From Mesorhizobium sp. WSM4313 (lineage in GTDB: Bacteria > Pseudomonadota > Alphaproteobacteria > Rhizobiales > Rhizobiaceae): a DNA stretch of 64,000 nt. The DNA lies in contig NZ_NSFT01000001.1 of NCBI RefSeq assembly GCF_002294725.1, positions 868,001 to 932,000 on the forward strand, read 5' to 3'. This document shows, piece after piece, positions 1 to 64,000 of this stretch. The translations under genes and the position numbers were made by a program. Each line of letters starts with the position of its first letter. Position 1 is the stretch's first letter. The notes under the pieces are model-generated. The model had not been told where the DNA came from, made no database searches, and was given only the letters and a program-made list of their open reading frames with translations.

Positions 1-1323
1 GCCGAGCAGCTCGGCGCCGAGCGCGCCGTCGACGGCGCGGTGATCGGTCGACAAGGTCACCGACATCACGGTGGCTATTCTGATCTCGCCCTTCTTGACC
101 ACCGCCCGTTCCTCCCCGGCGCCGACCGCCAGAATCGTCGCATGCGGCGGGTTGATGACGGCGGCAAAGTCCTTGACGCCGAACATGCCGAGATTGGACA
201 CCGCCGTCGTGCCGCCCTGATATTCTTCCGGCTTCAGCTTGCGGCTCCTGGCGCGGCTGGCCAGGTCCTTCATCTCGTTGGAGATGACCGACAGCGTCTT
301 TTCGTCTGCATGCCGGATGATCGGCGTGATCAGGCCGCCGGGGATCGAGACGGCAACGCCGACATCGGCGTGCTTGTGCTTGACCATGGCGTTGTCGGTC
401 CAGGAGGCATTGGCGTCCGGCACCGCCATCAGCGCCATCGCCATGGCCTTGATCACCATGTCGTTGACCGAGAGCTTATAGGCTGGCGCCTCGCCCTTCT
501 CGGTCTTCCGCATCGGGGCTGCGGCATTGAGCTGCGTGCGCAGCGCAAGCAGCGCATCGAGCTCGCAATCGAGCGTCAAATAGAAATGCGGGATGGTGGA
601 CTTCGCCTCGACCAGGCGGCGCGCGATGGTCTTGCGCATGTTGTCGTGCGGCACGAGCTCGTAGGAGCCTTCGGCGAACAGCTTCAGCACCTGGTCGTCC
701 GACATCGGTTTCGGCGCGGGCGCCGGAGCGGATGGGGCGCCGGCGGGCGCCTTCGCAGCCGGAGCGCCACCGGAAGCGATCGCCGCCTCGACATCGACCT
801 TCACCACGCGGCCATGCGGACCGGAGCCAGTCAGCGCCGTTACGTCGACGCCGGCATCCTTGGCGATGCGGCGGGCCAGCGGCGATGCGAAGACGCGATC
901 GCCGGGGGCGTGGCCGTTGGCGACGGGAGCAGGCTCGGCCTTCGCCGGCGCGGGCGTCGCGGCGGCTGCTGCCGGCTTGGGCGCTTCCTTGGGCGGCTCG
1001 GCCTTCGGGGCATCCGCTTTCGGCGCTTCGGCCTTGGGCGCGGCGCCGCCGCCGCTCTTGACAGCGGCCGCGGCATCCTCGCCTTCACCGGCCAGGATGG
1101 CGATCAGCGCGTTGACCTTGACGCCTTCGGTGCCGGCCGGAACCACCAGCTTGGCGATTGTGCCTTCATCGACGGCTTCGACCTCCATCGTCGCCTTGTC
1201 GGTCTCGATCTCGGCGATCACATCGCCCGGCGAAACCTTATCGCCTTCCTTGACCAGCCATTTTGACAGATTGCCCTCTTCCATGGTCGGAGAGAGCGCC
1301 GGCATGGTGATGTTGATTGGCAT
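1..1323 (-). CDS. pdhC: Dihydrolipoamide acetyltransferase, E2 of pyruvate dehydrogenase (partial)
   Basis: E2 core of the pyruvate dehydrogenase complex; it moves the acetyl group from lipoyl-lysine to CoA in the cytoplasm. Residues 1-80 form a lipoyl domain with the ETDKAT motif (lipoylated Lys about residue 43). An Ala/Pro/Lys-rich linker follows, then a peripheral-subunit-binding domain ([14 protein letters not shown]) and the catalytic acyltransferase domain. The catalytic [10 protein letters not shown] motif lies close to the left window edge, so only the last residues are missing. The start ATG follows a GGAGGA-type ribosome site and lies 18 bases after the pdhB stop, so pdhA-pdhB-pdhC form one operon. 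The E3 gene expected next lies outside the window. Family assignment is firm. Confidence 0.96.
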
Positions 1324-1341
1324 GATGTCCTCCCGACCGGC

Positions 1342-2736
<1,395 letters not shown>

Positions 2737-2751
2737 GTCCTTGCCCTCTCC

Positions 2752-3789
2752 TTAGAGTACGATGTCGGTCCAGAGCTCGGACGGATCCGGCTCGGCGTCG
2801 TTCTGGGCGAATTCGGCGGCGTCGGCGACGATGTCGCGGACTTCCTTGTCGATGGCCTTGAGCTCGTCCTCGCTTGCCCACTTCTTGTCGAGCAGCCGCA
2901 CCCGGACCTGCTCGATCGGGTCATGCTCGGAGCGCATCTTCTGCACCTCCTCCTTGGAGCGGTATTTTGCCGGGTCGGACATCGAATGGCCTCGATAGCG
3001 GTAGGTCTGCATCTCGAGGATGAGCGGACCGTTTCCGGCACGGCACCATTCGGTCGCGAGATCGGCCGCCGACTTCACCGCGCGGACGTCCATGCCGTCG
3101 ACCTGGATGCCGGGAATCTTGAAGGAAGCGCCGCGATGCGAGAAGTCGGTCTCGGCCGACGAACGCGACACGGACGTGCCCATGGCGTAGCGGTTGTTCT
3201 CGATAATGTAGATCACCGGCAGCTTCCACAGCGAGGCCATGTTGAAGCTTTCATAGACCTGGCCCTGGTTGGCGGCGCCATCGCCGAAATAGGTCAGCGA
3301 GACATTCTTGTTGTCGCGGTAGCGGTTGGCGAAGGCGAGACCGGTGCCGAGCGACACCTGCGCGCCGACAATGCCGTGGCCGCCATAGAAATGCTTCTCC
3401 TTGGAGAACATGTGCATCGAGCCGCCCTTGCCCTTCGACAGGCCACCACGGCGGCCGGTGAGCTCGGCCATGACGCCGCGCGGCGACAGCTCCATCGCCA
3501 GCATGTGGCCATGGTCGCGATAGGCGGTGATCATCTGGTCGCCTTCGACCAGCGCCATCTTCATGCCGGTGACGACGGCCTCCTGGCCGATATAGAGATG
3601 GCAGAAGCCGCCAATGAAGCCCATGCCGTAGAGCTGGCCCGCCTTCTCCTCGAAGCGGCGGATCAAAAGCATGTGACGGTAGGCGGAAAGCTCTTCTTCC
3701 TTGGTGAAATCCGCCGGTTTGGGCGCTGACAGATTGGGCTGTTTGTCGGATCTGGATTTTGCGGGCGCTTTTTTGGCGGCGGTGGCCAT
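2752..3789 (-). CDS. pdhA: Pyruvate dehydrogenase E1 component, alpha subunit
   Basis: Thiamine-diphosphate-dependent E1-alpha, 345 residues, the usual length. The cofactor motif GDGAANQGQVYESFNMA (about residues 170-190) is followed by the Asn-Asn of IIENN. The phosphorylation-loop-like segment YRYRGHSMSDP lies near residue 265. The N-terminal 30 residues are a basic, low-complexity extension rich in Lys and Ala, common in rhizobial PdhA. The start ATG at 3789 has a GGGAGTG ribosome site. It is the first gene of pdhA-pdhB-pdhC; the 174-base gap upstream, after ftsB, should hold the operon promoter, but no clear boxes were seen. Confidence 0.97.
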   Translation of the reverse strand: MATAAKKAPAKSRSDKQPNLSAPKPADFTKEEELSAYRHMLLIRRFEEKAGQLYGMGFIGGFCHLYIGQEAVVTGMKMALVEGDQMITAYRDHGHMLAMELSPRGVMAELTGRRGGLSKGKGGSMHMFSKEKHFYGGHGIVGAQVSLGTGLAFANRYRDNKNVSLTYFGDGAANQGQVYESFNMASLWKLPVIYIIENNRYAMGTSVSRSSAETDFSHRGASFKIPGIQVDGMDVRAVKSAADLATEWCRAGNGPLILEMQTYRYRGHSMSDPAKYRSKEEVQKMRSEHDPIEQVRVRLLDKKWASEDELKAIDKEVRDIVADAAEFAQNDAEPDPSELWTDIVL

Positions 3790-3949
3790 GCGTCACTCCC
3801 TGTTGGCGTCTCTTCGCGGACATTCAGGGAGATCGATCGTCTCCCCACCGATTGCGGAAAGCTAACATGCAAGGATGCATTGCGCCATGCTGAAAAACGC
3901 ATGGCTGGCATGCATCTAAGCGATTAGAATCATTGAAAATAAAGGCGAT

Positions 3950-3966
3950 TAACCGAAATTCGGTTA
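3950..3966 (-). terminator. 17-base palindrome at the ftsB stop, possible weak terminator
   Basis: TAACCGAAATTCGGTTA reads the same on both strands apart from its central base and includes the ftsB stop codon. As RNA it gives a 7-bp stem with a 3-base loop, followed on the minus strand by a T-rich but interrupted run. It could be a weak terminator before pdhA or a protein-binding site in the ftsB-pdhA gap. Confidence 0.3.
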
Positions 3967-4287
3967 TTTCGTCGAGGTAGGCAGCATAATGGTGATTTCG
4001 TCCGGATGGGACAGATTGAGCGCCTTTCGGGCCTGCTCGTCAAGCATATCCTTCTCCAGCGTACCCTCATGCATCAGCTGGACACGGCGCTCGAAGTCGA
4101 TCCGGCGCGCCTTCACGGCGTCAAGCTGGGCCTGCAATTCAACCGCACGGGCCTGCAGCCGATATTTGGAATAGATGCCGAATTCGCCGTGATAGGCATG
4201 GAAGCCGAAATAGGCCAGGAAGAGCACGCAAAGCGAGGGAATGATCAGCCTGCCGGTGTTTCTCTGCTTGTGCTGACGTGTCCACAT
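3964..4287 (-). CDS. ftsB: Septum formation initiator family protein (FtsB/DivIC-like)
   Basis: Small bitopic divisome protein of 107 residues. A basic cytoplasmic tail comes first, then one membrane segment (about residues 15-33, LIIPSLCVLFLAYFGFHAY). A periplasmic coiled coil rich in Leu, Gln and Arg follows (about residues 45-85). Proteins of this family link FtsL/FtsQ to septal wall synthesis. The setting between eno and pdhA is the usual rhizobial one. The start ATG follows a GAGGG ribosome site. Only 156 bases separate it from the eno stop, and the eno terminator lies there, so it is likely transcribed separately. The symbol is assigned from family and context. Confidence 0.85.
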   Translation of the reverse strand: MWTRQHKQRNTGRLIIPSLCVLFLAYFGFHAYHGEFGIYSKYRLQARAVELQAQLDAVKARRIDFERRVQLMHEGTLEKDMLDEQARKALNLSHPDEITIMLPTSTK

Positions 4288-4393
4288 GACCCGAACCCTC
4301 GCGGCCGCGTACGCAAGCGACCATGAGTCGTATTTCGCCCGATTGTGCTTAATGGACGGTTACGGACGACCTGTTGCGGGATCGCCGGAAACG

Positions 4394-4420
4394 AAAAAGG
4401 GCGGGAATAACCCGCCCTTT
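4394..4420 (-). terminator. Rho-independent terminator of eno
   Basis: AAAGGGCGGG and CCCGCCCTTT form a perfect 10-bp stem with a 5-base loop. On the minus strand a run of five T follows directly. It lies 24 bases after the eno stop codon. Confidence 0.88.
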
Positions 4421-4443
4421 CCAGACTGTTCGAACAGGCCGGA

Positions 4444-5760
<1,317 letters not shown>

Positions 5761-5918
5761 TTAGCCAAAGCAGAGCAAAAGGCAATCGGCGGGCCCGCAT
5801 TTATTGCCGCGGGCGTGATTCACGAAGCGCAATTTTCTGTCATCATAAGTCATGCGCGCTGTGTGACCATCTCATCTATGGTCGCGTTCGCGCGGGGCGA
5901 AACAGGAGGAGTTTCGCC

Positions 5919-6041
5919 ATGTCCCAGTTGAGCGGTATCGTGAGTTTGTTCCTGATCGCGGCAGCGTTCCTGACGTCATGCGACGATCAGAAACCCCAGC
6001 AGAGCTCGGTAGAGCTATCGACTCTCAACGCGGCGGAGTAG
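5919..6041 (+). CDS. Small lipoprotein, 40 residues
   Basis: Short gene with a strong AGGAGG ribosome site nine bases before ATG 5919 and a perfect terminator right after the stop. The 40-residue product starts MSQLSGIVSLFLIAAAFLTS and then has Cys21. This is a classic lipobox (LTSC) after a hydrophobic signal, followed by a polar tail of 19 residues rich in Gln, Ser and Glu. It should be a lipid-anchored peptide of the cell envelope, in size like entericidins, but no family is recognised. Asp at the second position after the Cys could, by the E. coli rule, favour inner-membrane retention; this is only an inference. Confidence 0.72.
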   Translation: MSQLSGIVSLFLIAAAFLTSCDDQKPQQSSVELSTLNAAE

Positions 6042-6050
6042 CTAAACGTC

Positions 6051-6081
6051 AAAGGCCCCCGGCTTTGTGTCGGGGGCCTTT
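6051..6081. terminator. Perfect hairpin terminator between the small lipoprotein and PRC-barrel genes
   Basis: AAAGGCCCCCG and CGGGGGCCTTT form an 11-bp perfect stem with a 9-base loop. The flanking A and T runs are part of the stem, so it can act for both converging genes: the lipoprotein (plus strand) and the PRC-barrel gene (minus strand). Confidence 0.82.
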
Positions 6082-6106
6082 CGATTCCCAGCTTGCCGAT
6101 CTGCGA

Positions 6107-6472
6107 TCAATGCCAATAGGGCTTCACATGGTAATACTGGAATGAAGCATCGCGGGCGGCTTCGCCGTCAGCGCCGGTCAGCTCGTCGATCGAATAGGCG
6201 GGCGCGGCCTGAAGCTGTTCCTTGGTGAACGGCACGACGTAGCCGCCTCTGTCCTCGTCATAGTCGAGCGTCGCCCACGGAACGGCGTGGTATTTCTCGC
6301 CCATGCCGAGAAAGCCGCCGAAGCCGATCACGGCGAACATAATGCCATTCGACATCTTGTCGAGCATCACGTCCTCGATGCTGCCGATGCTCTTGCCTTC
6401 GGTGTTATAGACCGACGTGCCGATGACGCGCGAGGCGGCAATGGCTTCGGTATGCCCGGACGGAGTGGTCAT
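6107..6472 (-). CDS. PRC-barrel domain protein
   Basis: Protein of 121 residues from the chosen ATG 6472, which has a GAGGAG ribosome site; an earlier in-frame ATG lacks one. The core SRVIGTSVYNTEGKSIG starts a PRC-barrel, a small beta-barrel also found in RimM and photosynthetic reaction centre H. The segment SIEDVMLDKMSNGIMFAVIG and the closing AVPWATLDYDED are typical of stand-alone rhizobial PRC proteins, often linked to stress. It is expected to be cytoplasmic; no specific partner can be named. Confidence 0.85.
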   Translation of the reverse strand: MTTPSGHTEAIAASRVIGTSVYNTEGKSIGSIEDVMLDKMSNGIMFAVIGFGGFLGMGEKYHAVPWATLDYDEDRGGYVVPFTKEQLQAAPAYSIDELTGADGEAARDASFQYYHVKPYWH

Positions 6473-6608
6473 GATGGTGCTCCTCTCGTTGAATGCCTGC
6501 ACCGACAATGAGAGGAGCGCGCTAAGGTTCCCGACGATTTGCTCGGCGGTCGGTGAGGCAGCCCCCGCTCACCACAAACCGGCGCCGGATCGAGGTCCGC
6601 CGCTGCAA

Positions 6609-7454
6609 TCAGTGGCCCTTGGCAATCCGATCAAAGGCCATGAGCTTTTCCAACAACGCCGGCATGTCCTTGAGAGGCAGCATGTTGGGGCCATCCGAAG
6701 ACGTCGAATTGTCCGGGTCCTGATGGGTTTCGATGAAGACGCCGGCAACACCGACGGCAACGGCCGCGCGCGCGAGCGTCGCGACAAAGCGCCGTTCGCC
6801 GCCGGAGGAGCCGCCCTGTCCGCCCGGCTGCTGCACGGAATGGGTGGCATCGAAAATCACCGGGGCGCCGATCTCGGCCATGACCGGCAGAGCGCGCATG
6901 TCCGAGACCAGCGTGTTGTAGCCGAACGAGACGCCGCGCTCGGTGGTGAGCACATTCGGGTTGCCGGAGCCGGTGATCTTGGCGACGACGTTCTTCATGT
7001 CCCACGGCGCGAGGAACTGCCCCTTCTTCACGTTGATGACCTTGCCGGTCCTGGCGGCGGCGACCAGCATGTCAGTCTGGCGCGACAGGAAGGCGGGGAT
7101 CTGCAGGACATCGACATGGGGGGCTACTATCGCGCATTGCTCCTCGTTGTGGACATCAGTCAGCACAGGAAGGCCAAACTCCTTGCGCAGATCGTCGAAG
7201 ATCGGCATCGCCGCATCGAGTCCCGCGCCGCGGGTCGCCGACAGCGAGGTGCGGTTGGCCTTGTCGTAGCTGGTCTTGTAGACGAGGCCGATTCCCAGCC
7301 GTTCCGTCAGTTCCTTCAGCGCGCCGGCCATGTCGAAAGCGTGCTGGCGCGATTCAAGCTGGCACGGGCCGGCGATTAGCGACAGCGGCGCATTGTTGGC
7401 GAAGACGACCTTGCCGACGGTTACCGATGAATTGGGCGCCAAGGGCTTGCTCAT
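6609..7454 (-). CDS. kdsA: 2-dehydro-3-deoxyphosphooctonate aldolase (Kdo-8-phosphate synthase)
   Basis: Condenses arabinose-5-phosphate with phosphoenolpyruvate to Kdo-8-phosphate, the precursor of the Kdo core of lipopolysaccharide. It has 281 residues, the normal length. Motifs seen are LIAGPCQLES near residue 26, YKTSYDKANRTS, PVLTDVHNEEQC, VNVKKGQFLAPWDM, and VIFDATHSVQQPGG near the C-terminus, with GVFIETHQDPDNS. Cys32 in AGPCQ matches metal-dependent KdsA forms; the matching His and Glu ligands appear present. Its start overlaps the stop of the upstream glyoxalase-like gene (ATGA), with a GGGAG ribosome site. Confidence 0.97.
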   Translation of the reverse strand: MSKPLAPNSSVTVGKVVFANNAPLSLIAGPCQLESRQHAFDMAGALKELTERLGIGLVYKTSYDKANRTSLSATRGAGLDAAMPIFDDLRKEFGLPVLTDVHNEEQCAIVAPHVDVLQIPAFLSRQTDMLVAAARTGKVINVKKGQFLAPWDMKNVVAKITGSGNPNVLTTERGVSFGYNTLVSDMRALPVMAEIGAPVIFDATHSVQQPGGQGGSSGGERRFVATLARAAVAVGVAGVFIETHQDPDNSTSSDGPNMLPLKDMPALLEKLMAFDRIAKGH

Positions 7455-8326
7455 GGGATCTCCCGGAAGATGAAGGCGGCGCCCTGGCCGGGCGCCGGCG
7501 GCACGACGATATCGTTGCCGCTCATGTTGTATCGGACTGCGTTGTCCGCAAGCAGGCGCCTCACAGCGGCCTTGTCGCGGATCGAGAAGGCAATGGCCGT
7601 GAAGAGCAGATCCGGCGACGGCGCGACCGTCAGGCCAAAGCGCGAGGCATAGTCTTCGGACGACAGAACGCTGAGGACTGCATTCGGCAGCCGCACCGCG
7701 TCGCCGGCGCCAGCATCGGCTTCGGCAGCGGTCGCGATCAATCCGATCTGGGCGTCAGGCCTGTCGCTGACGGCGATGATTTCGAGAATACCCGTCACGC
7801 CATTGGCGTGCGCCTGCAGGGCAGTGCGATCGATTTTCGGCGCATTGATGCGCTGGCAGGCAAAGAGGAAGGCTTCATCGGCCTCCCTTTCCGATATGAA
7901 TGCCAGCCTGAAGGAAGCGGTATCGCTTTTGCCGTTCGCGTCGGTAAAGGCGCGCGAGAAGCTCAGCATCTCGCCGGCGGAAAGGCCGGCCTCGACATAG
8001 CGTGCATGATCGGCATCGGCATTGGCGGTTGCGAACACGACAGCGGAAAAGCCTTCATCGCCGAGGGTCTGACGGTAAAGGCGGTCGCGCGCGACGAAGA
8101 CATTGCCCTCGCCTATGGCGCGGTCCGCCATCTGTTCGTTGCCGACGGCAAGCGGCTCCAGATAAGTGCCGTCGGCGAAAAAGACGCAGGCATTCTCCGT
8201 GCCGAACGGGTGGATGCCCGTGGGGGCGACGACAAAGCCGAGCGAGGCCAGACGCGACCGCGCGGCATCGAGGCTCCGTGTCGGCAGCACGAGATGGTCG
8301 AGCGGATGGGCGGAGCTTTCGATCAT
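7451..8326 (-). CDS. Glyoxalase-like (VOC) domain protein
   Basis: Protein of 291 residues with a glyoxalase/bleomycin-resistance fold. It starts SSAHPLDHLVLPTRSLDAAR, with a metal-ligand-like His in DHLVLP and a typical first VOC repeat up to about residue 60 (GTENACVFFADGTYLEPLAV). The remainder matches the glyoxalase-like domain proteins found beside kdsA in rhizobia. Substrate is unknown. Its TGA stop overlaps the kdsA ATG, so the two are translationally coupled. The start ATG 8326 has no strong ribosome site; a nearby alternative is possible. Confidence 0.8.
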   Translation of the reverse strand: MIESSAHPLDHLVLPTRSLDAARSRLASLGFVVAPTGIHPFGTENACVFFADGTYLEPLAVGNEQMADRAIGEGNVFVARDRLYRQTLGDEGFSAVVFATANADADHARYVEAGLSAGEMLSFSRAFTDANGKSDTASFRLAFISEREADEAFLFACQRINAPKIDRTALQAHANGVTGILEIIAVSDRPDAQIGLIATAAEADAGAGDAVRLPNAVLSVLSSEDYASRFGLTVAPSPDLLFTAIAFSIRDKAAVRRLLADNAVRYNMSGNDIVVPPAPGQGAAFIFREIP

Positions 8327-8395
8327 GCCGGCGCGGTGTGCCCCATTCCGGCCGGCTGTTCAAGTGCACCGAACGGTCGGCCGCGGCTTTGCCGC

Positions 8396-8686
8396 TCAGG
8401 CAGCGGCCACTACATCCGCAGAATAGCGCAGTTCGCGCAGCGGCTTCACTTTGCTGGTCGTATCCGCATAGATCGGATGCGCCTTGTAAGCGGCAAGCGC
8501 CGCCTCGTCCTCGAACTCGGCATAGACGACGACATCGATCGCATTGGAGAACTGATCGACCTTGGTATTGAGCGTCACCTCGAAATGCTTCGAGTGCGGA
8601 ATCTTGCCGAGCGCCAGCAGGCCCGAGCGCACAGTCTCGACATCTTCCTTGCGCCGCACGCTGAAGAAAACGATGTGCCGGATCAA
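8396..8686 (-). CDS. Dabb family protein (stress-responsive alpha/beta barrel)
   Basis: About 96 residues, starting IRHIVFFSVRRKEDVETV after the initiator. This is the Dabb ferredoxin-like barrel, dimeric in known members; some relatives are enzymes and many have no known function. HPIYAD near residue 70 is a family hallmark. A TTG start at 8686 is chosen because AGGGAGG lies six bases upstream and the family begins with MIRHIVFF; an in-frame ATG 60 bases earlier would add an atypical tail. The upstream neighbour on the same strand is the 42-residue protein gene at 8789. Confidence 0.82.
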   Translation of the reverse strand: MIRHIVFFSVRRKEDVETVRSGLLALGKIPHSKHFEVTLNTKVDQFSNAIDVVVYAEFEDEAALAAYKAHPIYADTTSKVKPLRELRYSADVVAAA

Positions 8687-8788
8687 GCCAGCCTCCCTGG
8701 TCTTCGCTTCAGCGGCGTTTTTGTGGGAGCAATTCCCAGGCGTCAACCGGCAACGATGTCGCGCCCGCGATGCGAAACCGGCGAGACC

Positions 8789-8917
8789 TTACCCGGTAAC
8801 ATAGCGCACGATGCGCGAGACTTCCCGCACGGTCACATCGAGGTAGTGGCCGCGATTGTAGAGTCCGTCCCAGAACAGGAAGAAGGTGATGGAGGCGATG
8901 ACGATCACATAACGCAT
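8789..8917 (-). CDS. Small membrane protein, 42 residues
   Basis: Short reading frame MRYVIVIASITFFLFWDGLY with a hydrophobic stretch over residues 3-17, then a basic, Val-rich tail ending YVTG. It looks like a single-span membrane peptide. The ribosome site before ATG 8917 is weak, so existence rests on the ordered membrane-plus-tail pattern and on a start just upstream of the Dabb gene. An in-frame ATG 108 bases earlier would add an Arg/Pro-rich leader that looks noncoding. No family is recognised. Confidence 0.45.
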   Translation of the reverse strand: MRYVIVIASITFFLFWDGLYNRGHYLDVTVREVSRIVRYVTG

Positions 8918-9128
8918 GGCTAAAACTATCCCATGCGGACGGCCTGAACCAGAGGGGGGAGCGACGGCAGTCGTTCCAGTTAACCGCTTTTTGCCTGGCG
9001 CTTTCGGCCAACGGCGCCTGCGCAAGAGGGCCTAGCCGCAGAGTGCGAAGCCACCCTCTTGAGGCGACGGAATGAAACCGCGATCGGCCATCAAGCATCT
9101 CCGCTGCCCGCAGGCGGCGGCCTGGGAA

Positions 9129-10394
9129 TCAGCTTTTGTCGTCGTCGCCTTGCGTGATCAGGCGCGCGCTGCGCTGGCCCGTAAAGTATATCCATAGCCA
9201 GCTAAGCGAGACCGCCAGGCGGTTGCGGAAATCGATCAGGAAATAGATGTGCGCTATGCCCCAGAGCCACCAGGCGAGCCAGCCGGTGAGCTTGATCCAG
9301 CCGAAATCGATTGCCGCGGCGCGCTTGCCGATCGTCGCCAGATCGCCGTCATGACGGTATTGGAAAGGACGCATCGCCGTGTCGCCTGCGAGCCGCGCCT
9401 TGATCGTCGCGGCAACATGCTTGCCCTCCTGCTTGGCGGAGGGCGCCACACCCGGCACCGGCTTCCCATCCGGCCGCAGCACATGCGCGGTGTCGCCGAT
9501 GACGAAAATGTCGGGACTGCCCGGCACCGTGAGGTCGGGTTCGACGACTACCCTGCCCGCCCGGTCGGCCGGCGCTCCCAGCCATTCGGCCGCCGGCGAA
9601 GCGGCAACGCCAGCCGCCCAGATGATCGTCCTTGCCGGCAAGCGCGTGTCGCCGAAGACGACACCTTCGGCATCGAGGTGCGTGACCGGACGCCCGAGCT
9701 CGACGGTGACGCCCAGCCGTTCCAGCGCCTTGCGGGCATAGTCGGAAAGCTGCGGCGCGAAATTGGCCAGGATCCGGTCGCCGGCTTCGATCAGCACGAC
9801 GCGCGCCTGGCTTGGGTCGATGTTGCGGAACTCGCCGCGCAACGTGTCATGCGCGAGCTCGACAATGGTACCGGCGAGCTCGACACCGGTCGGCCCGCCG
9901 CCGACGATGGCCAGAGTCAGCAGCGCCTGGCGCTTGGCCGGATCGGTTTCGCGCTCGGCCTGCTCGAAAGCGAGCAGGATACGGCGCCGGATCGTCGTGG
10001 CATCCTCAAGCGTCTTCAGACCCGGCGCGAACGGCTCCCATTCGTCATGGCCGAAATAGGCGTGGCGGGCGCCGGTGGCGAGCACCAGCGTGTCATAGGG
10101 GATCGAGCCGCCGTCCTCGAGCAGCACGCGCTTGCCGGCGCGGTCGACGCCGGTGACATTGCCGAGAAGCGTTGTCACGTCCTTGCGCCTGCGCAGAAGA
10201 TGGCGGATCGGCCAGGCGACTTCCGAGGTCGCCAGCGACGTCGTCGCCACCTGGTAAAGCAGCGGTTGGAAGAGATGGTGGTTGCGCTTGTCGATCATGG
10301 TGATGCGCACCGGAGCTCCCGCCAGCGCGCGCGTGAGTTCGAGACCGCCGAAGCCGGCGCCGACGACAACGACTTTATGCTCGGTTTCGCTCAT
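9129..10394 (-). CDS. Type II NADH dehydrogenase (NAD(P)/FAD-dependent oxidoreductase)
   Basis: About 421 residues. Single-subunit, non-proton-pumping NADH:quinone oxidoreductase on the inner face of the membrane. It has an FAD dinucleotide fold at the start (VVVGAGFGGLELTR) and NHHLFQPLLYQVAT, typical of NDH-2. A second fold for NADH follows (IVGGGPTGVELAG, about residue 165). The FAD-binding FVIGDTAHV comes next, and the C-terminus carries an amphipathic/membrane tail (LAWWLWGIAHIYFLIDF). The start ATG 10394 has a GAGGTGG site. It is monocistronic, divergent from the cyclo-ligase gene. Confidence 0.92.
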   Translation of the reverse strand: MSETEHKVVVVGAGFGGLELTRALAGAPVRITMIDKRNHHLFQPLLYQVATTSLATSEVAWPIRHLLRRRKDVTTLLGNVTGVDRAGKRVLLEDGGSIPYDTLVLATGARHAYFGHDEWEPFAPGLKTLEDATTIRRRILLAFEQAERETDPAKRQALLTLAIVGGGPTGVELAGTIVELAHDTLRGEFRNIDPSQARVVLIEAGDRILANFAPQLSDYARKALERLGVTVELGRPVTHLDAEGVVFGDTRLPARTIIWAAGVAASPAAEWLGAPADRAGRVVVEPDLTVPGSPDIFVIGDTAHVLRPDGKPVPGVAPSAKQEGKHVAATIKARLAGDTAMRPFQYRHDGDLATIGKRAAAIDFGWIKLTGWLAWWLWGIAHIYFLIDFRNRLAVSLSWLWIYFTGQRSARLITQGDDDKS

Positions 10395-10567
10395 TTCATT
10401 CCACCTCGCCAAAGTGCAATCCTGCCGATGATGTAAGTATTTTTGTGCACTGCAACAATATTGCGCATGGCAACGGTCATGCCCGGGAGTCGTCGTGCGG
10501 CGTCGTGAATGCACATGCGGTCGCACAGGTGCGAGTATAGCGTGAAACAAAACGACAGGAGCCAAGC

Positions 10568-11227
10568 ATGGCTGACAAACACGACGACGAAGGCCCGGCC
10601 CAATACGCCTCACCGCCCTGTTTCATGCACGAACTCGACCCGGAATACCGGGAACCGCTCTCCGACTGGACGGATGTTCGGAGATGGCGCAAGGCCGAGC
10701 GTGAGCGGCTCATCACCGGGCGCCTCGCCGTTTCAGCCGATGCGCGCGCCGCGATGTCGGCACGCATCGCGGAAGGCCTCGACGCGTTGATCGGCGACAT
10801 AGCCGGCCGGATGGTCAGCCTCTACTGGCCGTTTCGCGGTGAGCCGGATCTGCGTGGCTGGATGGCCTCGATCAACGAGCGCGGTGGGCGCACCGCGCTG
10901 CCCGTCGTCATCGAGAAGGGGCAGCCGCTGGTGTTTCGCGCCTACAAACAGGGCGACCGGCTGGAAAAGGGCGTGTGGAACATTCCGATCCCGGCCGAGG
11001 GCGACCCGGTGCTTCCCGACATCGTGATCTCGCCTATCGTCGGCATCGATCCAGGCAACTATCGGCTGGGTTATGGCGGCGGCTTTTACGATCGCACGCT
11101 TGCCGCAATGCCGTTCAGGCCGCTGGTGATCGGCGTCGGCTACGAATTGCAGCGCATTCCGACCATCTACCCGCAGCCGCACGATATCCCAATGACTACT
11201 GTGGTGACCGAAGCCGCAGCGGTTTAA
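10568..11227 (+). CDS. 5-formyltetrahydrofolate cyclo-ligase family protein
   Basis: Protein of 219 residues. The family converts 5-formyl-THF to 5,10-methenyl-THF with ATP. The signature LGYGGGFYDRTLA is near residue 173, with the substrate-side GIDPGNYRLG just before it; the N-terminal RRWRKAERERL matches the usual basic nucleotide-binding helix. A 35-residue N-terminal extension is present. CAGGAG lies before ATG 10568. It converges on the Lrp-type gene and overlaps it by four bases at the 3' end. In many bacteria a 6S RNA gene sits before this gene; none is evident in the 173-base gap here. Confidence 0.88.
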   Translation: MADKHDDEGPAQYASPPCFMHELDPEYREPLSDWTDVRRWRKAERERLITGRLAVSADARAAMSARIAEGLDALIGDIAGRMVSLYWPFRGEPDLRGWMASINERGGRTALPVVIEKGQPLVFRAYKQGDRLEKGVWNIPIPAEGDPVLPDIVISPIVGIDPGNYRLGYGGGFYDRTLAAMPFRPLVIGVGYELQRIPTIYPQPHDIPMTTVVTEAAAV

Positions 11228-11697
11228 GCCATCTCAGGCCGCAGCCCGACCGCCGTGCGATCGACGATCTCGCGCAGCGCGAAGGACGAGTTGATCTTGG
11301 TGACGTGCGGCATGGCTGACAGCCATTCCTTGTGGATGCGCTCATAGTCGACGAGATCCTTCGCCGCGATGCGCAGGATGTAGTCGTATTCGCCCGACAT
11401 CAGATGGCAGGAGAGCACGTTCGGGCAGCGCTTGATCGCCGCCTCGAAATCCGACAGCGTCTTTTCGAATTGCCCCGACAGCGATATGTGCACGATCGCC
11501 GTCATCTGGTGGCCGAGCGCGGAATTGGACAGCCGCGCGTGGTAGCCGCGGATGGTTCCGGACTTCTCCAGATTGTCGAGCCTGCGTGAACAGGCCGATT
11601 GGGAAAGGCCGACCTTCTCGGCAAGCGCCGCATTTGGGATCCGGCCATCCTTCTGCAAAGTCTCCAGAATGGCGATATCAATCCTGTCGAGCCGCAT
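11224..11697 (-). CDS. Lrp/AsnC family transcriptional regulator, probable regulator of ald
   Basis: 157 residues from ATG 11697 (MRLDRIDIAILETLQKDGR). An N-terminal winged helix-turn-helix (about residues 1-60, ALAEKVGLSQSACSRRLDNL) is followed by an Lrp/AsnC ligand-binding RAM domain (about residues 66-145). The ribosome site (AGGAA) is moderate. The gene is divergent from alanine dehydrogenase with a 206-base gap, the known arrangement of AldR-type activators that respond to alanine. A TTGCGCAA palindrome in the gap is a candidate contact point. Target inference comes from context. Confidence 0.9.
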   Translation of the reverse strand: MRLDRIDIAILETLQKDGRIPNAALAEKVGLSQSACSRRLDNLEKSGTIRGYHARLSNSALGHQMTAIVHISLSGQFEKTLSDFEAAIKRCPNVLSCHLMSGEYDYILRIAAKDLVDYERIHKEWLSAMPHVTKINSSFALREIVDRTAVGLRPEMA

Positions 11698-11724
11698 TTT
11701 TCGTGGTTCCTGCGAATTTCCAGT

Positions 11725-11738
11725 CGTTTTGCGCAACG
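11725..11738. promoter_or_regulatory. Candidate Lrp-type operator between the regulator and ald
   Basis: CGTTTTGCGCAACG contains the perfect 8-base palindrome TTGCGCAA and lies 28-41 bases upstream of the regulator start. Its position suits autoregulation and activation of ald. Low certainty, because Lrp-family sites are degenerate. Confidence 0.3.
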
Positions 11739-11903
11739 ATTATCGAAGAGCGACCGTTGCCGCAAGTGCATTCGCAAACACATACGGAGCGATTCGTGGT
11801 TGACTGCGGTTACTGCGTGTCCACCCTCCGCATTTTCGACCCGGTGACATGCACGAGCGACAGTGAGAGCGCCCCCTGAAGGGCGCGGACAGGGAGAAGA
11901 AAA

Positions 11904-13019
11904 ATGCGTGTCGGCTGCCCCAAGGAAATCAAGAACCATGAATATCGCGTCGGCCTGACGCCGGGCTCGGTCCGCGAATATGTCGCGCATGGCCATGAAG
12001 TGCTGGTCGAGACCGGTGCTGGCGCCGGCATCGGCGCCGACGACAACGCCTATCGCGCCGCCGGCGCCACTATCGCCAAGACGGCCGCCGACGTGTTCGC
12101 CAAGTCCGACATGATCGTCAAGGTCAAGGAACCGCAGCCAAACGAATGGGTCCAGCTGCGCGACGGCCAAATCCTCTACACCTATCTCCATCTGGCTCCG
12201 GATCCGGAGCAGACCAAGGGTCTTCTTGGCTCGGGCGTCACCGCGATCGCCTATGAGACCGTGACCGACGACCGCGGCGGCCTGCCGCTGCTCGCGCCGA
12301 TGTCGGAAGTCGCCGGCCGCCTGTCGATCCAGGCCGGCGCGACTGCGCTGCAGAAGGCCAATGGCGGCCGCGGCGTGCTGCTCGGCGGTGTGCCCGGCGT
12401 GCTGCCCGGCAAGGTCACCGTGCTCGGCGGCGGCGTCGTCGGCCTGCATGCGGCCAAGATGGCTGTCGGCCTCGGCGCCGACGTCACCATTATCGACCGC
12501 TCGATCCCGCGTCTGCGCCAGCTCGACGACATCTTCGGCGGCCGCGTCCATACGCGCTACTCGACCGTCGAAGCGCTGGAGGAAGAATGCTTCTCGGCCG
12601 ACATCGTCATCGGCGCCGTGCTGATCCCGGGCGCCGCCGCGCCCAAGCTCGTCACCCGCGAAATGCTTTCCGGCATGAAGAAGGGCTCGGTGCTGGTCGA
12701 CGTCGCGATCGACCAAGGCGGTTGCTTCGAGACCTCGCATGCCACGACACACGCCGATCCGACCTATGAGGTCGACGGCGTGATCCACTATTGCGTCGCA
12801 AACATGCCTGGCGCCGTGCCGGTCACTTCGGCGCACGCGCTCAACAACGCGACGCTGCACTATGGCCTGCAGCTCGCCGACAAGGGCCTCAAGGCGCTGG
12901 TCGACGACCACCATTTGCGTAACGGCCTCAATGTTCATAAGGGCAAGATCACCAACCGCGCCGTCGCTGAGGCGCTCGGCTACGAAATGGTCGAACCGAA
13001 GGCGGTCCTTGCCGCCTGA
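11904..13019 (+). CDS. ald: Alanine dehydrogenase
   Basis: 371 residues, the normal length. It reversibly deaminates L-alanine to pyruvate and ammonia with NAD. The N-terminus [20 protein letters not shown] carries the substrate-binding Arg of the AlaDH/PNT family. Lys in [10 protein letters not shown] near residue 75 and the catalytic His in YLHLAPD near residue 96 are in place. The NAD fold [19 protein letters not shown] lies at about residue 170. GTGAACM-type closing motifs are replaced by [14 protein letters not shown], typical of the family. GGGAGAAG before the ATG is the ribosome site. Alanine is a carbon/nitrogen exchange metabolite in rhizobia. Confidence 0.96.
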
Positions 13020-13044
13020 TCATTCGCAACGATTTCCTTCAGTC

Positions 13045-13073
13045 GCCCGCCGGGTCATTCCGGCGGGCTTTTT
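13045..13073 (+). terminator. Rho-independent terminator of ald
   Basis: GCCCGCCGG and CCGGCGGGC form a 9-bp stem with a 6-base loop, followed by TTTTTC. It lies 26 bases after the ald stop. A second, weaker hairpin (13119-13142, AAGCGG...CCGCTT) follows downstream. Confidence 0.88.
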
Positions 13074-13280
13074 CTTGCGCGGAAACTGCGCTTCCGTCGA
13101 AAAATCCGGTCAACAAAAAAGCGGAGCAAAAAGCCCCGCTTCCTCGACTGTCGCGATCTGCCGCCGGTCCATCCGCGGTCGACACATCGCAACCGCTGCG
13201 TTTTAGCGCAGTAGTACGACGATAATACGACGGTCTTGAAAATGCGCTTCTTTTCGTTCTTCCGCCATTATGCGGCCTTG

Positions 13281-13296
13281 TGTGAAATGCTTCACA
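13281..13296. promoter_or_regulatory. Perfect CRP/FNR-type palindrome TGTGA-N6-TCACA
   Basis: TGTGAAATGCTTCACA matches the E. coli CRP consensus half sites exactly. Its centre (13288.5) lies 41.5 bases before position 13330, the apparent start of the structured RNA region downstream; that is the spacing of a class II activated promoter. Which CRP-like protein of this organism would bind is unknown. Confidence 0.5.
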
Positions 13297-13329
13297 TTCG
13301 CTCGACGAGAAAGCTGCCTAGAGACGGAC

Positions 13330-13448
13330 CGTTACTGGCGGTCTGAGCTGCTTGCCGGGTCGGGCAAGTCCGGCCCGGACGGCACTGGCCCGACAGCTTC
13401 TGTCAGACCCTCCAACGGCCCGCCCGACCATCGGCGGGCTTCTTTTTT
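13330..13448 (+). ncRNA. Candidate structured small RNA ending in a terminator
   Basis: This noncoding stretch between ald and the DUF1203 gene folds as nested hairpins on the plus strand. The outer stem is GGTCTGA (13340-13346) with TCAGACC (13403-13409). The middle stem is GTCGGGC (13359-13365) with GCCCGAC (13388-13394). The inner stem is GTCCG (13368-13372) with CGGAC (13376-13380). A separate rho-independent terminator closes the unit. A CRP-type site lies at the right distance upstream. No convincing reading frame covers it. It does not carry the conserved core of signal-recognition RNA. It may be a small RNA, or a decayed spacer with chance pairing. Confidence 0.45.
13418..13448 (+). 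terminator. Rho-independent terminator closing the structured RNA candidate
   Basis: GCCCGCCCGA and TCGGCGGGC pair with one bulged C and a three-base loop, followed by TTCTTTTTT. No plus-strand gene lies just upstream except the candidate RNA, which supports transcription of that stretch. It ends two bases before the stop of the DUF1203 gene on the other strand. Confidence 0.75.
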
Positions 13449-13450
13449 GG

Positions 13451-13918
13451 TCATGCCCGCTCGATGCGGCATTGATAGCAATTGTTGCGGGCCGAGCGGA
13501 CATGGATGTAGGCGATGTCGTCGCGCCCAAACAGCGTCCGCGCGCGGGCGGCAATCTGGCCGGTCGGCGTGACGGCGCCGCTGCCATAAACGATGCGATC
13601 GTCCCTGCCGTAGCCCCTGACGATATAGTCGCTGCTTTCGAGCATCTCCGGCAGCGCATCCCCTTCGGCTGCGCGCTCGCATTCCTGGGCATGCAGGAAG
13701 ATTGGGCCGGTTTCTGCATAGGGCTGCAGTTCCGGAAACGGGCGGTAGGCAACGATCAGATAGCCGTCACCCTCGGCGACGTTCCTGAGGCAATGCCTGC
13801 AAGGCACGCCGTCGCCGTCGGAGATGCGGTGCTCCGGGGTGCGGCCGTAGGCATCGGGCCCTCCCCGCTGCAACGCGCGCACGGCTTCGGTCGGCAAGGC
13901 TTTGAACTGGATGCTCAT
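13451..13918 (-). CDS. DUF1203 domain-containing protein
   Basis: 155 residues from ATG 13918 (SIQFKALPTEAV), which has a GGAG ribosome site. The domain of unknown function shows its usual features: a CRHCLR segment near residue 42, AYRPFPELQPYAETGPIFLH, and a C-terminal HVRSARNNCYQCRIERA. The Cys-X2-Cys near the start and a second Cys pair at the end could bind a metal, but this is unproven. The gene stands alone between the RNA candidate and the acetyltransferase gene. Confidence 0.85.
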   Translation of the reverse strand: MSIQFKALPTEAVRALQRGGPDAYGRTPEHRISDGDGVPCRHCLRNVAEGDGYLIVAYRPFPELQPYAETGPIFLHAQECERAAEGDALPEMLESSDYIVRGYGRDDRIVYGSGAVTPTGQIAARARTLFGRDDIAYIHVRSARNNCYQCRIERA

Positions 13919-14021
13919 GGCAGATCTCCGGTGTCGATCTCCGGAAGCTATGCCTTGGCGATAGTGCCTCCCACCCGATTCCTGACTGGCGGAACCGTTT
14001 CTCACTAGTCCTGGAATTGCT

Positions 14022-14588
14022 CTAGTCTCGCATGACGCTGGCCGAGCGCTCGGCGAAGGTCAGCGGATGCACGACCTCTTTCTTCTGCGCCACCGGCGTG
14101 AAGCCGAGCTTCTGGTAGAGCGGCAGAGCCGCCGGATGGTCGAGGGTACAGGTCTGCACGGTGACGCGCCTTGGCCCATGCGCCCAGGCGGCCGAGATCG
14201 CGGCGCCGAGGAACCAGCGACCGATGCCCTGACCATGCGCATGCTCCATCATGCCGAAATAGGCGAGCTCCACCTCGTCAGGCAGATGCGGCTTCAGGTC
14301 GAAGAAGCCGGCGGGAGCGCCGTCGAGATAGAGCACGCGGATGTCGCGGTCCTCGCGGTGCAAGCCGGCGGCAAGCTCCTCGTCGCTTAGCCTCAGCACG
14401 TTGACCCAATGCCATTTGCGCCCGACGCGATCCATCAGATAGCGGTAGAAATGGAGCGGGATATCTTTCGTCTTCAGCAGCGCGATCTGGCGATTGTAAG
14501 GGATCGGCGGCGAAACCGCCGGAGCCGCGTGCATCTCCAGGAATGTGACCGTGACTTCGATATCCTGCAGCGCGCCGTTTTCCATCAT
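14022..14588 (-). CDS. GNAT family N-acetyltransferase
   Basis: About 188 residues with an acetyl-CoA binding GNAT domain over the C-terminal two thirds: ELAYFGMMEHAHGQGIGRWF carries the pyrophosphate-binding motif (HGQGIG), and HPAALPLYQKLGF is the last conserved strand-helix. Substrate is unknown. The start is ATGATGG, where the sulfurtransferase TGA stop is embedded; GGGGAAAG upstream serves either ATG (14588 or 14585). It is last in the cysK-alaX-sseA-GNAT unit. Confidence 0.87.
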   Translation of the reverse strand: MMENGALQDIEVTVTFLEMHAAPAVSPPIPYNRQIALLKTKDIPLHFYRYLMDRVGRKWHWVNVLRLSDEELAAGLHREDRDIRVLYLDGAPAGFFDLKPHLPDEVELAYFGMMEHAHGQGIGRWFLGAAISAAWAHGPRRVTVQTCTLDHPAALPLYQKLGFTPVAQKKEVVHPLTFAERSASVMRD

Positions 14589-15436
14589 TCTTTCCCCGTC
14601 ACCACTGGTGTGTCGCTGAGACCGCCCCACTCAGTCCAGGATCCATCGTAAAGCCGGTTGTCGGTGTGGCCGAGCGTCTCCAGCGCCAGCGTGATCGCCG
14701 CTGCCGTGATGCCCGAGCCGCAGGACGTGACAACGGGCTTCGAGAGGTCGATGCCGGCATCTTCGATCACCTTGCGCAGACGGTCCTTGGGCAGCAGCTC
14801 GCCATTCTCGGCTAGCGCCGTGACCGGAACATTACGCGCACCCGGCATATGGCCCGAACGGACGCCCGGACGCGGCTCCGGATCGGTTCCGGCAAAGCGG
14901 CCGGCCGAGCGCGCGTCGGCGATCTGGCTCTCATGGCTGCCGACGATCCTGCGCATCTCGTCGAGGCCGACAACACGTCCGGCATCGAAATCGGCATAAA
15001 AGACACTCGGCGCGATTTTTGTCGGCTCGGCCGTCACAGGTCGCCCCTCGGCCTTCCAGCGATCGATGCCGCCGTTCAGGATGTAGACCTGGAACACGCC
15101 CATGACGCGGAACATCCACCAGGCGCGCGGTGCCGAGAACAGGCCGGGCCCGTCATAGACGACGATGGTGTCGTCAGCCGAAACGCCCATGGCGCCGACA
15201 TATTGGGCGAAGTGCTGCTGCGATGCCAATGTGTGCGGCAGTTTCGAATCCGGATCGGAAACTGCGTCCTGGTCGAGGAAGCGCGCTCCGGGAATGTGGG
15301 CGGCATCGTATTCGGCGCGGGCGTCGCGCTTTTGCGCCGGCAGGTACCAGGAGGCGTCGATGATGGTGAGACCCGGCTCGCCAAGTCGCTTTTCCAGCCA
15401 ATCGGCGTCGACGATGAAGGGACTGTCCTGCGCCAT
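14585..15436 (-). CDS. sseA: 3-mercaptopyruvate / thiosulfate sulfurtransferase
   Basis: 283 residues with two rhodanese domains. It transfers sulfur from 3-mercaptopyruvate (a cysteine breakdown product) to thiol or cyanide acceptors. The active loop in the second domain is CGSGITA with catalytic Cys239; this loop type favours mercaptopyruvate over thiosulfate. Arg-rich AIDARSAGRF-like residues (ADARSAGRFAG) and HMPGARNVP also fit. It stands downstream of cysteine synthase and AlaX, which suggests a role in cysteine turnover. The start ATG 15436 is 30 bases after the alaX stop. Confidence 0.92.
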   Translation of the reverse strand: MAQDSPFIVDADWLEKRLGEPGLTIIDASWYLPAQKRDARAEYDAAHIPGARFLDQDAVSDPDSKLPHTLASQQHFAQYVGAMGVSADDTIVVYDGPGLFSAPRAWWMFRVMGVFQVYILNGGIDRWKAEGRPVTAEPTKIAPSVFYADFDAGRVVGLDEMRRIVGSHESQIADARSAGRFAGTDPEPRPGVRSGHMPGARNVPVTALAENGELLPKDRLRKVIEDAGIDLSKPVVTSCGSGITAAAITLALETLGHTDNRLYDGSWTEWGGLSDTPVVTGKE

Positions 15437-15466
15437 TTTATTCTCCTGCCCCGCCTAGCTTTAACG

Positions 15467-16210
15467 TCAGTTCGCCGGCATCGGTCCGAATCGGATGCGG
15501 AAGCGCCGGTTCTCGCGGCCTTTCTTCTCGATTTTGCCGATATGAATCTCGCCAATCTCGCCGGTCGACCTCACATGCGTTCCGCCGCATGGCTGGCTGT
15601 CGATCGAGCCGTCCTCGCCGATGCAGACCAGGCGGATCTTGCCGGTGCCGACCGGTGGGCGGACGTTCTTCGATTTGACCAGGCCAGGATTGGCGGCGAG
15701 TTCCTCGTCGGTGATCAGCCGGGTGAAGATCGGATGATCGGCGCGCACCAGCTCCATCAGCCTCGCCGTCACATCCTCCTTGGTGAAGCCGGCGTCGGGA
15801 ATGTCGAAGTCGACGCGGCTGTCGTCCTCTGCGACCGCTGCCCCGGTGATTGGGAAAGGGCAAACGACAGTCAGCAGGTGACAGGCGGAGTGCATGCGCA
15901 TCAGGAGGTGCCGCCGCTCCCAGTCGATCAGGAGTTTCAGCTTTTCGCCGACCGCTGGCAGCGCCTGCTCCGGCGCCGGCACATGGACGATCTCGTCCTT
16001 GGTCTCGCCGGTGATGGTGGCGGCGATCGCGATGCGGCCGCCATCGGCGCGCTCAAACGTCCCGGTGTCGCCCGGCTGCCCGCCGGATGTTGCATAAAAG
16101 ACTGTCCGATCGAGAAGGATGCCGCCACGATCGTTGATCGCGACGACCTCGGCCTCCGCCGTCTTCTGATAGGCGTCGTCGCGAAACTGCGCCTCGGTTT
16201 TGTACGCCAT
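15467..16210 (-). CDS. Alanyl-tRNA editing protein (AlaX type)
   Basis: 247 residues. Free-standing relative of the AlaRS editing domain; it hydrolyses mischarged Ser- or Gly-tRNA(Ala). Zinc ligands are seen as HSACH (HxxxH, about residue 99) and PCGGTHV (CxxxH, about residue 188). A TGxRY-type glycine-rich ATSGGQPGDTG lies near residue 36. The length fits the AlaX-M/L class. Its double start ATGATGG contains the cysK TGA; the second ATG (16210) is chosen because AGGTGG is four bases upstream. Confidence 0.93.
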   Translation of the reverse strand: MAYKTEAQFRDDAYQKTAEAEVVAINDRGGILLDRTVFYATSGGQPGDTGTFERADGGRIAIAATITGETKDEIVHVPAPEQALPAVGEKLKLLIDWERRHLLMRMHSACHLLTVVCPFPITGAAVAEDDSRVDFDIPDAGFTKEDVTARLMELVRADHPIFTRLITDEELAANPGLVKSKNVRPPVGTGKIRLVCIGEDGSIDSQPCGGTHVRSTGEIGEIHIGKIEKKGRENRRFRIRFGPMPAN

Positions 16211-17244
16211 CATGCCACCTTTTCGAACGGCACTGAAATATCGGCTTTTTCTTCCATCCAGCCCGGCACTGGAAGGTTCTTGCCGCGCAGGAACTCCGGA
16301 TTGAAGAGCTTGGCCTGGTAGCGCGTGCCGTAGTCGGCAAGGATCGTCACGATGGTGTGGCCTGGTCCGAGCTCGCGCGCCAGCCGGACGGCTCCGGCGA
16401 TGTTGATGCCGGTCGAGCCGCCGACGCAGAGCCCCTCTTCCTGGATCAGGTCGAAGATAATCGGCAAAGCTTCCTCGTCCGGGATCTGGTAGGAGAAATC
16501 CGGCGTGAAGTCTTCCAGATTGGCGGTGATGCGGCCCTGGCCAATACCTTCGGTGATCGAGCTGCCATCGGATTTCAGCTCGCCGCTGGTGTAGAAACTG
16601 TAGAGGGCGGCACCCAGCGGGTCGGCGAGCGCGATCTTGACGTCCTTGCTCTTGCCCTTGAGCCCGAGCGCGACACCCGCAAGCGTGCCGCCGGAGCCGA
16701 CGGCCGAGACGAAGCCATCGATCTTGCCGCCGGTCTGGGCCCATATCTCCTGGGCAGTCGTGCGGACATGGCCGTCGCGGTTGGCGACATTGTCGAACTG
16801 GTTGGCCCAGATCGCGCCGTTCGGCTCCGAGCGCGCCAGTTGCTCGGCAAGGCGGCCGGACAGTTTTATGTAATTGTTGGCGTTTTTGTAGGGCACCGCC
16901 GGCACTTCGATCAGCTCCGCGCCCAGGATCTTGATCGTGTCCTTCTTTTCCTGGCTCTGCGTGTCGGGGATGACGATGACGGTGCGGTAGCCAAGCGCCT
17001 TGGCCACCAGCGTCAAGCCGATACCGGTGTTGCCGGCAGTGCCTTCCACGATGAGGCCGCCAGGCTTGAGCAGTCCGCGCTGCTCGGCATCGCGGATGAT
17101 GAACAGGCCGGCCCGATCCTTCACCGATTGCCCCGGATTCATGAACTCGGCCTTGCCGAGGATCTCACAGCCAGTCGCTTCCGAAGCCTTGTTGAGCCGG
17201 ATCAGGGGCGTGTTGCCGATCGCTTCGATCACAGAACGGGGCAT
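16210..17244 (-). CDS. cysK: Cysteine synthase (O-acetylserine sulfhydrylase)
   Basis: 344 residues. Pyridoxal-phosphate enzyme making cysteine from O-acetylserine and sulfide. The cofactor Lys42 sits in PGQSVKDRAG, and the phosphate loop EGTAGNTGIGL starts at residue 67 (the first Ser of the usual TSGNTG is Ala here). SVGSGGT-like AVGSGGTLAG lies near residue 183, and GGSTGINIAG near residue 285. It is longer than E. coli CysK (323). It heads the tight cysK-alaX-sseA-GNAT operon. Close relatives include cystathionine beta-synthase, so substrate is likely but not certain. Confidence 0.9.
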   Translation of the reverse strand: MPRSVIEAIGNTPLIRLNKASEATGCEILGKAEFMNPGQSVKDRAGLFIIRDAEQRGLLKPGGLIVEGTAGNTGIGLTLVAKALGYRTVIVIPDTQSQEKKDTIKILGAELIEVPAVPYKNANNYIKLSGRLAEQLARSEPNGAIWANQFDNVANRDGHVRTTAQEIWAQTGGKIDGFVSAVGSGGTLAGVALGLKGKSKDVKIALADPLGAALYSFYTSGELKSDGSSITEGIGQGRITANLEDFTPDFSYQIPDEEALPIIFDLIQEEGLCVGGSTGINIAGAVRLARELGPGHTIVTILADYGTRYQAKLFNPEFLRGKNLPVPGWMEEKADISVPFEKVA

Positions 17245-17435
17245 GCGGGATTCCTTTATGTGTGCGGCGAGACCCTAAAAACCGGACGCCCCGGTTTCAA
17301 GGTAAGATTTTGTCTGGTCCAGTCGCATTCTGGACGCTGCAATGCTTGCGATCATTTCAGCGCCAAGCGCAAAAGCGCTCTTTTCATTCGATTTCTTCGC
17401 CGCTACAGCAAGCCCGAACATTCGCAGGACATCGC

Positions 17436-18284
17436 ATGACACTCTACCGGGCCAATCCGAAGGACGGTGTCGCCTGGATCACGGGCGGCAGCAGCGGGCT
17501 TGGCCGCGCGTTGGCCAAGGATCTTGCCAATCAAGGCTATGCCGTCGCTGTGACCTCTCTGCCCGAAGATCCGGCCGACACGCTGGTCGTCGAAACGGCG
17601 CAGATGTCCGGACATGTGAAATCCTTTCCCTGCGACGTCACCGACGAGCAGGGCATGGCGCGTACGGCCGCCGCAATCGAGGAGCAGATGGGCCCCATCG
17701 TGCTTGCTGTCTTCAACGCCGGCAACTACATCGCCACCCCCGGCGAGAATCTGGTTGTGCGCGATTTCCACCGCTCCTTCGCCGTGAACTATTTCGGCAT
17801 CGTCAACGGCGTGGTGCCTGTCGTCGAGCATATGCGCGTGCGCGGACGCGGCCATATCGTTCTGGTGGGATCGGTCACCGCTTATTCCGGCTGGCCGACC
17901 ACGGCGGCCTATGGCGGCACCAAGGCCGCGATCAACATCCTGGCGGAGTCGCTGAAATACGATTTCGACAAGATGAATATCCGCATCCAGGTCATCAACC
18001 CAGGCTTCGTCGATACGCCGCTGACGGAAAAGAACAAGCTGCCGATGCCGGGCCTCATGCCTGTGCATCGCGCGTCGCGCCGCATGGCTCGCGGCATCCG
18101 GAAGGGCGGCTTCGAAGTCACCTTCCCCTACCACATAAGCTTGCCGTTGAAGGTGCTCGGCCTGTTGCCGCGGCCGATCGGCCGCTTCGTCATCGGGCTC
18201 ACCACCCACTGGTGGGGACGGCCATTGCATTTCGATCGCAGGCTGCCTGGCGACAAGAACCCATCCCGCGACAAGGCGGCATAA
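17436..18284 (+). CDS. Short-chain dehydrogenase/reductase
   Basis: 282 residues from ATG 17436 (AGGAC upstream). The Rossmann NAD(P) motif TGGSSGLGRA begins at residue 16; NAG appears as FNAGNY; the catalytic Ser is in VGSVTAY and the active Tyr/Lys in YGGTKAA. INPGFVDTPLT closes the core. A C-terminal 45-residue hydrophobic/basic tail (LPLKVLGLLPRPIGRFVIGL) could be a membrane contact. Substrate is unknown. The next gene, a hydrolase, begins 69 bases downstream, so they may be co-transcribed. Confidence 0.9.
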   Translation: MTLYRANPKDGVAWITGGSSGLGRALAKDLANQGYAVAVTSLPEDPADTLVVETAQMSGHVKSFPCDVTDEQGMARTAAAIEEQMGPIVLAVFNAGNYIATPGENLVVRDFHRSFAVNYFGIVNGVVPVVEHMRVRGRGHIVLVGSVTAYSGWPTTAAYGGTKAAINILAESLKYDFDKMNIRIQVINPGFVDTPLTEKNKLPMPGLMPVHRASRRMARGIRKGGFEVTFPYHISLPLKVLGLLPRPIGRFVIGLTTHWWGRPLHFDRRLPGDKNPSRDKAA

Positions 18285-18353
18285 ACCGGCGAAACGGCGA
18301 TTGCCTGCCGGCGGGTACGGCCATAGGTTGAGAATCATTGCTTGGAGACTGTA

Positions 18354-19343
18354 ATGGGGCGGCGGATCGTGCTGACGGTGCTTGGCCTTGCAGTCGTCCT
18401 GATAGCCGTTTTCTTCCTCGGTCCACGCGTGCCGGTCGACACCACAATCCGGTTCAATCCGTCGGCGATCGGCGACGATCCGCAGGCCTATCTGGCGCGC
18501 GAAGAGGCTGCCGTGCCCAACATCCGCGACGGCCTCGACAAGGAGATCATCTGGGCGAACCCGATGGTCCATGCCAAGACCCCCTTGGCCATCGTCTATA
18601 TCCATGGCTTTTCCGCCTCGAAGGGCGAGGTCCGCCCCTTGCCGGACGACATTGCGAATGAATTGGAGGCCAACCTCTTCTACACGCGCCTGACCGGCCA
18701 CGGCCAGGACGGCGGGGCCATGGCGCAAGGCAGCGTCAATGCCTGGATCAACGACTATGAGGAAGCTTTGGCCATCGGCCGTGCCATCGGTGACAAGGTG
18801 ATCGTCATCGGGACCTCGACCGGCGGCTCGCTCGCAGCATGGGCTGCAACCCGGCCGGATGCATCGGACGGTGTCGCTGCTATCGCATTCATATCGCCGA
18901 ATTTCGGCGTCAAGGCCTCCGGCGCCGAGGTTCTCACACTGCCCTGGGGCCGGCAGATCGCCGAGCTTGTCGGTGGCAAGGAGCGCAGTTTCCCTGCCCG
19001 CAACGCGCTGCACGAGAAATTCTGGACCACCAAATATCCCATGAGGTCGGTGCTGCCGATGGCGGCGCTCACCAATCTCGCCTATGAGGCGCCGGTCGAG
19101 AAGGCGAAAATCCCTGCCCTGTTCATCTTCTCGGATTCCGACAAGGTGGTGCGGCCCGACCGGACGCGCGAGATAGCTGGGCGCTGGGGTGCGCCGCATG
19201 AGCTGGTGCCGGTCGACGACACCGGCGATCCGGACAATCACGTCATCGCCGGCGATGTGCTGTCGCCGCAGACCACAGCCTTCCTCACCCAGCGTATCGT
19301 GGTGTGGGTGAAGGCGTTGATGCAGCAGCAATCAGGCCAGTGA
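18354..19343 (+). CDS. Alpha/beta hydrolase with N-terminal membrane anchor
   Basis: 329 residues. A signal-anchor or uncleaved signal spans residues 4-23 (RIVLTVLGLAVVLIAVFFLG). The serine-hydrolase core has IHGFSASKGE (oxyanion), a nucleophile elbow GTSTG with Ser155, an acid in FSDSDKVVRP and the His in DPDNHVIAG. It resembles carboxylesterase/monoacylglycerol-lipase types and should face the periplasm. GGAG seven bases before ATG 18354 fixes the start. A perfect 14-base tandem duplication (19331-19358) spans the stop codon. Confidence 0.88.
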   Translation: MGRRIVLTVLGLAVVLIAVFFLGPRVPVDTTIRFNPSAIGDDPQAYLAREEAAVPNIRDGLDKEIIWANPMVHAKTPLAIVYIHGFSASKGEVRPLPDDIANELEANLFYTRLTGHGQDGGAMAQGSVNAWINDYEEALAIGRAIGDKVIVIGTSTGGSLAAWAATRPDASDGVAAIAFISPNFGVKASGAEVLTLPWGRQIAELVGGKERSFPARNALHEKFWTTKYPMRSVLPMAALTNLAYEAPVEKAKIPALFIFSDSDKVVRPDRTREIAGRWGAPHELVPVDDTGDPDNHVIAGDVLSPQTTAFLTQRIVVWVKALMQQQSGQ

Positions 19344-19364
19344 AATCAGGCCAGTGAAATGGAA

Positions 19365-19391
19365 AACGGCCGAAGCATCGCTCCGGCCGTT
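19365..19391. terminator. Hairpin after the hydrolase gene
   Basis: AACGGCCG and CGGCCGTT form an 8-bp perfect stem with an 11-base loop, flanked by AAAA upstream and TTCC downstream. It is a plausible terminator for the hydrolase on the plus strand and possibly for the helicase on the minus strand. Confidence 0.5.
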
Positions 19392-19411
19392 CCTGTTCGC
19401 GTGGTTCTGCT

Positions 19412-19527
19412 AGAGCATGATGCCGAAAAGTGTGGAGCGGTTTTCGGACGACATCATGCTCTATGTCTTTGATTTAGAGCCGGATTCAGATTTCAGCTCG
19501 ACTCGACCTGAAATCATCCGGCTCTAG
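19412..19527. repeat. Rhizobial intergenic mosaic repeat, two inverted-repeat units
   Basis: Unit one (19412-19462) is bounded by AGAGCATGATG and CATCATGCTCT, with an internal pair CCGAAAA / TTTTCGG. Unit two (19475-19527) is bounded by TAGAGCCGGAT and TCCGGCTCTA with an internal CAGATTTCAG / CTGAAAT pair. A 51-base copy of unit one lies at 50385-50435. This resembles the RIME-type palindromic repeats of rhizobia; the name rests on resemblance only. Confidence 0.75.
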
Positions 19528-19529
19528 GC

Positions 19530-20969
19530 TCAGGCGGCCCGGTTCGCCGGACGCTTGCCGCCAAAGCGGCGCTTGTTGTTGCCCTTGAAGCGCTTGAAGC
19601 CGTCGGGCTTGCTCGAGCCATTCGGCTTGGCCGCGGCCAGGCGTTCGCCCTGCGGCTTCGGAGCGCGCTCGCCATGAGGCTTGCCGCCGAAACGCTTGTT
19701 GTCGCCACCGTTGCCCGGGCGGCGGCCATCGCGACGGGCGCCGTGATGCTCGCGGTCATTGGCCGGTTCGAAATGACGCTCGGTCTTTTCCCTGGGGTCG
19801 CGCTGCGGATCCGGGCTGCCGAGATGGTCGGCCACGACCGGCAGCTTCATGCGGATGATGCGCTCGACCTGCCGCAGCTTGGCGTTTTCCGAAGGATCGC
19901 ACAGCGTGATCGCAATACCGTCCCTGCCGTTGCGGCCGGTGCGGCCGATACGATGGACATAGCTCTCCGCTTCGTCGGGCAAGTCGAAATTCACGACATG
20001 GCTGATGCCGGGCACGTCGATGCCGCGCGCCGCGATATCGGTCGCGACCAGGATGCGAACCGAGCCGTCGCGGAAATCGTTGAGCGCCTTCTGGCGCGCG
20101 TTCTGCGACTTGTTGCCGTGGATCACGGCCGCCTCGAAACCGTCACGGGCAAGGTCCTTGGTGACGCGGTCGGCACCATGCTTGGTGCGCGAGAACACGA
20201 TCACCGAACGCATCGCCTCGTCGGCCAGCATCTTTGACAGCACCTGGCGCTTCTGCTTGGTGCGGGCGAGCACCAAGCTCTGCACGATCTCGACCGCGGC
20301 GGTGCTTTGCGGCGAGACTTCGATACGGACGGGGTTCTTCAGCAGGCCCTTGGCAAGCTCCGCGATCTCATCGGGCATGGTGGCCGAGAACAGTGCCGTC
20401 TGGCGGTCCGGCGCAGTCGCCTTGGCGATACGCTTGACGTCGTTGATGAAGCCCATGTCGAGCATGCGGTCGCCCTCGTCGAGCACCAGCCATTTGGTGT
20501 CGGCAAGGATGAGGTCGTCCTCACGCACCAGGTCGGTCAGGCGGCCGGGCGTGGCGATCAGAATGTCGACGCCGGGCGCAACCTTCTTCACCTGGCTGAA
20601 GCGCGAGACGCCGCCAAGCACCAGCGCGGTCGAGACATGCGCACCCTTGGCGAGGATCTTGATGGTGTCCTCGATCTGCACGGCTAGCTCGCGCGTCGGC
20701 GCCAGGATGAGCGCCCGCGTCGTCTTCGGCCGGCGCTTGGTGCCGAGGCCGATGATCTTCGAGAGAATCGGCAGCGCGAAGGCCGCCGTCTTGCCCGAAC
20801 CGGTCTGGGCGATACCGAAAATATCGCGCCCCTCGAGCTGCGGCGGGATCGCCTGCATCTGGATCGGCTTCGGATCGGTGAAGCCGGCGGCATGGGTCGC
20901 CTTGAGCAGCGCGCCGGAAATCCCAAGTGCCGCGAAACCGTTCAGTTCCGCTGTGTTTTCGTTGGTCAA
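19530..20969 (-). CDS. DEAD-box ATP-dependent RNA helicase (RhlE-like)
   Basis: 479 residues with all helicase motifs in order: Q motif (GFTDPKPIQMQAIP, about residue 30), AQTGSGKT, PTRELAVQ, TPGRL, LDEGD, SATMP, VIVFSRTKHGAD, ATDIAARGIDVPG and HRIGRTGRNGR. Motif II reads DEGD instead of DEAD. The last 100 residues are a basic, Gly/Lys/Arg/Asn-rich tail likely to bind RNA. A TTG start at 20969 is used, since no other start matches the conserved N-terminus. Upstream is a 394-base gap with a hairpin next to the ribosome site, in line with regulated, perhaps cold-induced, expression. Confidence 0.93.
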   Translation of the reverse strand: MTNENTAELNGFAALGISGALLKATHAAGFTDPKPIQMQAIPPQLEGRDIFGIAQTGSGKTAAFALPILSKIIGLGTKRRPKTTRALILAPTRELAVQIEDTIKILAKGAHVSTALVLGGVSRFSQVKKVAPGVDILIATPGRLTDLVREDDLILADTKWLVLDEGDRMLDMGFINDVKRIAKATAPDRQTALFSATMPDEIAELAKGLLKNPVRIEVSPQSTAAVEIVQSLVLARTKQKRQVLSKMLADEAMRSVIVFSRTKHGADRVTKDLARDGFEAAVIHGNKSQNARQKALNDFRDGSVRILVATDIAARGIDVPGISHVVNFDLPDEAESYVHRIGRTGRNGRDGIAITLCDPSENAKLRQVERIIRMKLPVVADHLGSPDPQRDPREKTERHFEPANDREHHGARRDGRRPGNGGDNKRFGGKPHGERAPKPQGERLAAAKPNGSSKPDGFKRFKGNNKRRFGGKRPANRAA

Positions 20970-21363
20970 AATAATCTTCTTTCACGCGGCCTTGTGGCCG
21001 CAAACATCAATGGCGGCAAGGCGCAACCTGCCGTCGGATAAATTGTCATGGAACGACAAGGCGGCGGACGGTTCCGTCCGCGCGGCTGCGCTGTCGTGCC
21101 CGCAAGCATCATGCCTCGGGGCTTTTTCGCCAGCTTGCCGATCGACCAGGGCCGATTTGCCGGAAAGAGGGAAAACAGACGCAACCAGTCTCATTCGTCG
21201 AGAAGGCCGGATGATTCCCGGCCCAAGCGCCTATGCAGCTGCATATGGCTGAGTTTGTCCCGAAATGCAAGGGCGTCATGTTGCGGTGCAGCAAAACAGG
21301 GGTTCTTGCGCTCCCCTGCCGGCGCGATTACCACAAATTATCTATTGGTTTTGAGGACTAGCA
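20970..21363. other. 394-base gene-free gap between helicase and pccB
   Basis: No credible gene was found. The helicase side holds a perfect hairpin GCGGCC-N4-GGCCGC (20986-21001), placed 16 bases before the TTG start, so it sits in the helicase leader. A perfect 18-base palindrome, GCGGACGGTTCCGTCCGC, lies at 21064-21081. The pccB side ends in a run of A/T-rich sequence and a GAGGA ribosome site. The divergent promoters must lie here, but boxes are not clear. Confidence 0.6.
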
Positions 21364-22896
21364 ATGAAAGACGTGCTGAAGGAACTCGAGCGTCGCCGCG
21401 AGATTGCCCGCAAGGGCGGCGGCAAGGACCGCATCGAGGCGCAGCACAAGAAGGGCAAGCTCACTGCGCGCGAGCGTATCGAGATATTCCTCGACGAGGG
21501 CTCGTTCGAAGAGTTCGACATGTATGTCGAGCATCGTTCGACCGATTTCGGCATGGAGAAGACCAAGATCGCCGGCGATGGCGTCGTCACCGGCTGGGGC
21601 ACCGTCAATGGGCGCCCGGTCTATATCTTTGCCAAGGATTTCACCGTGTTCGGCGGCTCGCTGTCGGAAGCGCATGCCGAAAAGGTCATCAAGGTCCAGG
21701 AGATGGCGCTGCGCAATCGCGCGCCGATCATCGGCCTCTACGACGCCGGCGGCGCGCGTATCCAGGAGGGCGTGGCGGCGCTTGGCGGCTATGCCGAGAT
21801 ATTCCAGCGCAATGTGCTGGCATCCGGCGTCATCCCGCAAATCTCGCTGATCATGGGTCCCTGCGCCGGCGGCGACGTCTACTCGCCCGCCATGACCGAT
21901 TTCATCTTCATGGTGCGCGACACCTCCTACATGTTCGTCACCGGACCGGACGTGGTGAAGACCGTGACCAACGAGACGGTGACCGCGGAAAGCCTCGGCG
22001 GCGCAAGCGTGCACACCACCAAATCCTCCATCGCCGATGGCGCCTATGACAATGACGTCGAGGCGCTGCTGCAAATGCGCCGGCTGGTCGATCTTTTGCC
22101 AGCGTCGAACACAGCCGAGATTCCCGAGATAGAGTGCTACCAGTCGGTGACGGATCACGACCTGTCGCTCGACCGGCTGATCCCCGACAATGCCAACAAG
22201 CCCTACGACATCAAGGAACTGATCCTGAAGGTCGCGGACGAAGGCGACTTCTTCGAGATCCAGCAGAGTTTCGCCAAGAACATCGTCACCGGCTTCGGCC
22301 GCGTCGAGGGCCGCACGGTCGGTTTCGTCGCCAACCAGCCGATGGTGCTGGCCGGCGTGCTCGATTCCGACGCCAGCCGCAAGGCCGCGCGCTTCGTGCG
22401 CTTCTGCGATTGTTTTTCAATTCCCATCGTCACCTTCGTCGACGTGCCAGGCTTCCTGCCGGGCACCGCGCAGGAATATGGCGGGCTAATTAAGCATGGC
22501 GCCAAACTGCTCTTCGCCTATGCCGAGGCGACCGTGCCGAAGATCACCGTCATCACCCGCAAGGCTTATGGCGGGGCCTATGACGTGATGGCCTCGAAGC
22601 ATCTGCGCGGCGACATGAATTATGCCTGGCCGACGGCGCAGATCGCGGTGATGGGCGCCAGGGGCGCGGTCGAGATCATCTATCGCAAGGACATCGGCGA
22701 TCCGGAGAAAATCGCCGCTCATACAAAGACTTACGAGGACCGCTTCCTGTCGCCTTTCGTCGCCGCCGAACGCGGCTATGTCGACGAGGTGATCATGCCA
22801 CACTCGACCCGGCGTCGCATCGCGCGGGCGCTGCGCATGCTGCGCAACAAGGATATGCAGAACCCCTGGAAGAAGCACGACAACATTCCTTTGTGA
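21364..22896 (+). CDS. pccB: Propionyl-CoA carboxylase, beta chain
   Basis: 510 residues, standard length. Carboxyltransferase half of biotin-dependent propionyl-CoA carboxylase, which makes methylmalonyl-CoA. N- and C-terminal crotonase-like domains are visible: [21 protein letters not shown] and [12 protein letters not shown] with [16 protein letters not shown] in the first half; [23 protein letters not shown] (quoted in part: [11 protein letters not shown]) and [15 protein letters not shown] in the second. GAGGA lies before the ATG. The biotin-carrying alpha chain gene is not next to it; two sugar transferases follow instead. Confidence 0.96.
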
Positions 22897-22948
22897 AAGA
22901 CCTCCCGCCAGCCGAAAGGACAACCGCTAACATGAGCGCGGATACGAA

Positions 22949-23890
22949 ATGCGAATAACACTTGCGGCCCAGGGCCTTATTCCGTGCAAAGGCTATGGCG
23001 GCATCCAGCGGCAGGTCGAATGGCTGACTACGGAAATGGTCAAGATGGGGCATCAGGTGACATTGATTGCCGGCCCGGGATCGTCGCATCCGATGTGCGA
23101 GGTCCGCCACGCGGTGACCAATGACGAATGCCGCGCGGCTGTTCCCAAGGACACTGATATTGTCCATCTCCATGCCTGGAAGGTCGAAGTTCCTTTTCCG
23201 ACGCTCAATACCGAGCGCGGCCATCTGCCGGATTACCCCAGGCCGCAGCCGAACTGGAGCTTCATCAGCGCCCGCCATGCCGAGCTGCACGGCCGCAAGA
23301 CCTTCGTCTACAATGGCTTTCCGGTGGACGCCTATCGGCCGGCGCGGTTGAAGAACGATCATTTGTTCTTCATGGCGGCCATCGCGCGGGCCGGAAAGGG
23401 CCTCAATCGGGCGGTGGACCTCGCGAAAAAGTATGATTTCAAGCTCGATATCGCCGGCGGCTCGCGCTGGAAGCTGCTTGGCCGCAGCAAGACGCGACGC
23501 GAGGGCGTGTTCTTCAAGAGCCTGTCGCCGCGCTTCCGCTATCACGGCATGGTCGACGGCGAACCGAAGGTGCGATTGCTGGGCGAGACCAAGGCCTTTC
23601 TGAATCCGATTTCCTGGGAGGAGCCTTTCGGCAACGCGCCGGTCGAATCCATGCTGTGCGGCACGCCGGTCTTGACTACGGCACGCGGCGCGCTGCCCGA
23701 AACCGTCGATGCCGATACCGGCCGTTTCTTCGACACGGATGAGGAGTTCGCGCGCGGTTTCGGTGAAATCGACGGTTTGTCGGCGCAAAGATGCCGCGAA
23801 TCCGCGGCAGACCGGTTCCCGATCCAAAAGGCCGCAAAAGCCTATATCGAGCTCTACCACCGTATTCTTGATGGCGAAGCGCTTCCGTGA
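22949..23890 (+). CDS. Glycosyltransferase, GT4-like
   Basis: 313 residues of GT-B fold. The N-terminus (ITLAAQGLIPCKGYGGIQRQ) has the GGIQR loop of GT4 enzymes acting on nucleotide sugars. The C-terminal domain has NPISWEEPFGNAPVESMLCG, the EX7E-type motif, then GTPVLTTARGALPE. It lacks a membrane span and should act at the inner face of the membrane, perhaps in polysaccharide or LPS core assembly with the GT9 gene downstream. The ribosome site is weak. An 8-codon frame (22932-22958) with a better site overlaps the start. Confidence 0.88.
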   Translation: MRITLAAQGLIPCKGYGGIQRQVEWLTTEMVKMGHQVTLIAGPGSSHPMCEVRHAVTNDECRAAVPKDTDIVHLHAWKVEVPFPTLNTERGHLPDYPRPQPNWSFISARHAELHGRKTFVYNGFPVDAYRPARLKNDHLFFMAAIARAGKGLNRAVDLAKKYDFKLDIAGGSRWKLLGRSKTRREGVFFKSLSPRFRYHGMVDGEPKVRLLGETKAFLNPISWEEPFGNAPVESMLCGTPVLTTARGALPETVDADTGRFFDTDEEFARGFGEIDGLSAQRCRESAADRFPIQKAAKAYIELYHRILDGEALP

Positions 23891-23950
23891 GACATCACGC
23901 AGGGGTTTCTTAGCAGCGCTGACCGTTCCGGACCGAAAGAGTATCGCGCA

Positions 23951-24970
23951 TTGCGCCCCATCCTGATCTTCTGCCTGCCGGCGATCGGTGATTTCATCCG
24001 CTGCCACTCGGCCATCCGGATCATCGCCGAGAGATTCCCGGGGCAGCCGATCGACATCATCACTTCAAGGGTCGCCGCGCCGCTGGCGCGGCTGATGCCG
24101 CATGTTCGCAAGGCCTGGATAGCCGAGAAGCACTGGAAGCCAGGGCTGAAAGAGCGGGCTGGTCTGGCACGCGAAATCCGCCGGGAGAATTACCAGGCGG
24201 CCTATATGCTCACCAGCAGCACCAAGGCTTGCCTGGTGCCATGGCTGGCCGGAATACCGGAGCGCATCGGCTATCCGCGCGAGTTCCAGTTCGGCATCAT
24301 CAATCGACTGCCCGCCGGTTGGCTGAAATCGATGCTTGCATTCGGCCCGCGCAAGACGCGGGTGGCAGACCAGGTTTGTGCAATCGCGCGTCTCGGCAAA
24401 AGGCCTGCCGAGGACGGACCATTGCCGGCTCCGCAGCTGGTTGTTTCCGCCGAAGAGCTTGCCGGTTGGCGTCGGCGCAACGGGATCGACCCTGCGAAGC
24501 CGGCGATTGCCCTCTACACGTCGGACTTTGCCAACAAACGCTCATGGCCGATGGAGCGCTTCGTCTCGATCGCGCGCGACCATGTTGCCCGCGGCTGGTC
24601 GGTTTGGCTGATCGGCGGGCCGCGCGAGCGGCAGGCTGCGGCGGAAATCAGGGCTTGTTTGCCCGAGGCGCTCGATTTTACCTCGACGCCCGATATAGCA
24701 GAAGCCATGTGCCAGATCGCGGCCTCGACCATTTTTCTCGGAGTCGATGGCGGCATCTCCCACGCTGCTGGGGCGCTGGGCGGCCCTTGTGTGCTCATAT
24801 ACGGTTTGAACCGAGCCTATATGCACGGTCCGGTGAACGAACAGGTGATTTTTCTCGAGCCGCCGATTTCGACGCCAGGCTGGGTGGAGAACACGCGCGC
24901 GGTGTCCGAGGACAGGGTTCGCGAGGCGCTTGCGGCGGCGATCCGAAAAAACGCGCCGCAATTCACCTGA
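23951..24970 (+). CDS. Glycosyltransferase family 9 (ADP-heptose:LPS heptosyltransferase-like)
   Basis: 339 residues. The N-terminus PILIFCLPAIGDFIRCHSAI matches the GIGD-type start of heptosyltransferases, and LGVDGGISHAAGALGGPCV (about residue 260) is the family's closing motif with the Asp/Gly/His residues. It probably adds a heptose or similar sugar to the LPS core. The start is a TTG (23951) with only a weak upstream site (GAAAGAG), so it could differ. It follows the GT4-like gene by 60 bases. Confidence 0.88.
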   Translation: MRPILIFCLPAIGDFIRCHSAIRIIAERFPGQPIDIITSRVAAPLARLMPHVRKAWIAEKHWKPGLKERAGLAREIRRENYQAAYMLTSSTKACLVPWLAGIPERIGYPREFQFGIINRLPAGWLKSMLAFGPRKTRVADQVCAIARLGKRPAEDGPLPAPQLVVSAEELAGWRRRNGIDPAKPAIALYTSDFANKRSWPMERFVSIARDHVARGWSVWLIGGPRERQAAAEIRACLPEALDFTSTPDIAEAMCQIAASTIFLGVDGGISHAAGALGGPCVLIYGLNRAYMHGPVNEQVIFLEPPISTPGWVENTRAVSEDRVREALAAAIRKNAPQFT

Positions 24971-24971
24971 C

Positions 24972-26972
24972 CTATTCCTCGGCTGCCACCCCGAAACCCG
25001 CGCCCATGCTCGCGCGCGCCGTGGTCGCCCAAGGCGTGGCGTGATTATCGATGCGCATCTGGAAGATGAAATAGGTCGGCGAGCAGAAGCCGATGCCCCT
25101 GACCCTGGCGGCGCCCGGTGTGTCCGGCGGCAGCGACTGGCACATATAATCCTCGCGGCAGAAATGGTCAGCCGAGCAGGCTGGGCGGTTGCCGCGGTTG
25201 ACCGAGCCGCCGAGACACTGGCCGAAATTGTTGGTGGCCACGCAGGTGTCGAACTTCTTGCCGCCGACCAGGCCGCAGATCTCGCTCGGCATCGGCTTGC
25301 CGGGCTTGAAAGCGGAGAAGGCGCGATCCTTGTCATCGCAAGCGCGATACGCGAAGCCTCCCGGAACGCCGATCTTCGGCGGCCGGCAGGTATAGGCAAT
25401 GCGCGAGATCGCCGGCGCGAAAGCAGCGAATTGGCCGGTGATCTTGTAGCGATCGTTGAACGGCTGCGTCACGTTGCTGGCGATCGAGCCGGTGAGGCAA
25501 GGATGGCCCGAAAACATCGCGGGACTGTCTTTCGGCCGCAGGCATTGCGCCAGTTTGGTTCTCACCCCCGAAGCGGTGGCGATCGGTGTGCAGACCGTGC
25601 CGGCGCCGCATTGCCAGGTGCTGCCGAAGCGGCTTGCGTCATCCGGCATCAGGCATGGCATTGCCGTTTCGGCCGGCGTATAGGCGGGCTCGCCCGCATC
25701 CTTCCAGGCGGCGGGCGGCGCAAAGGAGAGCGGACGAAAACGATTGGGCTCCCTGGCTTCGGCCGTCGCCTTGAGCCACGCTTCGCGGCGCGGGATATCG
25801 GCGTGGAGATGCGGCGAGATGCCGACTTCGATACGGTTGAGCGGCGAGGTTGTGGCGTCGTCGAGACCGATGAAATGGAAGCCGGCGGTCGAGCCCGCCT
25901 GATGGCAACCCTGGCAGGCACCGTTGTCGAGCCGCTCGACCAAAGCGTCCGGCGTGCGCGCCAAGGTAAACTTCGAATAGTCGAGCCCGGCGAACTCCTT
26001 TGGGTCGAACAGCGGCGTGAACGGATGATTGGCTTGCCTTGCGCTGCCGAAAGTCGACCAGGAGACGACTTTTCGGGCGAGGAATTCGTCCGGGATTTCG
26101 TATACGCCGAGATCGACCGCAGCGGCATTGACGCGGACATAGTCGGCAAGCCGCGCTTTCAGATCGGCGTCCTCGGCAAGCCGGGCCGTGTCCGGCGTAT
26201 TTTCCAGCGGCTTCTCACCGACCCTCGAACCATCGATGCTGAAGATGCGCATCAGGTAAGCGGCCTGCCCGCCGAACTCGGTTTCCTGGCCGGAAGGAAA
26301 GCGCACCACCTGCGCGTTGAGCTCGATCTGCTTGAAGGACAGCGAGGTCTTTTCGAGCGGCCCGCCGGTTAACCAGCCGGCATCGACCGTTTCGTCGAGC
26401 TGCGGCGTCCAGCGGCCGGCAGCGCCCACACAGCCACCGTCGACATCTTGAGCGACGCGGTATATGGCGCTGAAGTTGAACGGCAGGCGCGAGGCCAGTT
26501 GCTTGCCGTTCTTCTTGAAGCTGTAGGCCAGGCGATAAACGAACCGCACCTCGCCGCAGCTCGTCTCGTTGCCAAGCGTTGCGAAATCGCGTCGGTCGAG
26601 CCGGTTGACGACGCCGACAAGGCGGAAGCGCGCCGCATTCGTCTTCAGCCAGCGCATGTCGATGATGCGGCCGACATTGCCGTCGGTCACTTCGTAGAGA
26701 GAGCGGCCGCCGGCCTTCATCTCGGTGCGCAACGCGGCGACATCGCCGGCCACTGTGTCGACGATGGCGTGATAGGCTGGTGCCTCATCATAGAGGGATT
26801 TCAGATCGTCGCTGCCGTCGACGCCGAAGAGGTCGGCGAAGCCATATCCCCCGGCATCTAGTGCGGCGAGCACGCGTGGGTCGTCGATGATGGCAACCGG
26901 ATGATCGGTGGCGCGCGCCGGCTGGGCAATGAAAGCGGCCAGGACGGCAACGAGCAGCCCCAGCCGCTTCAT
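24972..26972 (-). CDS. Exported protein with a CxxCH haem motif and Cys-rich C-terminus, unknown function
   Basis: 666 residues from ATG 26972. A Sec signal is clear (KRLGLLVAVLAAFIAQPARA, cut near residue 21). CQGCH at residues 353-357 is a c-type haem attachment motif, with HFIGLD downstream. The C-terminal 150 residues hold many Cys (for example CGLVGG, FDTCVAT, QCLGG, ACSADHFCRED), suggesting disulfides. The N-terminal 330 residues have no recognised domain. It should be periplasmic. Its start overlaps the TGA of the upstream NAD(P)HX repair gene by four bases. No family name is recognised. Confidence 0.78.
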   Translation of the reverse strand: MKRLGLLVAVLAAFIAQPARATDHPVAIIDDPRVLAALDAGGYGFADLFGVDGSDDLKSLYDEAPAYHAIVDTVAGDVAALRTEMKAGGRSLYEVTDGNVGRIIDMRWLKTNAARFRLVGVVNRLDRRDFATLGNETSCGEVRFVYRLAYSFKKNGKQLASRLPFNFSAIYRVAQDVDGGCVGAAGRWTPQLDETVDAGWLTGGPLEKTSLSFKQIELNAQVVRFPSGQETEFGGQAAYLMRIFSIDGSRVGEKPLENTPDTARLAEDADLKARLADYVRVNAAAVDLGVYEIPDEFLARKVVSWSTFGSARQANHPFTPLFDPKEFAGLDYSKFTLARTPDALVERLDNGACQGCHQAGSTAGFHFIGLDDATTSPLNRIEVGISPHLHADIPRREAWLKATAEAREPNRFRPLSFAPPAAWKDAGEPAYTPAETAMPCLMPDDASRFGSTWQCGAGTVCTPIATASGVRTKLAQCLRPKDSPAMFSGHPCLTGSIASNVTQPFNDRYKITGQFAAFAPAISRIAYTCRPPKIGVPGGFAYRACDDKDRAFSAFKPGKPMPSEICGLVGGKKFDTCVATNNFGQCLGGSVNRGNRPACSADHFCREDYMCQSLPPDTPGAARVRGIGFCSPTYFIFQMRIDNHATPWATTARASMGAGFGVAAEE

Positions 26973-28486
26973 AGGACAGCGCTCTGCGCCAGTTCGCGAA
27001 GAACCGGCACCATGGCCAGAGGCAGGTCTTCCGCAATCAAACCCGGCCCAAAGCGGCTGCCGGCTTCGGCATGGATCCAGACCGCGGCGCAAGCCGCTTC
27101 GAAGGCCGGCATGCCTTGCGCCAGGAGCCCGGCAATGATGCCCGCCAGCACGTCGCCCGACCCGGCGGTGGCGAGCCATGGCGCGCCATTGCTATTGATC
27201 GCGGCGCGGCCCTCCGGCGAGGCGACCACGCTGTCGGCGCCCTTGTAGACGATCACGGCGTTGGCGCGCTGCGCGGCTTCGCGTGCCTTGGCCAGCTTCG
27301 ACAAGGCCTTGTTGCCGGCAATGTCGGCAAACAACCTGCCGAACTCACCCTCATGCGGCGTCATGATCAACGCCGGCGCGTCCGGTCTGGCGGCCGCCTC
27401 GAACAGCGTCGAGGCCGCATTGCGGAAAGAGGTGATGCCGTCGGCGTCGAGCACGAGACCCTCAACGCCGCCGTCCTGCCGGTTTTTGGCGAGCACGGCG
27501 AGCGCGAAATCGCGCGCCTTGTCACCGATGCCGAAGGCGGGGCCGAGAACGAAGGCGGACGGCCGGCGATCGCCGATAAGATCATGCACATCCTCGATCG
27601 CGTCGACCTTGCGCAGCATGATCGAGGTCAGATGCGCTGCGTTGACCTGCATGGCGTTAGCCGGCGACAGCACGGTGACGGCCCCTGCCCCGCTTCTTGC
27701 GGCCGCAAGCGCTGCGAGGCGCGCCGCACCCGTCGCGGATGGTCCGCCTGAAAAGACGCTTGCATGGCCGCGCTTGTACTTATGCGTATCGACGGCCGGC
27801 GCGGGGAAGTTCGCGATCCAGAGCCCTGGCCGGTTCTCGAAGGCTCGCGGCGCGACCGAATCGATGATCTCGTCACAAATGCCGATGTTGGCCAACACGA
27901 TCTCGCCGCATCGCCCACGGCCAGGCAGAAGCAGGTGCCCAGGCTTTTTCCGCGCAAAGGTCACCGTGAGCGCCGCGCGAAATGCCGAGCCGAGGATTTC
28001 GCCGCTCTCGCCGGAAACGCCCGAAGGCAGGTCGATCGCGACAACCGGCAGGTTCAGCCTGGTAACGGCGTCGACCGCGTCTTTGGCGTCGCCGGCGAGA
28101 GGCTTCGACAGGCCCGCACCATAGATGGCGTCGACAACCAGCGATCCAGCTTCCGCGGTGAAGGCTGAAAGCGGGTGCCGCTCCAGAGCGCAATCAGCCG
28201 CCGCGAGCGCGGCGTCGCTGCCTGCCTTCGGTTCGCCCGACGCCCACAGGGCCACATCGACGCCGGCCTCGGCCAGCAGCCGCGCCACGACGTAGCCGTC
28301 GCCGCCATTGTTGCCCGGGCCGCACAGCACGTGCACCTTCTTCGCGCCAGGATAGCGCGCCAGCACGACGGCCGCGACCGCCTCGCCCGCGCGTAGCATC
28401 AAGCGATAGCCGTCGAGCGGTCCGGCCGCGATTGTCAGCCTGTCGGCCTCGGCCATTTCGGCCGGCGATAGAAGTTCATTGCGCAT
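26969..28486 (-). CDS. nnr: Bifunctional NAD(P)HX epimerase / ADP-dependent NAD(P)HX dehydratase
   Basis: About 505 residues. It repairs hydrated NADH and NADPH. The N-terminal YjeF epimerase domain (residues 1-210) has VHVLCGPGNNGGDGYVVARLL and VVDAIYGAGL. The C-terminal ribokinase-like dehydratase domain has MTPHEGEFGRLF and the closing NGAPWLATAGSGDVLAGIIA with the catalytic Asp of GSGD. ATG 28486 (MRNELLSP) is chosen; other in-frame ATGs at 28504 and 28516 are possible. In rhizobia this gene normally lies upstream of, and divergent from, glnB, as here. Confidence 0.93.
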   Translation of the reverse strand: MRNELLSPAEMAEADRLTIAAGPLDGYRLMLRAGEAVAAVVLARYPGAKKVHVLCGPGNNGGDGYVVARLLAEAGVDVALWASGEPKAGSDAALAAADCALERHPLSAFTAEAGSLVVDAIYGAGLSKPLAGDAKDAVDAVTRLNLPVVAIDLPSGVSGESGEILGSAFRAALTVTFARKKPGHLLLPGRGRCGEIVLANIGICDEIIDSVAPRAFENRPGLWIANFPAPAVDTHKYKRGHASVFSGGPSATGAARLAALAAARSGAGAVTVLSPANAMQVNAAHLTSIMLRKVDAIEDVHDLIGDRRPSAFVLGPAFGIGDKARDFALAVLAKNRQDGGVEGLVLDADGITSFRNAASTLFEAAARPDAPALIMTPHEGEFGRLFADIAGNKALSKLAKAREAAQRANAVIVYKGADSVVASPEGRAAINSNGAPWLATAGSGDVLAGIIAGLLAQGMPAFEAACAAVWIHAEAGSRFGPGLIAEDLPLAMVPVLRELAQSAVL

Positions 28487-29171
<685 letters not shown>

Positions 29172-29222
29172 CCAAAACCTACAATCCATTTTCCGGACGT
29201 CATCACACAGGGAAGAAATGAC

Positions 29223-30632
29223 ATGACGACAGCCAAAGACATCATGAAGCAGATCAAGGACAACGACGTGAAATTCGTCGACCTGCGCTTCACCGATCCG
29301 CGGGGCAAGCTGCAACATGTGACGATGGATGTCGTCGAGGTGGAGGAAGACATGTTCGCCGACGGCGTCATGTTCGACGGCTCCTCGATCGCCGGCTGGA
29401 AGGCGATCAACGAGTCCGACATGGTGCTGATGCCGGACACGGATACCGTCCATATGGATCCGTTCTTCGCCCAGTCGACCATGGTCATCCTGTGCGACAT
29501 CCTCGATCCGATTTCAGGCGAGGCTTATAACCGCGATCCGCGCGGCACCGCCAAGAAGGCCGAGGCCTACATGAAGGCGGAAGGCATCGGCGACACCATC
29601 TATGTCGGTCCCGAGGCCGAGTTCTTCGTGTTCGACGACGTCAAGTACAAGGCCGATCCCTACAACACCGGCTTCCGTCTCGACTCGACCGAACTGCCCT
29701 CCAACGACGACACCGACTACGAGACCGGCAATCTCGGCCACCGTCCGCGCATCAAGGGCGGCTATTTCCCGGTGCCGCCGATCGATTCCTGCCAGGACAT
29801 GCGTTCCGAGATGCTGACCGTGCTCGCCGAAATGGGCGTGCGCGTCGAAAAGCACCACCACGAGGTCGCCGCCGCGCAGCACGAGCTCGGCATCAAGTTC
29901 GACACGCTGGTGCGCAACGCCGACAAGATGCTGATCTACAAGTATGTCGTGCACCAGGTCGCCAACGCCTACGGCAAGACAGCCACCTTCATGCCGAAGC
30001 CGGTGTTCGGCGACAACGGCTCGGGCATGCACGTCCACCAGTCGATCTGGAAGGGCGGCAAGCCGACCTTCGCCGGCAACGAATATGCCGGCCTGTCGGA
30101 GAGCTGCCTCTATTACATCGGCGGCATCATCAAGCACGCCAAGGCGATCAACGCCTTCACCAACCCGCTGACCAACTCCTACAAGCGTCTGGTGCCGGGC
30201 TATGAGGCGCCGGTGCTGCTCGCCTATTCGGCGCGCAACCGCTCGGCTTCCTGCCGCATTCCGTTCGGCAACTCGCCAAAGTCGAAGCGCGTCGAGGTCC
30301 GCTTCCCCGATCCGGGCGCGAACCCCTATCTCGGTTTCGCCGCTATGTTGATGGCCGGCCTCGATGGCATCAAGAACAAGATCCACCCCGGACAGCCGAT
30401 GGACAAGGATCTCTACGACCTGCCGCCGAAGGAGCTGAAGAAGATCCCGACCGTCTGCGGCTCGCTGCGCGAAGCCCTGCAGAACCTCGACAAGGACCGC
30501 GGCTTCCTGAAAGCCGGCGGCGTCTTCGACGACGATCAGATCGACAGCTATATCGAGCTCAAGATGGCCGAGGTCATGCGCTTCGAAATGACCCCGCACC
30601 CGGTCGAGTACGACATGTACTATTCGGTCTAA
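29223..30632 (+). CDS. glnA: Glutamine synthetase type I
   Basis: 469 residues, dodecameric GSI-beta type; makes glutamine from glutamate, ammonia and ATP. Seen are [18 protein letters not shown] (residues about 50-67), [12 protein letters not shown], the ATP motif [18 protein letters not shown], and the Tyr398 of [11 protein letters not shown], the adenylylation site of this class. It forms an operon with glnB under a sigma-54 promoter, and a strong terminator follows. Confidence 0.98.
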
Positions 30633-30656
30633 ACTTCTGATCGGATAGAAAATTCT

Positions 30657-30689
30657 GCCCTTGGAAGGCACTCCCTTCCAAGGGCTTTT
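30657..30689 (+). terminator. Rho-independent terminator of glnBA
   Basis: GCCCTTGGAAGG and CCTTCCAAGGGC form a 12-bp perfect stem with a five-base loop, then TTTT. It lies 24 bases after the glnA stop. Confidence 0.92.
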
Positions 30690-30696
30690 CATTTCT

Positions 30697-30870
30697 GAAG
30701 ACGGGCTTTCGAGCCGGCGCGGCGCGTGCCGGCCGGGCTCGCGCACCGGCACCGCCGGCTGCTCGCATTTCTCCGGCGACATCTTCCTCGCCTTGGTCAA
30801 CAACGACGGGAACCGCACGCCCGCCCTGCCGCACGCCAAGATGGTGGCAGCGCTCAAATCGCGTGCGTGA
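30697..30870 (+). pseudogene. Relic of a P1-type (S58, DmpA-like) aminopeptidase gene
   Basis: After the glnA terminator a frame of about 55 codons encodes RTGTAGCSHFSGDIFLALVN, close to the conserved GRTGT...SGDIFLAFSTAN region that lies in the later half of P1/S58 aminopeptidases. The piece runs straight after a terminator, lacks a start, the N-terminal half, the catalytic Ser region and the C-terminal 100 residues. It is read as a decayed remnant left between glnA and glnII. Identity comes from remembered family motifs, not a search. Confidence 0.45.
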
Positions 30871-30922
30871 TTGCCGCCTGACGGTGGCGGCAGACTGGCC
30901 TGTATTGCCGGCTCTCCCATGC

Positions 30923-30955
30923 AAAAAGCCCCAGCGGGTTTCCGCTGGGGCTTTT
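30923..30955. terminator. Bidirectional terminator downstream of glnII
   Basis: GCCCCAGCGG and CCGCTGGGGC form a 10-bp perfect stem with a 4-base loop, flanked by AAAAA on the left and TTTT on the right. It serves glnII on the minus strand and would stop anything reading in from the left. Confidence 0.88.
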
Positions 30956-31002
30956 CTAGCGTGCCCATCGCGCCAGGGGCCTGCGCCCTGGCAAGCGAGG
31001 AA

Positions 31003-32040
31003 TCAGGCGGCGGCCGAAACCGCGGCGGTCGAAACCTGCGAGATCGTCTTCAGCACCTGCGAGGCGATCTGGTAGGGGTCGCCCTGCGAGTTCGGGCGAC
31101 GGTCTTCCAGGTAGCCCTTGTAGTCGTTCTTGACGAAGGAGTGCGGCACGCGGATCGAAGCGCCGCGGTCGGCGACACCGTAGGAGAACTTGTTCCACGG
31201 CGCGGTTTCGTGCTTGCCGGTCAGGCGCTTGTCGTTGTCCGGGCCGTAGACCGCGATATGATCCATCAGGTTCTTGTCGAACTGCGCCATCAGCGCCTCG
31301 AAATAGGCCTTGCCGCCGACTTCACGCATGTACTTGGTCGAGAAGTTGCAGTGCATGCCCGAGCCGTTCCAGTCGGTGTCGCCGAGCGGCTTGCAGTGGA
31401 ACTCGATGTCGATGCCGTATTTTTCGGTCAGACGCAGCAGCAGGTAGCGCGCCATCCAGATCTGGTCGGCGGCCTTCTTGGAGCCCTTGCCGAAAATCTG
31501 GAATTCCCACTGGCCCTTGGCCACTTCGGCGTTGATGCCTTCATGGTTGATGCCGGCGGCGAGGCAAAGGTCGAGATGTTCCTCGACGATCTGGCGGGCG
31601 ACATCGCCGACGTTCTTGTAGCCAACGCCGGTGTAATACGGACCTTGCGGGGCCGGGTAGCCGCTCTCGGGGAAGCCAAGCGGACGGCCGTCCTTGTAGA
31701 AGAAATATTCCTGCTCGAAGCCGAACCAGGCATCCTCGTCGTCGAGGATGGTCGCGCGGCTGTTGGATTCATGCGGAGTGACGCCATCGGGCATCATGAC
31801 TTCGCACATGACCAGAATGCCGTTGGTGCGGGCCGGGTCCGGATAAAGCGCGACCGGCTTCAGCACGCAATCGGAGCTGCGGCCCTCGGCCTGGTTCGTG
31901 GAGGAACCATCGAAGCCCCATAGCGGCAACTGCTCGAGCGTCGGGAACTCGGCGAATTCCTTGATCTGGGTCTTGCCGCGCAGATTGGGGACCGGTGTGT
32001 AGCCGTCGAGCCAGATATACTCGAGCTTGTATTTGGTCAT
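31003..32040 (-). CDS. glnII: Glutamine synthetase type II (eukaryote-like)
   Basis: 345 residues, octameric GSII, found in rhizobia beside GSI. The start KYKLEYIWLDGYTPVPNLRG is typical, then WGFDGSSTNQAEG (substrate), GFEQEYFFYKDG (metal Glu), WNGSGMHCNFSTKYMRE (ATP) and DRGASIRVPHSF. ATG 32040 has an AGAGG site, and a sigma-54 promoter lies about 80-95 bases upstream. In rhizobia glnII is NtrC-activated and unadenylylated. It converges on glnBA. Confidence 0.97.
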   Translation of the reverse strand: MTKYKLEYIWLDGYTPVPNLRGKTQIKEFAEFPTLEQLPLWGFDGSSTNQAEGRSSDCVLKPVALYPDPARTNGILVMCEVMMPDGVTPHESNSRATILDDEDAWFGFEQEYFFYKDGRPLGFPESGYPAPQGPYYTGVGYKNVGDVARQIVEEHLDLCLAAGINHEGINAEVAKGQWEFQIFGKGSKKAADQIWMARYLLLRLTEKYGIDIEFHCKPLGDTDWNGSGMHCNFSTKYMREVGGKAYFEALMAQFDKNLMDHIAVYGPDNDKRLTGKHETAPWNKFSYGVADRGASIRVPHSFVKNDYKGYLEDRRPNSQGDPYQIASQVLKTISQVSTAAVSAAA

Positions 32041-32350
32041 TCTAGAGCCTCTCGTTGCTTGATCACCGCCAAATGGTGGCGACGCTCGGCCGGCTCGAGC
32101 CGGCCTGCCGACGGTCAAAAAGCAATTCGTATGCCACTCGGCCTTCGCGGGGTGCGGCAAAATGGCCATGGCAACGCTTTGATTTTGTTGAGCCGTCTCA
32201 GCAATGCGACTGGATCGTTCAGGTGCCGGTTTTGCTTATAAAATAGGCATTTACTGATCTTTTTGTAAGCATATTGCCTAAAGGAATCGCAGGACATATT
32301 TTGATGGGAAGGTGAATCGGTACGCTCCTGAAAAGGCGAGGAGATCGGCA
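32041..32350. other. 310-base gap between glnII and a small gene
   Basis: Besides the sigma-54 promoter, the right half is unusually A/T-rich for this genome (32230-32310). It has nested inverted repeats: GCTTA (32234-32238) with TAAGC (32266-32270), and TAGGCA (32244-32249) with TGCCTA (32275-32280). This may hold activator sites for glnII and/or the promoter of the 64-residue gene at 32351. No clear NtrC consensus pair was found. Confidence 0.5.
32122..32136 (-). promoter_or_regulatory. Sigma-54 promoter of glnII
   Basis: Read on the minus strand it is TGGCATA-CGAA-TTGCT, with the invariant GG and GC exactly ten bases apart and only two weak-position differences from consensus. Start of transcription is expected near 32110, giving a leader of about 70 bases. 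Confidence 0.75.
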
Positions 32351-32545
32351 ATGCAAGTTACGCCATCGCGGCCGTCGGCAAAAGTCCTGCTGTTCCCGCT
32401 CGCAGCACGCAAGTCTGCCTCAAATTTAGGCGCCAAGGCCAAATTCGCGGCAGAACTTGCAGCGCTTCGCGGCGCGCACGCCGACTTCGACGGCTGGTAC
32501 CACGAAGCGGCGATCGAGGAAGAGAACCAGCAGCGCAAGAGCTGA
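32351..32545 (+). CDS. Small protein, 64 residues, unknown function (possibly DUF6074-like)
   Basis: ATG 32351 has GAGGAG seven bases upstream, and a strong terminator follows the stop. The product starts MQVTPSRPSAKVLLFPLAAR, has a middle helix rich in Ala and Lys, then HADFDGWYHEAAIEEE with a polar tail. The short LFPLAxR start is shared with small rhizobial proteins I know as DUF6074-like, but the match is loose. It is presumably cytoplasmic. It lies next to the glutamine synthetase block without a visible functional link. Confidence 0.65.
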   Translation: MQVTPSRPSAKVLLFPLAARKSASNLGAKAKFAAELAALRGAHADFDGWYHEAAIEEENQQRKS

Positions 32546-32568
32546 CCGCTTTCTTCCAATTGGGCATG

Positions 32569-32602
32569 AAAAAACCCGGCGTGATCGCTCACGCCGGGCT
32601 TT
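32569..32602. terminator. Bidirectional terminator between the 64-residue gene and the MHS transporter
   Basis: CCCGGCGTGA and TCACGCCGGG form a 10-bp perfect stem with a 4-base loop, preceded by AAAAAA and followed by CTTTC. It serves both converging genes. Confidence 0.85.
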
Positions 32603-32626
32603 CTGTTTGAGCGGGATGACCCGGGG

Positions 32627-34516
32627 TCATTCCTTGGCGTGCAGGTCTGTGCCGAGCGTATCCCTGACGAAGATCATGCCGATGATAAGCGACATTGCCG
32701 CGATGATAACCGGGTACCAGAGACCGTAGTAGATATCGCCCTTGTAGGCGCTGAGCGCGAACACCGTTGCCGGCAGCAGACCGCCGAACCAGCCATTGCC
32801 GATGTGGTAAGGCAGCGACATGCCGGTGTAGCGGATGCGGGTCGGGAACATCTCGACCAGGATCGCGGCGATCGGTCCATAGACCATGGTGACGAACAGC
32901 ACCAGGATGAACAGGATGCCGATCGTCAGCGGCCAGTTGATGGCTGCCGGATCGGCAGTCATGGCGAACGGACCGCCGCCCGGGATGTTGTAGACGGTGA
33001 CTTCCGGCGCACCAGCCGCCTCGTCCTTGGTCAGCAGCTTGTCGGCGATCGCCTTGTCGACCGGAACCGTCGCCTTTTCGCCGCCGCGGATGGCCGCGGC
33101 ATCGAGCTTGAGTTCGGGATTCGCCGCGATGAAGGCGTCGAGCTTCTGGTCCGGAACCTTGGCCGCGGCGCGCTTCAGCGGATAGCCGCCGTCCCGCAGC
33201 GCCATGTTCACCGCTTTCTGGAAGGCCGCCTCCTTGGCCTTGGCCTGATCGCCAGCGGCAACGGCATCATAGGACGCCACCGTCTCGTTGCCGATCTTGA
33301 CCGTGGCAGCCGTGCCGGGCGCTGCCGTCGCAACGACGTCGTAAGGCACCGAGTTCTTGGTCAGGAACGACGTCGCGATATCACAGGACGTCGTGAACTT
33401 CGCCGTGCCGACAGGATTGAACTGGAACTTGCAGTCGCCGGGCGCCGCCGTCACCGTCGCGCGGGTGTTCTGCTGCGCGGTGGCCAGAGCCGGATTGGCG
33501 GCCCAGGTCAGAGCCTTGAACAGCGGGAAGGTGCAGACGATGCCCAACGCAAGGCCTGCCATGATGATGGGCTTACGGCCGATCTTGTCCGACAGCCAGC
33601 CGAACACGACGAAGAAGATCGAGCCGACGGCCAGCGCGATAGCGATCATGACGTTGACCGACCATGCGTCGACCTTCAGCACGTTCTGCAGGAAGAACAG
33701 GGCGTAGAACTGCCCGTTGTACCAGATCACGGCCTGGCCGGCGGTAAGGCCGAGCAGCGCCAGAAGGGCGATCTTGGCGTTCTTCCACTGACCGAAAGCT
33801 TCCGTTAACGGCGCCTTGGAGCCCTTACCTTCCTCCTTCATGCGCTGGAAGGTCGGCGACTCCGAAAGCGACAGCCGGATCCAGATCGAGATGGCGAGCA
33901 GCAGGAACGAGACGATGAAGGGGATGCGCCAACCCCAACTGGCGTAGGTCTCCTTGCTGAGCGAGCCCTGGACGATCAGGATGACGATCAGCGACAGGAA
34001 CAGGCCGAGCGTCGCCGTGGTCTGGATCCAGGATGTGTAGTAGCCGCGTCGGTCGTCCGGCGCGTGTTCGGCGACGTAGGTCGCGGCACCGCCATACTCG
34101 CCGCCAAGCGCAAGGCCCTGCAGCATGCGCAGCCCGATCAGGATCACGGGCGCCGCGATGCCCCAGCTGGCATAGCCGGGCAGCAGGCCCACCAGGAAGG
34201 TGGACAGGCCCATGATCGTCATAGTGACGAGGAAGGTGTATTTGCGGCCGACGAGATCGCCGATGCGGCCAAACACGAGCGCGCCGAACGGACGCACAAG
34301 GAAGCCGGCGGCAAAGGCCAGCAGCGCGAAGATGTTGCGCGTCGCTTCGGGAATCGCCGGGCTGAAGAAGGTCGAGCCGATGAAGGCGGCCAGCGAGCCG
34401 TAGAGATAGAAATCATACCACTCGAAAACGGTACCGAGCGAGGAGGCGAAGATGACCTTCTTCTCCTCCCGCGTCATGCCGCGGCTGGTTCCGCCGGCGG
34501 TCGAAGCCATTGCCAT
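32627..34516 (-). CDS. MHS-type MFS transporter with a large periplasmic insert
   Basis: 629 residues. The N-terminal half is a normal metabolite:H+ symporter (MHS) of the ProP/ShiA type: SSLGTVFEWYDFYLYGSLA, then FGRIGDLVGRKYTF and LRMLQGLALGGEYGGAA. The inner repeat GWLSDKIGRKPIIM precedes TM9. Between TM9 and TM10 lies an insert of about 185 residues (340-525) with two Cys (CKFQF, SCDIA), Ala/Lys-rich and without membrane spans; it should face the periplasm. The last three spans follow. Family members usually have 420-550 residues. GGGAGGA lies before ATG 34516. Substrate is unknown; organic acids or betaines are likely for the family. Confidence 0.88.
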   Translation of the reverse strand: MAMASTAGGTSRGMTREEKKVIFASSLGTVFEWYDFYLYGSLAAFIGSTFFSPAIPEATRNIFALLAFAAGFLVRPFGALVFGRIGDLVGRKYTFLVTMTIMGLSTFLVGLLPGYASWGIAAPVILIGLRMLQGLALGGEYGGAATYVAEHAPDDRRGYYTSWIQTTATLGLFLSLIVILIVQGSLSKETYASWGWRIPFIVSFLLLAISIWIRLSLSESPTFQRMKEEGKGSKAPLTEAFGQWKNAKIALLALLGLTAGQAVIWYNGQFYALFFLQNVLKVDAWSVNVMIAIALAVGSIFFVVFGWLSDKIGRKPIIMAGLALGIVCTFPLFKALTWAANPALATAQQNTRATVTAAPGDCKFQFNPVGTAKFTTSCDIATSFLTKNSVPYDVVATAAPGTAATVKIGNETVASYDAVAAGDQAKAKEAAFQKAVNMALRDGGYPLKRAAAKVPDQKLDAFIAANPELKLDAAAIRGGEKATVPVDKAIADKLLTKDEAAGAPEVTVYNIPGGGPFAMTADPAAINWPLTIGILFILVLFVTMVYGPIAAILVEMFPTRIRYTGMSLPYHIGNGWFGGLLPATVFALSAYKGDIYYGLWYPVIIAAMSLIIGMIFVRDTLGTDLHAKE

Positions 34517-34797
34517 TGATATATCCTCCCGTGAGATCCCGTCTGTCCTCGATGGCTGCGCGCCACCGTCCGCGCTCCTGCGAACGCGGACTCAAAAACG
34601 CAGCCAACGAAGGAAAAATGACAGAAAGGGCGGGCGAAAGGCACCGCGACGATGGGATTATGACTTTGGTATTAGGTGCGCTGCGAAAGCTGAGTGCAGC
34701 ACTTGGAGCGGATCATTTCCGGCACCGGGCCGCAAATATCGCCGATCGAATGTGTCTTCTTGGAAAGGAAGCGTTTCTCAAGATGCATGGCCAAGCG

Positions 34798-35262
34798 TCA
34801 GCGATTGATCGCCACCGTCTCGTCGTTGATTATCCCAAGGCGTGCTTCAATCAATGCGATCTCGTCGGGCGCGTCGGCGCCAGAGGCCTCTATCTCCATG
34901 AAGAGTTGCTCGAAGCCACCCGGCGTCACTATTGCGAACATCTGCCCGGGCTCGTCGCCAATGTTTCGCCAACTGTGACGCACGTGAGGAGGCAAAACAA
35001 CGACGGCGCCTGGAGGGGCATCGAATTCCTCGTCACCACATTGGAAACGATAGATCCCGCGTATCACCCGAAAAACCTCGGTCTCTCGGGTGTGAGTGTG
35101 AGAGGCCGGGCCTTTCCCGGGTGGGGTGAAAGTTTCCCACATCCCGAATGCGCCGTTCGTCTCGGCGGCAGTGGCATGGATTACAACTTTTGCGCCATGG
35201 GGCGCTTTAGCCAGGCGCTCCCTGCCCGGCATTGAGGTTACCGCATTCCGAAAGTCTGACAT
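34798..35262 (-). CDS. Cupin domain protein
   Basis: 154 residues with one cupin beta-barrel. The first motif is HTHTRETEVFRVIRG (His, His, Glu metal ligands), and the second is PPHVRHSWRNIG with the last His. The C-terminal 35 residues are outside the barrel. Cytoplasmic. Function is unknown; it could be an enzyme or a small-molecule sensor. GGGGGG upstream of ATG 35262 is the ribosome site. It stands alone between the transporter and ATP12. Confidence 0.88.
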   Translation of the reverse strand: MSDFRNAVTSMPGRERLAKAPHGAKVVIHATAAETNGAFGMWETFTPPGKGPASHTHTRETEVFRVIRGIYRFQCGDEEFDAPPGAVVVLPPHVRHSWRNIGDEPGQMFAIVTPGGFEQLFMEIEASGADAPDEIALIEARLGIINDETVAINR

Positions 35263-35375
35263 TGCCGCCCCCCGATTGCGCGGCGAATAATAGCATAGGA
35301 TCGGTTGCCGGATAGCTGTCAGTGGCCAAGCGGTATTCTGAACGGAACCCGTTGTGCGGCGTTCCTGAAGTTACT

Positions 35376-36167
35376 TTAGCCCTGCAGCGCCTCGAGCAGG
35401 CTGACCGCCGCCATCATGTCGCGCTTGCGCGCCGAGCGGCGCGCCAGGGCCTCAGCATCCTGGCCCCAATGCTCGATCTGCCAGTCCTCGTCGACATGGC
35501 CGGCCGCCCAGGCTTCCTCGGCGTCGAGCTCGCCGAAATCGACAGCCAGCGCGAGCAGCGCCGAACCGGTCAGCGCGGTCATGACATGGATGGCGGCCAG
35601 CCGCAGCGGTTCCGAGCGCTGGCCAAGATGCGCGCCGAGAACGGCGATGGTCTCGCGGGGCTGCTCGACATGGACGACGCCTTCGGCAAGGTTGAAGCGT
35701 GCGCCGAGATGGCCGCGCGCCCAGTCCAGCACCGGGTCCCAATGCTTGTTCTGGCGATCGACCAGGCCTTGCGGGCCGTCGGCGCGGTAGCAAAGAAGAT
35801 CGGACGAGGCGAAGCGCAGGATATCTTCGAGCACCGCCTGCGGATCGGAGGCGACGCCGTCGATGGCGGTGTTCACCAGCCGCATGATAGGCATTGTCAC
35901 GGGATCAATGACTTCGCCTTGCGCGCTGAATTCAGCGGCCACAAGTGCTGCAGCCTTTTCGGTCGGCAGCACCATCACAACCTTGCCCGGCGTGCGCACG
36001 GGGCGGCCGTCCAGATGAACGGCAAAGCCATTCTCGACAGGAGCCACCGAAACAGCCTTGTAGAAACGCTTCGGCAGCGGCGTCTTCATCTGGATCTGGG
36101 CGCGGCGCACAGGATCGGGATCCGAAAGCAGCTTACCGGCTTCGAGGTCTTCGAGGATGTCGCGCAT
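35376..36167 (-). CDS. ATP12 family F1-ATPase assembly chaperone
   Basis: 263 residues. Alphaproteobacterial homologue of the mitochondrial ATP12, which binds F1-alpha during assembly of ATP synthase. The N-terminal RFYKAVSVAPVENGFAVHLD and RPVRTPGK are hallmarks, as are VAAEFSAQGEVIDP, MPIMRLVNTAID, and SSDLLCYRADGPQGLV in the middle. The start AAGGAG-N6-ATG is strong. The usual neighbours in rhizobia are RluC and a HAD hydrolase; here a DMT transporter gene lies between it and rluC. Confidence 0.94.
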   Translation of the reverse strand: MRDILEDLEAGKLLSDPDPVRRAQIQMKTPLPKRFYKAVSVAPVENGFAVHLDGRPVRTPGKVVMVLPTEKAAALVAAEFSAQGEVIDPVTMPIMRLVNTAIDGVASDPQAVLEDILRFASSDLLCYRADGPQGLVDRQNKHWDPVLDWARGHLGARFNLAEGVVHVEQPRETIAVLGAHLGQRSEPLRLAAIHVMTALTGSALLALAVDFGELDAEEAWAAGHVDEDWQIEHWGQDAEALARRSARKRDMMAAVSLLEALQG

Positions 36168-36182
36168 GCCGAACTCCTTAAA

Positions 36183-36227
36183 GCAATTTGAGGAAAAGTG
36201 TGAAGCGGTTTTGCGTCCGCAATCGCG
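36183..36227. repeat. Diverged rhizobial intergenic repeat
   Basis: GCAATTTGAGG begins and CCGCAATCGCG ends a 45-base element with AAAAGTGTGAAGCGGTTTT in the middle, the core of a repeat type frequent in rhizobial genomes. It shares the GTGNNGCGGTTTT core with the copies at 19412 and 50385. It sits between the ATP12 and DMT genes. Confidence 0.55.
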
Positions 36228-36270
36228 TCAACATAAATCGATAGGGCAGCTTGCCGTTCCGCGAGCTGAT

Positions 36271-37188
36271 CTATGGTGTGGGTTGTCTGCGCGCCGGGCG
36301 ATTGACGATGATCAGCCCGGCGGCAATCAGGCCGAGCGCCAGGAAAATCCTGGTCGTCGGCAGCTCGCCCAACAGCACCGCGCCGCAAAGGACGCCGAAC
36401 ACCGGCGACAGAAAGGCGAAACTCGACAAGCCGGCCGCCGGATAGCGCGTGAGCAGCCAGAACCACAACACATAGGTGAAGGCGACGATATAGAAAGACT
36501 GGAACAGCAGCGCCAGTGTCGGCAGGACGGCAAGCGCGCGGATGGGCGGACCGGCGAAAGGCATCACCAGCAGGCCGACGACGGCGGCGCCGGCCAGCTG
36601 ATAGAGCAGCAGTTTCTCCGCGCGCGTCTCGACCAGCCTCGATCGTTTGATGACGATGCTTGTCGCTGCCCAGAGAATGCCCGAGCCGAGACTGAGCAGA
36701 TCGCCGGTCAGTGTCGCGCCGCTGCCGGCAGTGATGCCGTCGGAGAAGACCGCCGCCAGGCCGCAGAAGGCGAGAACAAGGCCACCGAGCTTGCGCGCAT
36801 TGATACGCTCGCCAAGCAGGAAATGTCCGCCGATCAGCACCCAGAACGGCATGGTGTTGACCAGGAGCGTGTTGCGGGCAACGGTCGTGTATTCGAGGCC
36901 GATATAGAGACACAGGAACTCGACGCCGAAGAGCACGCCGACGACGATACCGGCGGCCAGCGTCCGATCCGCTTCGAAGAGCTTGATGCCGCGCAGCCGG
37001 CACCAGGCGAACACGCAGGCTCCCCCGATGAGCGAACGTGCGATCGAGACGAAGACAGGGTCGTAGCCGGAGTATGACACCTTGGCGGCGACATAGTTCA
37101 GCCCCCAGGAAAAGGTCAGCCCGACCATAATGGCGGCTGCGGCCATATCGACTGCATCGCGTCTGTCCAATGCGGGGGCGACAGCCAA
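36271..37188 (-). CDS. DMT-superfamily transporter (EamA)
   Basis: 305 residues, ten predicted membrane segments in two EamA repeats. Recognisable pieces are GLTFSWGLNYVAAK at the start and LIGGACVFAWCRL, and RNTLLVNTMPFWVLIGGHFL in the first repeat, then SLGSGILWAATSIVIKR and SFAFLSPVFGVLCGAVLLGE in the second. Probably an exporter of small metabolites. A TTG start (37188) with GGAAG six bases upstream is chosen; it lies one base after the rluC stop. An ATG 42 bases downstream has a poorer site. Confidence 0.9.
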   Translation of the reverse strand: MAVAPALDRRDAVDMAAAAIMVGLTFSWGLNYVAAKVSYSGYDPVFVSIARSLIGGACVFAWCRLRGIKLFEADRTLAAGIVVGVLFGVEFLCLYIGLEYTTVARNTLLVNTMPFWVLIGGHFLLGERINARKLGGLVLAFCGLAAVFSDGITAGSGATLTGDLLSLGSGILWAATSIVIKRSRLVETRAEKLLLYQLAGAAVVGLLVMPFAGPPIRALAVLPTLALLFQSFYIVAFTYVLWFWLLTRYPAAGLSSFAFLSPVFGVLCGAVLLGELPTTRIFLALGLIAAGLIIVNRPARRQPTP

Positions 37189-37189
37189 G

Positions 37190-38170
37190 TCAGTCTTCCG
37201 CGCTCTGGTCGTCGAAGCCGATCAGGTTCCAGCTCTGGCGCATATGCGGCGGCATCGGCGCCGTGACGTCGATGACGCCGTGGTCCGGATGCGGGATGAT
37301 GATGCGGCGCGCATGCAGGTGCAGGCGGTTTTGAATGCCGCCCGGGAAATCCCAGTTGGTATCGGCCTCGAAATATTTTGGGTCGCCGATGATCGGGCAA
37401 CCTATGTAGGCGGCGTGAACGCGAAGCTGGTGCGTGCGGCCGGTATAGGGCTCCATCTCCAGCCAGGTCATCGTCTGCGCCGCCTGCTCGATGACACGGT
37501 AGTAGGAGACGGCGTGGTCGGCGCCCTTCTCGCCATGCGCAGCCACGCGCACGCGGTCGCCATCTTCCGTCGGCTCCTTGATCAGCCAGGTCGAGATCTT
37601 GTCCTCGCGCTTGGGCGGCACGCCCTTGACCAGCGCCCAGTAGGTTTTCTTGGTCTCGCGCGCGCGGAACGCCTCCGACAGCTTCATCGCCGCAAGACGG
37701 GTGCGGGCGACCACCAGCACGCCGGACGTGTCACGGTCGAGGCGGTGGACGAGGCGTGGCTTCTCGCCCTTCTTGTTGCGCCAGGCCTCCAGCATGTCGT
37801 CGACATTGCGGGTGACGCCGGAGCCGCCCTGCACGGCGAGCCCCGCCGGCTTGTTGAAGACGAAGACTTTCGAGTCCTCATGCAGAAGCATCTTGGCGAG
37901 CACGTCGGCATCGCCCTGGTTGCGGATCGAGTGGCCGGTGAGCGGCGCATCGCCCTTCTTATCGACGTCGAGCGGCGGAACGCGGACAGACTGGCCGGGC
38001 TCCACACGCGTGTCGGCCTTCACCCGGCCGCCATCGACCCGGATCTGCCCCGACCGAAGCAACTTCTGCAGATGGCCGAAGCCGAGGCCCGGATAATGGA
38101 CCTTGAACCAGCGGTCGAGCCGCATGCCCGCCTCACCGGCCTCAACCGTGATCTGTTCAACACCTGCCAT
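37190..38170 (-). CDS. rluC: 23S rRNA pseudouridine synthase, RluC/RluD family
   Basis: 326 residues. N-terminal S4 RNA-binding domain (residues 10-70, RLDRWFKVHYPGLGFGHLQK), then the catalytic RluA-type domain with HRLDRDTSGVLVVARTR (Asp in LDRDTSG) and PYTGRTHQLRVHAAYIG. It isomerises uridines in 23S rRNA; the exact site class (955/2504/2580 in E. coli RluC) is inferred. It is the first gene of a unit with the DMT transporter downstream. Confidence 0.93.
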   Translation of the reverse strand: MAGVEQITVEAGEAGMRLDRWFKVHYPGLGFGHLQKLLRSGQIRVDGGRVKADTRVEPGQSVRVPPLDVDKKGDAPLTGHSIRNQGDADVLAKMLLHEDSKVFVFNKPAGLAVQGGSGVTRNVDDMLEAWRNKKGEKPRLVHRLDRDTSGVLVVARTRLAAMKLSEAFRARETKKTYWALVKGVPPKREDKISTWLIKEPTEDGDRVRVAAHGEKGADHAVSYYRVIEQAAQTMTWLEMEPYTGRTHQLRVHAAYIGCPIIGDPKYFEADTNWDFPGGIQNRLHLHARRIIIPHPDHGVIDVTAPMPPHMRQSWNLIGFDDQSAED

Positions 38171-38272
38171 GACTTTGCTTTTCCATTCGAAAGCGGCGCC
38201 ATAGCACTAAGGCGGACAGGTTGCGAGCCAAAGGCCCAACAAAGCGCGATAATTACCCCAAACGTCGTCTGA

Positions 38273-38635
38273 TCAATTGCCCGAAGGCGTAAGCACCGCG
38301 CAGACGGTCGAGCGCGTCAGAAAGCGCTTCTCGCGGCCATTGTCGAGCGAGAACATCCCGCCCCTGCCCTTCACCACATCGATGATGAGATCGGTGTGCT
38401 TCCACGCCTCATATTGAGAGGCGCTGATATAGACCGGCGTATCGCCGATTTCGCCCAATTTCACGTCATTGTCGCCGATCATGAACTCGCCACGCGGGTA
38501 GCACATCGGCGAAGAGCCGTCGCAGCAGCCGCCGGACTGATGGAACAGAACCGGGCCGTGATCGGCGATGATCTCGGCAAGCAGCGCCTCGGCCTCCGGC
38601 GTGGCCGACACCTTGCTCAATGAAGGCTTGTCCAT
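38273..38635 (-). CDS. DUF779 domain protein
   Basis: 120 residues. DUF779 proteins co-occur with aldehyde dehydrogenase of the ExaC/Aldh type. HQSGGCCDGSSPMCYPRGEF holds three Cys and a His in a compact motif that could bind metal or a cofactor. KHTDLIIDVVKGRGGMFSLDNG and RKRFLTRS-like FLTRSTVC close the protein. AGGAGG-N5-ATG at 38635 fixes the start. It follows the aldehyde dehydrogenase by 64 bases, so the two are likely one operon. Confidence 0.93.
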   Translation of the reverse strand: MDKPSLSKVSATPEAEALLAEIIADHGPVLFHQSGGCCDGSSPMCYPRGEFMIGDNDVKLGEIGDTPVYISASQYEAWKHTDLIIDVVKGRGGMFSLDNGREKRFLTRSTVCAVLTPSGN

Positions 38636-38699
38636 CAAATCCTCCTCGACTGATGGGAGGACGCGGGTGGGCCGCGCCCTCCTCTTCGCCCTGGGAGGA

Positions 38700-40220
38700 T
38701 CAGAAGAAGCCGAGCTTCTTCGGGCTGTAGCTGACCAGCATGTTCTTCGTCTGCTGATAGTGGTCGAGCATCATCTTGTGCGTCTCGCGGCCGATGCCGG
38801 ATTGCTTGTAGCCGCCGAAGGCGGCATGCGCCGGATAGGCGTGATAGCAGTTGGTCCAGACACGCCCGGCCTGGATGGCGCGGCCGAAGCGGTAGCAGCG
38901 GTTCGCCTCGCGGCTCCAGATGCCGGCGCCGAGGCCGTAGAGGGTGTCGTTGGCGATCGACAGCGCCTCGTCATCGTCCTTGAAGGTCGTCACGGACACG
39001 ACGGGTCCAAAGATCTCCTCCTGGAAGATGCGCATCTTGTTGTTACCCTTGAACACGGTCGGCTTGACGTAGTAGCCGCCGGCGAGATCGCCCGGCAGAT
39101 GGTTCTGCTCTCCACCGGTCAGAACTTCGGCGCCTTCCTGGCGGCCGATGTCGAAGTAGGACAGGATCTTTTCCAGCTGCTCGCTCGAGGCCTGCGCGCC
39201 GATCATGGTGGCGGGATCGAGCGGATCGCCCTGGACGATCGCCTCGACACGCTTCAGCGCGCGCTCGATGAACTTGTCGTAGATCTTCTCATGCACCAGC
39301 GCGCGGCTGGGGCACGTGCAGACCTCGCCCTGGTTGAGCGCGAACATGACGAAGCCCTCGATCGCCTTGTCGAAGAAATCGTCGTCTTCGGCCGTCACAT
39401 CCTGGAAGAAGATGTTGGGCGACTTGCCGCCAAGCTCGAGCGTCACCGGAATGAGGTTGTGGCTGGCATATTGCGAGATCAGGCGGCCCGTGGTCGTCTC
39501 GCCGGTGAAGGCGATCTTGGCGATGCGGTTCGACGAGGCGAGCGGCTTGCCGGCCTCAAGGCCGAAGCCGTTGACGATGTTGAGCACGCCTTCTGGCAAG
39601 AGGTCACCGATGAGGTCGGCCCACAGCATGATCGTGGCGGGTGTCTGCTCGGCGGGCTTCAGCACCACGCAATTGCCGGCGGCGAGCGCCGGCGCCAGCT
39701 TCCACACCGCCATCAGCAGCGGGAAGTTCCACGGAATGATCTGGCCGACAACACCGAGCGGCTCATGGAAATGGTAGGCGACGGTGTCGTGGTCGATTTC
39801 GGAGATCGAGCCTTCCTGGCTGCGCAGCACGCCGGCGAAATAGCGGAAATGGTCGATGGCCAGAGGCAGGTCGGCGGCGGTCGTCTCGCGGATCGGCTTG
39901 CCATTGTCCCAGGTCTCGGCGAGCGCCAGCAGGTCGAGATTGTCTTCCATGCGATCGGCGATGCGGTTGAGGATCAGCGCGCGAGCCGCGGGGCTGGTCT
40001 TGCCCCAGGCGTCCTTGGCCTTGTGGGCGGCATCAAGCGCGGCCTCGATGTCATTTGCGTCCGACCGGGCAATTTCGCAGAGCGGCCGGCCGGTGACCGG
40101 CGAGATGTTGTCGAAATATCTGCCGGAGAGCGGCGCCGCCCATTTGCCGCCGATAAAGTTGTCGTAGCGCTTGGCGAAAGGAACCTTGGCCGTACGCGAG
40201 AATTCCACCTTGTTCATCAC
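38700..40220 (-). CDS. NAD-dependent aldehyde dehydrogenase
   Basis: 506 residues, ExaC/AldA class, the usual length. Seen are [31 protein letters not shown] (NAD), [14 protein letters not shown] with the catalytic Glu, and [15 protein letters not shown] with catalytic Cys (CTCPSR type). [20 protein letters not shown] and the C-terminal KKLGFF are typical of acetaldehyde/chloroacetaldehyde dehydrogenases. TTGGGAGGCA precedes ATG 40220. Ethanol or other alcohol oxidation is the likely setting. DUF779 follows; an AcoR-like activator precedes. Confidence 0.94.
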
Positions 40221-40320
40221 TGCCTCCCAATGAGCACGCCGCGGGATGCGGCGCTATGGGAGGAAGGGTTGCGGATCGGCACTGGCTTGTCAGCCCGGGG
40301 CTGGATGATCGTGGCGCCCG

Positions 40321-40342
40321 ACTGTCGCAGAACTGCGACAGT
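40321..40342. promoter_or_regulatory. Perfect 10-bp inverted repeat, probable activator site for the aldehyde dehydrogenase
   Basis: ACTGTCGCAG-AA-CTGCGACAGT is perfectly symmetric. It lies in the 133-base gap between the AcoR-like regulator and its presumed target, 101-122 bases before the dehydrogenase ATG. That position suits an upstream activator site. TGTCGC/GCGACA half sites are what I recall for this activator class. Confidence 0.65.
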
Positions 40343-40353
40343 CCGGTCTGCAA

Positions 40354-41367
40354 TCAATGCGGGCGGCGAATGTCGAAGCGGGCGAGCTTGCGATGCAGGG
40401 TGGCGCGGGAGATGCCGAGGTTCTGCGCGGCGGCCGAGACGTTGCCGCCGGCGCGCGCCAGCGCCCGCTGAACCACACCGCGCTCGGCATCGTCCAAATC
40501 CTCAGCGGTCTTTGCGCAGTCGCCGAGAATATCGGTGGCAAGCAGTCCTCTGGCCAGCGCCTCCCGCGTTATGCCGAGACCAAGACGGGCAGAGCGCGTC
40601 GCGCCGATCACAAGATCATCCGAATCGACCGCTATCAGCGCACCGGCGCTGCGCTCGGTGACGGGTGCGAGCAAGATGCGGGCATCCGAAAACACCATGC
40701 GGAAATTTTCCGCTTCGATCCGGCGCGCGGCGTCGCCCACGGCAACCGCGATGAGCTGCACAAAGCCCTCGGTCAGGTCCGACCGGCAGGACGAGACATC
40801 GAGCGCCGCCGCCAGATTGCCTTCATGATCATAGACCGGCGCCGTGGTGCAGCTCAGCAGCGTGTTGCGGGAGAAGAAATGCTGATCGCGGTGGATGGTC
40901 AGAGCGCGCTGGTCGGCGATGCAGGTGCCGATGCCGTTGGTGCCTTCGCTGTCCTCGCTCCAGACGGTGCCGGTCCACAGGCCCCATTCATCGAATGTCT
41001 CGTCGTCCGCGACGGCGCCCCGTCGCTCGACCGGGATGCCGTCGCGATCCGCCAGCATGACGCAGCAGCCGACGCCGCCCACGGCGAGGTAGAGCCGATT
41101 GAGGCTGGGTTCGGCCGCGCGGATCAGCCGCTCCATGCGCTGCCTCGTGAGCCCGAGCTCGCCTTCGGTCAGTCGCCGCGGCGCCGTGCGTGCTGCGGGA
41201 TCCAGGCCGTGCAATTGGAGGGATCGCCGCCACGAGGCGACGACCGCCGAATGGGCTGCATCGCTCTTGGCGACCGAGGCCTGGACCTGGTCCGCGTGCA
41301 CGGCTGGTTGCCGTCCGATCAACTTAATCCTCCCGGTGAGCGGAACCTCCTGCCGCTCCGCCATCAT
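40354..41367 (-). CDS. AcoR-like transcriptional activator (GAF + Fis-type HTH, no AAA+ domain)
   Basis: 337 residues. A GAF sensor domain covers about residues 60-210 (LYLAVGGVGCCVMLADRDG, SEDSEGTNGIGTCIADQRAL). The C-terminus is a Fis-family helix-turn-helix (RALARAGGNVSAAAQNLGIS, then RATLHRKLARF). The sigma-54 AAA+ activator domain that defines full-length AcoR is missing and the middle is a short linker, so it probably works with a sigma-70-type polymerase. The gene precedes an aldehyde dehydrogenase, in line with sensing alcohols or aldehydes. The start is ATGATG; the ribosome site is weak. Confidence 0.88.
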   Translation of the reverse strand: MMAERQEVPLTGRIKLIGRQPAVHADQVQASVAKSDAAHSAVVASWRRSLQLHGLDPAARTAPRRLTEGELGLTRQRMERLIRAAEPSLNRLYLAVGGVGCCVMLADRDGIPVERRGAVADDETFDEWGLWTGTVWSEDSEGTNGIGTCIADQRALTIHRDQHFFSRNTLLSCTTAPVYDHEGNLAAALDVSSCRSDLTEGFVQLIAVAVGDAARRIEAENFRMVFSDARILLAPVTERSAGALIAVDSDDLVIGATRSARLGLGITREALARGLLATDILGDCAKTAEDLDDAERGVVQRALARAGGNVSAAAQNLGISRATLHRKLARFDIRRPH

Positions 41368-41563
41368 GCTCGGTAGACTATTCCGCTACCAGTTGCGGGT
41401 CAGCTTTCGATAGAACGCCGGCCGGAACGCGTATTGATCTTGCGCAATTCCCGACGAAAAACGCTACGCGTGTCCTGGAGCCGCGCTGGAATCCTAAAGG
41501 TCGCGGTTCGTCCGCGCCATTGGACGTTGGTTTAAGGCGGATCGAGGCGAGGTTCCGCCGTGG

Positions 41564-42424
41564 TCAGTTGGCGGCCGCCTTCGGCTTCGACGAGCCGATC
41601 ATCTTCCAGTTCTTGTAGAAGACCGAATTGATACGCTCCACGCTGACGGAGACGATGGCGAGAAGGCCCGCGATCAGCCTCGGAAACGGAGACGGGCGGA
41701 TGATGTCGACGAAGACGCAGTAGCGGCGGCCGTCATATTCGTTGACCGAGCGGTGGAACAGCGTGTCGTCGAAGATAAACAGGGGATTGTCATACCAGTA
41801 GTTCTTCTTGCTGCCGCACTGGACGAAGATCTCGGCCTTCACCGGTATCAGATTGTAGAGGATGCGCAGGCTGAGCCTGAGCGGACCGAAATGCCAGGAC
41901 GTCGATTCGCGCTTGCTGAAAACGGATACCGCGATCGTCTTGATGTATTTGTAGTCCTTGTTGAATTCGGGGACGTTGTCGATCTTGTGCTTGCCGTACC
42001 ACTGGTAGACATACATGCCGCGGCGGCCGGCGCCGAAATTGGCATCGATATCGGCGATGATCTCGTCCTTGCGCGCCTTGAAGACGCCCAGCACCTCGTT
42101 GATCTCGCGCTGATAATCCTCGGGGAACTGCTCGGGCTTCCAGACGCCGGGGTTGCGGTAGCTGAGAAGGTCGACGATCAGATTGAACGGCGACAACAGC
42201 CAGGTGAACAGGCCGTTGCCGAGGAAGTAGCGCTCGAACAGGTTCTGGTTCTTCTGGTCGTTGCGCATGACATCGATCAGGCCGCAAACGACCCAGATGG
42301 TGGTCAGGATTGGGATGAAGTAGAAGGCGAGCGCGAGAACTACGACGGCGATGGCGGCCTTGCGGAGCGTCTTGACGGTTTGCTTTGTCATTGTCATTCG
42401 CGCGGGAGCGCGATCCTGTTCCAT
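41564..42424 (-). CDS. Aspartyl/asparaginyl beta-hydroxylase family, membrane-anchored
   Basis: 286 residues. Fe(II)/2-oxoglutarate dioxygenase of the AspH/OlsD type. One or two N-terminal membrane segments lie at residues about 20-45 (AAIAVVVLALAFYFIPILTT). The catalytic domain has STSWHFGPLRLSLRILYNLI (first His), IFDDTLFHRSVNEYDGRRYC (second His) and VFVDIIRPSPF. In rhizobia and Burkholderia related proteins hydroxylate ornithine-lipid chains or lipid A fatty acids; that is an inference here. The start is unsure: ATG 42424 or ATG 42397 (MTMTKQ), neither with a strong ribosome site. Confidence 0.85.
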   Translation of the reverse strand: MEQDRAPARMTMTKQTVKTLRKAAIAVVVLALAFYFIPILTTIWVVCGLIDVMRNDQKNQNLFERYFLGNGLFTWLLSPFNLIVDLLSYRNPGVWKPEQFPEDYQREINEVLGVFKARKDEIIADIDANFGAGRRGMYVYQWYGKHKIDNVPEFNKDYKYIKTIAVSVFSKRESTSWHFGPLRLSLRILYNLIPVKAEIFVQCGSKKNYWYDNPLFIFDDTLFHRSVNEYDGRRYCVFVDIIRPSPFPRLIAGLLAIVSVSVERINSVFYKNWKMIGSSKPKAAAN

Positions 42425-42560
42425 GGGACAACATCACGGCGACCCCCGCCAGCCGTGCGTCTTGATAGGATTTTTTGTTTCCCGGCACAATGCCGCAGCA
42501 GGTGTGGTCCACCACAACGCGGCTTCGCGTCGAAGCGGGCCGACCGCCGGGCCGCGCAAC

Positions 42561-43871
42561 TCAGCTGTTCCGTTCGCTGCGCAGCTTCGCCCAGTATTCC
42601 AGCCGCTTGCGGATATCGCGCTCGAAACCGCGTTCCGGCGGATCGTAGAAAGTGCGCCGGCCCATCTTCTCCGGAAAATAGTCCTGGCCTGAAAACGCCT
42701 CCGGCTCGTCATGGTCGTAGCGATAGCCGGCGCCGTAATCCTCCTGCTTCATCAGCTTGGTCGGCGCGTTGAGGATATGCTTGGGCGGCAGCAGCGAGCC
42801 GAACTCCTTGGCTGCCGCGGTCGCGGCCTTGAAGGCAGTGTAGACCGCGTTCGATTTCGGCGCCGTGGCGAGATAAACGGCGGCCTGGGCGAAGGCGAGC
42901 TCGCCCTCGGGCGAGCCAAGATAGTCATAGGCGTCCTTGGCCGCATTGGCGACGACAAGCGCCTGAGGATCGGCGAGCCCGATATCCTCTATCGCCATGC
43001 GCACCAGCCGGCGGCCAAGATAGAGCGGATCCTCGCCGGCATCGAACATGCGGGCAAGATAGTAGAGCGCCGCATCCGGATCGGAGCCGCGCACCGATTT
43101 ATGCAACGCCGAGATCAGATTGTAATGGCCGTCCTGGCCCTTGTCGTAGATCGGCGCTCGGCGCTGGATGACGCGTTGCAGGCCTTCCGGGCCGAACACC
43201 TCGCCTTTCTTGGCGGCGCGCCAGACTTCCTCGGCCAGCGTCAGCGAGGCGCGGCCGTCGCCATCCGCCATGCGGATCAGCATCGCGCGCGCCTCTTCGT
43301 CGAGTGGCAGCGCCCTGCCCTCGGTCTCTTCCGCCCGGGCCAGAAGCTTGGCGATGCTGTCCTCGCCCAGCGAGCGGAACACCAGCACACGCGCGCGCGA
43401 CAGAAGCGCTGCATTGAGCTCAAAGGACGGGTTCTCCGTCGTGGCGCCGACCAGCACCACCGTGCCGTCTTCCATCACCGGCAAAAAACCGTCCTGCTGG
43501 GCGCGGTTGAAGCGATGGATCTCGTCGACGAAGAGCAGCGTCTGGCGGCCGTTGGCGCGCCTGAGCTTCGCCGCCTCGAACACTTTCTTGAGGTCCGCGA
43601 CACCGGAAAACACGGCCGAGATCTGCTCGAAGGCAAGGTTGGTCTCACCGGCGAGCAGCCGCGCCACTGTCGTCTTGCCGGTGCCGGGGGGACCCCAGAA
43701 GATCATCGAGCCGAGTGAGCCCGAATCGATCAGCCTGGTCAGCGCGCCGTCAGGTCCGGTCAGATGCTCTTGCCCGATGACCTCGCCGAGGTTTTTTGGG
43801 CGCAACCGATCGGCCAGCGGCCGCCCGGGCGGCGCCTTTTCCGGCTCATCGGAACTGAACAGATCTGCCAT
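42561..43871 (-). CDS. rarA: Replication-associated recombination protein A (MgsA/RarA ATPase)
   Basis: 436 residues. AAA+ ATPase of the clamp-loader clade, acting at stalled replication forks. Seen are the Walker A GPPGTGKTTVARLLAGET, Walker B LLFVDEIHRFNRAQQDG, sensor 1 LVGATTENPSFELN, and a C-terminal MgsA tetramerisation domain (LISALHKSVRGSDPDAALYY). PLADRLRPKNLGEVIGQEHL begins the ATPase. The HtrA-type protease gene lies upstream on the same strand, 130 bases away, with a partial repeat in the gap. Confidence 0.96.
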   Translation of the reverse strand: MADLFSSDEPEKAPPGRPLADRLRPKNLGEVIGQEHLTGPDGALTRLIDSGSLGSMIFWGPPGTGKTTVARLLAGETNLAFEQISAVFSGVADLKKVFEAAKLRRANGRQTLLFVDEIHRFNRAQQDGFLPVMEDGTVVLVGATTENPSFELNAALLSRARVLVFRSLGEDSIAKLLARAEETEGRALPLDEEARAMLIRMADGDGRASLTLAEEVWRAAKKGEVFGPEGLQRVIQRRAPIYDKGQDGHYNLISALHKSVRGSDPDAALYYLARMFDAGEDPLYLGRRLVRMAIEDIGLADPQALVVANAAKDAYDYLGSPEGELAFAQAAVYLATAPKSNAVYTAFKAATAAAKEFGSLLPPKHILNAPTKLMKQEDYGAGYRYDHDEPEAFSGQDYFPEKMGRRTFYDPPERGFERDIRKRLEYWAKLRSERNS

Positions 43872-43971
43872 GCAAGTCTTTTGGTTGAAACGCGATTCCG
43901 CTCTTTTGCGAGCACCATCTTATCCGAACGCCGGTTCTCACTTTTTGCTACGCCGGCCTTCGGTTCGGGAT

Positions 43972-43987
43972 CATGATCATGCTCTAA
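43972..43987. repeat. Fragment of the intergenic mosaic repeat
   Basis: ATCATGATCATGCTCT carries the CATGCTCT end of the repeat found at 19412 and 50385, next to a TGATCA palindrome. It looks like a truncated copy in the protease-rarA gap. Weak support because it is short. Confidence 0.35.
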
Positions 43988-44001
43988 ATGGGCAGATCGC
44001 C

Positions 44002-45489
44002 TCAATAACGCAACACCTGGCGCAGTATCTGCCCGCCGCGCTCGACGGTAAAGCGCCACCAGCGCGTGTCCTGCTGGGCAACCTGCGCCAGTGTCGCCGC
44101 GGTCTCGATGGTGGTGCCGTTCACCTCGCGCACGATATCGCCCGGCTGGAAACCGAAATCGGCGGCCGGCGAATCGCGGCTGATATCGATGACGGTGACG
44201 CCCTTGAGATCGGTGCGCAGGCCAAGCCGCTGGGCAAGCCTGGGCGACAGTTCCGCCACCTTGGCGCCGGAAAAGGGACTGCGGCCACGCAAGGTGACCT
44301 CGCTGGGCTTGGCGCCTTCCGGCGCGCGCTCCAGCGGAATCTCCAACGTCGCCTGCTGCCCCTTGCTCAGCACGGCGAAGGTCGCCTTGGTGCCGATCGA
44401 CAGCGTCGCCATGCGGTAGTCGAGCGCCTCGATGCTTTCGACCGGCGTGTTGTTGAGCGACAGGATGACGTCGCCAGGCTTCAGGCCGGCCTTGCCGGCA
44501 GGCCCGGTGGCGTCCACGGACGACACCAATGCGCCGGTGGGTTTCTCCATGCCGAGCGACTCTGCGATCTGCGGCGTCACCAGTTCGAATTCCGCTCCGA
44601 TATAGGGACGCTCGAAGAAATCGAGCCCGGCCTTGGCGGCGTCGGCGAAGGCGCGCACCATGTTCGAAGGAATGGCGAAGCCGATGCCGATCGAACCGCC
44701 GCTGCGGCTGTAGATGGCCGTGTTGATGCCGACCAGCTGGCCGCCCATGTTGATCAGCGCGCCGCCGGAGTTTCCGGGATTGATGGCGGCATCGGTCTGG
44801 ATGAAATAGCCCGAATCCGAAACGCCGATATGGCTGCGGGCGAGCGCCGAGACAATGCCGCTGGTGGTGGTCTGGCCGACACCGAACGGATTGCCGATGG
44901 CGAGCACAAGGTCGCCGACCTCAAGCGCGTCGGAATCGCCGATGGCGATCACCGGAAACGGCTTGTCGGCCGAGATCTTGAGCACCGCGAGATCGAGCGT
45001 CTCGTCCTTGAGCATGACCTTTGAGGTGAACTCGCGTCCGTCGGCGGTTGCGACCTTCACCTCGTCGGCGTCCTTGATGACGTGGAAGTTGGTGACGATC
45101 ACGCCGCTCGGATCGACCAGCACGCCGGAGCCCAGCGAGGACTGGGCGCGCGGCTGGGCACGGCCGAAGAACTCCTCGAAGAAGGGATCGCCTTCGAAGG
45201 GCGACGTCACCTTTGCGGTCTGCGAGGCATAGACATTGACGACGGCCGGCGCCGTCTGCTTGACCAGCGGCGCGAAGGAGAGCTGCACCTCCTCGCGGCC
45301 GAACGGCACGCGCTTGTCGGGGCCGGACGTGCCGTTCTCGCCTTCGACGCCATGCAACAGATCGGTCAGCACGTCGGAGAGGCCCGGGTCGGCCGGCTTG
45401 GCGGCGTCCTCGGCAAAAGCCTGTCTTGCGGCCGGTGCCGCGGCAAAGACCGCCAGCGCGGCAACAAGAAACAGTCGTTTGAGGTGCAT
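44002..45489 (-). CDS. Periplasmic serine endoprotease, DegP/DegQ (HtrA) family
   Basis: 495 residues. Signal peptide at residues 1-27 (LKRLFLVAALAVFAAAPAAR). The trypsin-like domain has the triad His136 (TNFHVIKDADE), Asp167 (TLDLAVLKI) and Ser241 (INPGNSGGAL). Two PDZ domains follow (about residues 290-375, GMEKPTGALVSSVDATGPAG; and 400-490). It degrades or refolds damaged envelope proteins. GGAGGGA before ATG 45489 fixes the start. It is the only gene between rplQ and rarA. Confidence 0.95.
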   Translation of the reverse strand: MHLKRLFLVAALAVFAAAPAARQAFAEDAAKPADPGLSDVLTDLLHGVEGENGTSGPDKRVPFGREEVQLSFAPLVKQTAPAVVNVYASQTAKVTSPFEGDPFFEEFFGRAQPRAQSSLGSGVLVDPSGVIVTNFHVIKDADEVKVATADGREFTSKVMLKDETLDLAVLKISADKPFPVIAIGDSDALEVGDLVLAIGNPFGVGQTTTSGIVSALARSHIGVSDSGYFIQTDAAINPGNSGGALINMGGQLVGINTAIYSRSGGSIGIGFAIPSNMVRAFADAAKAGLDFFERPYIGAEFELVTPQIAESLGMEKPTGALVSSVDATGPAGKAGLKPGDVILSLNNTPVESIEALDYRMATLSIGTKATFAVLSKGQQATLEIPLERAPEGAKPSEVTLRGRSPFSGAKVAELSPRLAQRLGLRTDLKGVTVIDISRDSPAADFGFQPGDIVREVNGTTIETAATLAQVAQQDTRWWRFTVERGGQILRQVLRY

Positions 45490-45633
45490 TCTCGAATCCC
45501 TCCAGATAGGGCGCCATTGTCTCGACGAATGTGCAGAATGAAAGGCTAATGCACACAAATGCGACACTTGTCGCGCAAAAGCTTGAGCCTGGGCGTGAAA
45601 TTCCGCTCACCCGCTCAAACCTGCTCCAAATGC

Positions 45634-45653
45634 AAAAGGGGCCCGTGGGCCCC
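45634..45653 (-). terminator. Terminator at the end of the ribosomal superoperon
   Basis: GGGGCCC and GGGCCCC form a 7-bp stem around GT, with TTTTGCATTT following on the minus strand. It lies 27 bases after the rplQ stop and ends the spc-alpha transcript. Confidence 0.7.
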
Positions 45654-45679
45654 TCGAAGTCATTGACGAAACAGCGGCC

Positions 45680-46111
45680 TCAGGCGGCCGCGGCTTCCTC
45701 GTTGGCGCTCTCAGCCTCGATGCGGGCGCGGTCGGCGGCGCCCTTGGCCGAGGTATCGCGATCGACGAATTCGATCACCGCCATCGCGGCGTTGTCGCCC
45801 TTGCGGAAGCCCGCCTTCATGATGCGCAGATAGCCGCCATTGCGGGTGGCGTAGCGCGGGGCGATGGTCTCGAACAGACGCTTGACGACGCCTTCATTGC
45901 CGATCTGCGCGATCACCTGGCGGCGGGCGTGCAGGTCGCCGCGCTTGCCGAGCGTCACGAGCTTCTCGACGATCGGACGCAGGTCCTTCGCCTTCGGCAA
46001 GGTGGTGACGATCTGCTCGTGCTCGATCAGCGACACGGCGAGATTGGCGAACATCGACTTGCGGTGGCTGATGCTGCGGGCGAAACGACGGCCTTTGAAA
46101 CCGTGGCGCAT
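45680..46111 (-). CDS. rplQ: 50S ribosomal protein L17
   Basis: 143 residues. Starts [20 protein letters not shown], the canonical L17 start with HRKSM. The body runs to about residue 120 ([12 protein letters not shown]); an acidic, Ala-rich tail of some 20 residues follows ([12 protein letters not shown]), an extension also seen in other alphaproteobacteria. Binds 23S rRNA near the exit tunnel. Last gene of the alpha operon, 104 bases after rpoA. Confidence 0.98.
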
Positions 46112-46215
46112 GGCTCTTTTCCTTCTTCAGTTGTTCAAGAGGCCACGGCCTCTGATGGTTTTCCGCATGACCGTCGGATCGAGCGACTCTCGCCGCCGAT
46201 CCTTGGAATTCATGC

Positions 46216-47226
46216 TCAATATTGGTCTTCGTAACGCTTGGCGAGGTCTTCGATGTTTTCCGGCGGCCAGTCCGGCACTTCCATGCCGAGATGGAGGCCC
46301 ATGGCCGCCAGCACTTCCTTGATCTCGTTCAGCGACTTGCGGCCGAAGTTCGGGGTGCGCAGCATCTCGGCTTCGGTCTTCTGGATCAGGTCGCCGATGT
46401 AGACGATGTTGTCGTTCTTCAGGCAGTTGGCCGAACGCACCGAAAGCTCGAGCTCGTCGACCTTCTTGAGCAGCGCCGGGTTGAAGGCGAGCTCGGTGAC
46501 GGCCTCGGTGGCGACTTCCTTCTGCGGCTCGTCGAAGTTGACGAACAGGCCAAGCTGGTCCTGCAGGATGCGGGCAGCGAAAGCGACCGCGTCCTCGCCC
46601 GAGATCGAGCCGTTGGTCTCGATCGTCATGGTCAGCTTGTCATAGTCGAGAACCTGGCCCTCGCGGGTATTCTCGACCTTGTAGGAGACCTTCTTGACCG
46701 GCGAATAGAGGCTGTCGACCGGGATCAGCCCGATCGGCGCGTCCTCGGCGCGGTTGCGCTCGGCCGGCACATAGCCCTTGCCGGTGTCGACGGTGAACTC
46801 CATGCGGATCTCGGCACCCTCGTCCAGCGTGCAGATCACGTGGTCGGGGTTGAGGATCTCGACGTCGCCGACCGTCTGGATGTCGCCGGCGAGCACGGCG
46901 CCCGGGCCCTGCTTGCGCACGACCATGCGCTTGGGGCCATCGCCTTCCATGCGGATGGCGATTTCCTTGATGTTGAGCACGATGTCGGTCACGTCCTCGC
47001 GCACGCCGGCGATGGACGAGAATTCATGCAGTACGCCGTCGATCTGCACGGCGGTCACAGCCGCGCCGCGCAGCGAAGACAGAAGCACGCGCCGCAGCGC
47101 GTTGCCCAGCGTCAGGCCAAAGCCGCGTTCGAGCGGCTCGGCCACCAGCGTGGTCAGCGTCTTCTTCTTCGACGAGAACTCGATCTTGTTCGGCTTGATC
47201 AGTTCCTGCCAGTTTTTCTGGATCAT
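46216..47226 (-). CDS. rpoA: DNA-directed RNA polymerase, alpha subunit
   Basis: 336 residues, standard. The N-terminal dimerisation domain ([20 protein letters not shown], about residue 40) assembles beta and beta-prime. The C-terminal domain ([20 protein letters not shown], about residue 265, and [15 protein letters not shown]) binds UP elements and activators. ATG 47226 (MIQKNWQEL) is used; an in-frame upstream start would add an unlikely leader. The gene is in the alpha operon with rpsM, rpsK and rplQ. Confidence 0.98.
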
Positions 47227-47323
47227 AAAAGTCTTCCTTCCTTTGCCCCGCCACCATCCAATCGTGGCGGGCGACACGGAAAACCGCGGAGGAACGCCTT
47301 GGCGTTCGCGCGGCGTTTAAAAA

Positions 47324-47713
47324 TCAGACGCGGCGCTTCTTGCGCGGGCGGCAGCCATTGTGCGGGATCGGCGTCACGTCACGGATCGAGGTGATGGTGA
47401 AGCCCGCCGCCTGCAGCGCGCGGAGCGCCGATTCACGACCGGAGCCGGGTCCGCAGACCTCGACCTCGAGCATGCGCATGCCGTGTTCCTGCGCCTTCTT
47501 GGCGACGTCCTCGGCAGCCATCTGGGCTGCGAACGGGGTCGACTTGCGCGAACCCTTGAAACCCTGGGCACCGGCCGACGACCAGGCGATCGAATTGCCC
47601 TGCGCGTCGGTGATGGTGATCATGGTGTTGTTGAAGGTCGAATTGACGTGGGCAACGCCCGACGAAATGTTCTTGCGTTCGCGACGGCGAACACGAGCGG
47701 CTTCCTTGGCCAT
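47324..47713 (-). CDS. rpsK: 30S ribosomal protein S11
   Basis: 129 residues, usual length. The conserved core [20 protein letters not shown] begins near residue 19, and the C-terminus [16 protein letters not shown] is the canonical end. It shapes the mRNA path near the Shine-Dalgarno helix on the platform. It lies 97 bases from rpoA and follows rpsM by 127 bases, an unusually wide gap that carries a repeat. Confidence 0.98.
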
Positions 47714-47771
47714 GGTATTCCTTTCAGTTGATCTCTACACCGCCGTAATGCCAGCGGCTCCACCTTGGAAA

Positions 47772-47837
47772 AGCGAGTAGTGAGTAGGGAATAGCGAATA
47801 GGGTCCCCTAGTCGCTAACCGCTACTCGCTATTCGCT
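47772..47837. repeat. Long inverted repeat built of short units, in the rpsM-rpsK gap
   Basis: The left arm (47772-47803) is a run of AGCGANTAG-like units (AGCGAGTAG, GAGTAGGG, AGCGAATAG). The right arm (47804-47837) is nearly its reverse complement (CTAGTCGCT, CTACTCGCT, TATTCGCT). Arms of about 32 bases differ at a few positions. It would form a long hairpin in the operon mRNA without a T run. Short repeats of this type occur between genes in rhizobia. Confidence 0.75.
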
Positions 47838-47840
47838 CAA

Positions 47841-48209
47841 TTACTTCTTCTTGCCGGCGATCGCCTTGGCCGGGCCCTTGCGGGTGCGGGCGTTGGTATG
47901 CGTGCGCTGGCCGCGGACCGGCAGCGAGCGACGGTGACGCAGGCCGCGGTAGCAGCCAAGATCCATGAGCCGCTTGATGTTCATCGAGACTTCGCGGCGC
48001 AGGTCGCCTTCGACCTGGTAGTCGCGGTCGATCGTCTCGCGGATCTGCAGCACTTCCGCGTCGGTCAGCTGGTTGACGCGGCGGTCCGCCGGGATGCCGA
48101 CCTTGTCGACGATCTCCTGGGCAAACTTCTTGCCGATGCCGTGAATGTACTGAAGCGCGATGACGACGCGCTTGTTGGTCGGAATGTTGACGCCGGCTAT
48201 ACGAGCCAT
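47841..48209 (-). CDS. rpsM: 30S ribosomal protein S13
   Basis: 122 residues. Starts [20 protein letters not shown] and ends [14 protein letters not shown]; the helix-turn-helix-like [15 protein letters not shown] and the C-terminal [20 protein letters not shown] are conserved. It bridges the subunit head to the 50S (B1b) and binds the P-site tRNA tail. An in-frame ATG 18 bases upstream is rejected as a poorer start. The gene heads the alpha operon; adk lies upstream. Confidence 0.98.
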
Positions 48210-48441
48210 TTTCTTCTCTTTCTCCATTTGGGCCGGACGAGCCGGCGCTGTCGAAGTTGCCCCGCGTCCGGTGGAGGCCGGCCCTTGCGGGAGTTTCCTG
48301 GTTCAAAGCGGATGCCTTGCCCGCAAGGGCAAGCAAAGTCCATGCCTGATAGGAAGACGGGCCGCCATACCCCAACGGCCCACTCCAGTCAAGCGCAATC
48401 GTTAATTGTCGCCAAGCGCTATCTTTAGTTGTCGGCCCGGT

Positions 48442-49028
48442 CTACTTCACCGCGGCCGCGAGCACCTTGCCGATCTCGGCGGTCACGGCATCGATACTGG
48501 CCATGCCGTCGACAGTCTTGAGCTTGCCCTTGGCGTAGTAGTAGCCGGTCAGCGGCGCCGTCTTCTTGTAGTATTCGCGCAGGCGTTCCTCGAACACCTC
48601 CGGGTTGTCGTCCTTGCGCACAGGCTGGCCGGCGGCCTTGGCGTCCTCGGCGCGTTTGACGATTCGGCCAACCAGCGCCTTGTCGTCGACGACGAGCTCT
48701 ATGACGGTGTCGAGCGCTATGCCGCGTTCGGCAAGCATGGCCTCGACCGCGTCGGCCTGGACCAGCGTGCGCGGATAGCCGTCGAGGATGAATCCCTTGG
48801 CGCAATCCGGCTGATCGATACGCTCGGCGACGATGGCGTTGACGATCGCATCCGAGACCAGCTCACCGGCATCCATCACCGCCTTGGCACGCTTGCCGAC
48901 CTCGGTTCCGGCCTGGACGGCGGCACGCAGCATGTCACCCGTCGAGAGCTGGGGGATGCCGTGTTTTTCAACCAGTCTTTGTGCTTGCGTCCCCTTGCCC
49001 GCTCCTGGCGGCCCAAGCAAAATCAGCC

Positions 49029-49032
<4 letters not shown>
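48442..49032 (-). CDS. adk: Adenylate kinase (short-lid form)
   Basis: 196 residues, against 214 for E. coli. It balances ATP, ADP and AMP. The P-loop [19 protein letters not shown] starts at residue 7. The NMP site [11 protein letters not shown] and the [15 protein letters not shown] motif are present. The LID is short ([20 protein letters not shown]), so the extended zinc/lid insert is missing, as in other alphaproteobacteria. Its ATG overlaps the secY TGA by four bases. Confidence 0.97.
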
Positions 49033-50369
<1,337 letters not shown>

Positions 50370-50384
50370 GCCTGATTCTCCGCT

Positions 50385-50435
50385 AGAGCACGATGCCGAA
50401 AAATGTGGAGCGGTTTTCGGACGACATCATGCTCT
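50385..50435. repeat. Rhizobial intergenic mosaic repeat, second copy
   Basis: 51 bases, AGAGCACGATG to CATCATGCTCT, with the same internal CCGAAAA / TTTTCGG pair as the copy at 19412-19462; only a few bases differ. It lies inside the spc operon between rplO and secY, and would be transcribed with it. Confidence 0.75.
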
Positions 50436-50625
50436 ACTTCTTTGATTTCTACGTCGCGCTCGATGCCGCAGCTCAGGCGGCCCGTGTCACCGAAGCTCAC
50501 GAGATAAGCTCGGGACCGTAAACATGCAAGCGGCCGCGTTGACGCGGCCGCCCAATTCATCCGGTCAAAGCGCGGTTCGACGGAATATGCGAAGTCATCC
50601 CGGTCGGCCGCGCTTCAAATCGCCG

Positions 50626-51099
50626 TTACTCGGCGGCGGCCGCTTCCGGCAGCTTCACCGAACCGCCGGCCTTCTCGATCTTCTCGATCGCAGCCTTGGA
50701 GGCGCCAGCGACGTCGAAGGACAGCTTGGCCTTGAGTTCGCCGTCGGAGAGCACGCGCACGCCGTCCTTGGCGCGGCGGATGACGCCGGCGGCAACCAGG
50801 GCCTCGGCCGTCACGGTCGCCTTGGCGTCGAGCTTCTTGGCGTCGACAGCAGCCTGGATGCGGGCCAGCGACACGACCGTGAAGCTCTTGGCGAAGATGT
50901 TGTTGAAGCCACGCTTCGGCAGGCGCCGGTAGAGCGGCATCTGGCCACCCTCGAAGCCGTTGATGGCAACGCCAGAGCGGGCCTTCTGGCCCTTGACGCC
51001 GCGACCGGCGGTCTTGCCCGAACCGGAACCGATGCCGCGGCCGAGACGCTTCTTGGAGTGCGTCGCGCCGTCCTTGTCACGCAGATCGTTGAGTTTCAT
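50626..51099 (-). CDS. rplO: 50S ribosomal protein L15
   Basis: 157 residues. Starts [20 protein letters not shown], followed by the Gly-rich loop [20 protein letters not shown], and ends with [14 protein letters not shown] late-assembly protein of the 50S subunit. It follows rpmD and precedes secY by 256 bases, a longer gap than elsewhere in the operon. Confidence 0.98.
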
Positions 51100-51121
51100 G
51101 TTTCTTCTCCTGCCCTTCCGT

Positions 51122-51319
51122 TCAGGCCTCGTCCACGACGCGGACGAGGTGCTGGACGGCGGCGATCATGCCGCGCACCGAAGGGGTATCTTCCAGCGTG
51201 CGCCGCTTGTGCATCTTGTTCAGGCCGAGGCCGACCAGCGTCGCGCGCTGCTCCTTCGGCCGGCGGATCGGAGAGCCGATCTGCTCGACGGTGATGGTCT
51301 TGGTAGCTTTCTTGGCCAT
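51122..51319 (-). CDS. rpmD: 50S ribosomal protein L30
   Basis: 65 residues. [20 protein letters not shown] begins the protein and [17 protein letters not shown] ends it, the expected L30 shape. Of the primary ribosomal proteins, L30 is a small late-bound one of the 50S subunit. It is present here between rpsE and rplO, as in most bacteria. Confidence 0.97.
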
Positions 51320-51344
51320 GGTCGAAATCCCTGGTCAGCGTCGA

Positions 51345-51908
51345 CTATTCTTCAGCCGCAACGGCGGTGCCGCGGCGGGCCTGAAGGGTCGAGTACTTGA
51401 TGCCGCGCGCGGCAGCCACATCCTTCGGATGCATCTGGCTCTTCAGCGCGTCGAAGGTGGCGCGAACCATGTTGTAGGGGTTCGACGAACCCATCGACTT
51501 GGCGACCACGTCATGCATGCCGAGCGTCTCGAAGACGGCGCGCATCGGACCGCCGGCGATGATGCCGGTACCTTGCTTGGCGGCGCGCAGCAGAACGCGT
51601 CCGGCGCCCCAGCGGCCCTCGACGTCGTGATGCAGCGTGCGGCCCGAACGCAGCGGCACGAAGATCATGTCGCGCTTGGCCGACTCGGTCGCCTTGCGGA
51701 TCGCTTCCGGCACTTCGCGCGCCTTGCCGTGGCCGAAGCCGACGCGGCCCTTCTGGTCGCCGACGACGACGAGAGCGGCAAAACCGAAACGACGGCCGCC
51801 CTTCACCACCTTGGCGACGCGGTTGATGTGGACGAGCTTGTCCACCATGCCGTCGTCACGCTCTTCGCGCTCGCGGCCGCGGCCGCCTTCTCTACGTTCC
51901 TGTGCCAT
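51345..51908 (-). CDS. rpsE: 30S ribosomal protein S5
   Basis: 187 residues from ATG 51908 (MAQERREGG). A basic/acidic N-terminal stretch of 25 residues precedes the S5 dsRNA-binding core ([20 protein letters not shown]), which ends near residue 100; the C-terminal ribosomal-fold domain has [15 protein letters not shown]. It controls decoding fidelity and helicase action at the mRNA entry. An in-frame upstream ATG was rejected as it lacks a site. Confidence 0.98.
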
Positions 51909-51985
51909 ATCCTGTTCCTTGTTCTTTTCCGGAAGCACGGGTTGCTAATTACTGACGCCGCCTTTGGGTCGTCAGCGGCGAAAAA

Positions 51986-52348
51986 TCAGAAGCTGAGACC
52001 GCCTTCGCGGGCAGCCTCGGCCAGCGCCTTGACGCGGCCGTGATAGATGTACGGGCCGCGGTCGAAGACGACTTCCTTGACGCCGGCCTTGGCGGCACGC
52101 TCGGCGATCAGCTTGCCGACCGCGGCCGCGGCTGCGGTGTCGGCGCCGGTCTTGAGCGAACCCTTGAGGTCCTTCTCCAGCGTCGAGGCGGCGGCCAGCG
52201 TGTGGCCGTTGGCGTCGTCGATCACCTGGACGTAGATGTTCTTCGAGGTGCGGTGCACCGAAAGCCGCGGACGCTCGCCGGCGACCTTCTTCAGCTGGCG
52301 GCGCACGCGCTGTGCGCGGCGCTGGATGGTTTCTTTGGGGCTTGCCAT
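51986..52348 (-). CDS. rplR: 50S ribosomal protein L18
   Basis: 120 residues, starting [20 protein letters not shown], then [20 protein letters not shown] and ending [15 protein letters not shown]. It bridges 5S rRNA to the central protuberance with L5 and L25. The start ATG 52348 lies 139 bases after the rplF stop. Confidence 0.98.
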
Positions 52349-52487
52349 AATGTCAGTTCCTTGCCTTCAGAAAACGGGGGCAACCCTGTGCGGTAGGCCA
52401 AGCCTCCCGCGGCCGCTCCCCGCGGCGTTACACTTCTGCGGCTTGGCCCTTTTTCGAAAAGTCTGCAACTTCTCGGGGCCAGGCCTA

Positions 52488-53021
52488 TTACTTCTTCTTG
52501 CCTTCCTTGCGCACGATGCGCTCGTCGGCATAGCGCACGCCCTTGCCCTTATAGGGCTCGGGACCGCGATATTCGCGGATCTCGGCGGCGACCTGGCCGA
52601 CCTGCTGCTTGTCGATGCCCGAGACCGTGATTTCGGTCGGCTTCGGCACCGTGATGGTGATGCCCTGCGGCGTCTGATAGACCACGTCGTGGCTGAAGCC
52701 GAGCGCCAGCTGCAGGTTCTTGCCCTGCAACGCCGCGCGATAGCCGACGCCGGTGATCTCGAGCTTCTTCTCGAAGCCGTCCTTCACGCCCTGCAGGATG
52801 TTGACGATCTGCGTGCGCGACATGCCCCACTTCGAGCGGGCGGTCTTGGTCTGGTCGCGCGGCTCGACGGAGATCTCGTTGTTCTCCATCTTCACCAGCA
52901 CTTCGTCGTTCACCACGAACTTCAGCTCGCCCTTGGGGCCCTTCGCCGTCACGGTCTGGCCGTTGACGGACGCGGTCACGCCTTGCGGCAGCGAAACGGG
53001 TTTCTTTCCGATACGAGACAT
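52488..53021 (-). CDS. rplF: 50S ribosomal protein L6
   Basis: 177 residues, starting [20 protein letters not shown]. Two repeated L6 alpha/beta domains; the C-terminal signature [20 protein letters not shown] is canonical. It sits near the sarcin-ricin loop and factor-binding site. The rpsH stop lies 90 bases upstream. Confidence 0.98.
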
Positions 53022-53111
53022 TTTGTTGTCCTCGTCACTTCTTTCGTTTCAGGTTCCAGTTCCCGGGCGCGATCCCGAGAACCGAAGCCCATTCATCAAT
53101 CTCTTGGCCGA

Positions 53112-53510
53112 TCAGAAGATCTGGCAGAGGATTTCGCCGCCGACATTCTGCTCGCGCGCTTCATGGTCGGCCATGACGCCCTTCGGCGTCGAAAGGATGG
53201 CGATGCCGAGGCCGTTGGCGACGTGCGGGATCGACTTGGCCGAGACATAGACGCGACGGCCAGGCTTCGAGACGCGCTCGATCTCGCGCACAACCGGGGC
53301 GCCGTCGAAATATTTCAGCTCGATCTCGATTTCCGACTTGCCGTTTTCGAAGTCGGTCTGACTGTAGTCGCGGATATAGCCTTCCGACTTCAGCACTTCG
53401 AGGACGCGGGCACGCAGACGCGAGGCCGGGGTCGAAACGCTCGACTTCTTGCGGCCATAGGCGTTGCGGATGCGGGTCAGCATATCGCCGAGAGGATCGC
53501 TCAATGACAT
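53112..53510 (-). CDS. rpsH: 30S ribosomal protein S8
   Basis: 132 residues. Starts [20 protein letters not shown] and ends [20 protein letters not shown] then the last residues EILCQIF. Primary binder of the 16S central domain and, in E. coli, the translational repressor of the spc operon. It lies 12 bases from rpsN. Confidence 0.98.
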
Positions 53511-53522
53511 CTCAGTGTCTCC

Positions 53523-53828
53523 TTACCAGCTCGACTTGACCAGGCCCGGGATCTGGCCGGTATTGCCCAGATCGCGAAGCGCGATACGCGAAAGCTTCAG
53601 CTTGCGATAGTAGGCGCGCGGACGGCCCGTCACCTCGCAGCGATTGCGGATGCGGATCTTGGCCGAGTTGCGCGGCAGCGCCGAAAGCTTCAACTGGGCG
53701 CGGAAACGCTCTTCCATCGGCTTGGACTGATCCATGATGATGGCCTTGAGCGCCGTGCGCTTGGCGGCGTACTGGTCGGCGAGCTTGCGGCGCCGGTTGT
53801 TCTTCTCGACTGAGCTGGTCTTTGCCAT
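53523..53828 (-). CDS. rpsN: 30S ribosomal protein S14
   Basis: 101 residues from ATG 53828 ([20 protein letters not shown]). It is the longer, zinc-free form: CNRCG-type Cys pairs are absent and only one Cys is present ([20 protein letters not shown]). The C-terminus [11 protein letters not shown] is canonical. A head protein of the small subunit. It lies between rplE and rpsH. Confidence 0.97.
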
Positions 53829-53854
53829 TTCAGATGTTTCCTTTTTCGCTGCCG

Positions 53855-54433
53855 TTACTGGCGGAAGGGGAAGTTGAAGGCCTTGAGCAGCGCTCTTGCC
53901 TCGTCGTCCGTCTTCGCCGTCGTACAAACGATGACGTCCATGCCCCAGACCTGATCAACCTTGTCGTAGTTGATCTCCGGGAACACGATGTGTTCCTTGA
54001 TGCCCATGGCGTAGTTGCCACGGCCGTCAAAGCTCTTCGGGTTCAGCCCGCGGAAGTCGCGAACGCGCGGCAGCGCGATGTTCACGAGGCGGTCGAGGAA
54101 CTCGTACATGCGTTCCTTGCGCAGCGTGACCTTGGCGCCGATCGGCATGTTCTCGCGCACCTTGAAGCCGGCAATCGAGTTGCGGGCGCGGGTGACGACG
54201 GCCTTCTGGCCGGCGATCAGCGCGAGATCCTCGGCCGCGACCGAGGGCTTCTTGGAGTCTGCGGTTGCTTCGCCGACACCCATGTTCAGCACGATCTTGT
54301 CGATGCGCGGAACCTGCATGTCATTGTCGTAGCCGAACTGCTCCTGCATCGCCTTGCGGATGGTCTCGTTGTAGACCTTCTTGAGGCGCGGCTCGTTCTT
54401 GGCAGTTGCCTGCTTGGTTTCAGCCTTAGCCAT
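53855..54433 (-). CDS. rplE: 50S ribosomal protein L5
   Basis: 192 residues. The body begins [20 protein letters not shown] and includes the signature [20 protein letters not shown] and [16 protein letters not shown]. It carries 5S rRNA contacts and touches the P-site tRNA. Its ATG (54433) overlaps the end of rplX by eight bases (ATGGCTAA), so the two are translationally coupled. Confidence 0.98.
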
Positions 54434-54740
54434 TGATGACTTCTCCCGAACGCTTGGCGACGCGCACCTTCTTGCCATCCTTCTGGATGGTGAAGCCGAC
54501 GCGGGTCGGCTTGCCGTCCTTGGGGTCGGCCAGCGCGATATTCGACAGGTGGATCGGCGCTTCCTTGGTGATGATCCCGGCCTCTTGCGACTGGGTCTGC
54601 TTCTGGTGACGGCGAATGAGGTTCACGCCGCGGACGACCGCGGTGTCTTCCTTCGGCTGCACCGACAGGACTTCGCCCGAACGGCCCTTGTCCTTGCCGG
54701 CAAGCACGACGACCTTGTCGCCTTTTTTGATCTTTTGCAT
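54426..54740 (-). CDS. rplX: 50S ribosomal protein L24
   Basis: 104 residues with the KOW motif [20 protein letters not shown] near residue 4, and [17 protein letters not shown] at the start of the second half. It initiates assembly at the 5' domain of 23S rRNA. It overlaps rplE. Confidence 0.98.
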
Positions 54741-54752
54741 TGGTCCGGCTCC

Positions 54753-55121
54753 TTACAGCACTTCAGGCGCGAGCGAGATGATCTTCATGTGGTTCTTGGC
54801 GCGCAATTCGCGCGGAACCGGTCCGAAGATACGGGTGCCGATCGGCTCTTTCTTATTGTCGACGAGAACGGCCGCGTTCTTGTCGAAACGGATCACGCTG
54901 CCGTCCGGGCGGCGGATGTCCTTGGCCGTGCGAACCACGACCGCCTTCATCACATCGCCCTTCTTAACGCGGCCGCGCGGAATGGCTTCCTTGATCGACA
55001 CCACGATGATGTCGCCGACGGAGGCGTATTTCCGCTTCGAGCCGCCCAGCACCTTGATGCACATGACACGACGGGCGCCGGAATTATCCGCGACGTCGAG
55101 GTTTGTTTGCATCTGAATCAT
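54753..55121 (-). CDS. rplN: 50S ribosomal protein L14
   Basis: 122 residues, the standard length. Starts [20 protein letters not shown] and closes [19 protein letters not shown]. It binds 23S rRNA at the interface near L19 and helps contact the 30S subunit. It is the first gene of the spc part of the superoperon. Confidence 0.98.
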
Positions 55122-55203
55122 GACTGGCCGCCTTCTTCTTTTCTAACGGGACGGGTTCTTCACCCTTCCCCGGTCTGTCCAAAATTCGGTTCGTTCGCCC
55201 GGA

Positions 55204-55443
55204 TCAAGCCTGATCCGAAGAGACGACAACCCAGCGTTTGTCCTTGGAAATCGGCTTCGATTCCTGGATGAACACCTGGTCGCCGACCTTGTGGGCGTTG
55301 TTCTCGTCGTGCGCCTTGTACTTCTTGGTCATGCGCACGGTCTTCTTCATCACGGGATGCGTGAAGCGACGCTCGACCTTGACCACGACCGTCTTCTCGT
55401 TCTTGTCGCTGACGACGGTGCCCTGCAGGATGCGCTTTGGCAT
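55204..55443 (-). CDS. rpsQ: 30S ribosomal protein S17
   Basis: 79 residues, starting [20 protein letters not shown] and [20 protein letters not shown]. The single OB fold binds the 5' domain of 16S rRNA early in assembly. It lies four bases after rpmC. Confidence 0.97.
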
Positions 55444-55447
55444 GGTC

Positions 55448-55648
55448 TTAACCCTTCTTGGCCGCGGCTTTTTCCGCGGCGATGGTCTTGATGCGCGCGA
55501 TGTCCTTGCGGACCTGCTTCACGCGCGCGGTCTTTTCGAGCTGGCCGGTGGCCTTCTGGAAGCGCAGGTTGAACTGCTCCTTCTTGAGAGCGGCCAGGTC
55601 GTCGGTCAGTTGATCCTGGGTCTTGGTCCGGATGTCTTCGGCTTTCAT
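55448..55648 (-). CDS. rpmC: 50S ribosomal protein L29
   Basis: 66 residues: [20 protein letters not shown], then [20 protein letters not shown], the two-helix L29 body, and a Lys/Ala-rich end. It lies at the exit tunnel near L23. It follows rplP by 12 bases. Confidence 0.97.
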
Positions 55649-55660
55649 GATCGCCTGTCC

Positions 55661-56074
55661 TTATTCTGCGATGCGCTGCACGAAGCGCGTCTTGACCGAG
55701 AGCTTGGCGGCGCCGAGACGCAGCGCTTCACGAGCGGTCTCCTCGCTGACGCCGTCGATCTCGAACATGATACGGCCGGGCTTGACGCGCGCCGCCCAGT
55801 AGTCGACGGCGCCCTTGCCCTTACCCATGCGGACTTCGGTCGGCTTCGAGGTGACCGGCAGGTCCGGGAACACCCGGATCCAGACGCGGCCGGCGCGCTT
55901 CATCTCGCGCGTGATCGCGCGGCGGGCCGCCTCGATCTCGCGCGCGGTGACGCGGTTCGGCTCAAGCGCCTTCAGCCCGAAACCGCCGAAATCCAGATTG
56001 GTGCCGCCCTTGGCGGCACCGTGGATACGGCCCTTGAACTGCTTGCGGAACTTTGTGCGCTTTGGCTGCAGCAT
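55661..56074 (-). CDS. rplP: 50S ribosomal protein L16
   Basis: 137 residues, starting [40 protein letters not shown] near residue 80 is the signature with the Arg modified in E. coli. It lies near the A-site and completes the peptidyl-transferase centre late in assembly. Follows rpsC by 27 bases. Confidence 0.98.
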
Positions 56075-56101
56075 CGTTCTAACTCCAAATTCTCAAATGT
56101 C

Positions 56102-56836
56102 TCAGGCGTTCTCGCGACGGCGGCCGCGTTCGCGCTCACCGCCAGCACCGCCGCCGCCATGCGCGGCATCGCCTTCGGTTGCACGGCGCTCGGAAGCCAT
56201 AGGGTCATGCTCGAGGATCTCGCCCTTGAACACCCACACCTTGACGCCGCAGATGCCGTAGGCCGTGTTCGCCTCGGCCGTGCCGTAGTCGACGTCGGCG
56301 CGCAGCGTATGCAGCGGCACGCGGCCTTCGCGGTACCACTCCATGCGCGCGATCTCGGCGCCGCCGAGACGGCCAGAGCAGTTGATGCGGATGCCTTCGG
56401 CGCCGAGACGCATGGCCGACTGAACGGCACGCTTCATGGCGCGGCGGAACGCGATGCGGCGCTCGAGCTGCTGGGCGATCGACTGGGCGACCAGCGTGGC
56501 GTCGATTTCCGGCTTGCGCACTTCAACGATGTTGAGGTGCGTTTCGGACTTCGTCATCTCGGTCAGCTTCTTGCGAAGCTTCTCGATGTCGGCGCCCTTC
56601 TTGCCGATGATGAGGCCCGGACGCGCGGCGTGGATGGTGACGCGGCACTTCTTGTGCGGACGCTCGATCACGACCTTCGAGATCGCGGCCTGCTTGAGTT
56701 CCTTCTCAAGATACTTGCGGATCTTGAGGTCCTCGTGCAGCAGTTGGCCGTATTCGCCGGTGTTCGCGAACCAGCGCGAATCCCAGGTACGGTTGATGCC
56801 GAGACGCAGCCCGATCGGATTGACTTTCTGGCCCAT
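56102..56836 (-). CDS. rpsC: 30S ribosomal protein S3
   Basis: 244 residues. The N-terminal KH-2 domain has the GKKG loop in [20 protein letters not shown] (residues about 57-76). The C-terminal domain follows. The last 20 residues are a Gly/Arg/Glu-rich tail ([18 protein letters not shown]). It lines the mRNA entry and has helicase activity with S4 and S5. It overlaps the rplV stop by one base. Confidence 0.98.
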
Positions 56837-57225
56837 TATGCGGCCTCCCCTTTTTCCTCGACTTCACGAACGACGATCGTGAGGTGCGAGAACGGCTTTT
56901 CGATACGGCTGGCGCGGCCGCGGCCACGAGCGTGGAAGCGCTTCATGACGATCGACTTGCCGACATAGGCTTCCGCCACGATCAGAGCGTCGACGTCGAG
57001 GTCGTGATTGTTTTCCGCATTGGCGATCGCCGACTCCAGCGTCTTCTTGACCGTGCCGGAAATCCGCTTGGCCGAGAATTCGAGGTCGGAAAGCGCTGTC
57101 GCGACCTTCTTGCCGCGGATCAGCGCGGCAACCAGGTTGAGCTTCTGCGGGCTGATGCGGATCGTGCGCAGAACGGCACGCGCCTCGTTATCAGCAAGCC
57201 TGCGCGGAGCTTTGGCCTTGCCCAT
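56836..57225 (-). CDS. rplV: 50S ribosomal protein L22
   Basis: 129 residues. The core [20 protein letters not shown] starts near residue 20, and the beta-hairpin [20 protein letters not shown] lines the exit tunnel. An N-terminal 18-residue extension ([14 protein letters not shown]) is usual for alphaproteobacteria. Confidence 0.98.
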
Positions 57226-57227
57226 GA

Positions 57228-57506
57228 TTATTTCCTCTTCGCCTTCTTATCCGCGCCGTGACCGTAATAGGTCCGGGTCGGAGCGAATTCACCGAACTTG
57301 TGGCCGACCATGTCCTCGTTCACCGAGACGGGAACGTGCTTCTGGCCGTTGTAGACACCGAAGGTGAAGCCGACGAACTGCGGCAGGATGGTGGAGCGAC
57401 GGCTCCACATCTTGATCACCTCATTGCGACCACCTTCACGAACCTTGTCCACCTTCTTGAGAAGGTAGCCGTCGATAAAGGGGCCTTTCCAAATCGAACG
57501 AGTCAC
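57228..57506 (-). CDS. rpsS: 30S ribosomal protein S19
   Basis: 92 residues, starting [20 protein letters not shown]. Conserved [20 protein letters not shown] and [15 protein letters not shown] are in place. It binds the 16S 3' head domain with S13. It lies two bases before rplV. Confidence 0.98.
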
Positions 57507-57522
57507 TTGGCGTTACCTCTTC

Positions 57523-58356
57523 TTAGCTCTTGCGCTGATGACGCGAGCGCAGGATGAACTTGTCGGTCGCCTTGTTGGACCGCGTCTTCTTGCCCTTGGT
57601 CGGCTTGCCCCAGGGCGAAACCGGATGACGGCCACCCGAGGTGCGGCCTTCGCCGCCGCCATGCGGATGGTCGACCGGGTTCATGGCCACGCCGCGATTG
57701 TGCGGACGCTTGCCGCGCCACACGGTGCGACCGGCCTTGCCGTCGTTGATGTTGCCGTGGTCGGGGTTCGACACGGCGCCGACGGTGGCCATGCAGGAGC
57801 CGTGCACGACACGCTGCTCGCCCGAGTTGAGGCGCAGGATCGCCATGCCCTGGTCGCGGCCGACGAGCTGAGCGTAACCGCCAGCCGAACGGGCGACCTG
57901 GCCGCCCTTGCCCGGCTTCAGCTCGATGTTGTGGACGATCGTGCCGACCGGCATCGAGGCCAGCGGCATCGCGTTGCCCGGCTTCACGTCGACCGCTTCG
58001 CCAGCCACGATCTTGTCGCCGGCAGCAAGACGCTGCGGGGCCAGGATGTAGGACAGCTCGCCGTCGTCATACTTGATCAGCGCGATGAAGGCGGTGCGGT
58101 TCGGATCGTATTCGATGCGCTCGACCGTGCCGACGACGTCGTACTTCTTACGCTTGAAGTCGATGATGCGGTACGAACGCTTGTGACCGCCGCCGATGAA
58201 GCGGGCCGTGATGCGGCCGTAGTTGTTGCGGCCGCCCGACTTGGTCAGGCCTTCGGTCAGGCCCTTGATGGGCTTGCCCTTGTAGAGGCCCGAGCGGTCG
58301 ACGATGACCAGCTGGCGGGTGCTCGGCGTTACCGGGTTGAATTTCTTAAGTGCCAT
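57523..58356 (-). CDS. rplB: 50S ribosomal protein L2
   Basis: 277 residues. Starts [20 protein letters not shown]; the conserved C-terminal [20 protein letters not shown] holds the His needed for peptidyl-transferase activity. One of the largest 50S proteins, essential for subunit joining. It sits between rplW and rpsS. Confidence 0.98.
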
Positions 58357-58378
58357 TGTCCTGTCCTCGCGGCCTTGC

Positions 58379-58672
58379 TCAGAGACCCGTCGCGACGTCG
58401 ATCGACTGGCCGTCGGCCAGCGTCACAACCGCCTTCTTGACGTCGCCCTGGCGGCCAACGGTGCCGCGGAAGCGCTTGATCTTGCCCTTGCGGACGAGCG
58501 TGTTCACAGCCGTCACCTTGACGCCGAAGAGAGCCTCCACGGCAGCCTTGATTTCCGGCTTCGACGCCTTCTTGGCGACGTTGAAGACGACCTGGTTCTG
58601 CTCGGAAGCCATGGTCGACTTTTCGGTGATCGCCGGCGAGACGATCACGTCGTAGTGACGAAGGTCGGTCAT
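58379..58672 (-). CDS. rplW: 50S ribosomal protein L23
   Basis: 97 residues. [20 protein letters not shown] and [20 protein letters not shown] are the L23 hallmarks. It docks the signal-recognition particle and trigger factor at the exit port. Its ATG overlaps the rplD stop by four bases (ATGA). Confidence 0.98.
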
Positions 58673-59289
58673 TTAAAGCGCTCCTCGAGAGCCTCGACCG
58701 CGGCCTTCGAAAGGACCAGCGTGCCGCGGCGCAGAATGTCGTAGACGTTGATGCCTTGGATGGGCAGCACGTCGATGTTCGGAATGTTGGTCGCGGCCAG
58801 CTTGAAGTTCTGGTCAAGCTCGGCGCCGCCGATGACCAGGGCGTTGGTCAGCCCCAGCGTCTCGAAATTCGCCACCAGCGCCTTGGTCTTGGCTTCGGTG
58901 AGCTTCAGCTCGTCGACGATGATCAGCGAAGCGCTCTTGGCCTTGGCCGAGAGAGCGTGCTTGAGGCCAAGCGCACGGACCTTCTTCGGCAGCTCGTGCT
59001 CATGGCTGCGAACGACCGGGCCGTGTGCCTTGCCGCCGCCGCGGAACTGCGGAGCGCGGGCCGAGTGGTGACGGGCGCGGCCCGTACCCTTCTGCTTGTA
59101 CATCTTGGCGCCGGTGCGCGCGATTTCGGCGCGGCCCTTGGCCTTGTGCGTGCCCTGCTGCTTCTTGGCGAGCTGCCAGCGCACGACGCGCTGCAGGATG
59201 TCCTCGCGCGGGTCAAGGCCGAAAATCTCCTCGGAGAGTTCCACCTTGCCGGCGTCCTTGCCGCCCAGCGTTGTGATCTTGAGATCCAT
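58669..59289 (-). CDS. rplD: 50S ribosomal protein L4
   Basis: 206 residues. The long loop with [20 protein letters not shown] reaches the exit tunnel; the C-terminal globular part ends [10 protein letters not shown]. In E. coli L4 represses the S10 operon, by transcript and translation. It overlaps the rplC stop by one base. Confidence 0.98.
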
Positions 59290-60005
59290 TATTCGGCTCC
59301 CTCAGTGGCCGGGGCTTCGTTCTTGGCGGCAGCGGCGCGGATCGCGGCCGGCTTCGGCGCATTGGCCGGCAGCGCAACCTTGGCGGCGTCGCGAACCAGG
59401 ATCCAGGCGCCCTTGACGCCGGGCACCGCGCCGCGGATCAGGATCAGGCCGCGATCGGCATCGGTCGAGACGACCTCGACATTCTGCGTGGTGACGCGGG
59501 TGTCGCCCATGTGGCCGGCCATCTTCTTGCCCTTGAACACCTTGCCGGGGTCCTGGCGCTGGCCGGTCGAGCCGTGCGTGCGGTGCGAGACCGAGTTACC
59601 ATGCGTGGCGCGGCCACCGCCCATGTGGTGCCGCTTGATCACGCCCTGAAAACCCTTCCCGGTCGAGGTGCCGGTGACGTCCACCTTCTGGCCGGCGACG
59701 AAATGCTCGACGGTCAGCTCGGCGCCGACGTCGATCATGTTGTCGGCGGAGACGCGAAACTCGGCGACCTTGGCCTTCGGCTCGACGGAAGCGGCGGCGA
59801 AATGGCCGCGCATCGCCTTCGACGTGTTCTTCACCTTGGCAAGGCCAACGCCGAGCTGGACGGCGGTGTAGCCGTTCTTCTCCTGCGTGCGCTGGGCCAC
59901 GACCTGGCAGTTCTCCATCTGGAGAACGGTGACGGGAACGTGTTCGCCGGCATCGTTATAGATGCGGGTCATTCCCACCTTCTTTGCAATCACACCTGAA
60001 CGCAT
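59289..60005 (-). CDS. rplC: 50S ribosomal protein L3
   Basis: 238 residues from ATG 60005 ([20 protein letters not shown]). [20 protein letters not shown] holds the conserved loop with the Gln that is methylated by PrmB in E. coli. A Pro/Ala-rich extension closes the protein. It binds the 3' end of 23S rRNA and nucleates assembly. The upstream in-frame ATG (60041) was rejected. Confidence 0.98.
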
Positions 60006-60066
60006 CGGTTCAATTCCTTTAGAGTTCCGGGCCAGGGGCACCGCCCCTTACCGCTCTCTCATTCCC

Positions 60067-60375
60067 TTAGAGCTTGATCTCGACGTCGACACCGGCGGCC
60101 AGATCGAGCTTCATCAAAGCATCGACTGTCTGCGGGGTCGGATCGACGATGTCGAGCAGCCGCTTGTGCGTGCGCATCTCGAACTGTTCGCGGCTCTTCT
60201 TGTCGACGTGGGGCGACCGGTTGACCGTGAATTTTTCGATCCGCGTCGGCAGCGGGATTGGGCCGCGGACGTTGGCGCCGGTGCGCTTGGCGGTCGACAC
60301 GATTTCGCGCGTCGAGGCGTCGAGCACCCGGTGGTCAAACGCCTTAAGGCGGATGCGGATATTCTGTCCGTTCAT
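60067..60375 (-). CDS. rpsJ: 30S ribosomal protein S10
   Basis: 102 residues, starting [20 protein letters not shown] and ending [32 protein letters not shown] is the conserved centre. It forms part of the head and, with NusB, of antitermination complexes. It begins the S10 section after tuf with a 69-base gap. Confidence 0.98.
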
Positions 60376-60444
60376 GCGTCAATTCCTTGTTCTGGCGCGG
60401 CGCGGGCAGCTCCCGCGCCCGCGACAGATCGGTTTCAGTCCAAA

Positions 60445-61620
<1,176 letters not shown>

Positions 61621-61685
61621 GTGATCTCTCCAATCCTGCTTGCCCGTGCGGGCCTTGAATTAAGGTCTCGTGCAACCCGCTCGAG

Positions 61686-63776
<2,091 letters not shown>

Positions 63777-63805
63777 GGGAGGTGCCTCTCAGTCTCGTTC
63801 GCGCT

Positions 63806-64000
<195 letters not shown>

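Follow-up and report, generated by a model that had tools for sequence, protein, structure and literature searches.

A probable small RNA gene of Mesorhizobium with its own predicted class II CRP-type promoter

Control of a small RNA by CRP is known from the enterobacteria, where CyaR (RyeE) is a CRP-activated small RNA. Among the alphaproteobacteria, the CRP homologue CgrA of Rhodospirillum centenum binds TGTGA-N6-TCACA, acts on its own operon at the site TGTGAAGCAGTTCACA, is encoded beside cyclase genes, uses cGMP and controls encystment (PMC4681086). Two further receptors bear on the comparison: Clr of Sinorhizobium meliloti, with the core site GTNNCNNNNGNNAC (PMC10127613, PMC5498481), and GlxR of Corynebacterium glutamicum, with the consensus TGTGANNTANNTCACA (PMC4254451). 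The locus analysed here, in Mesorhizobium sp. WSM4313, combines a TGTGA-N6-TCACA palindrome with a predicted small RNA gene.

The window (the whole 64-kb stretch of the 6.33-Mb host genome that was analysed) holds this feature between ald, which encodes alanine dehydrogenase (11904-13019, plus strand), and a convergent DUF1203 gene (13451-14005, minus strand), whose start codon is unsettled. From left to right, the gap contains the ald terminator (predicted at 13045-13068), an alphar35-like small RNA on the minus strand (13111-13213), the palindrome (13281-13296), and a plus-strand RNA, about 119 nt long, that ends in its own terminator (13330-13448). The palindrome, TGTGAAATGCTTCACA, is an exact TGTGA-N6-TCACA with its centre at 13288.5, 41.5 bases before 13330, just as a sequence-only reading of this DNA had reported. 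It is the one match in the window at up to one mismatch; shuffled windows average 0.87 matches of this kind, so a near-match would not by itself stand out. The whole genome contains six exact matches, compared with two for the reversed pattern, and three copies of TGTGAA-N4-TTCACA, compared with none for the control.

Comparison within the genus began from a 361-base query, which matched 143 of 146 genomes, mostly in the alphar35-like part only; this part is thus the most widely conserved piece of the gap. One locus per genome was taken from the 143 and oriented on the alphar35-like core, and loci were classed as RNA-bearing when TGTG[AG]A-N4-TTCACA followed the core with the small RNA behind it. 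Both the palindrome and the RNA are present in 55 loci, and both are absent from the other 88. In these 88, no palindrome was found at up to one mismatch from 400 bases before to 700 bases after the core, and none carries the RNA 3' module, with two mismatches allowed. The sequence-only reading had singled out gaps of relatives without both the site and the base pairs as telling against it. Such gaps do occur, in 88 of the 143 loci, and because none of them keeps one part alone they are read as joint loss or gain of the unit. The DUF1203 gene is present at all 55 RNA-bearing loci and at 77 of the 88 others, and the fetched stretch contains ald in 51 and 31 loci, respectively. The distance from the DUF1203 end to the core is 237-424 bases (median 299) with the RNA and 79-229 bases (median 101; 77 loci) without it. 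On a tree of DUF1203 alone, which covers 129 of the 143 loci (14 that lacked a long enough match were dropped), RNA presence needs 5 changes compared with 41.4 when the labels are shuffled, arguing that the RNA is confined to a few lineages.

The half-sites of the palindrome are nearly invariant across the 55 loci (54 distinct stretches): 11 of the 12 bases never change and the twelfth deviates once, with 11 different forms of the four central bases. This invariance is partly built in, because the pattern that selected the 55 loci requires the half-sites; the independent support is that the RNA module was never found without the site in any locus. The palindrome is followed by TTCG (13297-13300), an operator extension of the form T-N-C-G in which the first T and the G are present in 55 of 55 loci and the C in 48; the extension recurs in two other promoters (see below). 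Farther downstream is a -10-like box of unusual form, GCCTAGA (13316-13322), found in 36 of the 55 loci; twelve other forms occupy the same register in the remaining 19. The spacing from palindrome to box is identical in all 55 loci, with zero indels, and several bases of the spacer vary freely. A sigma-70 scan found no sigma-70-type promoter in the gap, which fits an activator-dependent promoter. The arrangement is that of a class II CRP/FNR-type promoter, with the centre at about -41.5, no -35 box and fixed phase in 55 loci; transcription may start near 13330, possibly within 13329-13332.

The minus-strand neighbour at 13111-13213, which the earlier reading had missed, matches the full length of the alphar35 model (RF02346) with 38.9 bits and an E-value of 6.4e-6; it is named alphar35-like only, because this falls under the gathering score of 45. 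Three further RF02346 matches of 34.9-47 bits occur elsewhere in the source genome, and one relative (L079, G123:C35:115364-115533) has two adjacent alphar35-like matches, as if by tandem duplication. One might suppose that the palindrome serves this RNA, and that the plus-strand structure is a mere terminator or spacer between convergent genes. The palindrome is symmetric and precedes the predicted 5' end of alphar35 by about 80 bases, which is within the range of CRP action, and the alphar35-like RNA is the most widely conserved piece of the gap. However, the alphar35-like core is kept in the 88 loci without a palindrome, and the distance from core to palindrome ranges over 106-136 bases among the 55 loci with no helical period. 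The constant spacing to the plus-strand box, set against this variable distance, ties the palindrome to the plus-strand RNA, and we consider service to the alphar35-like RNA quite improbable.

The plus-strand RNA matches no Rfam family. A search of Rfam 15 gave 0 matches above the gathering threshold in the window, and plus-strand positions 13281-13448 have none at E-values up to 5, which agrees with the earlier failure to recognise a known family. A description of this RNA was not found in the literature searched. Table 1 of a survey of M. huakuii 7653R places MH_s11, MH_s16 and MH_s22 between convergent genes (PMC5596092), and any of these may be identical to the plus-strand RNA or to the alphar35-like one.

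A covariance model that spans promoter and RNA, trained on 40 of the 55 loci, was run against the 146 genomes. It recovers all 55 RNA-bearing ones with E-values of 2.1e-13 or better, along with one weak extra genome (G100, E 0.005); one of the genomes, G067, gives two overlapping matches. Among 394 evenly drawn genomes of the family, strong matches come from three members of the genus and weak ones (28 bits) from two others, L190 and L191; the latter two show no palindrome within two mismatches, and none of four window proteins matched there. A pattern scan of genome contigs returned 34 records: 32, including three MAGs, have Mesorhizobium in the title, and the other two are MAGs titled Alphaproteobacteria and Hyphomicrobiales; no title names another genus and none is M. 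huakuii. The contig pattern requires GCCTA, so promoters with other boxes are missed, and records close to the source genome may be absent. By these sequence searches (146 genus genomes, 394 family genomes and the contig scan), strong matches to the predicted RNA are seen in Mesorhizobium only.

The small RNA of the window folds more stably than its dinucleotide shuffles (z -2.71). The mean z over all 55 RNAs is -3.83, and without the terminator it is -2.58, with 49 of 55 below -1. The elements that persist are a lower helix, P1, formed by GGCGG (13337-13341) and CTGTC (13400-13404) and paired in 95.8% of cells (40 of the 55 sequences), and the intrinsic terminator (13417-13448). The sequence-only reading was right in placing a separate terminator with TTCTTTTTT here, and the terminator ends at 13448. 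The alignment has a covariation score of 0.133, compared with 0.091 in shuffles, and 16 cells changed on both sides, compared with 8.0; each value was exceeded in 0 of 500 shuffles. The number of pairs with a two-sided change shows no excess (1 compared with 1.0). The single base pair with strict compensation is the closing pair of the terminator, which is U-A in 18 of the 40 sequences, G-U in 14, A-U and C-G in one each, and unpaired in 6.

Three nested stems (GGTCTGA/TCAGACC, GTCGGGC/GCCCGAC and GTCCG/CGGAC) had been proposed from the sequence of the window. They are perfectly complementary as written but are not the minimum-energy fold, and as a conserved fold they were rejected: in 15 close relatives 85.0% of positions are paired, compared with 85.1% in shuffles, with zero two-sided changes.

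RNA length ranges from 69 to 242 nt across the 55 loci. The longest (L071, in G067; 800-1041, 242 nt) owes its length to an insertion in the upper arm with long inverted repeats, which resembles a mobile repeat element. In 13 short forms, the long arm is replaced by an outer stem, GCCTGC/GCAGGC; this stem is nearly neutral as evidence because its sequence hardly varies among the 13. One clade contains both long and short forms (L030 and L033, for instance, stand next to L071), which suggests repeated gain or loss of the upper arm. The C-rich stretch CTCCAAC (13410-13416; TCCCAAC elsewhere) is conserved in the alignment and unpaired in most predicted folds, and it is a possible pairing seed.

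The transcript might instead encode a small protein, since 43 of the 55 RNAs contain ATG, GTG or TTG and nine have a closed internal frame, five of these of 24 codons. Against this, 12 RNAs have no start codon at all and 34 have only frames that stay open to the RNA end, the lengths are spread evenly over the residues modulo 3 (20, 17 and 18), and the upper arm is present in some RNAs and missing from others. A coding function is therefore very improbable, and the absence of a conserved reading frame among the 55 RNAs agrees with the earlier statement that nothing coding fits. The unit thus looks like an independent small RNA gene, with its own predicted promoter and terminator and no conserved reading frame.

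Candidate activators were sought with the HTH_Crp_2 profile, which gave 12 matches above the cut-off in the genome: nine read as CRP-type, two (L163 and L164) resemble other families, and L165 was left unassigned. E. coli CRP reads TGTGA at the place of the R-E pair in the recognition helix. Among the nine proteins, this pair is present in a single one, with the helix GATRESVNKTL; that protein is encoded at G000:C1:801370-802383 in the source genome, outside the window and about 79 kb from the small RNA. Its domain matches (PF00027, 4.6e-17; PF13545, 4.2e-14; PF00325, 2.6e-5) show the combination of a cNMP-binding domain and a Crp helix-turn-helix that defines a CRP-type receptor. The three best PDB matches have the helix GASRETVNKAL at the same place; entries 4byy and 4cyd we take to be GlxR. 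The fourth match, 7pza, presumably Clr, is catabolite-activator-like and has the helix GASRPKVNRAI, without the R-E pair. On these sequence features, the protein at C1:801370-802383 is the likely activator of the small RNA.

The extended motif TGTGA-N6-TCACAT-N-CG has three exact matches in the 6.33-Mb genome, before the small RNA, the regulator gene and a P450/Dyp-peroxidase gene; at up to one mismatch it occurs at seven places, compared with two for the control. The three exact matches are to be expected, because the scan was made after the extension had been noticed in these promoters, and the informative part of the result is the absence of a fourth. The other exact palindromes (C1:79798, C3:32030 and C23:459149) lack the full T-N-CG extension on a brief look. 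The palindrome of the regulator gene (C1:802443-802458) precedes the first ATG in the open frame by about 90 bases, with a GCTCAGA box in the same register as the box of the small RNA. The third (C1:796925-796940) is flanked by a class III cyclase-TPR gene and a 1407-aa P450/Dyp-peroxidase frame, in which the Dyp match is weak (2.5e-4); here CCTAG sits one base closer to the palindrome. The P450/Dyp-peroxidase frame, which is very long, forms a cluster (L229 3120-10351; G000:C1:795119-802350) together with the class III cyclase-TPR gene and the CRP-like gene, which is convergent. The chance that one of the five other palindromes would fall within 200 bases before a named gene is 1.6e-4, a post hoc figure.

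An RNA controlled by a CRP-type site could also answer to a different protein: Clr, an FNR/FixK-type regulator or a family outside the search. At least nine CRP-type proteins are encoded in the genome, and the search covered HTH_Crp_2 proteins only. Membership in the Clr regulon was rejected, in that all three sites in the source genome break GTNNCNNNNGNNAC at two positions, with C6 and G11 missing. FNR/FixK sites are TTGAT-like, and the candidate's own gene carries the palindrome. A different regulator is, on balance, unlikely.

All 15 RNA-bearing genomes examined, out of the 55, have the site before the gene of the likely activator, 14 of them in exact form, and so does G074, which has no RNA; the box at this gene varies among genomes and is sometimes out of register. 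Before the P450 gene, 29 of the 30 best-matching loci have an exact site, and the last has one with a single mismatch. Three genomes with the regulator and without the RNA (G116, G118 and G020; L244, L245 and L246) have no palindrome before the regulator gene and have TGTGAA-N4-TTCACA downstream of that gene, some 1.2-1.3 kb past the anchor; in G043 the palindrome is farther upstream of it.

The regulator (E 1e-30) is found in 79 of the 146 genomes, including all 55 RNA-bearing ones and 24 of the 91 others (Fisher 2e-21, with kinship ignored), and the P450/Dyp gene (E 1e-60) in 74, including all 55 and 19 of the 91. A control CRP-type paralogue (E 1e-60; 104 of 146) also leans toward RNA-bearing genomes, with 46 of the 55 and 58 of the 91. 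Independent changes are too few for a telling test: supported branches of the tree offer 3 contrasts, of which 1.1 agree on average and none is opposed, a result that is not significant. The co-occurrence of regulator and RNA is consistent with a link, not proof of one.

Joint presence, fixed spacing and the recurrent promoter design favour the earlier proposal of an independent small RNA gene under a CRP/FNR-family activator. Judged from sequence comparison, we consider it probable that this is a Mesorhizobium-restricted small RNA gene with its own class II CRP-type promoter, driven by the CRP-like protein of C1:801370-802383. We infer that this protein would bind a cyclic nucleotide, that the liganded dimer would bind TGTGA-N6-TCACA at about -41.5 and recruit RNA polymerase despite the lack of a -35 box, and that the resulting RNA of about 119 nt would end at its own terminator. 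By the same promoter design, the protein would activate its own gene and the neighbouring P450/Dyp-peroxidase gene. The small RNA, in turn, may act on mRNAs by base pairing through CUCCAAC or UCCCAAC. A wider proposal is plausible, if somewhat short of probable: in part of Mesorhizobium, a self-activating CRP-like receptor of cyclic nucleotides may drive both a P450/Dyp enzyme and an mRNA-reshaping small RNA with an inconstant upper arm and a fixed promoter and 3' module.

Pairing of the RNA 3' part was sought in the regulator leader of 15 genomes, and no pairing site conserved among them was found in that leader. The duplex energy is about two deviations better than with shuffled leaders in 2 of the 15, G002 and G051 (for G051, only when the query was 9 bases long); in the other 13 it is close to that of the shuffles or worse. 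A perfect 10-base match occurs in G002 only, and a similar stretch is present in G116, an RNA-lacking genome.

If the scheme is correct, rhizobia would have a second CRP-type receptor beside Clr, with a likely operator and a few strong targets, one of them a small RNA, and the signal-to-RNA circuit would be directly testable in a nitrogen-fixing genus. The work also defines a candidate small RNA family that Rfam 15 lacks, and charts where it is present or absent across 146 genomes.

The locus resembles CyaR (RyeE) in having a stand-alone, terminated small RNA with a CRP-type-activated promoter, the activation being predicted here; it differs in that no sequence relation between the two RNAs was found (no Rfam match) and the regulators are of different lineages. 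The alphar35 family (RF02346) shares the gap but is on the opposite strand, a neighbour rather than the plus-strand RNA itself. Clr is likewise a rhizobial CRP-type cyclic-nucleotide receptor, and the helix of 7pza, which we take to be Clr, has GASRPKVNRAI in place of the R-E form. The core site of Clr is also different, namely GTNNCNNNNGNNAC (PMC10127613, PMC5498481). GlxR is closer in its helix, GASRETVNKAL compared with GATRESVNKTL of the regulator, and has the consensus TGTGANNTANNTCACA (PMC4254451), but it belongs to a distant organism and has a much wider role. CgrA is different in its use of cGMP and its control of encystment, and a small RNA is not mentioned with it in the sections that describe it (PMC4681086). 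It is nevertheless an alphaproteobacterial CRP homologue with the same palindrome, self-regulation and cyclase genes beside it, and by this likeness the CgrA circuit is the nearest published counterpart that we have encountered.
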